From Clytia hemisphaerica (taxonomy: Eukaryota; Cnidaria; Hydrozoa; Leptothecata; Clytiidae), in the NCBI GenBank assembly GCA_902728285.1, contig CACVBU010001154.1, positions 1,555,538 to 1,619,537 on the forward strand: 64,000 nt of DNA, read 5' to 3'. Position 1 is the first letter of the stretch; every line of letters begins with the position of its first letter. The notes beneath the pieces were generated by a model. The model did not search any database. It was not told the DNA's origin and saw nothing but the letters and a program-made list of their open reading frames with translations. The position numbers and the translations under genes are program-made. Below, piece by piece: positions 1-64,000 of the stretch.

Positions 1-152
1 TCGATTATCGAACCTGATCGAACAGTAATTGAACTTTACCGGAAAATCTTCAGTTTGATGTTTGATTATATCGCAGGTTCGATTAAGTTCGATCAGTCAG
101 CTCAATCAAACACATGGTTCGGTAATCGAACAGTTCGATTGACATCGCCTGG
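1..152. repeat. Right end of a CAATCGA-rich palindromic element
   Basis: The stretch is dense in TCGAT/ATCGA motifs and ends with CGATTGACATCGCCTGG. That ending matches the terminus of the complete copy at 32749-33329, which finishes CGATTGACATCCCCTGG. The left end lies outside the window. There is no coding content. Confidence 0.6.
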
Positions 153-440
153 CCGATGGAATGATAGATATTGGCCTGCTCTTTAAAGGTAGTAAAGTAG
201 TAAAATTAAAAAGAACAAATTTAAATTTAAAGAGAACAATTAAAATCACGTGTCCAAAACAAACTTGTAAAACAATTGAACAATCAAAATTAGCCATATT
301 TGGTTTGATTTTTTATTTTGACATGTGACATTTGTTTTGATTTTGTATCCGCTGCATACAGTTTGTTATGTCCTTTTAAGGTTTAGTGTGGGTGTCTGCT
401 AATAAACCGTCAGAGTGTAAAAAGAATGGGCAACAAGGTA

Positions 441-655
441 CCGTCAACTGCTCTAACTTGGGACGATTGGTCGAAACATGGGACTGCTGCATATCTGGTC
501 TGTATTTTCACTTACTGTAAAATCGAAAGAGAAATCGTGTATTTTTAAATACGCCGTTCCTTAACTCAAATCAAATGACTTTGAAGGTTCGGTGAAATGG
601 TGGCCGAATTGTCGTCCCATGTTTTGTCAGATAGTCCCAATTAGAGCAGTTGACG
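441..655. mobile_element. TA-flanked MITE (CCGTCAACTGC family), copy 1
   Basis: A 215-bp inverted-repeat element. The left end reads CCGTCAACTGCTCTAACTTG and the right end is its inverted counterpart (AGAGCAGTTGACG). It sits between TA dinucleotides at 439-440 and 656-657. The arms continue inward for about 40 bp, including a shared CATGGGAC. A second copy lies at 14250-14471. The TA duplication suggests mobilisation by a Tc1/mariner-like transposase; that is inferred, since no transposase is encoded here. Confidence 0.75.
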
Positions 656-657
656 TA

Positions 658-2636
658 ATAAATCAAAACTAATTGAGCTTCAATCAAACTTCACCGATCT
701 TGATACCCCTTTTTGCTAATCAGGATTTTCATTTTGAATCATTAAAAACTCCAGTGGTACCGTTGTTTTGTATGAGATTCCCATTTCCGCACGCTGGAAT
801 CTTTCCCCTATATCTATTTTGAGATATTTCTGGCAAGAGATTGGGGTGGGTTTGTTTTAATGGGATGCAGTTAGAGCAGTTATAAAGGAGTCAATGTTGT
901 GATTTGCTAGAAGGGCTATTAATTGATTACGTATAATATTGATTCTTTTACTGTTTTTAGCACTTACTACTTTCACTGGTGTGTAAACATTTATTTTATG
1001 ATTTTGAAAGATTTACGGTCAACCTAGAAATAATTAATATTAAAGGTCTCTATCATAGCATCAGAAAATAATTGAAGATTGAAAATAATTGCATCACTTT
1101 CAGTGAGGTTTAGTCAATTTATATCTGGTGGGAAAATTTGAGTGACAGGTGCGGTGGTGGTAAATAAATCCCCATATTCTATCTTGACCGAAGTCTGTAT
1201 CCTTAAGTTACGAGCTTTTCTTAATATATTTTTATATGGATTATTTTCACTTTCTCATGATTCAAAATAAATAAACAACACAAAAATTTGATTTTATTCA
1301 AACAAAGCTTTTCGAGTCTTAACTGCTCATCATCAGGTTAAAAATGAAATTTCTAGGTTAAAAAATGTATCTACATATCATACAAAAAGTTGATTCTAGA
1401 ATAAAAGGCTAATTAAATGAATTTTCAAAGGAGGCAATAAATCGTAAACCCCCCCCAATATGGATTATTGCGTTGAGATTTTGGAAAATCTCAAAGGGTA
1501 TTATTTCTTTAAAGTTGGCTAGTTTTTACCCTGCCATTTTCTAGTTCAGAAGCTGGAGCTCAACTACTAAACTGATTTTTGCCTTTAGTGGTCTCTTGGT
1601 TGTCCATGGGGTCAACTGATGCTTGTCTGAAGGTTAGACCTGCTGTTTGTGGGTCAAAAGTCACAGGGTAAATTTCCAAAAAAATTTATATCCTCAAACA
1701 ATATTCAAATTTGTTCTGGAAGAGCCCAATGATTTTGATGGTGGTGTACCATCATTCATCGATTCATATCAGAAAGATACAACAGATTTTTCTGACTAAT
1801 GTAGCCGTTTTCTCAATTTTAGAAAAATTCTACTGTTTATAGAAAGAAGTTGATATAAACTTTGCGCAAGTGAAATCATTTTTTCTTCTTCATTTTCAAA
1901 AAACTTTAAAATTTATAAAATTGTATATTGCAGTTCTCTGATTTATTCTGAATATAAAGATCTTTATTACGCTTATAAAAAGGAGTTTTTTAGTGGCATT
2001 TTTTAAAGAATCTTTTTGTTTTTAATGGATTGAGATTTTTCATAAGAAAACAGGGTACGACCTGTGTGTACAATACAATGTGTATATTTTGTGTAACGCT
2101 TCATTCAAAATCCATAATGCTATCACGTTTCACGTTTTCGTCGTTGATGTTCTAATATTATGCGAAATTTTCGACTTTAAGTCGTCTTGTTTTCATTATA
2201 AAGAAGAAGAGGTACTGAGATACTCGTTCCATTTTTACGAGGGGCGAAAAAAAACCTAACATTTTCTTAGAATACAAACTGAAAGTTCCGCGTGAAATTA
2301 CTAGCCAACCAGAACTAGTATTAGCCTACCATTATGTATAATATATAAACTCCCCAGTAGTGTTTAATTCGTGCGTAATCTTTTAAGTATTAAAAGCATT
2401 AAAAGGTTAAGTACATCCTATTAAACAGTTTAAGTATAATCCTTAGAATTGTGAGGGGAACAGAGGGGAAATGTAATCATTCAAGTCCCTAAGAACTGTG
2501 CAAAGACGTAAGTAGATATTAAAAGAAAGCAACGTCACCATCTGGAGCAAGACGTCAATTTAGGGAAAAGACCTTCCAAATTTAGGCCTAAAATGTGATG
2601 AACAACTTTCTTAGGGGATAAAATAGATGACAAATT
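658..2636. other. Non-coding stretch with a possible retroelement tail
   Basis: I see no gene. It is AT-rich intergenic DNA with a poly-C run near 1450. On the minus strand, 1262-1345 reads as a retroelement-like 3' end (TGATGATGAGCAGTTAAGAC, then AT-rich sequence), resembling the ends of Penelope or LINE copies. This is low confidence because no reverse transcriptase is attached. Confidence 0.4.
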
Positions 2637-2637
2637 A

Positions 2638-2923
2638 CACGCTTTTTTTATAAGAATGGATGGTTTAAATCGATTTCATCATGGATATTCTTACAGCATT
2701 CTAGCGGTTAGGATCCAAATTCAGACTAGATTTAACATTTAGTATATACGTCTCAAGCATAAAATAACATTTTGTGGGTGAACCTTACTTGGGGGTAATT
2801 GATAATTTATAATTGGCATTCTTAGCTTGAGTAGCAAAATCCCACTATGGTGATATTCTTAGCATTATTCTTAATTTTTTTGGCCATTTTCATCATATGG
2901 ACATTCTTATATAAATAAGCGTG
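2638..2923. mobile_element. CACGC(T)n MITE, copy 1
   Basis: Ends read CACGCTTTTTTTATAAGAAT and its imperfect inverse ACATTCTTATATAAATAAGC. The interior is built of repeated ATTCTTA motifs. It belongs to the family with copies at 7118-7410, 48128-48530 and 61857-62125; the last of these has clear TA target duplications. Confidence 0.7.
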
Positions 2924-3657
2924 CATGTGCTACAAGTGAATAGTATCAAGGACAATAAGGACTGTATATGGAATGGTATCATGCACATGAGCATGCGCAA
3001 ACATGCTATAATGTGCTTCTGCTCAATGCAGTGGTAACGTATGACGTAGCCTAAGTATAGCAAAAGATTAACAATTACTTTGGACGATTATAATTAATCC
3101 AGCGGTTTAAGGTTTTTTTCCTTGGTAGAGGCTTTCCGCTCGAGGTGAAGGAGATTACAACGTAGCCTTTGTACGTTTATTTAACGCTAAGATGAAATTC
3201 CTTATGCATCTTATAACGTCAACAGTAAAAAATAATACAGTTCTTTGAAAGCTATAAATAATGACTTCAAAGAAGTTCTGAGAAAAACTATAAACCTAAA
3301 CGTGTTAAAACATGTTGTCAGTAATGTTACCGCGAACGTTTTTAATCTTAACATCTAGAGTGCGTTTGTGAGATCAACGTGAGAGATATTATGGTAGCAA
3401 GGGAAATCTCAGACAAACCAGCTAATTCTTGATATTTCCCAATAACCTCTCCAGCTTGATAAATAGTATACTTAAAAAAATGTGAATGTCCATAAATTTT
3501 CGAGAAGAAACTTGAAAATGATTGATCTATATCGGATTTGCCAGGAAAAGGAATTCGAACAAGAGGTTGTCCTCAACGAAGCATCAATGGAAATAACATG
3601 GATCTCTAGCTAGATTCGAATCAGGAAATTGCAGGAAATAACAAGCTAGATGCTGAA
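2924..3657. other. Non-coding stretch
   Basis: I see nothing here beyond AT-rich sequence. There is no ORF with protein-like composition and no obvious repeat boundary. Confidence 0.4.
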
Positions 3658-5734
3658 TGGACCTACCTGATGATGAAAGTTAGATAGCAATGCAAGGAGA
3701 AAAATGAAAAAAAAATCAGTCAGAAAGCATAACGCAAGAAATTCATCATTGATTGATGGTAGGGGGAGAGGAAAGGGTTGTAGGGAAAAAAATAAATAGA
3801 AAGTTCTGGTCGCAAAAATCAGTTTTATTGACAATTGAATCATGCTTGATGGTGAGCATTGTTATCAATAATGTTTTTGTGTGAAAAACATAGAAAATAT
3901 AAGGAAAGAATCCAATGAAAATCTGCAAAAACGGCGATTTCCGGAATTTTCAACCGGAAAAAAAATTTTCTCAAAAATCGAACTCGGCCATGTTTTGAGC
4001 ATTGCGAATACGCATCTTTCTGCAAAAAATCAGAAAAAACTAAAAATAAAAATTCGAGAAAATGTCAAAAAACCGGTTTTCCGGCATATTTCCGGCATTT
4101 TCGGCCGGAAAAAAAAGTTTTTCGAAAATCGGGGGCTCCGTCACATTAGGGTATTGGTCATATTGCGTCAGTGTGCAAAATTTCATAAAAAAATATAAAG
4201 TACAGCTCGAGAAATTCAAGAAATACTGTCTTTCCGGCGAAAATGGGTTGTTTCCAGCGACTTTTAAAATAGTTTCTGGCTTCAAAAATCAATTTTATTG
4301 AAAATTGAAACATGCTTGATGGTGGGCATTGCTATTAATAATGTTTTTCAATGAAAAAACAGGATTTGAATGAAAAAACAACCAATTATAAGGAAAAAGT
4401 CCAATGAAAATCTAGAAAAACGGCGATTTCCGGCATATTTCAGGCATTTTCGACCATTTTCTCAAAAATCGGTCTCGGCCATGTTTTGGGCATTGTTAAT
4501 ACGCATCTTTGAGCAAAAAATCAGAAAAAACTAATGATAAAATCTCGAGAAAATGCCAAAAAAACAGTTTTTCCGGTATATTTCCGGCATTTTCGGCCGG
4601 AAATGAATTTTTTTCGAAAATCGGGCTTCGTCACAATTTAGGTATTGACATTTTGCATCAGTGTGCAAAATTTCATGAAAAAATAGAAGTACAGCTCAAG
4701 AAATTCAAGAAATACCGTTTTTCCGGCGAAAATCGGCTGTTCCGACGATTTTTAGAAAGTTCCGGCTTCAAAAATCAGATTTATTGACAATTGAATCATG
4801 CTTGACCGTGGACATTGCTATTAATAATGTTTTTGTGTGAAAAAACAACGAAATATAAGGAAAAAGTCTGATGAAAATCTGCAAAAACGGCGATTTCCGG
4901 TATATTTCCGGCATTTTCGACCGGTAAAGATTTTTTCTCAAAAATCGGACTCAGCCAAGTTTTGGGCATTGCTAATACGCATCTATGTGCAAAAAATCAG
5001 AAAAAACTAATGATGAAATCTTGAGAAAATGCCAAAAAACCGGTTTTTCCGGCATATTTCCGGCATTTTCGGCCGGAAAAGTACGTTAATTGAAAATCAG
5101 GCTCTGTCATATTTTAGGTATTGCCATTTTGCATCAGTGTGCAAAATTTCATGAAAAAATATAAAGTACAGCTCGAGAAATTCAAGAAATACCGTTTTTT
5201 CCGGCGAAAATAGGCTGTTCCGGCGATTTTTAGAAAGTTCCGGCTTCAAAAATCACTTTTATTGACAATTAAACCATGCTTGATGGTGGGCATTGCTATC
5301 AATAATGTTTTTGTGTGAAAAAACAACGAAATATAAGGAAAAAGTCCGATGAAAATCTGCAAAAACGGCGATTTCCGGGATATTTCCGGCATTTTCAGCC
5401 GGAATAGAATTTTTCTCAAAAATCGGACTAGACCATGTTTTAGACATTGTTAATACGCATTTTTGTGCAAAAAATCAGAAAAAACTAATGATGAAATCTC
5501 GAGAAAATGCCAAAAAACCGGTTTTTCCGGCATATTTCCGGCATTTTCGGCCGGAAATGAATTTTTTTCGAAAATCGGGCTCCGTCACATTTTGGGCATT
5601 ACCATTTTGCATCTTTGTGCCAAAAATTAGGAAAAACTAATGAGCCAATCCCAAGAAAAGCTAGTAACGAACGGACGAACGAACGAACGAACGAACAGAG
5701 GTTAATTTATAGGACCTCCACCGGGGTAGGTCCA
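3658..5734. mobile_element. TIR element carrying four ~480-bp tandem repeats
   Basis: The boundaries are short inverted repeats, TGGACCTACC at 3658 and GGTAGGTCCA ending at 5734. Inside, a unit starting with the motif TTTATTGACAATTGAA and rich in TTTCCGGCATTTTCGGCCGG repeats about four times, with starts near 3813, 4284, 4769 and 5249 (period 471-485 bp). An (ACGA)n microsatellite lies just inside the right end at about 5672-5697. A shorter inverted copy with only about two units is at 50028-51127. The apparent ORFs here are repeats of one non-coding unit and differ between units. Superfamily unknown; it is non-autonomous as seen. Confidence 0.75.
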
Positions 5735-6137
5735 AAAATGTGATTTTTAATATGTCGAATCTACTGTGCCACCCTATAACCTTTTGCCGTAATGACGAAT
5801 ATTAATGATAATCGACTCGAGGAAAGGAATGTCAACACAACAGCCTCGCAAGCTCGGTCGTTACTTGACATCGGGAAATATTTCTCAGCACAGCCAAAAG
5901 GCCAAAAGCGGGACCGGATAAGCTGTTCCGGAAAAATGAGCTGTACTTTGAAATGAGGTCAGTCTTTTATAAACTGAACTTTGACCTATGTCGAGAACAG
6001 TGTCGGTTTGGAAATTTCCCCCAAACTTGCTTTACTGGTTTTTCGCGACAAAAAGGAATATTTACTCAGTCGTAAGTATTTAACATCTCAACTCAACTTA
6101 GCAAACACAAACACAAATCATAAGCCTCAAATTACTA

Positions 6138-6363
6138 CCGTAAGTTAATGTAATATCGACATCCCTCTTCTATTTTCGACATCCTTTTTAGAGATAGGAA
6201 TAATATGAAGGTCGGAATCGCTGATGGAAAGTATCTTTTTTGCTTAGCGATCAGGGAGGAAAAAATCTTTTGTCTACCAGTGATCCCGACTTTCCTACTC
6301 TTCCTATCTCTAAAAAGGGTGTCGAAATTAGAAGAGGGATGTCGACATTAGACGAACTTACGG
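6138..6363. mobile_element. TA-flanked MITE with ~65-bp inverted repeats (CCGTAAGTT family)
   Basis: A 226-bp element. The left arm begins CCGTAAGTTAATGTAATATC and the right arm ends with its inverse, finishing AACTTACGG. TA occurs on both sides (6136-6137 and 6364-6365). The arms match, with a few substitutions, through the motif TTTTTAGAGATAGGAA. The ORF reading across it has no protein character. Confidence 0.8.
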
Positions 6364-6829
6364 TATGGAGTTGGCGTGAATCGAAACTTTTGTTTACCAG
6401 TTATATCCATCAGGGTTTTCCCCAATTTATGTTTTTGAAACATATCCAATGTCAATTTCATAAGCAGGTAAACAAAAAGAGCCATTGAAGGTTAAAAAAT
6501 GTCAATAGCTCTTAAGGGAATTGTAAGTTATTGATTTTCTTGGATCTATTGTGAAAGAAGGAATTAAAATGTCACAACGAAACCGGAATATGATATAACA
6601 TGTTATGACTGATTTTGACTTTTGGATAATGTTTTGTTTGACTTATTTTGAAGACATTAGAAGACAAAACTTACAGTCAAAAATGCTTCTGAATACTAAA
6701 CAAACTTATTGGACAATGCCAAAGACAAAAGAATGACTCTTTTTATACAAGTTGCATGTCCTGAAAAACGATACTTTTGTTTTGATCTTGCAGACCTACT
6801 CTAGGGTTAACCATCATCCCGCTAATTAA

Positions 6830-7050
6830 TTTTTCGAAAATTTTCCACCCAGGACATTCTTATTCCAACCACCCCCCCCCGCTTATTAATTTTTTGGAAA
6901 ATGTTTTTAAAAGTTCCCTTTTTAGTCCCAATTATGCTGTATTAGCCTCCTTTTCAAAAATTTTCCACGCAGGACATTTTTATTCCAAACCCCCCTCCCC
7001 CCGCTTATTAAGTTTTGAGAATTTTTTCAACCCCTCCCCCCCCGGCTATT
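6830..7050. repeat. C-rich tandem repeat
   Basis: Units of roughly 120 bp alternate poly-C runs with CGCTTATTAATTTTTTGGAAAA and TTTTCCACGCAGGACATT. Related C/G-rich blocks occur at 13400-13450, 15590-15830, 18090-18190 and, inverted, at 59090-59360. Confidence 0.6.
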
Positions 7051-7117
7051 ATGTACCCGAGAGTATGTTGTTTTGCAGCAAGCTGGACATTAAGCGTTGA
7101 ATCTGCCTGAATACATA

Positions 7118-7410
7118 CACGCTTTTAAAAGAATGGCGAATGGCGTCTTCCTATTTAATCATGGATATTCTTAACTTCTTGTGAAAAATCACCCTGAAGT
7201 ATTAGGCCCAAATCTAGCAAACAATGTACCTCAAGTAAAAATTTGGCATTTTTCTGAAACTATTTAACATTGCTTTGACAATTTACAAGCAAACTGCTCT
7301 AAAAATGATATTCTTAGGCTCCATTGCCAGATTCCATGATGGTGGTATTTTTGTTTTTTGACCAATTTTATCATGAATATTTTTTTCAAAAGTATATTCT
7401 TATAAAATCA
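7118..7410. mobile_element. CACGC(T)n MITE, decayed copy 2
   Basis: Begins CACGCTTTTAAAAGAATGG after a TA and ends near TATTCTTATAAAATC. The interior ATTCTTA and ATCATGGATATTC motifs match the copies at 2638 and 48128. Confidence 0.6.
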
Positions 7411-9475
7411 AAACCAATCAATGCTTGCTTCTAAGAATGTTAAGCTTGTCACAGATGATTAAATTCTATCTGAGGTTTTGTATAATTTCAACAACTGTTA
7501 AAGTGGTGCGATATTTTGTCAAAATTCACAGCAGCTTTCAATGTGGTTGCAAAAGTTCTTAACCACTATGGTGAGAAAGCAGAAAAAGGGGAATTCAAAA
7601 ACGATCAAGTTTATACAGCATGTCTCAGCTCAGCGACCAACTTATCAGCTAAATACATGCTTTGATAAAACGTGTACTGTAGCATATAGGTACTGCTTTC
7701 GCATTAGAAAATTCATTCTTCTGATTTCGGAATTTGAGTGAGAATTTAAAAGCCAGAAAGAGAGTTTAACGAAATGTGGTGTTATTCCAAAAATGAATCC
7801 TTTTTCTTTAATACCATTCCCTTCGCTTGAACCCGGCTCTTTACATAATACATACGTCCATTTCGTCGGCCGATTTCAGAAAACTCAGATCAATATCTCG
7901 CGTCAATATGGCGGCTTTCCAAATTTTGTGAACTGTTGCGATTTTGGCCAGACTGTTGCCTGCGTAGTGCTAAGAGCATTTTAAATATGTATCGGTCGAC
8001 ATAAGTGACGTATGTAAGGAGCTCTGTTAGACCTTAAGAGATTCCAGCTTCACAAATCGCCGACTCCACCTATTTAAGGATTTGATTTTTATAAAACTTT
8101 CTATTTCAATTACTTGCATTATCAAAGAGTTTCGAGATTTTTCTTTCTGTAAAATTTCATATACCTTATCGGTCCTTTTTACGCAGGTCCTAATTTAACG
8201 CCGGCCCCTTTTACGCCGGCCCTTATTATGCCACGAGCTCAAAATAAAGCCAATAAGGGCTGATAAAGTAACTCAAACTCATCTGTACAAATTGCTGAAG
8301 AATTCAATAAAAATAAAACAATTTTAACTCCATGGGTAATGTAAAAATTTGAGTGTTTTAAGCTATTGTGTTTAAAGTCAGAAGTTCCATAGAGGAATCT
8401 TCAACCTTTCTCAAACAAGAAACGGCGAAACCTACAGATTTGCACCGGTTTTAGAATGCCAGATCGAATCTAACGCTTTCTTGATTTTCACGTGGCGTAT
8501 TTTTTGAACTCAGATTTTACTTTCAATCTGGCATTTCTGTAAAGACCACGCGGGAAATGCGCTTTGAATGAGAAATAAGTAGCTTCATTCCATTCAATTA
8601 CCAACTCAATGATGGTCTTTAGCCTCGTCATCGTGACATTCGGTTCATAAAGGCGAAGGCGTACGAGAAAGATACATGAGAAATGATGCTGTCAACCAGT
8701 GTCAACGAAAGTTTTTAAACCCACACAGGTCGTATGAGCAAGAATGACCTTTTTGCACAAATTTTCCAAACAAATCTATGAGTACATTTTCCAGGAAAGG
8801 AAATATTACTTTCTCAAAAAAAATCACTCATTTTTGAGAGTAAAAAATGATAGATGGCACTCTAATCAACAAAAAGGTTGTCTGTTCAATTTCGTTACGG
8901 AGAGATGAGATGGTGTTCGTAGATAAATAACCAGTCACCATTTCTCGGTATTTTATTATCAAATGCCTATCGCATGAACATCAGTTATTACATTAAAAGA
9001 TATTTCAATTGATTAGTAACCTACCGTCCAAATGGGTTAAATAGGTGTCCTGGATTTAACTCCACCCTCAACTTCAGACGTATTCAAAGCTGCAAAGCGT
9101 CACTGGGTCAATTAAAAATGACCATGTAAATTGTAAAAGTTTTCAACTGGCTCCAATCAATATCGTTGCATAAAATGAAAATATTTTTAGGCTAGATTGC
9201 TAGGTCAAAAATTGATTCAAGGTACATTGTGTGATGAAGGGGTATTTTTCAATTTTTCATTTTCATGCGTATGTAAGTAAGTGTAGGGGACTTCAAGACT
9301 CTTCTAGAAATAATAAGATCCTGGGGAGAAGGCGTCATTATTGAGATTTTAAAAGTACGAAGTTGAATTTTTGAATCTGTCATTCAAGTTCGTTTTAAAA
9401 TGTTGGCTACACGATTTTTAAAAGAATTGGAAGCAAAGAAGAAAACTTACGCCCTTGAGATTTTAAGGTGGACTG
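7411..9475. other. Non-coding stretch
   Basis: I see no supportable gene or element boundary across about 2 kb. Short ORFs here lack recognisable domains and have AT-driven composition. Confidence 0.4.
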
Positions 9476-9723
9476 CACGTTTTTTTATAAGAACAAACTA
9501 TATAAGAACATAACGCTTCGATGGCCAAAATGTTAAGAACAAGTTAAGAACATTTTAAGGCTTGCCGGCCTCGAAAAAAGCCTATTTCTTAGGAAAATGG
9601 ACAAAAAGTTCATAAAAAATGGGAAAAATAAGAACATGTTAAGAACATTTTTAGGCTTGAAACTCAAAAATTAAGGACATTTGAAGGCTTCAAAAATTTG
9701 TGATGTTCTTATTAAAAACCGTG
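9476..9723. mobile_element. MITE related to the CACGC(T)n family
   Basis: 248 bp. The left end CACGTTTTTTTATAAGAACA is matched by the inverted right end TGTTCTTATTAAAAACCGTG. The interior repeats TTAAGAACATTTT and AGGCTT motifs. Likely a diverged subfamily of the copies at 2638, 48128 and 61857. Confidence 0.65.
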
Positions 9724-10039
9724 TAATAAAAAGTAGGACAAATTGATTTTGCGTAGTATTTTAATAAGATAGATCAAATTATTGCAATACTTTTGCAATA
9801 CTTGTCTGATCAGTTACGTCAAACAACAAATCAAAGAATTTCAAATCAAATCAAATGCATTTTTCTAATTGACGAAATTACACAATTCTATTTACATTTC
9901 AAATTGTTTGGATTCCTGGTTTAGGAGGTAAAGGATATTCGAAAAATTAAATATTGTGACTAAGACTTAGCCCTCTCATTCATAACTACATATGAGCACT
10001 CTTACTATCCACCGTGTGGAAACCATTCTCTCAGCAAGC

Positions 10040-10315
10040 CTTATGGCGAGGTTTGCGAGGTGATGGGTACTTATGTCAGAGCGAAAGTTCCAAAATCGAC
10101 CCTTTGAGACTCGCTTTGAGAGAGAATGAGTTTCGACGTTTTCGCGACCCTTTGAGAAACTATTTTTCCAATTTTCACCTAAAAAGTACCACATTTTATG
10201 ACCTTTAGAGGGAGTCGATTTTTGATATTTCGTAATTTTATGAAGCTTAAAGAAGGGAACCTTATGGCTCGCACGTACCCGGCACCCATTTTGCCCGAGT
10301 ACCCCCCCCCCCGGG
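10040..10315. repeat. GGCGAGGTTTGCGAGG / CCCTTTGAGA repeat, copy 1
   Basis: Contains GCGAGGTTTGCGAGGTGATG, several CCCTTTGAGA motifs and a terminal GCCCGAGTACC followed by poly-C. An inverted relative is at 23775-24085, with the corresponding CACCTCGCCAAACC and GGCAAAATGGGTGCTGGGTA. Short ORFs on both strands are fortuitous. Confidence 0.55.
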
Positions 10316-10409
10316 CCTTATGGACAGAAAAAGGGCTTTCAGAAGGGCTTTAACCAAATCAGGGGCCGCGGCTCCACTTTGAAAGTGATAGGGCCATGAT
10401 ATTATGACG

Positions 10410-10500
10410 AAGGAGGCGCCACCATGGTTGTCGCCGACGGACGAAAATTTTTGAATTTTAGCCCTTCTAGATCGCCTAAAACAGATTTGTTTTAACGTTA
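10410..10500. repeat. Short dispersed repeat (AAGGAGGCGC type)
   Basis: About 90 bp starting AAGGAGGCGCCACCATGGTT, similar to 31760-31850 (AAGGAGGCGCAACCATGGTT). The embedded ATG in a Kozak-like context is not followed by a convincing ORF. Confidence 0.4.
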
Positions 10501-10605
10501 TTAAACAAAATATGGCTTGATTAGTACATTTTTTTTACATACTTAGAAAAAATGTGGTCGGGCCAAGGCCCGGGTGCCCCTGGTGGCGCAGTCCCTGCAA
10601 GTAGC

Positions 10606-11095
10606 CTACACAATAGACAGCTCCAGGTTTTTTGTTGTCTGTACACAGATCAAGGATCTACGGCTAATTTAATTGGGTCTGTTGTCATTATCTTCTTTCA
10701 TTTGAGATTTTTCAAACCGACCGCTGCGATATAGTGTTGGTGAGAGAAGGGAGACTATGAGAGAAGTATTGTTATTATTAAAAAATACTTCATCGCAGAG
10801 GTTTCCGTGCGGGAATTTTCTTATCAAACAGACAATGCACACAGGGTGCACTACAAATTTCCCTTCGACTGTGAACAGCTTTGTATTCATAAAAAGTAAG
10901 AAAAATCTGCCGTATGATGGGGAAATTTTCTGTGACAGGTCTTTTCCCGAACGACACCTACCTTTTTTATAAGAACCATTATGATATATCATGGTACAGT
11001 ATACGATCCATGATCATAAAATATGTTAAGTAAAATATCTCCTTTTGTTCGAAGCAAAACACGGACATATAAACAGAGAACTGTCTATTGTGTAG
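10606..11095. repeat. Inverted repeat, possible MITE
   Basis: CTACACAATAGACAG at 10606 is mirrored by CTGTCTATTGTGTAG ending at 11095. The interior shows no homology I recognise. The ORFs at 10669-10992 (minus) and 10757-10972 (plus) overlap on opposite strands and have no domain character. Confidence 0.4.
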
Positions 11096-11243
11096 TTCAA
11101 CAATGAAATAAGTCTGTTTTCAAGGCTTCAAAACAATCGACATACTCAGAAATCAATCAATTCTTCTTCTGAAGCGAACTTCATATGACCTGATGAAAAT
11201 TTTTTCTGAAAGTTAGAATTAATTAAGGCAAACTTGTTAAGGT

Positions 11244-11406
11244 AAGGGACCATACGTACGCAGTGAAGGGGGGGAAGGGGGGTTTAGCAAAAGCATATCT
11301 ATTGTTTAAATGACATCATTTCTATTGTTCTCTGCGTACAAGGGGGGAGGGGGTATCAAATTTTTGGAAAAAACTTTGCGTACGTACTATATGGACGGCC
11401 CCTAAG
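11244..11406. mobile_element. hAT-like MITE (GGGGCCGTCC...GTACGTACGC type)
   Basis: About 163 bp. The left end AAGGGACCATACGTACGCAG matches the inverted right end, which on the minus strand reads TTAGGGGCCGTCCATATAGT. Short G-rich runs lie just inside both ends. GGGGCCGTCC-type ends are common among invertebrate hAT-like MITEs; the superfamily is inferred. Confidence 0.6.
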
Positions 11407-12489
11407 TCTACAAAAGGAAAAATCCATGTAGAGAAATTTTATACCCAGCAGCGAAGCATTAGAATGCATCAAGAAGGGAAACTAACCCGTTTACATTAAC
11501 CCAAAGATGGGTTTTCGAAAGGAAAAATCATCACCACTTTTTTTGTCACCACCAAACCGCATGTTGTGCTCTTAGAACAATGAGAAGAGAAAAATATGCG
11601 GGTCATCATCCAAAGTCCAACGGATACAATAAAAATGCAGCGATGGGCAAAAGGCAATCCCAAAGAGTCTTAAAGACAGGAAAACTGTGGCGAAACATTT
11701 CTTTCTCTTAAGAGCATTGTTACTTTCCTAAAAGAGGGGAAAAAGGGTAAAATTCTTAGAGAAGTTTTGACAAATACCAAACGGTATCAAATTCATAATC
11801 TTATGAGTGTGCTTTCGACCACTATGTTATTTCGTGTTTCATTGCACATAATACATTTTTAACAAAGAAAGTGCAAAAAAACCAACGTCATTTCGAAATA
11901 CTAGGAATAGCCTAAATAAATATCTCCTATCGACAGTCATATGATGATCAACATGAAAGGCACGTTCAAACTAGTATCCGTCACAAGATTTTGAACCAAA
12001 TAACCGTAGGAATTCCCCAAATTTGGAAAAACCAACAATTATAACGGAAATCCAAAGGGGGTGGATCTTACACCATTCCTACGAGATTTATTAGGTCGCT
12101 ACCACCTTTTACTACACACGTAATTCGATCGAAAATCGTACTTATAAATTAAACCTTGCACCACAAAAAGCTTGACGAATGAAAGAAGATTACATTTAAA
12201 CTTTAATGAGCTAAAATGACTTAAAGATTTAGATTTAACACACAGACACAAAGATTTAACTTAGATTAATGTTTATTGAACATCTACCTAGTTGGCCAGA
12301 AAACGCTAGCAAAAAGGTAATTTTGGTCATGTGAAACGAGAATGGTCAATCAACAGTCGTTTAGTTGGGTTAAGTCACATTGCCATTCCACGACTACCCC
12401 CAATGTTGTTGAACACTTTCTAACACGGATTTTGATCACTAGAACTTCTATAGACGTATAAGTAAACGGTCAATATAGATCCATGCTTA
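11407..12489. other. Non-coding stretch
   Basis: I see no gene, tandem repeat or element boundary that I can support. Confidence 0.4.
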
Positions 12490-12646
12490 CAGTTGACGCT
12501 CTCTAATTGAACGCTCCATTATTCGATAATATCAAAAGTCACAGTCAACAAGAAACTTTCATAAACGACGCTCTACTACTCGATACGCTCGACTATTCGA
12601 TAAAAATCCAACCCCCCTCGAAAATCGAATTAGAGAGCGTCAACTG
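12490..12646. mobile_element. Short MITE with perfect 19-bp inverted repeats
   Basis: CAGTTGACGCTCTCTAATT at 12490 and AATTAGAGAGCGTCAACTG ending at 12646 are exact inverted repeats. The interior repeats ATTCGATAA and CTCGATACGCTC motifs. CAGT-type ends fit hAT-like MITEs. I cannot see a convincing target duplication. Confidence 0.65.
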
Positions 12647-12695
12647 ATCCAGATTGACACACGACGTTGCTTCATCGATGGACCTTAATTGTTTG

Positions 12696-13195
12696 TCAGT
12701 TCAGCTCTGCAATTGCATATAATGACAGTGCTGCAAAATTCTGCAACTTTAGCGTTGTCTAGTTGTGAGTTATTTTGTTCAAAAAGGCGAATTTTTTCTG
12801 ATTTTGATTGTGATTCAAAAAAAAAAAAATACTCGGTTATTCAAAATTTTCAATCACCGGCTTCGATTGGAAACGTTGCTGCGTAGAACAGTAGCGCACC
12901 ATGTAGCCTATACTAGACGTCACCCGCGTTTTTCACGCAATTAACGTCTATTCCACTTTGCGACTTTTTCGAATGTTTTGAGCCCAGGTTTTTTTTGACG
13001 TCACTTTTAACTTTCGAAGCTCCTGCAGTATCAAAATAATCGAATTTGCGTCAAAGCACTTGAAAGGCTTCTATTTTTCGAAAATCGTCAAAGTGGAACT
13101 CACTACGCACCCTTGTGGAAGCGTTGCAAAAAACCGCATCATTGCGGAATTTTGCAGCGCTCCGCTGTCATTCTATGCAACTTGCCGAACTGAGT
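12696..13195. repeat. 500-bp imperfect palindrome
   Basis: CAGTTCAGCTCTGCAATTGC at the left is mirrored by TATGCAACTTGCCGAACTG at the right. The arms continue through GACAGTGCTGCAAAATTCTG and its inverse. A poly-A run and a GACGT-rich centre lie between them. Probably a foldback MITE. Confidence 0.55.
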
Positions 13196-13339
13196 TAAAA
13201 AGGTCATGATGGTAATGCACCTCAACTAAAGTTTAATCCCAAAACAAAGGAAAATTGCATCGTACCTTGTGTAGGAGTACTTGTTATTGTATCTGTTACA
13301 AACCAACTTGATCACCGGCTGAAAAAGAAATTCAGAAGA

Positions 13340-15470
13340 TGTTACTCAAAGGTCCCGAATAAACATCCCCAGTTGGTTATTAGTTTTCGAAAAAAATTCG
13401 GAACGCCCTCCCCCGTTCTTATAAGGACCCCAGCGTTTATTTATTTTTGAAAATATTTTCAGCTATCACAAGGTGAATTAGCCAAATTCTGGAGCCGCTC
13501 GCTGCGCTGCCGTGCGCAGATTGTAGGGACAAAAACTACTTTCGCTTTCGTTTTTAGGCGGCATTCGCAGATATTTGGTAAGAAAACGGTAAGACTCCCC
13601 CTTCTTTTTACCAGCAAAAAATAGGAACAAGAGATCGAATTTATGTTGGAACTTTTATTGGATTTCAAAAAAAAGCCTCTTCCAAATATGAAACGTTTAC
13701 AATCACTCATAGTTTGGGGAATTTTCAATTATCCCGGCCTCAGTCTTTGGCCTATAGCCTATGAACTTTTTGTACTGTATATGCTTTATTTGGGCTATTA
13801 CTTTTCGTAGAAAAACTTTTTCTGCTCACTTTGGGCCTCAGTTGAGTATGATAGGTAGATTTTGGGTTGGGGTATTGGTAAAAAGTAAAATTATACATAA
13901 ACATGTTTGAGTGTGTTTGACTTCATGTTTTTTTCTTATCTTTACTACCACAAAATTATCCGACAGAATAGAATTTATAAACTATTTTCAAGCATAAAAA
14001 TGTTTGGCTGAAGCAAATTTTGTACAAATTTTATATATTTAATGATAAAGTAAAAACATCTCAAAATTTTTTTATATAATCCTTTGTGACAGTCTTGACA
14101 GTACTTTTTCTGTTGGGAAGTTGGAAGCTTTTCCACCGAAAAGAATTGAGTACTGATAACTAATAATCCAAATAAAAGAATAATTTCAGACAGTGCTTTA
14201 GGCATCATAACTTTGCCTGAAAATGCAATGACTACAAAGTGGATTTGTACCGTCAAGGGCTCTAACTTGAGACAGTCTGACTAAACATGGGACAGCAATT
14301 CGGCAATCATTTTACCGAACCTCCAAAGTTGGTTCGTTTTTTAATTAACATAGTCGCAAATCATAGAAAACAAACTTGTTGTCAACAGAGATTTAACAGT
14401 GAAAATACAGTCCAGAAAGTCAACCATCCCATGATATGGCCACTCGTCCCAAGTTAGAGCCGTTGACACGGTATGCCAGATATCCAAAACAAACAATCCA
14501 TTATATGATATACACAGTCATGTCAATGTCGTAACGTGCTTTCAATTTTTTGTGGTTTTCAGAATTTTTGGGCACTTTCTTCGGATTCGCGTATCCTTTT
14601 CTTGTCCTGGATCCAATCAAAACCTGCACGTAAACAGACCACCAAAATCAGTCACTTTTATAAGTTCTCGGTCTTTGACGACTGGGAAGATTCAATCAAC
14701 GATACGACAAAATTCTGAGAGTTAGAGTAAAGTTTTTCCTTCAGCGCAGTCAGTGATGAATCCGATCTGACCGATGGTGTCTCTTCAGTCATTTTTGAGA
14801 TGAATAAAATGAATCATGAAATCTTTGTCATCTAAAGGGATGGGTAAAACCATGTTTGAACTATGAGCCTATATCTTGGATATCTCTCTCATATCAAAAC
14901 TGTTCAATGCGATCGAAAAAATCTTTCCCAGCTGAATTACATGATAGGGAATGTTTGTGAAGCTATTATAGTCATTGTTTGCACCAATATAAAGTTACTT
15001 CTGCAAGTTAGTAGTCTCCATCAACAGCTTTCGAAAGCAGCAAAATCGACAAAAATACTTGAGTGAAGTTTGTAAACAAAAAAGCAAGTTTCACACATTC
15101 ATTATGTTCAAAAAGTATTGTCTGTTATTCCAATATATGATAGAAGTCTATTTCAATACATTTGATGTTGGTTCCAAGCAGTATTCTTCTTTTTTCTTCC
15201 CAAGAATCACCAAATCTACTCAAAAAGCACTGTTTTGCAGTGCTTCCCCAGCTAAAAATGTAAACAAAATGGCTTCCGCCTCCTTTTGTCACGTCACGCG
15301 CATCAACTGCAGCGCAGCGAGCGGCTCCAGAATTTGGCTAATTGCTTGTTTTTGCTTATAATAACTTTATCTTGGGGGGGGGGGGGGGGGGGTTTGGAGT
15401 AAAATTTCGCTTGGACCTTCCCTTTTTTTCGGAGCCCCCTCCCCTTTCATTCGGGACCTTTGAGTAGTTG
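13340..15470. mobile_element. 2.1-kb foldback element with ~180-bp arms
   Basis: The left arm (13340-13520) contains ACTCAAAGGTCCCGAATAAA and AGCCAAATTCTGGAGCCGCT. Both are mirrored in the right arm (15290-15470) as ATTCGGGACCTTTGAGTA and AGCGGCTCCAGAATTTGGCT. A TA-flanked MITE (14250-14471) is nested inside, and a 19-bp G run sits near 15376. No transposase was seen. Confidence 0.6.
14250..14471. mobile_element. TA-flanked MITE (CCGTCAA family), copy 2
   Basis: 222 bp. The ends are CCGTCAAGGGCTCTAACTTG and the inverse AAGTTAGAGCCGTTGACACGG, with TA at 14248-14249 and 14472-14473. Its arms match the copy at 441-655. It is nested inside the 13340-15470 foldback element. Confidence 0.75.
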
Positions 15471-15854
15471 AGCCTGGTTGAGCATGCGCATCATACTGGA
15501 CTCAGCTTCAGTATCATTGAAATCCAAATTTCGAAAAATGGAAAAAAACTACCCAGCTTCTAATGGAATGGGTTACACTCTGGTGCCTAATAAAACACCC
15601 CTACCGCTTGTTGATTTTTATTTCGGACCTTATAAGACCTCCCTCCCGTTTATTAATTTTAGGGTATATTTTCAGCTGTCAAGTCAAGAGAATTTAAATA
15701 GCCATGTTTTCAGTGTGAAATTACCTTACCTGGGGGTGAGAGGGGGGGTTGGTTAGAGGTATAATTTTCAACCCCCTGGTAATTAGGTCCCCTTTCTCAT
15801 TAAATTTTGAGAATTTTTCAACCCTCCCTCCATTTATTAGACACCTTAGAGTAC
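15471..15854. repeat. C-rich repeat block between the foldback element and the KCTD gene
   Basis: Contains several TTATTAATTTTAGGG and CCCTCCCGTTTATT motifs related to the C-rich blocks at 6830-7050 and 18090-18190. There is no coding evidence. The donor of KCTD coding exon 3 sits at its right edge (15854-15853, minus strand). Confidence 0.4.
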
Positions 15855-15962
15855 CTTTTCTGTATTCATGATAAGGGTGCGATCTTCGGCTTGTGACGTC
15901 ACTAAAGGAACTTGACATTTCGGTTCAATATCTTCGCCTTTCTTTCGTAACGCCTCCTCCAC
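15855..15962 (-). CDS. KCTD10/13-like: KCTD-like gene, coding exon 3
   Basis: 108 nt (36 codons) between a TTCCAG acceptor and an AAAAG|GTACTC donor, both phase 0. It encodes [20 protein letters not shown] and [15 protein letters not shown], matching the linker after the BTB domain where family members have a VPL-(V/I)TS motif. Confidence 0.88.
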
Positions 15963-17454
15963 CTGGAATGTGTGAAATAAAAATTCATGATATTGATTAC
16001 GTAATGTTTTATACAGAAGCACCCAAAGTACCCGGGTGTTTGCCACTTGTTTTATTGTTTTAAAATTCAAAATTGTTGACAAACACCCAGTTTTCTCCAT
16101 TTAAAATATTACGTCAAGAATATCAATTGCTACAAAAATACGAGCCAACATAAGTGGTTTCCCTTGAGCACTGAGTTTGACCAATGGTTCCATATCGAGA
16201 GGTGTGCTCTCAAAAAAACTATTGTTTCAACCTATGGGCAAGACGCGTACTCTTACCCTTTCCCAACCAAAACTTAAATGGGAATTTTTCCTTTTCAGAT
16301 AATAAATAAATGTCCTTTTATAAATTACTTTACCTCTGCGGAGAGCGCTTGTAAACAGTAAAATTTGGTTTCTGCAAGGAATTCTTTGAGTTCTGCTTTA
16401 CTGTCGGGCATTGGAACCTCACCGTCTCTTAGGTAATTCAAAATGGTACCAAAATGTTTACCAGAGCGATCAATCAATACCCAACCTATTATATCAAGTA
16501 CAAATGAATTAATTAATCCTCTTGGTCAATGGTAAATTTAATGTACGACAGCCAGTACGTTTCAAATTCAATAGGCGAAAATCTAATACCACCAAAAATC
16601 TCAAAAAGGTACCCAGACTTTTTTTTTTTTAATAATAAACTCTTTTTTCACAGAAGATTGCCATCCTGGATGGCATGAAATTTTGAGTATGAAAATAACT
16701 TAAACCGTTTTCTTTACTCAAACTAAATAACCTAATCCTTAAGAATGTCTTCCATTAAAACCTTTACAATTGGGTTGTTACCCTGAACAATTAAAACCCA
16801 TATCCAAATAATCCCAGTCCCTTTTCTGAATCAAAACGCATTAGAAATAATGGAATAAATCTTCTTAAAAAAAAAAGGAAGAAAATCTAAAAGTTCAAAG
16901 AAAGTTTTAATAAAGGTGGTAGTACATAAGAAAATGAATTGTCTTTTATTGAGAGGCGATAAAATTAAGACCATGTTCAGACGTTACGGTTCCGTTTCAC
17001 TCCGGTATGATTTTCGTTACGGATAGAGTGTGTTCATAGTGGTTTCGGAACATTTCGGAGCAAGAAAACGGAGCAGTTCCGTTCCGATGAAAAAAGTGGA
17101 GCGAAACCGTTTCGATCTGTTTTGCTTTGTAACGTCTTCTTTTTTGACATTTCGAATTTTGACGTTCACAGTTGTTTCGGAACCGTTTCGTTTCAGAACA
17201 GAATGGAACCGTAACGTATGAACATGGTCTAACAAACAAACAAAATTACCCTCTGTATCGGTCAATACTTCCATACGTCCACTGAACATTGCTCTCAACA
17301 TGCTATCAGCTCTCTTAGTCAACGTCCCAAGGGTGGTGTAAAATAGTGAACCACCAACATTGAGTTTTACATATTTTGTGGGGACAGCTGATGTCTTTTG
17401 ATCTTTCATTTCTTTAATATTTTCCTGCGTTTGAGAGAGTGTTGTTCCAGACAT
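15855..17454 (-). CDS. KCTD10/13-like: KCTD10/KCTD13/TNFAIP1-like BTB adaptor, first three coding exons (partial)
   Basis: The spliced model is 17454-17250, 16485-16334 and 15962-15855, joining in phase 1 and then phase 0 for about 155 residues. Exon 1 starts MSGTTLSQ and carries the T1/BTB core [18 protein letters not shown] and the [12 protein letters not shown] motif. Exon 2 continues [20 protein letters not shown]. Exon 3 encodes [14 protein letters not shown] and [10 protein letters not shown]. Family members are substrate adaptors for cullin-3 ubiquitin ligase (the BACURD group, which in vertebrates targets RhoA), oligomerising through the BTB domain. The start is chosen because the next BTB residues follow directly and AAAAAAATG precedes it. 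The conserved C-terminal half (YNRSNNKYSY... region) is missing: I could not find further exons between 1 and 15854, so they lie outside the window or have diverged. Family is certain; which vertebrate paralogue it matches is not. Confidence 0.92.
16334..16485 (-). CDS. KCTD10/13-like: KCTD-like gene, coding exon 2
   Basis: 152 nt between an ATTATAATAG-type acceptor and a GCAGAG|GTAAAG donor. It reads [20 protein letters not shown], then [12 protein letters not shown] and [16 protein letters not shown]. This is the second half of the BTB fold, with the typical LIDR..KHFG..LNYLRDG signature. It is too short to appear as an independent ORF. Confidence 0.93.
16969..17229. mobile_element. MITE in intron 1 of the KCTD-like gene
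   Basis: 261 bp with inverted ends GACCATGTTCAGACGTTACG and, at the right, GTAACGTATGAACATGGTC. The interior repeats TTTCGGAAC and CCGTTTCG motifs. It lies 20 nt inside the donor of intron 1 and creates ORFs on both strands that are not genes. Confidence 0.75.
17250..17454 (-). CDS. KCTD10/13-like: KCTD-like gene, coding exon 1
   Basis: 205 nt from ATG to a GAG-G|GTAATT donor, phase 1. It encodes the N-terminal tail and the first half of the BTB/T1 fold ([25 protein letters not shown]). Reading past the donor gives a protein of no recognisable character that crosses the intronic MITE, so the longer ORF (to 17017) is not real. Confidence 0.92.
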
Positions 17455-19129
17455 TTTTTTCCAATTTTATATTTTTGTTAGTATTTATATTATGTGGGTT
17501 GTTACTGAAATTAAAAGATGATTGTCTGATTAGTTTATTGAAAAAATTCAAAAAGAACAAGTTACTTATCTATAGGATGGTTTTAAAGGTTTTTGTTTTT
17601 AAGTAAGAGTGCTATTGTTTGCTTACTCGTCAATTTTAAATCATAAGCTCTTTCACATTGGATTGACATGGATGTGAAGCAAGATTGGTCAGAAAGAGGA
17701 AAAGAAAAACATTTTTTGCTTATATCAGCATAATATAACAATAGGCAGACACTGTCCTGATATGAAATATGTGTCTGACATGAAACGGGAACACTTAGAT
17801 AAAAACAAAACCTTTGAATCTATTGTCAGTAGTAGGGAGGATAGCTGAATAAAAATCACGTATTCACTCGTTTTCACCATCACCATCCATTCATGCAAAA
17901 AAAATAAAGCTCATTAACGAATTCTTGCCGAATTCTTGCATTCATGCAAACTGCGAACCATTACAGCACCTAATTATTGCTGAATTAAAGAGCTCTGTTG
18001 CACTACCAAAACATCTTGTCTAGACAGCTATCTTTTAAACTAAACATAACTTTCAAATCCAACCAAATAAACACACCCCTCACATTTTTTGATTATATTT
18101 TCTAGCCCCCCCCCTTCTAGACCTTAATAGGACTCTCATAATTATTAATTTTGGAAAATATTTTTAGCTTTCAAAAGAAAGATTTTACTTTATTGAATAG
18201 CTTAGGTTTAATCTATAATCATTTTTGGGTAAGGTGCAATTTCTAACCCCCTGGCAATTAGGTACAAATTGTTTATGGTTACATAAAATGCACCCCCTGA
18301 GCTTAGGGGGGGGGGGCTAAACCATTTTTGCTTGATTGGGGGCTGTATTTTCCAAAAAAATACTGGAGGCTAGCTTGCTAGGGGGGGCTGAGTGTTGTCT
18401 AATATACTGTGGGGAAGGTTTTATCCCTCTTTTGCCTGCGGCGCAATAAATTTATCGAGAATTTGCATGCAAAATTTCTTTGATATTTTGCTTTGTGAAG
18501 GTGGGGGCTATGTTTCTAGAATTTAGCTAGGGGCTATTTTCCTTAGCCCCCCCCTGAAAAAAATGCTGGGGGCTGGACCCCTCTGCACATTATGGGTTAG
18601 TATTCAGTCAGCTTAATTGCTATATTTTCATTTCTGGATCATTTTGCTATTATAAATTATAATGCTAAAAATGGAAAATAGAAAGGTTGTATTTCTGGTG
18701 GCTTGAAACCGAATTTGAAAAGGCATGTATTCTATGTTGCAACTTTCAAAAATCTGTAATTTGACAAGCTTCGTGGCTTCAGTACCAAGTCTAGACTATA
18801 CATTTTCCATAAATTTTGACCAATAGGTTAAAGCTAAACTGACTATCGTACCTGCTTTGTGGAATGCCTTCTGTACAAGCGAATAGCAATTATTTGATCG
18901 CGTTCGATTACATTTGATTGGCTTGATCGCAACTTTTGTTCAAACTTGTTCGATTAACACCTTCTGGCTGTTTGCAGAGTTCGCAGTGCCCAAAAACTTT
19001 CCCTGCAGGCAAGCTGCCAATACCAAGTGGTAAAACAGAAATAAAAATATCATAAACTTGACTGTGAACAAAGTTTACTGCTTTGATCCTGTTTTGATTT
19101 CCAAGCTATGCAAAATTTGCAGTTGAGTA

Positions 19130-19440
19130 CACAACGGTATTTTTGTTTACATAAACTCAGCATTACCATTAAACAACACAAATGAGCCAACATTTCTGCA
19201 TTAGAGACCATGACATTCCATGAAAATTCACTGTTCAAGTGCAGCCTTTTTAATTTTTTTGTTTTCTTTAAAAATGACCGACGTCCAGTAGGGGACACAA
19301 TCCTATTTTTGTGTCCATAAACTCAGTATTTAACGACAAAAATGAGCCAACATTCGAACATTTGCAGCAGAGACCATGACAAATGAATTTTCACTGTTAG
19401 CACAGCCTATTTATGTTTTTTTTTCCTTAAAAATGACCAA
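19130..19440. repeat. ~170-bp tandem duplication
   Basis: Two diverged units share CATAAACTCAG, AAATGAGCCAACATT, AGAGACCATGACA, TTTTCACTGTT and AAAAATGACC in the same order, first at about 19150-19278 and again at about 19316-19440. Confidence 0.6.
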
Positions 19441-19689
19441 TATATTGAGATTATAGTGTATTGAATAACTAACTATTACTCCACAGCTCAGTTACCTAGA
19501 GACAAGATAATTTATCACGTTTTTATTGGCTGAGGGAGTCACCAGTGCTTCATAGCTATCTCCTCCTAGGGAAAATGAGGTATGAAGTTAAGTTTTTCCC
19601 TAAATGATAGCTTAGACATAGGTACCGTCCATTGTAGTTTTGAACACCAAAAAACGCTGTCTAAAAAAGATACTGTTCCGTAAAATGAA

Positions 19690-19765
19690 TCAGATGCTGA
19701 AAAGTCTTAAGGGATGCTGAAAAGTTGAAACGGATGCTGAAAAAGATGCTGAATCGAATGCTAAC
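19690..19765. repeat. GATGCTGAAAA minisatellite
   Basis: Five imperfect copies of (A)GATGCTGAA(AA) are spaced 11-20 bp apart. Confidence 0.6.
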
Positions 19766-20485
19766 TTCATTTTGGTATTATTTTACAGATCTGCAATAGC
19801 GGCCTGGTTTGATTTTCTTGGTGGTGCAAACTATGAAAGTGGCGCCCCTGGTAATTTTGTCCTTATTTGCGCCTTCCGTCATTAAGTGAAAATATTAAAC
19901 TGTAAGAGCAGTGACTGGTTGAAAGTAACGTCCGGAATCTTTGAGTTAAGAACTTTTATTCATACGAAGGTGGTGTAATGATAACTTGATATCTATTTCC
20001 TTGTTATAATTCTAAAGATAATACTTTTCTGAACAAGGAAAATTTTTCAATTTTCAAATTTTCAAATGCCTAAATATACCCCAATTTATACCGATTTAGC
20101 ACCAAAAATAAAGCTTCTCAAATAAAAAACATGAGCTGTTGATACTTGAAATGGAAATTTTATACCTAGTAAGTCGATTTGGTCTATATTTTTGTTTTCT
20201 AAAACTTCATCAGAAAAATTACCTGATAATCTTTAAACTTTTGCGCAGAATCAATGGCTGAAAGAGTCCCCAAAAACTCGAAAGTTGGCAGGAATAAGGG
20301 TTCTTTGTAATTCGGGCGCCGCAGGCAAAAATGTTGGTGTATGAAAGGTCAAACAGCTTAAAAGATCTTTTAAAAAGGAGAAAGTTAATCAACATAAGAC
20401 CACAAAAATCACAGCGAGCATCAACAAGTTTCGATCTTTTTGGCAATCTCATTTTGGGGGTGAGCATCCTTTTTAACCCCTGGTA

Positions 20486-21500
20486 GTGGGGGGCGTACGG
20501 TATTTCGGAACTGCGGAACACACGGGGCCCAGATGGCAAAAGTTTGGAAATAGGGAGAGGGAGAGCAACAAAAAACTATTTCTTACAATTTTTGTATTAT
20601 AAAGGGTTTCATAGAGCTCTAGGGTCACATTACATGAGATAGAAAATAGTAGACTTCAACTTTTGACTTTCTTTTGAGATTTATCATGAAAATTGAGATT
20701 TTTAGCTTGGAAAATGCAGGCAAAATTTGAACTTTTAAACCGCTAAGTGTCACATCAAAACTCCAGCATTTTTAGAAAGGTTAGTGTCTGTAGTTTTCAA
20801 AACATATATGGTTTGATGACACTTAGCGGTTTTCGAGATATTTGGACATTTGTGGTTGGTTACCTTGAGCATTTTCGTGATGAGAATTTCGATTGAAAAT
20901 TTGAGTTTTTTCTCGCTCTTGGACATTTATACATACTTTTAAGCAATTTCTCTTTAGAATATAATGTCTCTAAGGTAATCACACAAAATGAACTGATTTA
21001 GAAGCTGAATTTAGCTCAGAATCTTCAAAAATATGCATTTTTCACTTTTTTTGATTTTTCATCAAAATCTGGTTTTCAGTCAACTTTGGAGCCACATAAC
21101 TTGAGTTACAAATCAGATACAGAACTGAAACTTTGGCATCTGATCAGAAATTTATTCAAGATTCCAAAAATTATATTAATAAAGCAAAATTTTAACTTTC
21201 GTTTTTTCCCTATTTCCACCTCTGGGCCCACTGTGCGGAAATCGACCCTTTTTTCTTCGGAAATCAGGGAAAATTCCTTCGGTATTTCGGAATTCTGAAA
21301 TTGTTTCGGTATTGGAAATCCATGAATTTTTGCTTCGAAATTTCGGTATTATAAAGTTTTTATCTTCCTTTTTCGGAATTCATACATGAAAAATCAAATT
21401 TGTTTGATTGAAAATTAGTCGTTTTTTTACGGAATTTCGGAAATTTTGGCTAAATTATTCGGTATTTCGGAAATCGCAAACCCCGTACCCCCCCCCCTCC
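20486..21500. mobile_element. GGGGCGTACGG MITE inserted in the hAT-like MITE
   Basis: Ends GTGGGGGGCGTACGG and CCGTACCCCCCCCCTCC are flanked by GGTA on both sides (20482-20485, 21501-21504). The interior is TTTCGGAAAT/TTTCGGTATT-rich and matches, in reverse, the uninterrupted copy at 24356-24696. It is itself interrupted by 20519-21233. Confidence 0.7.
20519..21233. mobile_element. GGGCCCAGA MITE, innermost insertion
   Basis: 715 bp flanked by TGCGGAA at 20512-20518 and 21234-21240. The ends CACACGGGGCCCAGATGG and CCACCTCTGGGCCCACTG are imperfect inverted repeats, extended by GGAAATAGGG and its inverse. The 7-8-bp duplication fits hAT-like transposition. Confidence 0.72.
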
Positions 21501-21508
21501 GGTACAAC

Positions 21509-22229
21509 GGGTTGGTGTAATTTAAGATGCACGATCTAACGATTTACGATTCGCGATCCGTGCATAAAATATGTTAATTCATGCGTTATTATGCAAATTA
21601 TGATTAAATATTTAGGCAATTTACAAACTTTCATTTGCTGAAACTCAATTATTTTTGAAAACATCATTTACAGTATGTAAGATTATACAAATTATATTAA
21701 AATAAAAGAAAGTGAAAACCACGTGCATTCACCTTCTGTACTCTCTCTCTTTTTCATAACTTGAATCAATATAGGGAAATTGTTTACCGAAAGAAAATTC
21801 TTTCTCATAATAGAGCACCAGTTTTTTGCTTCGTACATTACGGTCTGCAAAACATATTGTTTGCCAATATAAATTCTTTTATTTGCTTTAAGAAAGAAAT
21901 TCCTATATTTGATTATGAGAGAAAATATTTCTTGTGCATTATGTTCACAAGATAGCTTCCATTATCAACATTATGATTATGCAAGTTATTTTTTTCATAA
22001 TTTTACGGTCGTAATTATTCGTAGTTCCATTACTTACTCATTTCTTTTTTGTTGCATAAATTTACCGTGGAAAACAAAAGCGAAAAAAGATTATGCCATT
22101 GTTTTAGAATTATGTTATATAATTTAAGTTTTATGATAATTATTAGGAATAATCAGCATACTTTATGCATGGATCGCGCATCGTGAATCGTAAATCGTTA
22201 GATCGTGCATCTTAAATTACACCAACCCC
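21509..22229. mobile_element. 716-bp palindromic-ended element (GGTTGGTGTAATTT)
   Basis: Flanked by exact 8-bp duplications GGTACAAC (21501-21508, 22230-22237). Arms of about 60 bp begin GGGTTGGTGTAATTTAAGAT and end with its inverse. They contain ATCTAACGATTTACGATTCG and the mirror image CGAATCGTAAATCGTTAGAT-like sequence. The AT-rich interior carries no transposase. The 8-bp duplication is typical of hAT elements. Confidence 0.8.
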
Positions 22230-22504
22230 GGTACAACACTTCTCTTGCTTTGACTTTTCGCGAATTCAATGTAAGCTTTGAAAAAATTCGAGAGAAATGA
22301 TGCAAGCGCGTAAAAAAACGAAGCGCCGCAGGCAAAAAAAATTAACATTGCACTTATAGGAGGCGTTATAAACGGAAGGTGCCAAATTGCCCAATTTAAC
22401 ATCAACAAAATTTTGGCGCCCCATGAAAAGCCCTTTTGGCGCTCCTCTCAGGTCTTTCTGGGTGGTGCACTGCACACCCTGCACCCCCTGCCAGACCGCC
22501 ACTG

Positions 22505-23075
22505 ATCTGGTGTCGACTTCACGCGTGTTTAATTTTGAAATGCGTGTATTGATGTTCAATCGAAGAAATAAGTTTTCACCAAAGTCTAAACTTTTGACTA
22601 TATCTAAAGAATTAGCAAACATTTTTAACCCAAAAATAAATTAAGATATGTAAAAAGCTCTCTATATACTCCCAAATAGTTCTACAATAAACTCTGAAAA
22701 AATATCCAATATTTAAACAAAGATTGAAGATGAAAAATCACGACGAAAAATCAAACCTTAAGCAAAGAAATTGCCTTTATAGCTCATTTTTCCATGAAAA
22801 ATAGAAAAACTTTTAGATATTTGAGTTCCCCAAACATTGCAGAATCCTCTGTCTGGTTCACATGGCAAAAGAAAAATAAATAATTAAAACCTTCAAATCA
22901 ACTGAATTCTTTCCATAATCCATAAACGTTGAAAAAACGTCGTTCCACCATTTTATTTTTTCAAAATGTGAAGTCAGACGAACTTCTTGTCATATGACAA
23001 ATAAATTTCCAACATCCAATGAAAATGTGCGATTTGTAGAAAAAAGTCACATGTCAGTAATTTTCGTAGAATGGC
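22505..23075. other. Non-coding stretch
   Basis: AT-rich; no gene or element seen. Confidence 0.4.
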
Positions 23076-23100
23076 TATGGCGCGCGGAAGCACCAATAAA

Positions 23101-23510
23101 TACTATCTTGTTTAAAACGAAACTATGTCATTTAAACCGATACTATCTCGTTTAAAAAGAAACTATCTTTCATTCAGGGGATACTATTTCCCTTAAAAAG
23201 AAACTAAGTTCATTTCAGGAGAAACTATCTCATTTAAAACGAAGCTATCTCATTTAAAACGAAACTATCTCGTTTAAAACGAAACTATCTCGCTTAAAAC
23301 GAAACTATCTCGTTTAAAACGAAACTATCTCGTTTAAAACGAAACTATCTCGTTTAAAACGAAACTATCTCGTTTAAAACGAAACTATCTTTTTTTAAAC
23401 GAAACTATCTCGTTTAAAACGAAACTATCTCGTTTAAAACGAAACTATCTCGTTTAAAACGAAACTATCTTTTTTTAAACGAAACTATCTCGTTTAAAAA
23501 GAAACTATCA
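23101..23510. repeat. 20-bp minisatellite GAAACTATCTCGTTTAAAAC
   Basis: From 23221 to 23500 there are fourteen copies in exact 20-bp register, differing mainly at CTCG/CTCA/CTTT. Degenerate units run upstream to 23101. The inverse array is at 25120-25350. Confidence 0.95.
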
Positions 23511-23774
23511 TATTTGTTTAATCGAAATATCTCACTTCGCCGGAAACTTACGTTCAGAAAAGGCGAGTTACAGTAAACGAGTTATAAATACGGTTTTATC
23601 AAAAAGCCAAGTAAGGACGAGTTGTAACTCGGGCTTGGAAAAAATGGCGTGCTTTTCTCTGAAATAGCCAAAAAGTCAAAATTTTAATAAGTCATTTAAT
23701 AAGTCACATTTTACTATCTGGTTCGTATTTTACCTAAATTATTAGTTACTGAAGAATCACCTGTCCGCCCGAGG

Positions 23775-24085
23775 TTGGCGGGGGGCATAGGCAAAATGGG
23801 TGCTGGGTATGCGCGAGCCATAAGGGTATTCTTTTTCATATCACAAAAGTCTCTCGAAGGGGAACAAAGCTATCCGATCGGTTAGTCTTCGAAAGGGTAA
23901 ATCACGGAAATCAAAAGTTCCCTTAAAGGGTCACGATTGCCAGGATGTTCTATCAAAACTTAGTAAAAACCAAGGTCTCTCTAAGGGTCCAAAAAGATAA
24001 AAAATTTGTCACTCAAAGGGTGCAATTTTCGATTTGCGGCTCGGACATACCCTTCACCTCGCCAAACCTAGTACCCCCCCCCCCG
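23775..24085. repeat. CCCTTTGAGA repeat, copy 2 (inverted)
   Basis: Inverse relative of 10040-10315. It shows GGCAAAATGGGTGCTGGGTA, CTCGAAGGGG/CTTAAAGGGT/CTCAAAGGGT motifs and a poly-C end after CACCTCGCCAAACCTAGTAC. Confidence 0.55.
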
Positions 24086-24355
24086 GTCTGCCCGATTAGA
24101 TAAGTTTTTGACAGTTTCTATCATTGGTCAGTTTCAAGCCAATAGCTTAATAGTCCCTTAAAGCAATCAAATTCGTTCCCGCCCAGTACCTTCGTTCACT
24201 GTTTTACGATGTTGATGGCGCTCAACTACATCACTACTTTCATCACGTCCATCAGCAAAGAGGGCTACATAAAATTTGAGCAAAAGATATCCATGTGTGT
24301 GGAAAAAGTTAGAGAGAGTCTTATTTTTAGCATTGTCAAAGAATGATGACGTCAC

Positions 24356-24696
24356 AGGGGGGCGTACGGGGTTTGTGATTTCCGAAATACCGAATAATTT
24401 TTTGCTAAAAATTTCCCCAGATTCCGTAAAAAAATACTTGCAATTCCGATACCGATTTTCTTGGGTATTTTTGCTCGTTTTGACTAAGTTTTCATCAAAT
24501 TTGATTTTTTCATGTATGAATTCCGAAAAAGGGGGATAAAATCTTTATAATACCGAAATTTAGAAGTAAAAATTTATGGATTTCCGATACCGAAAAAATT
24601 TCAGCATTTCGAAATACCGAAGGAATTTTGCCCGATTTCCGAAATTCCGAAGAAAAAAGGGTCGATTTCCGCGATTCCGAAACACCGTACGCCCCC
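24356..24696. mobile_element. GGGGCGTACGG MITE, uninterrupted copy
   Basis: 341 bp flanked by ACGTCAC at 24349-24355 and 24697-24703. Ends AGGGGGGCGTACGG and CCGTACGCCCCC are inverted. The interior TTCCGAAATACCGAATAA motifs match the outer element at 20486-21500 in reverse. The ORFs reading through it on both strands are repeats of TTCCGA, not genes. Confidence 0.78.
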
Positions 24697-25119
24697 ACGT
24701 CACTATGTAACACAATGACGTCTTCAAAAAAAAGATGACGAAATTTTGCCAAAAGTTTGATAATCTATATTTTGTTTACACTGAGAAAATTTCAAGTCGA
24801 TTAGATAAGTATTTCATTCAAAAGTTTTGAAGGGGGGTTGCTTGAGCCCCCCCCCCCTCGCCAAGATGCAAGTAGGGTCCCGCCTTATTTTGAAAAAGGG
24901 TTGTTTGTTGAAAAAGGTTGTTTGTTGAAAAGGAGGAACAGACAGTTTGAAGAAATGGCCTCTATGGCTAGTTGTTAAAAAAATTGTTAAAAAAGCTCGC
25001 TTTTTTCTTCTATGCTCAAGTTACAACTCTTCCTTACTCGGCTTTTTGATAAAACAGTATTTATAACTCACTTACTGTAACTCGTCTTTTCTGGACGCAA
25101 GTTTCCGATGAACTGGTTT

Positions 25120-25350
25120 AAAATGATAGTTTCTTTTTAAATGAGATAGTTTCTTTTTAAATGAGATAGTTTCGTTTTAAACAAGATAGTTTCTTTTTAA
25201 ATGAGATAGTTTCGTTTTAAACGAGATAGTTTAATTTTAAACGACTTAGTTTCTCCTGAAATGAACTTAGTTTCTTTTTAAGTGAGATAGTATCCGCTAA
25301 ATGAAAGATAGTTTCTTTTTAACAACATAGTTTCGTTTTAAACAAGATAG
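25120..25350. repeat. Inverse 20-bp minisatellite array
   Basis: About nine units of ATAGTTTCTTTTTAAATGAG or ATAGTTTCGTTTTAAACAAG, the reverse complement of the array at 23101-23510. It forms the right arm of the 2.3-kb element. Confidence 0.9.
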
Positions 25351-25602
25351 TATTTATTGGCGCTTCTGCGCGCCATAAATGGCCGTTCAGTTATATATAT
25401 GTGAAGAAATAAGAATTTCTGTCCAACTATATTCACTCAGGAGATTTGGGTGGCAGAGAGCATATGCATTTTTGCACCCTGGCTGGCTAGATCGATTTAG
25501 CCAGCATCTCTAAACCACAAAATCACTTGTGGTTCAAACTGAGAGAAATAGTGGACAGAAGGGAAATTCCCTACGGAACTCTTTTTTTATTATAGAAGTA
25601 TA

Positions 25603-25630
25603 TTTCGCAGGTCTATTGACCTCTATGAAA
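25603..25630 (-). other. Hairpin downstream of the decayed ORF1 copy
   Basis: 28 nt: TTTC GC AGGTC TATT GACCT CTAT GAAA on the plus strand. The paired segments are TTTC/GAAA and AGGTC/GACCT. It has the same length and position as the hairpin at 52269-52296. Confidence 0.7.
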
Positions 25631-25714
25631 CAATCTCATTTAAATTTACAGTTTATCGTTATAATGTAACAAAGTTCTAGGCACAAGGGCCTCTGTAACT
25701 GGTCGTGATTATTC

Positions 25715-25906
25715 TTATTGTGCAAGTACTTTTTTCATATAAAGTCGAGTTCTTGGGCTTCCACGGACTTTCCACTGGAAGCTGTCATCGTACTTCTTCA
25801 TATTTCGTTCTTTTGCCTTTTGGCACCATTCCTTAACGAGGTTTCGTTCGTTTTTTGACAGATCGTCTGTTGCTTTATTGACTCCTTTGGAGCCAAGCTT
25901 TACCAA
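25715..25906 (-). pseudogene. C-terminal remnant of LINE-type ORF1 protein
   Basis: About 63 codons, including LSKNERNLVKEWCQKAKER and QWKVRGSPRTRLYMKK. These align with residues ~302-340 of the intact ORF1 at 52308-53423 (FTINERKIIKDMCQKAKKMN, HVRGSPRTNL). It is 5'-truncated at about 25906. It is followed by the 25603-25630 hairpin and an A-rich end. Confidence 0.75.
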
Positions 25907-26080
25907 GCTTTATATATAGGATAAGAATACAAAGATTTAACAAGGGGGCTATATTATAAACTGGGGCTTTGTGAGGCTAAGCTTTTAGGGCAATGTTTTT
26001 GGTTTTTCTGAAGCACATAATATAGAGGAAGACCTACTGAAAGGGGGGAATTAGGGGAACAATTCTATCAAACGTTATTA

Positions 26081-26230
26081 GCAAGGTTAAGCACGGGTTT
26101 ATTTTGAATGTAAAGTGCGATACTGTAGGCCTGTGCATAACTTGCCAAAACAAACCATGTAAGTGAAATCTTATGTGCAAGCCTACGGTATCGCACTTTA
26201 CGGTCAAAATAAACCCGTGCTTAACCTCGC
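26081..26230. repeat. Long hairpin: 60-bp arms, 30-bp loop
   Basis: The left arm (26081-26140) contains AAGCACGGGTTTATTTTGA and AAAGTGCGATACTGTAGGC. The right arm (26171-26230) is the inverse, with TACGGTATCGCACTTTA and TCAAAATAAACCCGTGCTT. The outer part of the right arm starts the duplicated block that follows. Confidence 0.85.
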
Positions 26231-27845
26231 TATTGGCAAAGAAAGTCACCTTTTGAGTTGGAAATGATGGTTTTTCTTGCATAACTTTTTATTGCAGTAC
26301 CCCCCTCTTATCAGGGGGGGGGGGTCAGTGTACTAGAAGGCGGCATGTATGTGTACTACAAGGTATTTTTCAAAACTTGACACCCACCCACCCCTGAAGT
26401 ACACCATACTACATGGAAAAATCCCAAAACCACCCCATACCCCCTATTTACTACCCAGGTAGTACCTGGTAAAAAACCAAAACCACCCAATACCCCCCAT
26501 TTACTACCGGGTACTACCTTGAAAAATCCGGAAAATAGAGAAACTTTTTTTGGGAAATCGGGAAAACTTTTTTTCGGAAAATCGGGAAATCGGGAAAACT
26601 TTTTTCCAAAAATCGGAAAAACAGGAAAATTTTTCTCAAAAATCCAAAATGGGTGAGAAATCAAACTTTTCAAAAATTACGCGAGACCATGTAGAAATGC
26701 ACGAGTCTCACACCCAATGCGTGAGAGTTGGCACCTCTAATGTACGAATGTTGAATGTTTGAATTCAAATGTTCGAATGTTTACATTGACTCGATAAACC
26801 TTCATTTCAGTGGGATCTGGTAGGATTTCAATTCATTCCAAGAAGTTTGGAAGAATGATCTTGGACAAACTTGGCTTGATCAATTTATAATAGAACAACT
26901 TTACATTTCTATTTTAGCAGATAATTTCTGAACCTTTTTGTTTCCACACTGTTAACAAATTATTTGGACACCAACACCCCCCCCTATTTTGGTACACAGG
27001 TAGTAAAAATCAAAATCGATTTTGGACCAGGTCAAAATAAACCCGTGCTTAACCTCGTATTGGCAAGAAAGTCACCTTTTGAGTTGGAAATGATGGTTTT
27101 TCTTGCATAACTTTTTATTGCAGTACCCCCCTCTTATCGGGGGGGGGGGGTCAGTGTCTAGAAGGCGGCATGTATGTGTACTACAGGTATTTTTCAAAAC
27201 TTGACACCCACCCACCCCTGAAGTACACCATACTACATGGAAAAATCCCAAAACCACCCCATACCCCCTATTTACTACCCAGGTAGTACCTGGTAAAAAA
27301 CCAAAACCACCCAATACCCCCCATTTACTACCGGGTACTACCTTGAAAAATCCGGAAAATAGAGAAACTTTTTTTGGGAAATCGGGAAAACTTTTTTTCG
27401 GAAAATCGGGAAATCGGGAAAACTTTTTTCCAAAAATCGGAAAAACAGGAAAATTTTTCTCAAAAATCCAAAATGGGTGAGAAATCAAACTTTTCAAAAA
27501 TTACGCGAGACCATGTAGAAATGCACGAGTCTCACACCCAATGCGTGAGAGTTGGCACCTCTAATGTACGAATGTTGAATGTTTGAATCAAATGTTCGAA
27601 TGTTTACATTGACTCGATAAACCTTCATTTCAGTGGGATCTGGTAGGATTTCAATTCATTCCAAGAAGTTTGGAAGAATGATCTTGGACAAACTTGGCTT
27701 GATCAATTTATAATAGAACAACTTTACATTTCTATTTTAGCAGATAATTTCTGAACCTTTTTGTTTCCACACTGTTAACATCGATTTTGGACCCAACACC
27801 CCTATTTTGGTACACAGGTAGTAAAAATCAAAATCGATTTTGGAC
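26203..27845. repeat. Direct duplication of an ~0.82-kb block
   Basis: Unit A (26203-27030) and unit B (27031-27845) are nearly identical. Both start GTCAAAATAAACCCGTGCTT. They share the poly-G run, CACCCACCCACCCCTGAAGT, the GGGAAATCGGGAAAACTTTT tract and the ORF pairs within it. Differences are almost all one-base indels, many in homopolymers. The ORFs (for example FPVFPIFGKKFSRFPDFPKK on the minus strand) come from an AATCGGGAAAACTTTTTT-type minisatellite and are not genes. Confidence 0.9.
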
Positions 27846-28043
27846 CCAACCCCCCATTTTGGTACACAGGTAGTAAAAATCAAAATCGATTTTGGACCCA
27901 ACCCCCCATTTTGGTACACAGGTAGTAAAATTCAAATTCGATTTTGGACCCAACACCCCTATTTTGGTACACAGGTAGTAAAAATCAAAATCGATTTTGG
28001 ACCCAACACCCCAATTATAGTACACAGATAGTACATGACAAAT
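27781..28043. repeat. 52-53-bp tandem repeat, five copies
   Basis: Unit TCGATTTTGGACCCAACACC + CCTATTTTGGTACACAGGTA + GTAAAAATCAAAA starts at 27781, 27834, 27886, 27938 and 27991. One unit is also present at the end of duplication unit A (around 26970-27030). ORFs across it (WVQNRF / GPKS repeats) only reflect the unit. Confidence 0.95.
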
Positions 28044-28128
28044 TTTTTTCTCAAACACCAACCCACCCCAGGATACATGCCACCTTCTGGTACACTGACC
28101 CCCCCTGCTCTTATCTCGGTTTGACAAA

Positions 28129-28264
28129 TGGTAGTCAAGTACCTCAGAAACAAACGGGAATGTTTACACATGGACAGGATAAGTTTCCACCAACTGGTAG
28201 TCAAGTACCTCAGAAACATACGGGAATGTTTACGATGTTTATGATGGCGAAGGATAAGTTTCCA
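28129..28264. repeat. 66-bp tandem duplication
   Basis: TGGTAGTCAAGTACCTCAGA begins at 28129 and again at 28195. Both copies continue AACGGGAATGTTTAC and end GGATAAGTTTCCA. Confidence 0.9.
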
Positions 28265-28275
28265 TGAAGCACCAA

Positions 28276-29386
28276 GCAATAAGCAAAAAGCTCGTCCCAG
28301 CTGTTGAAAAAACTACTTAAAGCACTATAGCTCTCACCCAACAAAATTGTGGATTTTAAAAATTAGTTATTCAGAATCTTTTAAAAATTTCGTTTTCAAT
28401 GATATATAACATCATGGGGTTTTGTGAATGTGCTGGAAAGATATTGGTTCCTGAAAGGTCAATAAATGGCCCATTTTGGCTTAAAATTTGATGAAACAGT
28501 GAAAATCACAAATATGAATAATATATTATTCTTATCGTATTTCAACATATTACCATCAAAACAATTATTAAATATTTCCCAATGCATGTATTTTCGAAGA
28601 TCAAAAATCATATACTGAAAAATAAGCACTGTTTAAAAAATATGGACATTTTTGGAAAAAAGTGAGAATGAAACATTTTTGAAAAAAAATCTGTTAGTAT
28701 TTTTCCCTTGGCTATTTCTAAAGTATGACTAAGTCTAAAACTAAATTTTAGCAACTAAATATTACCAGATGACTTGTTTGAACATGTCATATAAACATTA
28801 AGTTGATTGATGAACAAGTTTTGGAGAAAAGCTAATTTTAAAACGCCAAACTGGATTTTCCGTCACGGCGCAACGCAAACTTTAAAGTACACTAAAAAAT
28901 TACCTTGGTGTTTTAGAGTGAATTCTTTTAGTGATTCTCAACAGTCCTATAAGTCTAATATTTTAAACATTTAAAAACTGAAAAAATTCTGCTTTGTTCA
29001 ATTTTATTTAGAAATTATGATTTTCCGTCACGGCGCAACGGAATTTTAGACCCCCAAAAAACTCCATTGGACATCTGAAATGACTTAATTTCTTCAGTAA
29101 CTTCAAAATTATCAATATTTAGAAACATTTGGTAAGGTAAACTACTTTGTAGTCTTTATATGCCCATTTTGTAAAAATCTTAATTTTTGTGAGCTTTCCA
29201 GGGATTTTAGCCCGGAAATCGGAAATCTGGTCATAACTTTTCAATGGAGCATGTTCCTGCTCTGATTTTTTCACATATTGTTCATGAAATGATATTCTTT
29301 ATGTCTATATAAAAATTTTTGACATTCTGAAAACTTCATTTTTTGCCATTTTTCAGATTTTTTGGGACGAGCTTTTTGCTTATTGC
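28276..29386. mobile_element. 1.1-kb element with perfect 24-bp inverted repeats
   Basis: GCAATAAGCAAAAAGCTCGT + CCCA at 28276 is exactly mirrored by TGGGACGAGCTTTTTGCTTATTGC ending near 29385. The interior contains a direct repeat of TTCCGTCACGGCGCAACG (near 28860 and 29023). No coding evidence. Confidence 0.65.
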
Positions 29387-30107
29387 TACCAGCAAGAACA
29401 AAAGTTGGATTTGGCTGAAAATGGCCATGCCCAATTGATAGTTTGGTTCGTGTCCCAGGGATCGAATTAGCGTATCGCATTTTGCAATTCTCGATGCGTT
29501 TTTGGATTACTTACAAGCTAAAAATTGAAAATTGATCCATTTTAGGATGCAAAATCATGCTTATCAAAAAATTGAAGTTCCAATTTTACAGCTCCTTTGG
29601 TAACAAGACTCCCCAGCTAAATTCGTTTTTTTTTCTAAACGTTTTTTTTGGCACTCAGTTTCGATTTCACCCAACCAAATATCGGCAAGGTAGCTTGCAT
29701 GTGCAAAAACCAAAAATTGAGGTTTTACCTTAAATATCAGTCAACCAGCTTCAAACTTTTGTTTACTACGAATGATGTGAAAAAGATATTGAAAAATGGT
29801 TTTCACATTTGAAAAGAAGAATCTTTTGACTTTTGAAAACATCCATACGTTTAGCTAATAACCTTTAAAAAGTTTTAAAGAAAATCTGAAAACTATAACT
29901 AAAATGTCTCTTTTGACCCAATCCAGAGGAAAAACGAGCAGATCTTAAATGAAATCCTTTTTTGATTTTTTTTGCAGAGAAAATTTTTTTGCCATATCAT
30001 ATGGATATGAAATGAAAGAAAGTCTTTCAATTTCATCATTGAGACATAAATATCTATACCTGAAGAGCTATTATATAAACCGGATAAACATCCCAGTAGA
30101 GCCATAA
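29387..30107. other. Non-coding stretch
   Basis: No gene or element boundary seen. Small AT-rich ORFs only. Confidence 0.4.
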
Positions 30108-30650
30108 GGGGCCATCCAGAAACGATTTTCCTTTTTTTTAAAGGCTTCTGGTCGTAAGGGATGGGAGGGGGTCACTGCAATGCCGTTAAAAAAGTTTAAA
30201 AAAAAAGGAAAGTCTCACTTAAAAATTTCATCAGTCCAAAAAGTAGAAACATGTGATGAAAGGCTAAGACCAAAGCAACCACACGACATTCACCTCATTC
30301 CCGATCACCAATTAATGCTTCAATGAGAAAAATGACTGGTCACGTGACGAAAGTCCGCAATTTTTCCCTCCGCCTCAGTTGACTCCTTGCTCCACCCATC
30401 CCGCCCTGACTTGCTGCAGGTCTTGGAGTTTCAAAATTGAAAGGTCACGGCTCAAAACCACATGTTTATTCCGTGCGAAAAAAAGGAACTTTGAGGATTA
30501 CGAATCAAAAAAACATGGTGGCCATGGACCAGTGAAAGTATTTACTTTTGAAGAATTTTTTTGGCCGCTAAGACGTAGGGGGGGGGAGGGGTCTGAACCT
30601 TAACGGCCTCAGGCCGTTAAAAAAAAGGAAAGTCGTTTGGCGACGGCCCC
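30108..30650. mobile_element. hAT-like element with GGGGCC ends
   Basis: GGGGCCATCCAGAAACGATT + TTCC at the left is mirrored by GGAAAGTCGTTTGGCGACGGCCCC at the right. A second pair of inverted TTAAAAAAAAGGAAAGT motifs lies inside. ORF 30379-30603 runs through it and ends in a GGGGGGAGGGG tract; it has no recognisable domain. Non-autonomous as seen. Confidence 0.6.
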
Positions 30651-30841
30651 TAAGGCGGTCATCGAAAAAAATGTTCTATTCGCGTCACCCGCACGCATCA
30701 TATTTTCTGCTGATTTTCCAGTGCGGAGATGCCGAAAATAATCCGGGAAAAGCAATTTATTCTTTTAAAAGTATAGCTTTTTTCTCAATTGCTCTGACAC
30801 GGCCATCGAAAAATTGTTTTGCTCGTGTCACCACCCGCACC

Positions 30842-31012
30842 TATGGCGCGCGAAAGGGCTATAAAATACTATCGTTTTTATAATACTATCTTTTCAAAAA
30901 TAATACTATCTTTTCTAGTGTAATACTATCTTTTCTAATATAATACTATCTTTTCTAATAAATAATACTATCTTCCTCTAATAAATAATACTATCTTTTC
31001 AAATATATAATA
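30842..31012. repeat. ~18-bp minisatellite with a TATGGCGCGC end
   Basis: TATGGCGCGCGAAAGG is followed by about seven units of TAATACTATCTTTTCTAA. The head and the ACTATCTT core match the arms of the 23076-25377 element, so this is a related or decayed left end. I did not find its right end. Confidence 0.7.
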
Positions 31013-31184
31013 CTTGTAAAAGTCGAGTTAATAAGTTTGAGTTGAAAAACTCGAGTTCAAGTTATAAGCTGCATAGCTGCTTGTATGTATTTTGTGACGT
31101 CACAAATATACCATTCTAACGTCATCTTACAATTTCCCAACTCGAAAATGTAAGTTAAAGACAAATTGACAGGTTAAAAAGGAG

Positions 31185-32398
31185 GTCTGACCACAGATCT
31201 GTAAAGCCCGAAGGGCTAGATTTGCGGCTTTTATCAAAAAGTGAAGCCTATGTTTGGAAGGATTTCCTACCAAAGCGACGTGACTAAAATATGCAATTTC
31301 ACCGGTTTAAGAGATGTGAAATAGCGTTTGCCGCCTACTTTTTTTGATCTCGCGCTCCGAAAACAATTAAAATGCTAGATCCTATCCATCGGCACTAAAT
31401 TTAAACAGGGTGTCTACGGATTTTTTTTCAGGATTTTCAAGGTTTTCAAGGTTTTTTTGGTCATTTTTAAGTGGTTTTTCAAGGTTTTTTGGCAAAAACT
31501 TTGGTACTTTTCAAGGTTTTTTGATACTTAGTTGACATGGCTCTTTACAGGAATTTTGGTTTTTTTTCAGAGTGGTAGGTGATAGAAATAGAGGACGGCA
31601 AATAAAATTTATTCGCTTTGGGTGCCCGGGGAATTACTTCTACAGTCAAATTTCTATCTCCCTCTCGAGAACAATACCACAAAAAGAAATACTCCAACTG
31701 CCTAGTCTTCCAACTGTAAAAATAAAGAATTAGAAGCAAGCCAATTGTTTACAGTGCCCAAGGAGGCGCAACCATGGTTTGCGCCGACGAGAGAAAATTT
31801 TGATTTTGAGTCTTTCAAATCGTTAAAGACGCCTTGTTTTTTATTTATTTTTTACAAAAATCAATTGCCAAAAAAGTTGTTTTAAGGCGTCCTCGAAATT
31901 TTATTGATGAACAGCCATTATTCCAAGACGCCCCGAAACGATTTGAAAATTGGGGAACAGTCGATTTCTTAGGGCTCATGCAAATGGAAAATTAGTGACA
32001 AAAACTCAGCTAATGATAAAAGAATATGTTGCATTCGTTGCGACAGAATCGCAACAGAAACAGGGAAATATGGAATTCTCTAAATGTTATAAAGGTTTAG
32101 CGCTGCAGGCGGTTTTTTAGTTATTCTTATTTTTCGAATGAATGGATAGTGCTTTTCAAGGTTTTTAACGATTTTTCAAGGTTTTCAAGGTTTTTCCCAG
32201 AAAATTGATAGTTTTCAAGGTTTCCAAGGTTTTCAAGGTTGGGTGGTTCATTTTCAAGGTTTTCAAGGTTTTCAAGGTTTTCAAGGTCCCGTAGACACCC
32301 TGTTAAAAAGTCAAATTTTTGCTTCACTTTTTTTTGCTGGAGAAAGCTTAAAGTTGCTTATCTAGCCCTTCAGGCTTTACAGATATCTGTGGGTCTGA
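31185..32398. mobile_element. Inverted-repeat element (GTCTGACCACAGATC)
   Basis: Left GTCTGACCACAGATCTGTAA + AGCCCGAAGGGCTAGAT is mirrored at the right by ATCTAGCCCTTCAGGCTTTA + CAGATATCTGTGGGTCTGAC. It contains the CAGGGTGTCTACGG element at 31406-32302. Confidence 0.65.
31406..32302. mobile_element. CAGGGTGTCTACGG element with AAGGTTTTC repeats
   Basis: Perfect 14-bp ends CAGGGTGTCTACGG and CCGTAGACACCCTG. TTTTCAAGGTTTTCAAGG minisatellite lies just inside both ends (about 31430-31520 and 32155-32288). The minus-strand ORF of ENLENLENLE repeats is this minisatellite. CAGGG-type ends suggest a hAT-like MITE. Confidence 0.7.
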
Positions 32399-32748
32399 CT
32401 GCCGTGTCAAAAATATGATGACGTTGCAAAACGTTTGCAGTTTTTATATCATTAAAAACAAAAGAAACGCGTAACGTCAGTTGATTGTCAGGGCGATTTT
32501 GAAAGTTGGAGCCTCTAGATGGTCTAAAAACGCATCAAAATAGCTTAATAGTTGTGATATAGGAAGAAAAAAATATTATTAAATTCGGTTTTTCCAGAAA
32601 ACCACTTTTGAAAAAATTATTGGGGGGCATTGCCTCAGCTTTCAGATGGTGTATGGTGCTTAAATGAAAAAATTCGCAATCTTGTTAAAAAATCGCAATT
32701 TCTTCTTATTTTTCGAAATTCCAGACAGCCTGTAGATTTTCAAATAAA

Positions 32749-33329
32749 CCAGGGGATGTCAATCGAACTCAATCGAATTCGATTTGGAGTCGAATCGATC
32801 GAATTCAATCGAAATAAATCGAAGTGATTGTTTGAATCAATCGAACTCAATCGAAGTGATTGATCGAACAATCGAATTCAATCAAAATGGGAAAAAGATG
32901 TAAATCTTCGATCGTCTTAGATTGGATTCAATCTATTAGATCAATCACTTCGATTGGTTACAATTGTTCGATCAATCACTTCGATTGAGTTCGATTGATA
33001 TGAACAATCACTTCGATTTACTTCGATCATGATTTGATCACACATGGTGTTATTGTTTGGGCTATTCATTTAGTCCACTAACAAAAAAGGATGTCAATCG
33101 AAAATTTCGAATATAATCGAAACCAATCGAAGTGATTGACCGAATCAATCGAAGCCAATCGAGTACAATCGAACCAAATCAATCTTAAAATGATGTAAAT
33201 CTTCGATTGACTTCGATTGTTTCGAACAATCACTTCGATTGGCTTCGATCGATTCGGTCAATCACTTCGATTGGTTTCGATTATATTTGATTGGTTTGAC
33301 AGTCGAAATTTTCGATTGACATCCCCTGG
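32749..33329. repeat. 581-bp CAATCGA palindrome element
   Basis: Ends CCAGGGGATGTCAATCGA and TCGATTGACATCCCCTGG are exact 18-bp inverted repeats. The interior alternates AATCGAAGTGATTGA and TCAATCACTTCGATTGG. 33089-33329 forms an almost complete palindrome by itself (GGATGTCAATCGAAAATTTC mirrored by GAAATTTTCGATTGACATCC). A partial copy ends at 152. Confidence 0.85.
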
Positions 33330-34283
33330 AATAAAGCACTTTGTGATAGATTGTAGCCTAATCTTACCCTGGGTTTACTAATAAAAAAACCGCGATTGAA
33401 AAGATGAACCAGCTCAATAGCGACAGCCATTTGTTTCAATGTGGGTCGAGAATTTTCCGGTTGCCGGTGCCGTGGTCAGCGCTAAATCGCGTTTTCACCT
33501 TGACGTCGAAAAACATGAATATCTTTGGAAAGAAAATAGATACCTGGATGCAGTTTTTTTTACTTGTTTCCCTGTTAATTCCTGATTGATTTAAAAAAAA
33601 GAATGAACAGATTTGGATGATTTAAAGGTAAGTACTAATACATTGAAGCTCATTTTTGTAAATTCTTCCTCGTTCCGCGCAAAAAATCCCGACGAGTGCG
33701 CACCCTAACACAGACACAACAATAAAACACCTCTCTGAAACCCTGATGCTGTTGTTTGTCCATTTTTTCTGATACTTCCTTCGATCTTAGACTGCTAAAA
33801 TAACTCAAATGTATAATCAAAAAACACTAAAAATGAAGCAATTAAAAACTCTTACCGCTCAATAATGAGATCAGGATGAAGATCGAACTAAAAAGTGAAA
33901 AGTGGAAAAAATCCAAGAAAATAGGCGAAATCGGCTGCCATTTTTAAAAACTCCTGTAAAAAAATATCGCACTGGAACAAAGGCTAAATCTAAAGGCCTT
34001 TCTACACCGTATTTAATATTTTTCTGATTGATTTCAAAGTTTCGCCATTGCGTAAAACTGTGAAGTGTAAGTAGGTGTTAAGTAGCTAATATCAAGATAT
34101 CAAGGCTAAACATTCGAAATGACTGTCCCTTTAAATTCCCGCGTGTATTTGTTTTGATTCTGGTCACGGACAAGATTTTTTTGGTTGCAGACTTTTTCTT
34201 TCACTTTGTTGCCTTCTTTTTCATTAGTTTGGCCTTTCCAGAACTTCAATACCAGATAATTGAATTGAAGAATTTTGCTTAGA
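33330..34283. other. Upstream region of the LYDG10-like gene
   Basis: No confirmed gene. The last 150 nt are pyrimidine-rich (GACTTTTTCTTTCACTTTG), as in 5'UTRs of translation-related genes. 33400-33560 is less AT-rich than its surroundings. A minus-strand candidate exon (33856-33887) is discussed in the findings. Confidence 0.4.
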
Positions 34284-34377
34284 ATGGCGCAGGGAAAGCT
34301 AAAAGTAAAAGGATCTGGTGGAGTTCAGAAGAAGAGCAAGCATCAAAAGAAAAACCACTTGGGGCCAAAGAAAGGAG
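34284..34377 (+). CDS. C19orf53: LYDG10-like gene, exon 1
   Basis: 94 nt ending in phase 1 at GGA-G|GTGAGA. It codes for the basic N-terminus, starting MAQGKLKVKG and ending HLGPKKG. Confidence 0.92.
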
Positions 34378-37300
34378 GTGAGATTTTTCTTTCATTAGAT
34401 CTAGCAGCTTAGAATATATAAACCTCCTTTATAAGGATTTGAAAGGAGGCTGGTATTACCTCTTTTTTTTCTTTCTTTACAGCAATACAATGCTGACATA
34501 TCAGTTGACAAAGGGGTTACACACAGAGAATGAGTCTCGTGTTGGCAAAACGAAAAAGAGATTCTACAGGACGCTACCTGTTGCTAAGGCCAATGAAATT
34601 TATATATGAGTTTACCGTCGGCCGCCCGCATCTCTAAAAAGCACCCGCATGAAAATTTCATTATTTTCAAAATTCATAAATTTTTCATTATTTCCATATT
34701 TCTTTACAACTACCAGTTAGGAACATTTGGCGAGTTCCTGTACGCGGCCGCAATCAAAAAAATCATAACCGCACTCATAAAAAAATTACGTTTGCGTCTT
34801 TTTTTACCGTTTTTTGCCTAGACGATATAGCAAACATAGTAATTTTAAGCAGACTGTGCCTACTTGTGGTTACTTGTTACTTGTGTGGTTGTTTGAGCAT
34901 CCTGCTTCAGGTAAGGTTCTTGGTGAACCACGCCTCTGTGTGATCAATCTGTCGAGAGAAAAAGAATCTCAGCAGATATTTTTCATGTCAATTATTGAAT
35001 TGGAATTAGCTCTCCTGCACCCAGTATATCCATGGATTTGGGGTTCATCTGGGATAGACTTAAGGTGTGTGTCCAGGGCTCTTTTGAATTTATCGATAGA
35101 AATGTTTTTGAGGTTTCTGATGCTCTTTGGCATAGCATTAAAAAGTTTTGCACCTTGCACTGCAAGTGTGCTGTCTCTAAATTTTGATGTTTGGTTCTTT
35201 GGAATTGACAGTGTACACATCCGGCCCAGCCGGGGGTTTTCAGTGGTTTTGATACCATTTACAGCAGGTACAATATTTTCCATCACCTTCCAGACATACA
35301 TTATTCTGTAGCGCTCTCTTCGCCTTTGAAGTGAGTAAATTTTTGTCTGTTTTAGACACTCCCAATAATTGTTTGGGGTGCCATTTATCTTTCGTAAGAA
35401 GGACTTTTGAATATCTTCAAGTCTCTGAATGAGACCAACTGCATTTGGGCTCCACAGAACGGAGCAATATTCTAATATTGGTATTACCAATGATTTATAT
35501 AGTACGATCATACAATTCAAAGATCGTGAAGAAAATGTTCTCAGGATCCAAGATGTTAAGTTTTTAGCCTTTTCGATTACTGCAGTAATTTGCTTCTGAA
35601 ATGTGCAATTACTGTCCATCAGGATTCCAAGGTCTTTCACAACATCTTTTGTTTCAATCTCAACACCAGAGGGTGATGTATATCTTGTTTGAGTCTTGAT
35701 CTCGTGGTTCTTTCCATAGCGCAAGAGTTCAAATTTTATATCATTTAGCTTCATATTGTTGTCATCCGTCCATTTATATATTCTATCAAGATCGTTTTGA
35801 AGTCGTTTTGCCTTTAATTGGCTGTAAAAAATCTGTGGCGCCGGTAGAAATTTCTCCAACTTTCAACAATGATAGAACACACCTACTTAAACAAAATTAA
35901 CCAGCGCATTTCTTATCTTTCTGCTTTTTCATTTTCAATGAAGCTCTCAAAGTTAAATAGAATTAAGCACATGAGATATTCTTATAATTGCGAAATGTTG
36001 TTTGTGCTTTCGCTACGGTGGAGTGCATGACGTAACTCGCGCGGCAACAAACTCGCCTTCTGTTGGCTGATCATATTGGCAGTTACATCAATATGCCTTC
36101 TTACCTGTCTTTAAAAATATAAATAAAAGTAATCACGGAAAAGGACGCGAAAAAAAAAGACATAAGTGTGAGAACAGAGTAATCAAACTCGTTAGAAAAA
36201 GTACCATTAGAAGTCATAAAAAATCAACCTGAATAAATGCAATCGAAATCCCAGAGAACTTCATAATTCCCCAAACAACATAACATTACTATGTCAAACT
36301 CCCATTACATAAATTTTACAATTACGTCAGAGTAGACTACGCTCGCCACCGAAGAGGTTTATTTGGAAAGGGTAATTACATTTTATTGTTCGCTTCTTTT
36401 TTAAAGATTGGCCGGGTTGGAAAAGTATGAATTTCTTTGTACATATTTTACCTACCCCAAATATTTAGGAGGCTGAGTTTTAAACAAATGGTCAAGTTGA
36501 AACGAACGATAAATGTATCAAGGTCTGTTTTATTTACCCCCTGGTGACTTAACAAAAGAGACTTAACTCGATGTTACAATCCAATTATTGAAAGTTTGTC
36601 TCGGCCTTTTTATAATGAGCGAGACATTCGTTCTCTGATTACGCAATTTTCATATTGACATTTTCGAGGCATTTTGATGTAACTGATTGGGTGTTTTGGC
36701 GTTACCACCCTTGAAGCGGCGGTCACCTTTATCATTCCGCAACTCTGTCCACCATTTTAAATGTGTTAACAATAGATTCAAAAGGGCGCCCTTATCAAGG
36801 AAGATCATTTGCTCTGGTCTCCGGCTTTGGGAACTATTAATGTTTTCGATTGTTTTTTATGGAAAAAGGTAAGAAACTTAAGTTTACAAGTATCACTTAG
36901 TTTTTGCTGGCTTAAAGAATGGCAGGATCCTGGATGGTTTCCCTAACTGACTACAACCTCTATCTTTGTTAAAATCGTCTCTACGCATGTTTACACGGGT
37001 AAACAAAGAAGATTTATTACAGAAAATGCTACCACCCTCAATCCCTACAACTGCAGTGGGCGTCCCGCCCATATATCTGCCAAACCGCCCTGATCGCCAT
37101 TTTAGTTTTTTGCAAAATCTAGCGCCACTGTAGCAATCGATCTTTATTTTTCGTTCGCAAAAGATGCAAAGGGTTGAAGCGAAGCAAAATTTTTTATTTT
37201 GAGAGAGCATGATTGGCAGAAATTGTGGATAAGGTGCTGTTGGGAAAATAATGAATAATGAATACTTTAATTGTAGAAATTTTAGCGAGACTAATTTTAG

Positions 37301-40300
37301 CGTTTTAGCGAGTTTTCCCTATTTTCGCTAAAATAAATCTTGCTAAAACAGGCCGAATCGCCAGATCGCTAAAATTTATCCACGCGAAATTTCTGGCTAT
37401 ATTACCTTGATACATTTTTATACATTTTTATCAATAGGAAGAGTTTCAGTGCAAAGAAATGCTAGAAAACGAATTCAATCAATAATGTAATACGAGTATT
37501 CGCTAAAATTTATCCATGCAAAATTTTTTGAAATCGTGATTCGCTAAAATAAATCCAAAAAAAATCAAGATTTTCCTGACTCGCTAATATACGCTAAAAT
37601 TAGTCTCGCTAAAATTTCTACGATTAAAGTAATGAAATCATGCCGCATCTATTTTTGGGTAAGTTCACGACGGTAAACTCATATGTAAATTTCATCGGCC
37701 TAAAAAGAATCTCGTACTTTTTTTTAGAAATCTTAAATCCAAAAAATTTCAAAACCTAAAATAGACCTTTTCGCCTTTCCATCCGCCATTTTGAATTCTA
37801 TGCAAAAGTACAAGAACGAAAAAGATGTGGTTGGATTTAGTTGGAAAATATGCAAAACATATGCATGTTTAGATACAAAAAAATTGAAAAGACAAAAAAT
37901 ACATCTTATATATAAAGAAATATTATAATCATTACAGTAGAACAATAGAAGATGGAATTTCTTAATCAAAAAAAACATTTACAGAACAACAAAAGCCTTT
38001 TAGAAATTTGTTCTTAAAGACATAGCATAATCTGTTTTCATGCCATTCAAAAATTCCATGAAAACGGAGTACACACATCAAACTTTAAAAACATGCAAAC
38101 TGAAAGCAATAATTATGACGTCATACATTCTTTCCAGTGCAAGAAAATATTAAAACCCCCGTTTTGATCAACAAGGTCAACCCCAACATGGTTACCGACC
38201 TGTTAACTTGAGATGTCCATTTTTTGTGAGATAAAAATTTCCAAGTGAAATCCAAAAGCTTAGCCCTTATTTTCCAAAATAGAAACAGGGGAAATTTTTT
38301 TCCGAAAAATCGGGATATCAGGAAAACATTTTGGAAATCAGGGAGACTTTTTGCCAAAATTTGAGAAATCAGAGAAAGTTTTTTCAAATATTGAAAACGT
38401 GTGAGATTGTGTGAGAAATCAAGTTTTTCAAAAATTGCGAAAAGGTTACAAACTTAAAACCGAAGCTTTTCACTTTACTGAGGAAAATATACGGAAAGTC
38501 CTGAACGAGTAAAATATTTCCATATTTTACGAGCGCAGGGCACTTTTGTAGCAAAGTGACGTTAGATTGCTTCTACCGCTACAATGCACCAACATCTTTT
38601 TGTCAATTTATATTTTGTACATGTAAATTACAAGATATATTGTATATATTGTAGTGTTTTTAACCAATCGTTTGCAAATATTTTTGGGATCGCCGATGAT
38701 AAGAAACCTCTAGCTAATTGTAATCAGGAATGGCCAAACTTTGCAAGAGCGATCAAGACATGTTGTTTTATTTTAATTCAGGTAAGAAGAATATAGCACC
38801 AAAAAAACAACAAAAGATCAAAGAAAAGAAGTTGAAAGTTGTAAGTAGTTTTACGTTGTATGTACATTACCCTACACAATCTAAGACAAGGATTACTGCT
38901 CTAAAATAAAATTAAAGAGTTATTTTTGAAATAAGAATAACCCATTTTTACTAACCAAATAAAGATATCTCAAAACTTTTCCGAAATGTCAGAATTTCAA
39001 AACATTCTGCTTTTCTTTTGGATGAAGATCGATTTACCATCTTCAAACTTGGATGTAGCATGCAGTTCGTATTCAGCTAATATATAATTTTTTGTACGAC
39101 ATTTAAAAAAATTAAAGTGAAAATTTTACAAGGGATGATGAAATTTTGTATACATGCTTAAAGGTTATTATTATTATTATTAATTTATTTGTCAACACAG
39201 GTCAGGTTCTATATACCCAACAATATATATACAAGCTATATACAATTTTTGGCATTTTCCCTTGAGAACGGACCGAGTCCGAAACATGTCGGGAAAAATC
39301 AAAATATAATAGCCGCATTCTTTTTCACTGTCCAACACACAATTTTTGGCAGTAAAAACTGATGTGGACCTGCAGGCTAAGAAACAAAAAAGTAAAACTG
39401 CTGCGAAGGCAAAATGCATTTTATGCAAGACTAAGGAGTTAGGCTAGGTTAAAAGTGTGTCTGAGAAATTAAGGAAGAGGATTTAGAATATGTAAATCTT
39501 ATGTGTTATAATAAATATATAAAATGATAAAAATAATAGATATGTTGGTTATGATTGATATAACTTTAGTAATACACAAAGTCTCCGTGAAGAAGAGCTC
39601 TTCCTGTCATTTTGAAATTAACTTTTTCAAGGCAGTCAGATTTTTTCAGATCCTTCTTGAAGATTTGAAATTGTCCATTTTTTTAATTCTGTCTGGGATA
39701 TTGTTCCATACAATAGTATTTCTATAGCGAAATGAACTTTTAAAAGCAACATATTTGAATGGAGACATACCGATTTTCAGTGTATTGCGAGACTTTCTTG
39801 ATTTCGTTTTAACAATCAGGTCAGAGAGTAATGGAGAACCAAGGTTGTTATGTATCTTATAAACTTTACATGCAATACTTCGCTTGTAATAATAGATAAT
39901 GGGTTTCGATTTCGTAATGACCAAGATATCCAAAATCACTTCATGAACTCTGCTATAACAAATTTGGATTCATTACCAGTAGACAACGATAATAACGAGT
40001 TGCTCAATCAACACTTAATTCGCTCGATAACCGTAGCAGCCGACCGCACTGTCCCCAAAACAAACAACCCGTTTCCTACTCAGCCCTGGCACAATGATCA
40101 AAAATTGGCTAAACTCTATGAACAGAAAACTTCACTTATTACTAGAAATGCTGAATTTAAGGACATTGCCAAAATCAGAAAAAAGATTCGCTTAAGGGCT
40201 CGTTTCCTGAAAAATGAACACTTTAAAGCTGAGGCTGACAAAATTAACCAACTTGCCATCAATAGATAACTTCAAAGATTGTTTCAACGAGCTAAACAGC

Positions 40301-43300
40301 AAGTGACGACTCTGAAACATATACCTAGCTCATGCCCAACAGATAAACTTATGAAGCATTTTAAATCACACTTCAACCCTCCTGATCCTTCCTCGACAAG
40401 GACCCCTGAAGAACTTGATTCGAATATCCCAGAATTTGTCGAAAAACGCATATCGCAGACTGTCCTCATAAACGATCACCACCAACCCTGAACGAGATCG
40501 AACTTTATCTTAAAAAGCTTAAATCCAATAAAGCATCTAATGACATTGATGCTGAGTTTCTCAAAAAGCTGAACCACCCAATTATGTTAGAAGTATTGCA
40601 TCGCATGACCTTAAACCTTTGGTAAAACCTGGACGTACCCCACGCTTGGGGTAACTCTCGACTCCGTACTCTTTGGAAAGGTAAAGGATCCAAAAACGAC
40701 CCTACAAAGTACCGTGGACTTAGCATCGGATCAACTGTTTGTAAGTTGGTCATCAATCTCATTCTGGGTCGCCTTCGTCCTTGGTACGAAGCCCAGCTTT
40801 CAGAGGAGCAAAATGGTTTTCGCCAAGATAGGGGTACCATCGATGGTATCTATACCATAAAACGAGTTCAACAGATCACTCACCGCAAGAAGCAACCTCT
40901 TTTTCTCCTCTTTGTGGATCTCACCGCGGCTTTTGGCCACATCCCCAGAAAATGATTATTTGACTCTATCAAACTACGTTTCTCTGATAATCGTTGTCCC
41001 CAAATCCTCAACATCCTTGAAAAGTTGTACTCAGACACAAGTCTAACATTTGAAAAAGAGACATTTCCGACTACATCAGGCGTACGTCAGGGTGGTCCTG
41101 AAAGTCCATTTCTGTTCAACCTCTTCATCGACTTCGTCATGCGCGTCTTCCTCGAAAAGTCAAATAATATCCAATTCTTTCAACAAAAATACCGTATCAG
41201 CCCACGAAGTATTTCCAGGGATGATCGTTACGTGTTGAGAGAACAAGAAATCGATCTCAATGGTTCATCTCCCCTACCATGGTGCGGTTATGCGGACGAT
41301 CTAGTTTTGTTTCTAACCAGTCTGGACAGTTTACAGAATGCTACCAATATTCTGAACACTGTATTTAAAAACTTTGGCCTCACAATCAACTCATCCAAGA
41401 CCGAATCGATGATAATCAATAACGATGTAACAAATGAATATCCAAAATCCATAGTCTCTATTGATGGAACTCCACTCAACAACGTTCAAAAATTCAAATA
41501 TCTTGGCTGTTATGTCAATTACCTTGAACCGAACCGAACTCAGGTGATGCCAAAATTAACCATAGAATTCAAATGGCTTCAGCCAAGTTCAGTGAACTTT
41601 CAAATCTCTTGCAAAATTTTCAGATCAATCTGAAAACTCGTGTTAAATTTCTCGACAGTTTTGTTCGTAGTCGATTGACATATGCATGTCAAAATTGGAA
41701 CACAACTCAGAACCAACTCGATCGCATTGATGCAACATATCGCACGTTTTTGAGGCGTATGGTTCGTAATGGTATGAAGCATGTTAACGAAAAGGAGAAT
41801 GATTTTCGCATGGTTTTGAGCAATGTTCGTTTACATGAAATATGTGGTACGAAAGATGTTAGTGTTTTTATTAGAAATCAGCAACGTAGTTATTTGGCAC
41901 ATATTATTCGCATGAATGTTCACAGAAATGTGAAAAAGCTCACGTTCAATGATGATATATATACAAGGAGAGGGCGTCCCGTTAAGTCGTTGGTTGATTT
42001 AATTATTGAAAATGAAAATGTCACTCTTGATAGATTTTGCAATCTTGCGTTGCAAAGAAAACGTTAATGGAAATGTGATGGATTAATATTATTTAATATT
42101 ATTTATGAGAGACTGGGTTACCCAAGTTTTTATTCTATTTATTTGACGAGAGTTCGGTGTTATATATATATTTGACACTGGCTAGGACAGCATTATCACG
42201 AACATACTTTTTGACTCGATTTATGAACCGTGTATCCTTTACGACATAAGATTCTCAGAACAATTTCCCCAAATGAGTATACCGTAGATAACAGAGGGTA
42301 ATATGCCTTGAAAATATATTGTTGATAAGGTAGGGTGTGGCATGTTTCTCATTTGATAAAGTTTCTTCAGTTTACTACTAAAAGATTTGGTAATTTTTCA
42401 AACATGCTCCTCCCATTCCAACTTGTCATCAATAGTATTTCCCAGACATTTGGTGGAGCTAACAATCTCAACAATTGCTCTACATAGTGTAATGTTTTTG
42501 TATGGACCAATGAAACGATTTCTTGACATGACCAAGATTTTGCATTTATCAGGGTGAATCGTTAAGGAGTTTCGTTTGGCATAACTCTCTAATTGACAAG
42601 CACTGTTTGGGAGACTGTAAAAAACAGCATCAGCAGTTGGTCCAGTGGTATAGGTTGTTGAGTCATCTGCAAGCTGGTCTAAATCACTTTCAATACAATC
42701 ACTCGTATCGTTTACGTTGATGGAAAAACTTGGTGGTCCAATTAGAGATCCTTGCGGAACACCATATTCGACCGTCTCAAGGTTGGACTCGACTCCATTT
42801 AGTGATGTGAAGAGCAAGCCAGGTGTTCAGCAACTTTCTAGGGATTGACAATAGCGATATTGGTCTATAGTTTGAGCAGTCTGATTTGACACCTTTTTTG
42901 TATACTGGTGTTACTTTAGATGCTTTCCACTTTGCTAGGAAAGTACCTGTGTTTAAGCTTTGCTTGACGACGTAATGAAAACTATTGATTGATCCATCAG
43001 TATGAAGGCAAATATCTTCGGCTGTATATGAGAGTCCTTTGACTTTCCTTTAAACTTTTTGACTAGTGACCAGAACGATTTCGAAGAGTCGCTTTGGATG
43101 AATTTGCTCTCCCAGTATTTTGCTTTTTCTGATCGAATTAAACTGGTACATCTATTCATTGCTTTCCTGTACTCCTTCCACTCTTTTGAATGTTTTGGGG
43201 TAGTTCTTGCAATGTTCGAGAGATTAAACCTTTGGCTTAGCTGTTACCTCACTTCACCATTCATCCATGGCTGATTTTCTGTTCTTTCTTTAACCTTCCT

Positions 43301-46300
43301 TGAAGGTACGTGATCAGCTATGATGCCTTGGAAAAGATGTTCCCAGCACCATAATCTGTCATCAACATTATCAAATAGAGACATTATATCCCATGGACAT
43401 GTATCAAGGTCCTCCTTCAATTTAATGATGTCAACGTTTCTGTAGTTGACTTTAATTAATTAATTTATTTATTTGATTTGCATATGGAATTCCCCTTTTC
43501 ACAGTAATAACCTAACATAATTGAGAAATAAAAGGAAGTCGTATTGTATTTTCCAATCCAATACGAACATCCATGGCCTTGGAACATCATAATTCTCGGT
43601 TTCAAAACTAAACGTTATTCGGAAATGCCCACTTGTCCTTTGATCTATTCTCACCGATTTGAATTCGATTGAATTTGAATATTAAGGTTTTGAAGTGGAA
43701 TAAACCAGCCGAGGCTGGAAGGTCAGCCAATAGAGCTTAGCTAGATAGTTTTAATAAGTGGGTTAACCAGGGTTAACAGATGTAAGAGATGTACTGAAAC
43801 AGAGTAGACTAAAAATGTTGAATAATGTGAAACATTTGATAACTTGATTTAAAATTATTTAAAACAAGCCTGAGAGCTCCTCCAACCCCCCCCCATGAGA
43901 AGCTCAAAGTATGCTTCTCTTTAGCATTGTAGCACTGTTTCTATGACATCAAACAATTAAGCTATAGTTCATTACTATAAAATAAAAGAGAAACATAGTG
44001 TAATTAAACTTTTTGTTAATTTCATTCCAGTCAGTTATGATTTTTCCTTATTTGCGCCCTACAGCATTAAGTGAAAATATTAAACTGTAAGAGCAGTGAC
44101 TGGTTGAAAGTAACGCCCGGAATATCTGAGTTAACAAACTTTTATTCATACGAAGAAAGTGGTAATGATAACTTGATATCTATTTCCTTGTTATTTCCTG
44201 GTCTTACTTTACTCTCCATTAAAGATCAATGGCTGAAAGAGGCCCCAAAAATTCGAAAATTGGCAGGAATAAGGGTTCTTTGTAATTCTGGCGCTGCAGG
44301 CAAAAAATTTGGTGTAAGAAAGGTCAAACAGCTTAAAAGATATTCTAAAAAGGAGAAAGTTACAGTTAGTCTGCATTGGACCACAAAAACCACAGCGAGC
44401 AGTTTCGATCAATCTCTCATTTTGGGGGTGAGCATTCTTTTTAACCCCTGGTGGATACACAACACTTCTCTCGTTTAGACTTTTCGCAATTCAATGTTGA
44501 TAGTAGTTTTGAAAAAATTCGTAAAATAAAACGAAGCGCCGCAGGCGAAAAAAAATTTACATTGCACTTATAGAAGGCGCTAAAAACATGTCAAAGGGCG
44601 CCAAATCGCCCAACCAAACATCAAAAAAAATTTTGGCGCCCCCTTGAAACGCTTTTTTGGCGCCCCTCTCAGGTCTTTCTGGGTGGTGCACTGCACCCCC
44701 TGCCAGGCTTCCACTGGTTGGATGTAGACAATATCCATATCTGACCAAAGTGTTATACTAGAAATAAATAAGAAAATTGCCAAAATGTCAGAACCAAAAT
44801 AAAGATATCCATCAAATATACATAGAAACTGTATAGTCACAAAATTTTGAAAAACACAATTTGCATCCAGTCTGCGAAAATAAATTTTGTAGTTTAGTAC
44901 CGTCAAGTTACACAACATGCACACAACCATCTTGAAGACTTTGCTGGTCGCAAATGATAATCGAAAGCAAAACTTAAAATTCATAACTATGCGGGGAAGC
45001 TCATATTTCCCCCGTTTTGCTTTAAACTCGCTTTTGATTGGTCTATGAATTTGGGTGATCGCTTTACCGCCTTGGCGGAATAAACACACGACCATAATAA
45101 ATAAATTCAACAGGGCAGTGGAGTAGTAATTAATTTCAACTGGGAGTCCTCTCTTCTGTGTCAAGCACTAGCAGTGTTTATTTAAACTTTAAAACAATGT
45201 TAAATGAAGACCAGATGGATCTGTTTGTTATGGCTGTGCAAGTTGTGACGAGAGTGTGCATGTTGTGTAACTTGACGGTATAATTCATTAAATTCTAGAA
45301 ACCATTTTTCATAACTTTCTGCAGTCCGCTTTCTGCAAGTCTGATAAGAGATATGTATAAACTGTTATCGCCATTCATTCCATTCCATCATTCAGTCAAA
45401 ACGTGCGCCAAGGTTAGAAAAGGTAAGAAAAACACAATCTGCGTCCGAAACTTCGTGAAAAATAGTTTGATCAATTCAACAAGAATTGTATATATTAATA
45501 TTAATATAATTGATCAAATTCCAAAGACTATTTGTCATAATTTTGTAAGTCCAATAATACTAGGAGATGTGATGTCATCATTTGGTCCCCGTCATCTGCG
45601 ACCGACCCTGATTTACGGTCAGCAGGTAGAGTTGGAGAATCAGAAAGCTTTTCCGCTGCTTTGCTGGATTTCCACTGTCGACCTCTGCACGTCTGTGTTT
45701 ACAAGTTTTCAAATCGAAGTAGCGAGCCGCATGCTAATGGAGATTAAACCGAAAACCAGTTTATCCACGGTTTCTCAATTTTTTAATTCGGATCAGTCCA
45801 CACGGATTCCCTTTCAACAAGATGTAGCTTCTTCTTAACAGAAAAATATTTTCGACCGACCGACCGAACGACCCCCACTTTTTAAAGTAGAAATGACGGG
45901 AACCAAACAATTTTTTGCGATTCGCCTTATATCAAACACGTCCAAGTCCAAAAAAGCACGATTGCATCCAGTCTTTATCAAATTTAGACAGTAGCTGTAC
46001 TTTTGTAAACTTTATAAAATTCCAATAACATTATAACACCATCAATCCTCCCAAGAGGCAAACAAGAAAAATATGTTTTTATTGCAAAAACTAATAAAAA
46101 ACAGCAATAAAAAGTATCAGAAAATTCAACATAAACAAAAACTTGAGCAAACGGCTTTAAACCTTCAAAAGATGTAGAAAAAGAATCCCCTTGATGAAAA
46201 TCATGTGTTTGATTTGCCGAGTTAAAAGCCGATTTGAAGCTTGCAACAGATTATCACTGGAAATACTTTGGTACAACACTGACTTATCACATCTGATTAA

Positions 46301-48702
46301 TAATAATAATAATAATAATGATATATTTCTGGCATTTCCAAAATTTACATTTGGCTCTTCACCTGAAAATTCTGTATATAATATATGTGCAATGTCTAGA
46401 AAAAAATTGTAAAATAACCTGGTAGTATACTGAAGAAAAATTGGGGCCGTATGCGGACAAGCAGATAGGGACGAAGCGGTGGGCTAGTATGACGAATAAA
46501 ATGATTATGATTAAGAAGTATAAGGGGTAAAATGTGAATAGTGATTGAGCTAGACAAAACCTAAACAAATCCGAGTATCTGAGTATGCTAGCTGAGGCCA
46601 TCGCAATGTGTGCTATTATAAAAAATTAACGAATATATTAAAAAAAAAAAATACTAACATAATTTTATAAGCTAGACTAGACTAAGGTTCAAGTACTATT
46701 GGTGGCTAGAGGTAAAGTAAGCGACAAAATAGATCTAAGAACTCGGTGAGATAGAATCACGACAGAGCGTAAGATAGAATGAGTAAAACTTGCATAGATA
46801 TCAACACCGAAGGCTGTGTAAAAGTGTACTGGACCTTGCAAAACACGACCAGTATTTTGACATAAATAAGTGAGCTATCAACTATCTAAATTAAATTAAT
46901 TGAAAATAATTAAACATCAAATGGAAAAAAAACAAAAAAAACTTAGAACTAGAATATAATAAAGTCATATATATGCACTGAAGAAAATACAGACTAAGTA
47001 AACCTAAGAACAGATGGGCTAAATCTAAAAATCAGAATGGAGACTAGGGAACCAAGGCTACGAGTAGGGATATTAGAAGAATTGAAATCAGAATTAATTT
47101 AAACTAAAATGGCGCGTGAATCAAATCGAGAATTAGACTAAAACTAGGTATAAGAAATAATATAACATAGAAAGCACCAGCTAGGAAATAGCGAGTAGCA
47201 ACGCAAGGACTACAGTTGGTAGAATATGGTACTACTGCAAGCTCCTAGCTAGGGCTTTGTCGAAAAATATTTTTTTTGTTTCTTGACAAAAGGCTTTGTA
47301 AGTTTCTGAGTCACGACAGTTAACAGGTAGTTCATTAAAAATTTTAGAAGCTTCAGATTCAAAGGAACCACTAACATTACAGGTTTCACGCAATTTAGTT
47401 CCACCAATTACATCCGTTCGAGTCTTGGCTTGCACATATTTCTCCATAGGGAGGAATTTGGGCCAGTCATTCATATTCACTGATTTCCACGCAAGTTTAG
47501 CCAAACTGTATTCGGTCCGTTCTTTGACAGGTAGCCATTTCATATCTATTACGTCAGACTTGCGAGAGTAGCTCTTCCGGACGAAGCTAGCTGTGGCATT
47601 TTGGACTCGTTGTAATTGGTTGAATAGATATTGTGGTGCGTTGTGAATTACGGTATTACCATAGTCTATTTTACTCAATACAAGAGATTCTGCCAATTGG
47701 CGTCGATTATCGCTTGAGCCGCCATCTTGAAACACCACATTATGATCTGTAAAAACAACGCACGCTAAAAGTACCCAAAAAGTTAACCCGATCGGAAGAA
47801 AGTTTAGAAATCAAAGTGAGATCGGGGAATCGGATTTTTTTTTGCCGTCTTATGGAAGAACCGAATTTTACCTATTTGAATGCTCAGCTTAGGCTGACCA
47901 ATAAATCAAGGCTACTCTTGTAGAAAGAAGAATTTTTTAGCAAAATCGATACTGGACCTGGTGACAGATTTGGCGTAAAGCTTAACTTCTTCAATACATT
48001 AGGCATAATTCATTGAATACTATTTGATAACTAAGATAGAGTTACAGTAATATGGTATTTCATTTTATAAATAGTAAAAGAGTTTCTTTTACTGCAATTG
48101 AGTAGTCAAAGCCTAAATCTTTGTGTACGCGCTTTTTTTTATAAGAATGGTGTAAATCAATTTCATCATGGATATTCTTAACTTTTTTGGGAAAATCATC
48201 CTAAAATATTCTTACAGCATTCTTAGGTTAAGATCCTAATTTTAGTACATGCGTCTCAAGCTTAAAATGGCATTTTTGTGAAAGAAGTGAGCCTTACTTG
48301 GGGGTAATTGACAATTTATAATCGAAAATGCTCTAAAAATGGCGTTCTTAGCTTGAGTAGCAAAATTCCATGATGGTGATATTCTTAGCATTATTCTTAT
48401 TTTTTTGGCCATTTTCATCATAGACATTTTTTATAATTAAAAAAGCCGCATGATGATTTTTCCAAAAAAAGTTAAAGAATATCCGATGAAATGGATTTAC
48501 ACCATTCTTATAAAAAATTCTGTAATCCTGTAAAACATTTCATTCTTCTATTTATCAATAGCATTTGGAGAGGAGTATTCAATCCAGTATTGAACAACAA
48601 CTTGTACAAAAAGCCGGACCTGAAAGTCTAAGTCTTGTTAAAGCACCAGAAACCAGTACTTCAACCAGCGCTGGTGGTAAATCAAAACAGACCAAGAAAT
48701 AA
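34284..48702 (+). CDS. C19orf53: LYDG10 / C19orf53 (UPF0390) homologue, complete three-exon gene
   Basis: The join 34284-34377, 38782-38840 and 48562-48702 gives 97 residues, close to the 99 of the human protein. Exon 1 reads MAQGKLKVKGSGG ... HLGPKKG. Exon 2 reads KKNIAPKKQQKIKEKKLKV. Exon 3 reads HLERSIQSSIEQQLVQKAGP ... LSLVKAP and ends KQTKK-stop. Conserved family features are the MAQG start, G-P-(R/K)-K-G-G, IAPKK, I-E-x5-KA and L-x-L-(V/L)-K-A-P. The protein is small, very basic (Lys-rich N-half) and probably nuclear/nucleolar; its molecular role is not established. Introns of 4404 and 9721 nt have GTGAGA/TTCAG and GTAAGT/AATAG borders. They carry LINE remnants and MITEs. All three exons are too short to stand out as ORFs. 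The MAQG start is favoured because it matches the family N-terminus. Confidence 0.93.
34969..35859 (-). pseudogene. LINE reverse transcriptase, 5'-truncated C-terminal part (intron 1)
   Basis: An open frame of 296 codons with typical non-LTR post-YADD sequence: LDRIYKWTDDNNMKLNDIKF, VKDLGILMDSNCTFQKQI, LYKSLVIPILEYCSVLWSPN, IQRLEDIQKSFLRKINGT and KLFNAMPKSIRNLKNISIDK. This is the region after the catalytic aspartates in CR1/Jockey-group elements. The catalytic domain and the 5' part are absent. The 3' end continues to about 34830. It lies antisense in intron 1 of the LYDG10-like gene. The uninterrupted frame suggests a fairly recent insertion. The initial Met is not a true start. Confidence 0.88.
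37263..37631. mobile_element. MITE with ~44-bp inverted repeats (TTTTAGCG)
   Basis: TACTTTAATTGTAGAAATTT + TAGCGAGACTAATTTTAGCG at the left is mirrored at the right by CGCTAAAATTAGTCTCGCTA + AAATTTCTACGATTAAAGTA. The interior repeats CGCTAAAAT. It lies in intron 1 of the LYDG10-like gene. Confidence 0.75.
38121..38460. repeat. Decayed relative of the 26.3-kb AATCGGGAAA minisatellite
   Basis: AAATTTTTTTCCGAAAAATC, AAATCAGGGAGACTTTTTGC and GAGAAATCAAGTTTTTCAAA parallel the tract in 26520-26690. The ORF on the minus strand is repeat-derived. Confidence 0.55.
38782..38840 (+). CDS. C19orf53: LYDG10-like gene, exon 2
   Basis: 59 nt between TTTTAATTCAG and |GTAAGTAG. It completes a split Gly and reads KKNIAPKKQQKIKEKKLKV, matching the IAPKK core of the family. 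Confidence 0.92.
39165..39440 (-). pseudogene. LINE 3' tail remnant
   Basis: On the minus strand it reads through CCCGACATGTTTCGGACTCG and ends AATAAATTAATAATAATAAT, the pattern of a CR1/L2-type 3'UTR with a short tandem tail. No coding region remains. Confidence 0.6.
39540..39898 (-). pseudogene. 3' part of a LINE split by another LINE
   Basis: The minus-strand frame contains YYKRSIACKVYKIHNNLGSP, FKYVAFKSSFRYRNTIVWNN and IPDRIKKMDNFKSS, a typical reverse-transcriptase C-terminal tail (R..VWN.IP..I). It continues with KNLTALKKLISK after a stop. Its upstream part resumes at 42165-43450, so the sense-strand LINE at 39899-42165 interrupts it. Confidence 0.75.
39899..42165 (+). pseudogene. LINE (RTE-like) reverse transcriptase, 5'-truncated and frame-broken
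   Basis: The frames chain into one RT. They run through RAKQQVTTLKHIPSSCPTDK, ELYLKKLKSNKASNDIDAEF, KYRGLSIGSTVCKLVINLIL, EEQNGFRQDRGTIDGIY, FLLFVDLTAAFGHIPRK (motif A), SGVRQGGPESPFLFNLFIDF (motif B) and CGYADDLVLF (YADD catalytic box). The C-terminal part includes RLTYACQNWNTTQNQLDRID and RRGRPVKSLVDL. Breaks are a stop at 40267, a frameshift near 40492, stops near 40624 and 40954, and a frameshift near 41550. It cannot encode an active enzyme. It lies in intron 2 of the LYDG10-like gene. The clade call is by resemblance only. Confidence 0.85.
42166..43450 (-). pseudogene. 5' part of the split LINE (linker and RT catalytic region)
   Basis: Reading the minus strand from 43450: DTCPWDIMSLFDNVDDRLW, HVPSRKVKERTENQPWMNGE, EKAKYWESKFIQSDSSKSFW, YGVPQGSLIGPPSFSINVND, LDQLADDSTTY (YADD-type box, Y to L) and ILPSVIYGILIWGNC. 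Internal stops and frameshifts are present, for example after EEHV at 42398. It joins 39540-39898 across the inserted sense-strand LINE. The AT-rich start near 43450 marks the truncation. Confidence 0.8.
44030..44716. mobile_element. hAT-like MITE, uninterrupted copy
   Basis: Same order of motifs as the split copy at 19800-22504: AAGAGCAGTGACTGGTTGAA, ATCAATGGCTGAAAGAGGCC, AAGAAAGGTCAAACAGC, GAAGCGCCGCAGGCG and the terminal CCCCCTGCCAG..CCACTG. ORF 44071-44478 spans part of it, is shared with the other copy and has no domain. It lies in intron 2 of the LYDG10-like gene. Confidence 0.65.
44900..45278. mobile_element. TA-flanked MITE with perfect 25-bp ends (CCGTCAAGTTAC)
   Basis: CCGTCAAGTTACACAACATG + CACAC at 44900 is exactly mirrored by GTGTG + CATGTTGTGTAACTTGACGG ending at 45278. 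TA lies on both sides (44898-44899, 45279-45280). The interior carries no transposase. Confidence 0.88.
45281..46297. other. Intron 2 sequence without a supportable gene
   Basis: ORF 45353-45838 (161 codons) has no domain I recognise. It ends at a (CGAC)n tract resembling repeats elsewhere in the window, so I treat it as chance. Nothing else seen. Confidence 0.4.
46298..47738 (-). pseudogene. LINE (CR1/L2-like) 3' end with (AAT)n tail
   Basis: The 168-codon frame at 47232-47738 reads LAESLVLSKIDYGNTVIHNA, LFNQLQRVQNATASFVRKSY, WLPVKERTEYSLAKLAWKSV and SKIFNELPVNCRDSETYK, the canonical C-terminus of CR1/L2-group reverse transcriptases (SKIDY.N, LQRVQNA, WLPV..R). About 0.9 kb of 3'UTR follows and ends in (ATT)n on the minus strand at ~46320-46300. 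The 5' part is missing. It lies in intron 2 of the LYDG10-like gene. Confidence 0.88.
48128..48530. mobile_element. CACGC(T)n MITE, copy 3, next to LYDG10-like exon 3
   Basis: Starts CGCGCTTTTTTTTTATAAGA after a TA. Interior ATTCTTA, AGCTTGAGTAGCAAAATTCC and TTTTGGCCATTTTCATCAT match the other copies. After a degenerate right end there is an extra inverted copy of the left end (GATGAAATGGATTTACACCA). It ends about 30 nt before the acceptor of exon 3. Confidence 0.65.
48562..48702 (+). CDS. C19orf53: LYDG10-like gene, exon 3 with stop
   Basis: Acceptor TTTATCAATAG, phase 0. It encodes HLERSIQSSIEQQLVQKAGP, then ESLSLVKAPE and a Ser/Thr/Gly/Lys tail ending at TAA 48700-48702. A CACGC(T)n MITE ends only about 30 nt upstream of the acceptor, and a TTAA-flanked MITE begins about 110 nt after the stop. 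Confidence 0.92.
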   Translation, partial: HLERSIQSSIEQQLVQKAGPESLSLVKAPETSTSTSAGGKSKQTKK

Positions 48703-48815
48703 CAACAGCGAATGGAATCCATTGTGAAGAGTTGTGATTTAATACAGGAGAAGGTCAGCTGGTTATTTCCTTTCAATTACTTCGGTTTATTTACATTAAG
48801 CAACTGTGACGTTAA

Positions 48816-49571
48816 CCCTATTAGCCCCAGGGGGGGGTAGAATCTACCACGCTGGAGTTCTTTTGTGAATATCTCTGAGAAAAATTTTTCAAACGACTTG
48901 AAACTTTCTGACTTTTAACAAAATCTTATTAAGAGTACTTGTACAAAATTTTAGGGTCATAGGTTGTTCAGATCAGGTTTTATGACTTTATTGTGAAACA
49001 TGACATAAAACCCAGCTAAAACCGCTTAAAACTCAAAATTTAAAAGTGCTGATAACTTCTGAACTATTTATTCAATTATTTTCAAATTTTGACACGTGAT
49101 AGGCATTGACAATATAAATTTGAAAAATTGAAAAAAATATTTTGAAAATGATGACGTCATCATTTATGACGTCATCAAATTTTGAAAATTTTACTCATCT
49201 TCAGTATAGATTTTACGATAAAATCTTCATGGAAATTTCAAAACCAGCAATTATGTTAAAGAACCACCTTTTATCTTTCTGAATCTTTAAATAGAATCTA
49301 AATATCTTTATTGGTTCGATTGTAATAGACAGTTTAGTAAACCATATATTTGGGGTTTTTTCCGACAGGTGGAAATTTTGTGATGACGTCATCGGTTTTT
49401 GAATGATGTCATCAAATTTTTTTTTCTTCCTGGAAATTTGTTTCATGATGGAGAACATCTGTACCAATTTTCATGACCATAGCTCTTCTAGATCAAAAAC
49501 AATCGAGGGTGGTAGATTCTACCCCCCCCCCCTGGGGATACCAAAGTCAAAAAAGGTTGGGGCCAATAGGG
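48816..49571. mobile_element. TTAA-flanked piggyBac-like MITE
   Basis: TTAA at 48812-48815 and 49572-49575 encloses CCCTATTAGCCCCAGG ... GGGGCCAATAGGG. The inner inverted part is GTAGAATCTACCACG / GGTGGTAGATTCTAC. TTAA target plus CCCT ends are diagnostic of piggyBac transposition. No transposase is present. Near 49150-49185 and 49383-49412 there are repeated TGACGTCAT palindromes. Confidence 0.82.
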
Positions 49572-50027
49572 TTAAAAAGCTGACTGTGCTTTTGAAGCAT
49601 TCTGGTCCGCTTTTTGTCAAAGTGAACAGATTTTCGAAATCTACAAAATTAGCATTATTTTCTTCACAAAGAAGTTATATTTATTTATTGCTAAATAATA
49701 AGCTAAAGTAGACTCTGATTTTTAAGGGTATAATTTTTACATATCGAAAACAATTTTATATTCAGATTTTTAAAATTTGGTGTCATTTTTACATGAAATA
49801 GTCTTTTATCAAGTGAAAAGATTGTCAAAATGCTTTAATCAAAAAAGCTAGTCTTCCTACTTTTTTAATAAATTCGAAAAGTCGTCAGTTTCATGTTGAC
49901 TTTTCCTTTAACGTATTAACTGATCTTCTCTCAAATATCACGTCCTTTTCTACCCTCTTAAACAGACTAGGATATGAACCCTCTTTACGGAAAGTGTCCT
50001 ACTCTTTACGGAGTAGGAATTTCCTTT

Positions 50028-51127
50028 TGGACCTACCCCCGGTGGGGTGGAGGTCCTATAAATTCACCTCTGTCCGTCCGTCCGTTCGTTACCAGCTTTT
50101 CTCGAGATTGAATCATAGGAATCATTTGATTTTTGGTACGAAGGTGCAAAACGGTAGTGGCCAAAATGTGACGGAGCCCGATTTTCGAAAAAAAACATTT
50201 TTGGGCAAATTTGGGCCAAAAAACGGCTAAAAAACGGGTTTTTTGAATTTTGTGAAAAATTGGATCATTAAATTTTTTTGATTTTTTGCATGAAAGTAGG
50301 GTACCATCATAGGTAAAAGATGGCTCAAGCAGATTTTTGCAAAAAAATTTATTTGGCTTAAAACACGCATGTTTATCTTTAAGAATCACTATTAATAAGC
50401 ATACATCAATGTTCTTAGTCAAATTACTCAATTTCTTTATGAGATAGAAGTTTTTTTTGCTCATGAGGGCTTACTTTTGAAGAATATGTGTGTTTAGACA
50501 TGAAATTTTGGCGTGTTTTTATAGAAAAACTGGCCAAGTTCAATATTTTTTCATAAGCACATTATCAAATTACTTAGGTATTAGCTTTTCTCGAGATTGG
50601 CTCTTTCATTCTTTTTGATTTTTTGCACAAAGATGCATAAATATAAACCCTCGAATGTGACTGAGCCCGATTTTCGACAATAAAATGTTTTTGGGCAAAA
50701 TTGGGCCAAAAAACGGCTAAGAAAAGGGTTTTTTGGACTTCATGAAATATTGGTTCGTTGTTTTTTTCTGATTTTTTGCATGAAAGTAGGTAAAAGATGG
50801 GTCAAGCAGATTTTTGTAAAAAAAACTTTTCAGCTCAAAAAACGCATCTTTATCTATAAGAATCACTATTAATAAGCATACATCAATGTTCTCAGCCAAA
50901 TTACTCATTTATTTGATGAGATAGATGTCTTTTTATGCTCACGAAGTCTTGATTATGAAAGAATATTTCAAGAGCATGAAATTTTGGTTTCTAAACGTTT
51001 TTTTTATAAGAAACAAACGACTAATTTTAATAAATCGTCACTATTTGTATTCTGAATGATTGTTTAACGTTCATGCTCACGTAGATATCAATTATATATG
51101 TGTTAAATGCATAACCAGGTAGGTCCA
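50028..51127. mobile_element. TGGACCTACC element, shorter inverted copy
   Basis: Ends TGGACCTACC and GGTAGGTCCA. The (CCGT)n tract near 50070 and the AGCTTTTCTCGAGATTG unit (starts near 50092 and 50583) are the reverse complement of the element at 3658-5734, with about two units instead of four. ORFs on both strands reflect the repeat unit. Confidence 0.72.
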
Positions 51128-51139
51128 TAAAAGTATCAC

Positions 51140-51505
51140 TTGTTTTCAAGTAGGAATGCATAGTGCTGTCCAGACATCGCTAGTTCTATGCACGCGAGAT
51201 GTAAATACCATGAAGCTTAGTGATGACACTCGAGCTACGCTGGAGTCCTTATAAGTCGTCACGAGCGTATAACGGGATGACTGCTGCCATTGCACACCAC
51301 AATGTCTGACATATCACCCACACTCTTGTATCAGAGAATTCTCTTAACATGTTTTGAGTTGACCTGAACTTGTTTATGTGGGAGTCGAACCTGAAACTCT
51401 CAGACAACATATGTGATCAAGTTACCTCAGAGTGTCTTTGCCCCGCAAATCTCAGACATGAGTCAAGAGCGATGATCACCGCACCGCTACGCCGACGAGG
51501 TGTCA
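51140..51505 (-). mobile_element. Candidate tRNA-derived SINE
   Basis: On the minus strand, a Pol III A-box-like TAGCGGTGCGG (51489-51479) is followed by a perfect B-box GGTTCGACTCC (51391-51381). Unlike a tRNA gene, the two boxes are about 90 nt apart and the intervening sequence (two GTCTGAGA motifs) does not fold as a tRNA. A less AT-rich body continues to about 51140 (CGAGTGTCATCACTAAGCTT). Box identity is seen; the SINE label is inferred. Confidence 0.5.
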
Positions 51506-52240
51506 AAAGTAAAACTAATAAGGACTACTGAGTAATAAGTATTTCTGAGTTCTCGAATAATTTTAGCCTGTTTTTGTAATGTTACAGCTTTTCCATAACT
51601 GGAGAATTACTCGTTCAAATATCAAAATATCTATATGTTTTTATAATTCAAAGAATTTTGTCATCTTCTTTGCTCTCTGTCTCTTATGTCACAAGACTAT
51701 CTGCACGTATGGAGTTCTAGGAAATGTAATTTAAGTAATATCTTGTAAATTACCTTTTGTCAATCATTTTCTGCTTTGAGAGGAGAAAATGAAAATAAGT
51801 TTGCAATAGATAATTCATCTTTTGATCAAATAGTCACACAGAGGAATAGATGCATGTTGGCTTGCTGGGTCATTTTTTGTTGTATTATGTTGTGTACTTA
51901 AGTTTATATCTCTATCTGTGTTGTGTTTCATATTGTGCTTTTGAGGGGGTAGATATTTCTTGAAAAGATACTATCACACGCAAGAGTATTATACTACAGT
52001 TCAGACTAAAGTTGGTAGAGATATTTTTTCTTTTTGATTTTTTGTTGATAGATTTAAAATTGTAATTGATTATATTCATAAACTGTTCAGCCGGTGAACC
52101 GATTCCATGGCTTGGAGATTTAGGAGTTCTACAGTCTTTCTTACACGGAATTTTCCAACCATTTTTTGCATCATATATTTGCAATTAACATAATGTTTGA
52201 ATAATAGCCAAAACTTACTTAATAGTCTAGATTCATTTTC
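51506..52240. other. Non-coding stretch
   Basis: No gene seen. The minus-strand ORF at 51912-52184 lies after the ORF1 gene but shows no endonuclease or reverse-transcriptase motif. Confidence 0.4.
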
Positions 52241-52268
52241 TTGAAAACCTATTATTCATAGAATTATA

Positions 52269-52296
52269 TTTCACAGGTCTATCGACCTCTACGAAA
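52269..52296 (-). other. Hairpin just after the ORF1 stop codon
   Basis: 28 nt: TTTC AC AGGTC TATC GACCT CTAC GAAA on the plus strand. It pairs TTTC/GAAA and AGGTC/GACCT and starts 11 nt after the ORF1 stop. The same structure lies at 25603-25630 and, with changed but still pairing bases, at 63556-63587. Confidence 0.75.
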
Positions 52297-52307
52297 TAAT
52301 TTTAGAT

Positions 52308-53423
52308 TTATAAATTGTCTAATTCTTCATCTGTCGTCCAGTCGTCAGAAGATATGGACAGAAGAGAAGACGTTGTTTTGGTCTTTGTCCTAGATTTTCG
52401 AACTAGGCGAAGGTTTGTTCTAGGGCTTCCTCTTACATGCCAAACGAAATCGTCATTTTTTGAATTCATTTTTTTCGCCTTTTGGCACATATCTTTAATA
52501 ATTTTTCTTTCGTTGATGGTGAAGTCGTCTGTGATGCTAAAGCCACCAATTTCATTGAATCGTTTCAGCTTATGCAGATTTTGCATTATCCGTTCTTTTT
52601 CCTCTATACTTTTTAAGATCAACTTGATTGGACGCCAATGTAGCCCTTTTTGGTTTTGTCCAATGCGATGATGGTGGGACGGTTTGATATCTTTAACGCC
52701 AATGTTACCAAGTATACCTTCAATATCTATTTTGTCTCGTTCCTGTTGTTCCTCTTTGTTGTCTACCTCTAATTCCACCATTCCATGTATAATAATATTT
52801 CGTTTTCTTGATTCGATGCCGGGGGCCCGGGATTCGATGTCTCTTTCTTCATTCTTGTTTTCTTGTTGGTGTTCTCTCACTGCTGATTTGAAATTATCCT
52901 TGTGTTTCTTAGTTATTTCAGCGTATGTTTTTTCCGATGTTTTCTCTATGTAATTCGTCGTTTGCTTTATTTCTTCCTTTATAATCTGCTTGGTTTTTAT
53001 TTCAAAGTCAGCCATCTTATTGGTTAAGATGTTTTCGATATCGTTCTTAAGGCTGCGGTTCTTGGCTAGCTGGTTTTTGAGCTTTTTAATGACGTCGTCC
53101 TTCTTCTCAATCTCCCTCTGCATCATATGATACGAGTTCTCACCTATTTTACTCATTAGAGATCGTGTTATCCGCACGCAATTCTGACATAGATATTGTT
53201 CGTTATAAGTGTTGGCAAAAATTTGCAGCTGATAAAGCGGTAATTGTGTGCACTCGTAGTGTACCATGCGGTGGCATTTTCGGCATTTTAGACGGTTTTG
53301 GTCATCGTCATCTGAGCAGGAGGTGGGAGTGCATGTTTGGTTTTGTTTAGCTTCTTCAAATGGTTGTTTTTCTTGCTTTTTGTCGGTTTTTTCGTTCATG
53401 TTTTTGATTTTGCTAAATTTCAA
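52308..53423 (-). CDS. LINE-type ORF1 protein: PHD-like finger, coiled coil, RNA-binding core
   Basis: An intact 371-codon gene. Residues 31-82 form a C4HC3-type PHD-like finger (Cys31, 36, 47, 50, His55, Cys58, 79, 82; core CRKCHRMVHYEC, LCQNC). About 95-200 is a Lys/Glu-rich predicted coiled coil. Residues 207-275 (RNIIIHGMVE, HHRIGQ, RPIKLIL) resemble the RRM-like core of LINE ORF1p. About 295-340 is a C-terminal domain ending HVRGSPRTNLRL. ORF1 proteins of CR1/L2-group elements bind element RNA and act as chaperones. Here no reverse transcriptase follows: a hairpin and an A/T-rich stretch come directly after the stop. It may be an ORF1-only non-autonomous element or a domesticated gene. 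Two decayed relatives occur in the window. Confidence 0.85.
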   Translation of the reverse strand: MKFSKIKNMNEKTDKKQEKQPFEEAKQNQTCTPTSCSDDDDQNRLKCRKCHRMVHYECTQLPLYQLQIFANTYNEQYLCQNCVRITRSLMSKIGENSYHMMQREIEKKDDVIKKLKNQLAKNRSLKNDIENILTNKMADFEIKTKQIIKEEIKQTTNYIEKTSEKTYAEITKKHKDNFKSAVREHQQENKNEERDIESRAPGIESRKRNIIIHGMVELEVDNKEEQQERDKIDIEGILGNIGVKDIKPSHHHRIGQNQKGLHWRPIKLILKSIEEKERIMQNLHKLKRFNEIGGFSITDDFTINERKIIKDMCQKAKKMNSKNDDFVWHVRGSPRTNLRLVRKSRTKTKTTSSLLSISSDDWTTDEELDNL

Positions 53424-53886
53424 CCATTTTTGAAGAACTGCACAAAATGCGTGTTAACCTATTGATTTTGGTAATACAACGTTTTTATTTTAATTGGATG
53501 TTCTAAAGTATGCACCCATTTTAGCAGACGCAAGATATCATGTTAGTCGATTTGTTTATTATTTACGAAAGTTGATCCAAGATTTTAGTAATATCCCCCC
53601 CCCCTTGCTGTCACTTTATCTTTTAAGTATACATCGCAATATCTCTGCTTTTATGTTGTTTTTGTTTCTGACTAAGGTATATGATGACTTTTATAGAGAA
53701 AAAACTGGAGGAAGTGCATCACTTGAATTTGTGTTACAGCTTGTTTCTGTTATACATTAGGTAATAGAAACAGGAATTTTAATTAACGTGGTTTAGCTAT
53801 AATTGTATTTGATAGATTTTGTATTTTCTTTCAGCTAATACATTAATAACATGTAGGTGACTAGAGACTAAAAACTCCAAGAAACA
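53424..53886. other. Gap between ORF1 and the HEPN/NB-ARC gene (likely shared upstream region)
   Basis: The two intact ORFs are divergent across 463 bp. A TTTTCTTTCAG acceptor-like site at ~53835 could end a 5'UTR intron of the plus-strand gene. ORF 53494-53760 contains a poly-C tract and no domain; I do not call it. Confidence 0.4.
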
Positions 53887-56427
53887 ATGTTATTGACGGA
53901 GAAAGTTGAGCAAAAGCTGACACGATTAAAACACAAAATCGAGGAGATCGAACGTAAAATATTTCATGGTAAATTCTCAAAGGATCCAAAGACACTGTAC
54001 AATCAGTTACTGGTTCACCAGAAGAAAATCAAAGATCTTCACAAAAAGAAGAAAGTACTTAACCAGCAACAATATGACTTACTGTTTCCTGCCAACAAAG
54101 AAACCGATTCAAACCTATTTGATATTACTCTGTTGAATGTTCTATTGCGTAGTGTTTGCGGATTCAAGCTAAATGGACTAGACTGGAATAATGATCCTCC
54201 AGCTCATGATCGCTCTTTAGTAGCTAATCTGATTCGATTGAAACTTGCCAGGAACCGTATCGTTCATCTAGGAATGGCTGCAACGAACAATACTTTCTAT
54301 AAACAAATCTACAAATATGTTAAACAAGCCCTACTTGATTTAGGTTGCACCCCGAACGAGCTCAAAGATCTTGTGCCACGCCCTGTGCGTTTCAAATTCA
54401 CGCCTTCAATCGCCAAATTTGCCAACAGAGACGTTGATATCCATGCACTACATTGCAACGTCACCAATAGTAAAAACTCCAATAACGTTTTTGGTATTTG
54501 TCTATCGGGGTTATCGGGAATCGGAAAAACACAACTTGTTAAACGATATTTTGAGCAACATGCCACGTACTTTGAACATAATATTGTCTGGATAGACGCT
54601 TCAGATCTCGAAGAATCCTTTAAACTGTTGGCGCATTCTCTACATTTGACTATAACCGACCGACACGGTGTCCTTAAACCGATCCAAGCTATCATCACCC
54701 TGATACACCAGTATTTCTGGGAAGACCAAGTTCTTTTTGTTTTCGATAATTTCACATTCCAAACTGATCATAAACAATCACCAAATCCTCTCAGTTTTAT
54801 CCCAACTTATCCGGAGAGTATCTCCATAATCACAACTCAACGGGAAGCAACTAATAATTGCTTAGTCAATATGCGCTTGGACCCGTTATCTCCACAAAGT
54901 GCATTAGATTACGTGTCCGATTTAATTGACCCGAACTCGAATGCTAAACACGAAATCAAAGAGATTTTGGAAAAGTTAGGCTATCATCCGTTGGCAATAC
55001 AACAATTTATCACTTACACACAAGAAAGTAGATTTCTGCCATCTCACTATCTGCAACTTTTGAAAGAGAAACCAGAGTTTCTTTTTGTTAAAGAAGCCGA
55101 AAGCAGTGTAATTGATTATATCAGAATCACGGTGGACAAAGTCAAAAGTATGGACAACCAGCTACCATACCAGATCCTACAGATTGCCAGATTCCTTAAT
55201 TGTAAGGAAATCAAACGTGGTTTTTTCCTACATTTTTTCAATGAAGATGAGAGCGTACTCGAAGTACAAACCATCGCAACGATCAATGAAGCTTTAAAGA
55301 TATTAGAACGATTAGCATTGATTGATATTTCACTCGGCAGAATTGCCAGCTCTGACAATGAAGTTATCACCATTCATTCCCTGGTTCAACAAACCATATC
55401 ATTGATGCTACAATCTGATCATGAAGAATCAGCAATCTTTAAAAGTATTCTTGATAAGATTTACCATCACAACTCGAAATGTGACAACGATACAACGTTT
55501 GTGGATCCACTCGGCTACAAATTCTTCCACCCACAGCTAATGTACTTGTTCCAAAGAACTGATAAACATCTCATTGAATTATTTGATCGAATCTCAATTC
55601 AAAACATACCAGCTATTTTCAACATCTTCTACCATTGCGAAAAAATTTATGCTGCTGGACAAATATTCAATAGAATCGAAAAACGAATTGAAAATGACAT
55701 TGAATCAGACAATACGTCATGTTGTCAATTTGCTGCTAGCAAACCAAAAACCTACCTATTGAAACTTCAATCTTACATAGGTCAGGTGTATTATTTCAGA
55801 GGAAAATATTGGGGAGCGTATCTCATTCTTGATGATGTTCGTAAGAAACAAAAAGCCCTTCTTGGGTTAAGACATAAAGACTATCTAGTAACCGTCCTAT
55901 ATTATGTACATTGTTTTCAATACATAGACAGACACGAGGAAGGATTTGAAATTGCCAAAAAACTATCTAAAATTAACAGTCAAGTCAACGGACCTAACCA
56001 TCCACACACTCTTGTCTCAAAACGCTGTATGGTTATTAAAGAGTCTTTTATTGAAAATATTTCAGCTGGGGTATTGGAAATCTTTGATAGCCTCCTCATG
56101 CAGCAGATACAAGTTCACGGTGAAAGGCATAAACAAGTCTTTGCAACTCGCCACGAAATAGCCAAACGTCAAATGAAAAACCGTGTGCAAGCCTTAGAAA
56201 CATTACTACAAGATTTGATTCTAACTTTCCCAGATTACATCGATTCTAATGACTTCATTCTAAGAACGAAATACAATCTTGGTAAAGAGCATTTAGGTCG
56301 TGGACGATATGATAAAGCTCTGGAGATCTTCGATGATGTTTATAATGGCTGGCTTTTGAAGTATGGGGAATTTAATGAAGATGTTAGAGAAATCGATGGT
56401 TTTATCAGATATTTAAAGAATTTATAA
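53887..56427 (+). CDS. HEPN + NB-ARC + TPR STAND ATPase, immune-receptor-like
   Basis: 846 residues in a single exon. Residues 1-65 are a basic predicted coiled coil. About 75-155 is a DZIP3-type HEPN domain (DITLLNVLLRSVCGFKLNGL; Rx4H motif Arg122-His127 in RNRIVH). About 180-375 is NB-ARC: P-loop GLSGIGKT 208-215, Walker B VLFVFDN 282-288, a TTQRE motif 316-320 and a GLPLA-like LGYHPLAIQ 364-372. About 400-510 is a winged helix with IHSLVQQ in the MHD position. About 620-846 holds kinesin-light-chain-like TPRs (YYFRGKYWGAYLILDD, LGKEHLGRGRYDKALEIF). STAND proteins with this order sense a ligand through the repeats, oligomerise on ATP and activate the N-terminal effector. HEPN effectors are often RNases; that activity is an inference here. 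The start is the first ATG after stops, and the frame is intact. An ATTAAA sits right after the stop. Confidence 0.92.
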   Translation: MLLTEKVEQKLTRLKHKIEEIERKIFHGKFSKDPKTLYNQLLVHQKKIKDLHKKKKVLNQQQYDLLFPANKETDSNLFDITLLNVLLRSVCGFKLNGLDWNNDPPAHDRSLVANLIRLKLARNRIVHLGMAATNNTFYKQIYKYVKQALLDLGCTPNELKDLVPRPVRFKFTPSIAKFANRDVDIHALHCNVTNSKNSNNVFGICLSGLSGIGKTQLVKRYFEQHATYFEHNIVWIDASDLEESFKLLAHSLHLTITDRHGVLKPIQAIITLIHQYFWEDQVLFVFDNFTFQTDHKQSPNPLSFIPTYPESISIITTQREATNNCLVNMRLDPLSPQSALDYVSDLIDPNSNAKHEIKEILEKLGYHPLAIQQFITYTQESRFLPSHYLQLLKEKPEFLFVKEAESSVIDYIRITVDKVKSMDNQLPYQILQIARFLNCKEIKRGFFLHFFNEDESVLEVQTIATINEALKILERLALIDISLGRIASSDNEVITIHSLVQQTISLMLQSDHEESAIFKSILDKIYHHNSKCDNDTTFVDPLGYKFFHPQLMYLFQRTDKHLIELFDRISIQNIPAIFNIFYHCEKIYAAGQIFNRIEKRIENDIESDNTSCCQFAASKPKTYLLKLQSYIGQVYYFRGKYWGAYLILDDVRKKQKALLGLRHKDYLVTVLYYVHCFQYIDRHEEGFEIAKKLSKINSQVNGPNHPHTLVSKRCMVIKESFIENISAGVLEIFDSLLMQQIQVHGERHKQVFATRHEIAKRQMKNRVQALETLLQDLILTFPDYIDSNDFILRTKYNLGKEHLGRGRYDKALEIFDDVYNGWLLKYGEFNEDVREIDGFIRYLKNL

Positions 56428-58189
56428 TTAAATACATATAAATTAAGTCTTAGAGAAAAAATAGTCAAAAAGAGTCAGAAAACTGGTTAATGATGCTTGC
56501 TAAAGATACAATTTCTCAAGTTTTATCGCACAAAAAGTATTCAGTAAAATTTTACAGAGATATCAAGGGAAATGCAGCACGTGAATTTTACGTGAAAAAA
56601 ATCCACGTGTTAGCAATTCCCTTGACTGAAAAATATCTTTTTATGCTTTATAACTTACAATACACTGACTCTCAAACGATGTCAATCCAATTGAATCATT
56701 CGAATTTGTTAACTGACTTTAAGTGTTGCAACCCTTATAGTTGGGCTGCTATAATCCTATATAGGTAGGTTTTATCCTACTATATAACCTTCCATACTTT
56801 AAAATTTGCCTCTTAAACTTTTTAATGTTGATGGTTTTGATCGGACTTTCAAGTGGTATATATACACAACCCAAATTTATAACGCCACAAACGTAGAAAA
56901 TAGGTATATGCGTGGTTGAAAAGGAAGTTTAACATTGCTTTTATCTTTTAATTGGGACTAAAGTTGTTTTACGAAGGTGTGACTCTTCGGTGATACCTTG
57001 CACTATTATTGAATTTGATGAATCATCACTTAATCATCATATTGCTTTACATCTTAAGAGGTATTTGCTGATTTTGATCTGATGATGAAATTTTTTTTCT
57101 AAGAAAATGTGACAGAAATTTAAACTGATTTTTTTAATCAGAATATTTAAAAATTCTTTTATCATTCGTTATATTTATTTTTTGAAAAAGCAAAGACAAA
57201 AGCTTTATCTACACCTTTAAAAATAAGTCCTGTTTCTTATGTAAGCAATTCTGTATTGTATTTTTTTCTAGCATCTTATGTTCTTACAAAAAAAGGAAAT
57301 TCCTTGTCGTATCATAATGTAATTTAAGTATGTCATGTTATGTCAATCATGTGGTCTTGTTTACTCAAGGTATGATTAATATGCGAATTAATTATGTCGA
57401 TCTTAGTCATAATTTATTTCTATAGCAAGCATAGTTTCGATTACTATTGATTATCCTTTTATAAACAAAGCTTCGCCCCAAGCGTAGACTTTTATGGTAG
57501 AAGTGAAATTAGTGAGTAGTAGTTTGATCATATGATGGTCATTGTATTTTTTTGGGGTGTGTAGTGCACTTTTATATTGGTAGCATGTGACTTTATTTTG
57601 GGGTGGGGTTATACAGAAAAAGCTCATTTACTGACTCATCAGTGATGCTCATGAAGATTTTTTTGGTATTTTGAATTTAATTTATATACTGATTACTCAT
57701 TATTTGTGGATTATTAGTTAGCATTTGTCGCTCTGTTTAATGAGACATGAAATTTGGTTGGTAAGTTGGAAGAATAATTCTAAGTGGAACTCAATTTTAA
57801 AGACAGTGAATGCAAAGGACAATAATTTTGCACTGAAATTTGAAAGTCTACTTTGTCTTATCTTTCTAACTAGACGCTTTTTGATTAGAACATCTTATTG
57901 GCATGTCATGCCTGACATGCTTAATTACATCCCTGTATCACAGATCCGTTGGGACCCCAAAATTTCATCTCCGGTGGAAAAAATACTCACAATTTTTCAG
58001 CTCTACTGGGAAATTTGACTTTGATTTCATCCCCATTTGATAGTAATAGAAAAAAACTCCAAACCACTCTGGAGTATTTGAGTAAAAGAACAAAAGAATT
58101 TCTATCCCATTGGGATTTCGATATGGAAATTTTCATCATGACTTATGGGAAAACTTCCATCGGGGCTGTAAGACAGGGGTGTTTAACAT
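56428..58189. other. Non-coding stretch downstream of the STAND gene
   Basis: No further gene is supportable. ORF 56490-56768 is created by reading through the 56563-56634 hairpin element. ORFs 57725-58260 have no domain. Confidence 0.4.
56563..56634. repeat. CAAGGGAA hairpin mini-element, copy 1
   Basis: TCAAGGGAAATGCAGCACGT starts the left arm and GCAATTCCCTTGA ends the right. The outer stem is TCAAGGGAA/TTCCCTTGA (9 bp), followed by TGC/GCA and CACGTG/CACGTG, with symmetric small bulges and an A-rich loop. Copies occur at 63798-63859 and, cut by the window end, at 63972. Confidence 0.75.
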
Positions 58190-61100
58190 CTCCAGAGCAA
58201 TTGCACCTAAGAAAATCTGTAAGTGGGATCATTGATGTCTTGGATTTTTTTCTTTTTTAGATATGTTGTGGGGTTTCATGGGTGGAACAAAATTCCAAAA
58301 TTTGAGCCTCAGAGCTCAAGCCGTTCCCGAGATATCGCATTTTGAAGTTTCAAAAATTTTGTCTAAAATACAGACCGGTAATTTACAGACCAGAATTCCA
58401 GATTGCTATAACTCCTTATTGGTAAGTCCAAATGACATGAAATTTTGCACAGATGCACAAGACCATAAACATTTTCTAAAAACAAAAACAAAACAAAAAA
58501 TTTTGTTTCAAAATGGCGGATATCTGAAGCCGAAGTTTTGAACTGCTTGAAAATACCGGTTGGATTTGATTCTCAGTTATTCCCGGCCCGAGATTCCAAA
58601 TTGAATTTTTTTTTCAGATCCTGAAAGATCAATCCTTTAACTACCAAATATCAAAAATCTGTCGTGGAGAATTCATTTTTGGCTCAATAAATCAATTTTA
58701 AAGATGACATTTATTTTCCGAAAATTCCCTAGCAACGCCCTAGCAACAAGGCTTTAACAGACTACACCATGTACCAGAAGGCTCAAAAATTGGTTTTAAT
58801 GATTGATAGTCCATTTCTGGACATTTGTGATCCTAGACTGATCAAATCATTAGAGGATATACCTCTATATGCAAAAGATTATTCATAATTTTCACTGCCT
58901 GCGATGATATTAAGAGCCATTTTTTTTAGGAGTCTTCAGGGTGTGATACCTCATCCTCTTGGATTTTGATGAAATTTTTACCAAATGATCTATCACACAA
59001 GAAAATAAGACCCTGAAAATTTCACCTTGATATCTCACGTAGTTTTGAAGATACAACGTCTCAAAGATAGGCTACTCTTAGGTGCCAAATAAACGGGGGG
59101 GGTTCGAATAAACGGGGGGGTTGGAAAATTTTTGAAATTTCAATAAACGGGGGGGACCTAATTGCCGGGGGGGTTGGAAATTGTACTTATGAAAACCCAA
59201 AAATAAGGTAAATATAGGCTAAAATCAGGCTTTTTGGAGCAAAATAAGGGGACTTCTTTTAGCCAAGTGAAAATATTCTTTAAAATTAATAAACGGGGGG
59301 GTCCTAATAAGATCCGGGGGGGGGGTTGGAAAATTTTCGAAAAATTAACAAGCGGGGGGGACCGTTTATTTGGCACCTAAGAGTACTAAGCGAAAATTGA
59401 CCCCTAAATTTCATGAACTCTGGTTCCTCAAAATTTCTAAGTCCAAGTGTCGTTATTAGCTTTAGACTGTCCAATATTTCTTGTCCAGAAGATTTAAACA
59501 TCATTGTTTGCAGCATCTCATAAAATATCACCCTAGTAATGTTGCTTAGTTATTTAAGAATCGACAAGTAAGGCTGTTAGTGTACACAAATATAGAGATA
59601 TTGGACAGTCAAGAAATATTGGACTTAGAAATTTTGCGGTAAAGGGCAAATTATTGTCAAAGTAGGATTTCTGAATGATTCTAAAAAGTTTTTGAATAGG
59701 AATTAAGTACTGCTAAACCCATTTAGTTGAAGTAACCTGCTTATATTTAAGAGTAATATTCATCAAACTGTGAAAGATTGAGGCTTTTCCTGAAAATATA
59801 GGCCCTGGAATGGTAGGAAAGGCCAATTGTCAGTCTCGCATTTTTTTACATATTCTGTACTTAAAAATAAAGAAACAGTCATAAAATGTCATCTGTTGAT
59901 GGAAATGACCTGAAATCTTTTACAGTTGTTCCCTTATTGCCAATGATTAGTTGGCTAGAGAAGATCAACCAATATTTTGACAAAAATTAACCTTTAGAGC
60001 CCTTAAGTGGGCCTGATTTAGCATTTTAAGAGGGAAAAAACAACGAAGTTAAGCAAATTTTCAATCGATCATATCTTTAAGAGACTTCAAAAACCCACTT
60101 AGATTTTTTGAGGCTATAAACTAGACCTGCTAAGGAAGACTTGCTGAAAGTTTCAAAAAAATTTGTTGTTGCCGCAAAAAGATATGCCATCTTGAATTTT
60201 GCTCCAGATCTGCCAAAATAGCAATTTTTTCGGCTATTTTTGACAGTTACGCAAATATGGAAATCCTGAAAATGTTGTTTTTGTGGCCAAAACCCACCAG
60301 TAAACCACTCCAGGTCAAAAGTTTGCTTTAAAAAAAGTCTCAAGGACTATCAGCAGCCAGCTAAAAGTGCTTCCAAACCCAGATTACGCAGTCTGAAGCC
60401 CTCTACAGGAGGCGCTAAAGATTTTCGGGGAAAGTTTTGGAGACTCAATTTGATTTTTTCTGATTCCCTACAAAAAGTTCTTGAAATCCACTATAAATCA
60501 GCTTTCTAATGTACTTGAATAAAAATTCATTGGCTTTCAAAATCTGCTCCTCACCAGAGTTCATGAAATTTATAGGGGTCAATTTTCGCTTAGTAGCCTA
60601 TCTTTGAGACGCTGTATCTTCAAAACTAAGTGAGATATCAAGGTGAAATTTTCAGGGTCTTATTTTCTTGTGTGATAGATCATTTGGTAAAAATTTCATC
60701 AAAATCCAAGAGGATGAGGTACCACACCCTGAAGACTCTTAAAAAAATGCCTCTTAATATCATCGCAGGCAGTGAAAATTATGAATTTCTTTTGCATATA
60801 GAGGAATATCCTCTAATGATTTGATTAGTCTATGATCACAACTGTCCAGAAATGGACTGTCAATCATTAAAACCAGTTTTTGAGCCTTCCAGTACATGGA
60901 GTAGCCTGTTAAAGCCTCGTTGCTAGGGCGTTGCTAGGGAATTTTCGGAAAATAAATGTCATCTTTAAAATTGATTTATTGAGCCAAAAATGAATTCTCC
61001 ACGACAGATTTTTGATATTTGGTAGTTAAAGGATTGATCTTTCAGGATCTGAAAAAAAAATTCAATTTGGAATCTCGGGCCGGGAATAACTGAGAATCAA

Positions 61101-61487
61101 ATCCAACCGGTATTTTCAAGCAGTTCAAAACTTCGGCTTCAGATATCCGCCATTTTGAAATAAAATTTTTTGTTTTGTTTTTGTTTTTAGAAAATGTTTA
61201 TGGTCTTGTGTATCTGTGCAAAATTTCATATCATTTAGACTTACCAATAAGGAGTTATAGCAATTTGGAATTCTGGTCTGTAAATTACCGGTCTGTATTT
61301 TAGACAAAATTTTTTAAACTTCAAAATGCGATATTTCGTGAACGGCTTGAGCTCTGAGGCTCAAATTTTGGAATTTTGTTCCACCCATGAAACCCCACAA
61401 CATATCTAAAAAAGAAAAAAATCCAAGACATCAATGATCCCACTTTAGATGATTCAGGGATTTTCTTAGGTGCAATTGCTCTCCAGG
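58190..61487. mobile_element. 3.3-kb foldback element with ~0.9-kb inverted arms
   Basis: The left arm (58190-59428, minus the MITE at 59075-59383) and right arm (60557-61487) are long inverted repeats with high identity. Shared segments include GAGCAATTGCACCTAAGAAA, CATGGGTGGAACAAAATTCC, TACAGACCGGTAATTTACAG, ATTCCCGGCCCGAGATTCC and ATGAACTCTGG, each mirrored on the other side. The ~1.1-kb centre (59429-60556) has no transposase. Superfamily unknown. Confidence 0.85.
59075..59383. mobile_element. TA-flanked G-rich MITE inside the left foldback arm
   Basis: CTCTTAGGTGCCAAATAAAC + GG at 59075 is mirrored by GTTTATTTGGCACCTAAGAG ending at 59383. TA lies at 59073-59074 and 59384-59385. It contains several AATAAACGGGGGG/TTGGAAAATTTT units. 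The right arm at ~60588-60600 shows the unoccupied site GGCTACTAAGCG (as reverse complement) with a single TA. Confidence 0.9.
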
Positions 61488-61856
61488 TTAATAGGTGGTT
61501 GTACTGTTGGGAATCCGCCGTTCTTGGAATTGAACCACAAAAATTACTATTATTGTTTTTTATAAGTAAAAAATTGTAGCTTTTTGAAAGAAAAAGCTTT
61601 CGATAAGAAGGAAAATGATAACAGCTTAAATCATTAAATCACGAGCGCTTTGATTGACTTTGAGCAATTTTTTCAATCTCGTCGAATCTCAGACTAGCCT
61701 TTCGTTTATCTCGTCATTTTCAGAATTCCCCTAACGAAAGGGGGAATAACTTTTCACATATAATAATTCCTTGCATAAATTAATTTTAAAAATGTCTATA
61801 CTGTATACGAAATTCGTTCTTAAAAAAATACTTTTATCATGATAAAAAGATGAGTA

Positions 61857-62125
61857 CACGCTTTTTTTTTTATAAGAATGGTGTAAATCTATTTCATCAT
61901 GGATATTCTTAGCTTTTTTGGGAAAATCATCATAAAATATTCTTACAGCATTCTTATTACTTGGGGGTAATTGGCAATCTATAATTTAGAATGCTCTAAA
62001 AATGACATTCTTTGCTTGAATAGCAAAATTCCATGATGGTGATATTCTTAGCATATTCTTAATTTTTTGGCCATTTTCATCATGGACATTCTTATAAAGT
62101 GTATTCTTATAAAAAAAAAAGCGTG
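61857..62125. mobile_element. CACGC(T)n MITE, copy 4, with intact TA duplication
   Basis: 269 bp. CACGCTTTTTTTTTTTATAA at the left and TTATAAAAAAAAAAGCGTG at the right. TA flanks both sides (61855-61856, 62126-62127). The interior ATTCTTA-rich sequence matches 2638-2923 and 48128-48530. Confidence 0.8.
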
Positions 62126-62295
62126 TATGCTTCTTCTTGCCCTCAAGGGTCGTGCTCTCCTGCTTTCGTGTGTCTCCTGGGTCCAGACCCATGAACTATT
62201 CAGGAAAATTTCTTTTCACCTACAATCTTTTTGTCCGGAACCCACCATGTTATCATTATCATTTTTTTTTTGGACTCGCGAAGGCACGTAATTTA

Positions 62296-63116
62296 CCGGG
62301 TGTGTCAAAAAAAACGCCCCTATTTTTCGATTCGCTTCGTTTTTACCTTCTTATTTTGTCTCACTACTTTTAAAACACCAAAATGGCATTATTTTTTTGT
62401 TTCATAGGTTAAGTTCTGTTCCAAGGTCAATAATTGATAGATTCTAGCTAGTTCCAGTTAGGCCATTTTTTAACGTCGATTGCGACGACAAAAAAAGACT
62501 CTCAAATCGTCAATGATGCAGAAACGAACTGATGTTATTACCTTTTGTGCATAAAAATCATTAGGTTTTCAATTCAAGTGTTTTGCAAAAAGGTAAAGAA
62601 GCAGAACAGAGTTTGTAGAATATAATATGATCGATTAAATAATGGAAATGAAACGAATTGATGAAATTTTGTTTTGCTAAGAAATGCTTTACATTGCCTT
62701 GAACACCTTGAGATGTTACCATAACACCGCGAAAAGATTCCAAAACCCCTTTAATTTGAAAAAAAAGATAAGTTTGACATAAAAAGATTTTGGCTTAGTA
62801 GTAGTGTTCCCTTCTACATCTCGCTTCAATTTCAATTTTACTTTAAAACTGTTTTTACAGCTGATAGGAAAGCTAGAATGTAAAGGTTTAACGTCTTCTT
62901 TGACGTCAATTAATTGCTTCTGTGAACAACACAAAAAGTAGTGATCTTGCGAGAATGTTCATAACTTTTAATTTATTTGAGGCAACTCTGCCAAACTTCT
63001 AGAAATGTTTGGAAATAAAATGTACAATACTCACAAAAAAAATCCAGCAGCCCAACTAAATAGAAAAATGTACGTCAAAAATCGAAAAATAGGGGCGTTT
63101 TTTTTGACACACCCGG
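62296..63116. mobile_element. TA-flanked element CCGGGTGTGTC with ~38-bp inverted repeats
   Basis: Left CCGGGTGTGTCAAAAAAAAC + GCCCCTATTTTTCGATT is mirrored by AATCGAAAAATAGGGGCG + TTTTTTTTGACACACCCGG ending at 63116. TA is at 62294-62295 and 63117-63118. The 821-bp interior has no transposase ORF. The ends resemble mariner-like MITEs. Confidence 0.85.
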
Positions 63117-63555
63117 TATTACTATCGATAAAGATTTATGTGTATTACATCAAGTATGTGTACGTAATGGAAGATAACATCACAAAAAGTATACGTTTTG
63201 TACCCCTTACTCGAACATACTAGGGAATACGGCCATTAAAAGCTTAATATCAGTTTGTGGACAATTGACGTCCAATAATCTAAACTGCGATGGATCTTAC
63301 AGGATTTTAAGATTTAAATGGCCTTTATTCATTGTATATGTTCGTGTAAGGGATATGTTTTTTGGTATTCATATACTATTTTATTCAGAATTTCAAGTTC
63401 TATATAATAAAAGCAATCATTTATGTCCAATTTTTCTTTTGGAAATCGTCTATTTTATGTAGTAGTGATACGTATAGGTATAGCATTGATAGAAAATAGG
63501 CAAAAATTAGAGAACAATTGGTACATATGTTGTTATTATTATTATAAAGGATCGA

Positions 63556-63587
63556 GGTTCAAGGCGTGTCGTTGGCCTCTAAGAACC
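63556..63587 (-). other. Third copy of the ORF1-end hairpin
   Basis: GGTTC AAGGC GTGTCGTT GGCCT CTAA GAACC. The outer pairs GGTTC/GAACC replace TTTC/GAAA of the other copies while still pairing. The inner stem is AGGC/GCCT. An (ATA)n-like tail lies beyond it on the minus strand. Confidence 0.6.
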
Positions 63588-63760
63588 TATGTTTTTTACA
63601 AACACTGTTGTTACAATTTTCTTTATTTATAGTTTTGTTCTGGGTAATTCCCCTGACTTTAAATTGAATGGCTTGAATGGTTTTGTTTTTCATTTGAGCA
63701 TTGAGCTCATGTGCTCTCTTGCAAAATTCTTTGATTGTCAATCGTTCAATAATATGGTAA
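63559..63760 (-). pseudogene. C-terminal remnant of a LINE-type ORF1 protein
   Basis: The minus-strand frame reads IIERLTIKEFCKRAHELNAQ and IQAIQFKVRG, matching residues ~300-332 of the intact ORF1 (INERKIIKDMCQKAKKMNSK ... VWHVRG). The core before it is missing. The end overlaps the hairpin at 63556-63587. Confidence 0.6.
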
Positions 63761-63797
63761 TATAGTAACATACAACCCCAGCACTTTCGGCTTAAAT

Positions 63798-63859
63798 CAA
63801 GGGAAATGCAGCACGTGAATTTTAGCTGAACAAAACCCACGTACTGAAGTTCCCTTGAA
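63798..63859. repeat. CAAGGGAA hairpin mini-element, copy 2
   Basis: The first 28 nt are identical to the copy at 56563 (TCAAGGGAAATGCAGCACGT + GAATTTTA). The second half differs but still supplies ACGT and TTCCCTTGA for pairing. Confidence 0.75.
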
Positions 63860-63971
63860 AAGGTGGCTAAGTTTCAAGATTTTAGACCAAAGATTCCAAC
63901 ATCAATCATATCGAATTCAACAATGATTATAAATTATGTTTTTTTCTAATTTTTATCATACTTTTTCAGAG

Positions 63972-64000
63972 ATCAAGGGAAATGCAGCACGTGAATTTTA
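63972..64000. repeat. CAAGGGAA hairpin mini-element, copy 3, cut by the window end
   Basis: ATCAAGGGAAATGCAGCACG + TGAATTTTA runs to the last base. It is identical to the left half of the copies at 56563 and 63798. Confidence 0.75.

Follow-up and report, generated by a model that had tools for sequence, protein, structure and literature searches.

The protein described here is characterized by three consecutive regions: an N-terminal HEPN domain of the DZIP3 type carrying an R-x4-H motif, a STAND ATPase of the NB-ARC type and a C-terminal region with degenerate TPRs. It is a new and very divergent member, on a solitary branch, of a known family that is large in the genome of Clytia hemisphaerica. 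We consider it fairly probable that it is a STAND receptor directed against infection, with the TPR region as sensor, the ATPase as switch and the HEPN domain as RNase effector. The architecture is known in kind, and the receptor reading is supported by our analysis, not new. The more interesting result concerns the relatives of the gene, which couple a fixed effector motif to tails that in part look to be diversifying.

The gene lies on contig C797, in the 64-kb stretch of DNA that was analysed (the window). Its coding sequence of 846 codons runs on the + strand from an ATG at 53887 to the end of the stop codon at 56427, in a frame that is open from 53872. No other open run in the window is as long: this one has 851 codons and the runner-up 381. 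At the base composition of the window, 846 codons would stay free of stops by chance with a probability of about 1e-27. An in-frame TAA starts 18 bases 5' of the ATG, and hence translation starts in the same exon. Further upstream, a pyrimidine tract followed by CAG forms a candidate 3' splice site (53817-53834, + strand; TTTTGTATTTTCTTTCAG) 52 bases 5' of the ATG, so that the exon would start at 53835. Of 25 candidate sites listed for the interval 52901-53886 it has the highest pyrimidine fraction (0.87), and from this site a 5'UTR intron is likely. The original prediction of a single exon thus holds for the coding part, which is open from 53887 to 56427, and probably does not extend to the 5'UTR. 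Nor is that structure the notable feature it was taken for: the relatives, too, have their coding sequence in one long exon. By eye, acceptor-like sequences are also seen in six relatives (L012, L015, L021, L022, L025 and L028), either immediately 5' of the point where the frame opens or right at it. Given these long exons and upstream acceptor-like sequences, the family state looks like one long coding exon, probably with a further exon upstream, and not like the outcome of retrocopying.

A tblastn search with the window protein against its own genome (G000; 417 Mb in 951 contigs) returned at least 65 matches. The search for paralogues proposed in the original prediction is answered by at least 32 loci of the same architecture, the window gene included: these match from residue 63 or earlier to residue 400 or later, and 29 of them are stop-free across the matched stretch. 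They are partly clustered, on contigs C8, C834, C342, C796 and C335; the window gene is the sole match on its contig in both the tblastn and the HEPN_DZIP3 scans. We fetched 20 of the 31 other loci, all with open frames of at least 530 aa that align with the window protein, and these form with it an alignment of 21 members, which were picked by similarity to the window protein and whose domain shares are not valid genome-wide. Identity between the window protein and the other members is 21-25%, and the window protein forms a long branch of its own (1.17 changes per site), the placement of which is unsure. Two loci are irregular: the frame of L019 opens only at about residue 17 of the window protein and has no ATG before its own residue 340, and L026 lacks the first part of the HEPN domain and ends early. 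Beside these genes, HEPN_DZIP3 matches are densely clustered on contigs C793 and C913, where the open frames are about 250 aa long; they apparently constitute a second HEPN family, separate from that of the HEPN-NB-ARC-TPR genes. Two further loci, G000:C38:3918796-3920346 and G000:C339:645137-646654, have equal HEPN scores and frames of 1141 aa each, and are perhaps haplotype copies retained in the assembly. The sole COX1 match in the genome lies on a 14,551-base contig and contains in-frame TGA; translated with NCBI table 4 (TGA Trp, ATA Ile, AGA/AGG Arg) it yields a frame of 347 residues that resembles ordinary COX1. This code occurs in cnidarians, sponges and others and is not known from bilaterian mitochondria, in keeping with a cnidarian source.

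The HEPN_DZIP3 domain spans aa 34-162 (53986-54372, + strand) and is recognized by the Pfam profile PF18738 at E 1.5e-27, its score of 96.6 bits lying far above the cut-off of 27. The same profile is matched at E<=0.01 by 21/21 members of the similarity-picked alignment and has 115 matches in the genome, where the window gene ranks top at 100.6 bits, followed by one at 100.5. Within the domain, the R-x4-H motif RNRIVH (aa 122-127; 54250-54267, + strand) is the putative RNase active site, and its R122, N123 and H127 are invariant in all 21 members. The DZIP3-like HEPN domain with RNRIVH that had been read from the sequence alone is therefore confirmed, by a profile match far above the cut-off and by an Rx4-6H motif with invariant R, N and H. 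An AlphaFold model of aa 1-175 as a single chain has five helices, at a mean pLDDT of 58 and about 39 around the R122/H127 motif. The profile of the alignment matches 125 solved chains, and in none of the best 60 is the HEPN part the best stretch. The DZIP3-type HEPN is described as chiefly an animal family, fused in animals to TPR, NACHT, Death and other domains (PMC3710099). Its position at the N-terminus of NACHT/NB-ARC proteins is already on record from cnidarians and from oyster (PMC10236652; PMC8260672; PMC9646362). As had been predicted, the protein is devoid of a Death-fold domain: Death, CARD, DED and PYD are all absent from the 11 Pfam families listed for it at E<=1.

The STAND ATPase of the NB-ARC/AP-ATPase type occupies aa 176-514 (54412-55428, + strand), as indicated by NF040586, NB-ARC and the family profile. 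The bacterial NCBIfam model NF040586 (FxSxx_TPR) matches this region with E 9.8e-31 and 107 bits, without reaching its equivalog cut-off of 300. The NB-ARC profile scores 17.9 bits (E 0.002), below the Pfam curated cut-off of 23.5, and AAA_22 (E 0.0032) is likewise below its curated cut-off; NB-ARC is found at E<=0.01 in 16 of the 21 aligned members, a share that holds for this similarity-picked set, with a best value of 1e-12. On these profile matches we file the window protein as an NB-ARC-type STAND ATPase and not as a gathering-level NB-ARC member. All the ATPase motifs named in the original prediction were found, and their key residues are invariant in 21/21 members: the P-loop GLSGIGKT (aa 208-215; 54508-54531; G211, G213 and K214), the Walker B VLFVFDN (aa 282-288; 54730-54750; L283 and D287), HPLAI at the GLPLA position (aa 367-371; 54985-54999; H367, P368 and L369) and IHSL at the MHD position (aa 496-499; 55372-55383; H497 and S498), all on the + strand. 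T316 and Q318 are also invariant in all 21. The letters HPLAI and IHSL differ from what we take to be the textbook GLPLA and MHD motifs. Among the best 60 of the 125 solved chains, the ATPase part of the alignment profile matches the archaeal TPR sensor PH0952 (4.4e-12) and the plant NLR Roq1 (1.1e-6).

The remainder of the protein, aa 515-846 (55429-56424, + strand), is a region of degenerate TPRs. TPR_12 matches it below threshold (E 5.3e-6, 27 bits against a cut-off of 30.1), and clear TPR arrays are seen only in the relatives. Its top TPR stretch is aa 791-820; aa 625-818 are matched by two kinesin-light-chain-like TPR chains (E 0.0008 and 0.0019), and the tail of the family profile matches kinesin-light-chain and designed TPRs among the best 60 of the 125 chains. 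A tandem repeat search of the window gene found no array. The predicted domain order, HEPN followed by STAND/NB-ARC and TPR, is right in outline; its NB-ARC and TPR assignments are clear in the family and below the Pfam cut-offs in the window protein itself.

Against its relatives the window gene shows pS of 0.72-0.80, which is saturated: the relatives are too distant for its dN/dS to be measurable. For this reason its function is inferred from the family. Selection was instead estimated in eight disjoint close pairs of relatives from six subfamilies, with the first half (HEPN and ATPase) taken up to the MHD position. In this half dN/dS was 0.19-0.39, as against 0.46-0.87 in the tail; the frames ran from stop to stop, and untranslated codons may inflate the values of the first half. 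The tail exceeded the HEPN and ATPase half in 8/8 pairs, with bootstrap P<=0.05 in six of them, and the pooled values were 0.29 for the first half and 0.67 for the tail. A one-sided sign test, by hand, gives 1/256 with the pairs taken as independent, an assumption strained by two subfamilies that contribute two pairs each. Global alignment of 15 overlapping pairs gave dN/dS of 0.10-0.56 for HEPN, 0.15-0.55 for the ATPase and 0.48-1.22 for the tail; the tail was above the ATPase in 14 of them, the exception being L014/L018 (0.54 vs 0.55), and its value was below one everywhere except in L027/L028. The fast tail can reflect relaxed constraint, which is compatible with this test alone because dN/dS of the tail was <1 in all eight close pairs.

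Several relatives have tails of near-identical repeats, and these allow a closer look at where the variation falls. In L028 a 126-base unit is repeated about 30 times (91% match; positions 3510-7318 of that locus); other arrays are present in L027 (86-89%), L023 (7 copies, 92%) and L022 (3.3 copies, 89%). The open frames of L028 end inside the array, at 5321, 6386 and 7055, and the L027 array is interrupted too; the breaks in L028 may be due to assembly error, length polymorphism or a decaying gene. Five arrays were analysed with a fixed 126-base tiling, leaving out one shortened L027 unit and the L027 and L028 units outside the main open frame; a second comparison pool excluded the core TPR positions, which we took to be 4, 7, 8, 11, 20, 24, 27 and 32. 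Entropy at TPR positions 2, 5, 9, 12 and 13 was higher than at the others in L027 (P 0.0019), L023 (0.0001), L024 (0.0002) and L022 (0.0029); in L028 the excess was not significant (0.057). Without the core positions the P values were 0.0047, 0.0002, 0.0003, 0.0043 and 0.11, respectively, so variation is concentrated at these five positions in 4/5 arrays (P<0.005 for both pools). About three of the cases are independent, as L023 is closely paired with L024 and L027 with L028. At the same five positions pN exceeded pS in all five arrays, with the proviso that pS is noisy at five codons per unit; at all remaining positions pooled it did so in none, and at other exposed positions alone in L027 and L028. 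Positions 2, 5, 9, 12 and 13 are described as the most variable, ligand-contacting positions of TPRs generally (PMC1261162), and fungal NLRs with near-identical repeats are reported to vary on the same concave face, the metazoan share of such repeats being put at 0.8% (PMC4986451). Among the titles listed by searches of an open-access library on repeat diversification in NLRs (12 at most per search), none was seen to report it for animal HEPN-NB-ARC-TPR proteins, which is weak evidence of absence. The sensor tails of some relatives thus look to be under diversifying pressure, with the effector motif fixed. As a tentative extension, it is possible that the HEPN-NB-ARC-TPR repertoire is RNase-armed and that part of it renews its specificity in the mode of fungal NLRs, by TPR expansion and homogenisation with diversifying selection on ligand-facing positions: many recognition surfaces would then lead, via a fixed HEPN motif, to one RNA-cutting output.

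In STAND proteins, a ligand releases the ATPase, which is followed by nucleotide exchange and oligomerisation. By analogy, the C-terminal TPR region of the window protein would be the sensor: binding of a ligand to this tail would release the ATPase for nucleotide exchange and oligomerisation, the latter would juxtapose HEPN copies, with R122 and H127 combining into a composite RNase site, and cleavage of RNA by this site would kill or shut down the infected cell. The anatomy of the protein and the selection on its relatives fit this mechanism; every biochemical step in it, from the switch to the RNA cleavage, is one that we infer, as is the immune role. What is observed are the domains, the invariant motifs and the large family and, in the relatives, a constrained effector and switch half with a faster tail. 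Counted for a receptor are the HEPN match far above its cut-off, the R, N and H that are invariant in 21/21 members even though the others are so distant from the window protein, the invariant STAND motifs, the matches of the ATPase profile to PH0952 and Roq1, the family of at least 32 loci and, in the relatives, the faster tails and the variation at ligand-facing TPR positions. Counted against it are the sub-threshold NB-ARC and TPR matches of the window protein, a Walker B that ends in DN and an MHD position that reads IHS, the array of L028 that misses significance and the poor HEPN model. The immune-receptor reading of the original prediction gains indirect support, mostly via the relatives (a large and partly clustered family, an invariant HEPN motif, a constrained HEPN and ATPase half, a faster tail); the window gene itself has neither a close relative nor an array. 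If HEPN is indeed an RNase output, animals that lack adaptive immunity would use the sensor-switch-RNase logic proposed for bacterial HEPN-STAND proteins, and the combination of fixed effector motifs with diversifying TPR faces would offer a direct handle on what such receptors recognise.

The chief rival to the RNase-effector reading is a non-catalytic HEPN: in the same architecture, the domain would bind RNA or dimerise as an adaptor and pass the signal on to other proteins. HEPN families marked as inactive do exist (PMC3710099), and the coral paper terms the domain RNA-binding (PMC10236652); however, the retention of R, N and H in 21/21 members at 21-25% identity suits a catalytic site over a scaffold, and we regard the adaptor as rather unlikely. 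Still less probable, in our estimate, is that the window gene, as a divergent solitary member, no longer belongs to the immune repertoire and has taken on a housekeeping or regulatory task, or that it has recently begun to decay. Its long solo branch, without array or near copy, means that it may have another role, and its being the sole match on its contig, its degenerate TPRs and the 5' end of a very young retroelement copy some 430 bp before the ATG all point the same way. Against this, the frame is fully open, all residues invariant in the alignment are kept and the HEPN_DZIP3 score is the top one in the genome; had constraint been absent for long, stops would have accumulated, although recent decay still fits.

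Two origins other than descent within the family were also considered, the RNase-armed receptor remaining our preferred reading. A processed retrocopy of a spliced gene would account for the intronless coding region, and retroelement sequence lies nearby; however, the long coding exon is common to the relatives, an acceptor-like site stands upstream and no close parent is seen. The next best tblastn match shares 32% identity and likewise occupies a long open frame, and the top identity of any other match, 42%, covers a short stretch only. The retrocopy part of the non-expressed retrocopy envisaged in the original prediction is ruled against by the shared coding exon and the lack of a close parent, and we reject it as highly improbable. 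A recent gain from bacteria is not supported either, on a weak test in which plasmid matches were distant and partial: of 21 plasmid records, the 15 listed show 21-26% identity, and none of them has a match that reaches back to the HEPN motif. Searches with the alignment confirmed 0/12 stretches in prokaryote genomes (one Walker-B peptide pattern) and 0/600 in IMG/VR (two patterns), and the three phage records matched were Wolbachia phages, in the TPR part only. The ATPase may nevertheless share deep ancestry with bacterial STAND-TPR proteins.

Those bacterial proteins (NF040586, FxSxx_TPR) have, as here, a switch-type ATPase followed by TPRs, and in some bacteria HEPN is described as fused to STAND and TPR in a comparable manner (PMC3710099). 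In corals, NB-ARC proteins are reported as mostly TPR-bearing, and many NACHT/NB-ARC proteins have an N-terminal DZIP3-like HEPN like that of the window gene; the account does not state which HEPN proteins are NB-ARC-TPR, does not take up selection on the TPRs, and is compared here by description and not by sequence (PMC10236652). The HEPN-NACHT proteins of cnidarians and pearl oyster likewise have a DZIP3-type HEPN at the N-terminus of NLR-like proteins with lineage expansions, and the HEPN of pearl oyster mostly has Rx4H, as in the window gene; they differ in having NACHT in place of the NB-ARC-type ATPase, with tails that include LRR, WD40 and TPR (PMC8260672; PMC9646362). The fungal NB-ARC/NACHT-TPR NLRs share with some relatives near-identical 42-aa TPRs, which in the relatives vary at concave-face positions; the effectors named for them, in contrast, are PNP-UDP, sesB-like and PFD, and the window gene has no such array (PMC4986451).

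In the window, neither tRNAs nor Rfam families at gathering score were found, and PADLOC gave two matches only, at E 0.012-0.014, which were not counted as real. The stretch 52308-53458 on the - strand, near the receptor gene, is the 5' part of an apparent non-LTR retroelement, whose ORF1 gives a weak, below cut-off match to a PHD finger (E 0.0004). Bases 53000-53458 have at least 39 other matches in the genome at 98-100% identity and, judged by these copies, the insert is very young and the element was probably recently active. A reverse-transcriptase domain (RVT_1, E 4.2e-18) is present at 40956-41630. On the other side of the gene, an inverted repeat at 58221-61445, with 658-nt arms of 97% complementarity and further matching arms inside, is either a foldback-type mobile element or a pair of recent copies in opposite orientation.
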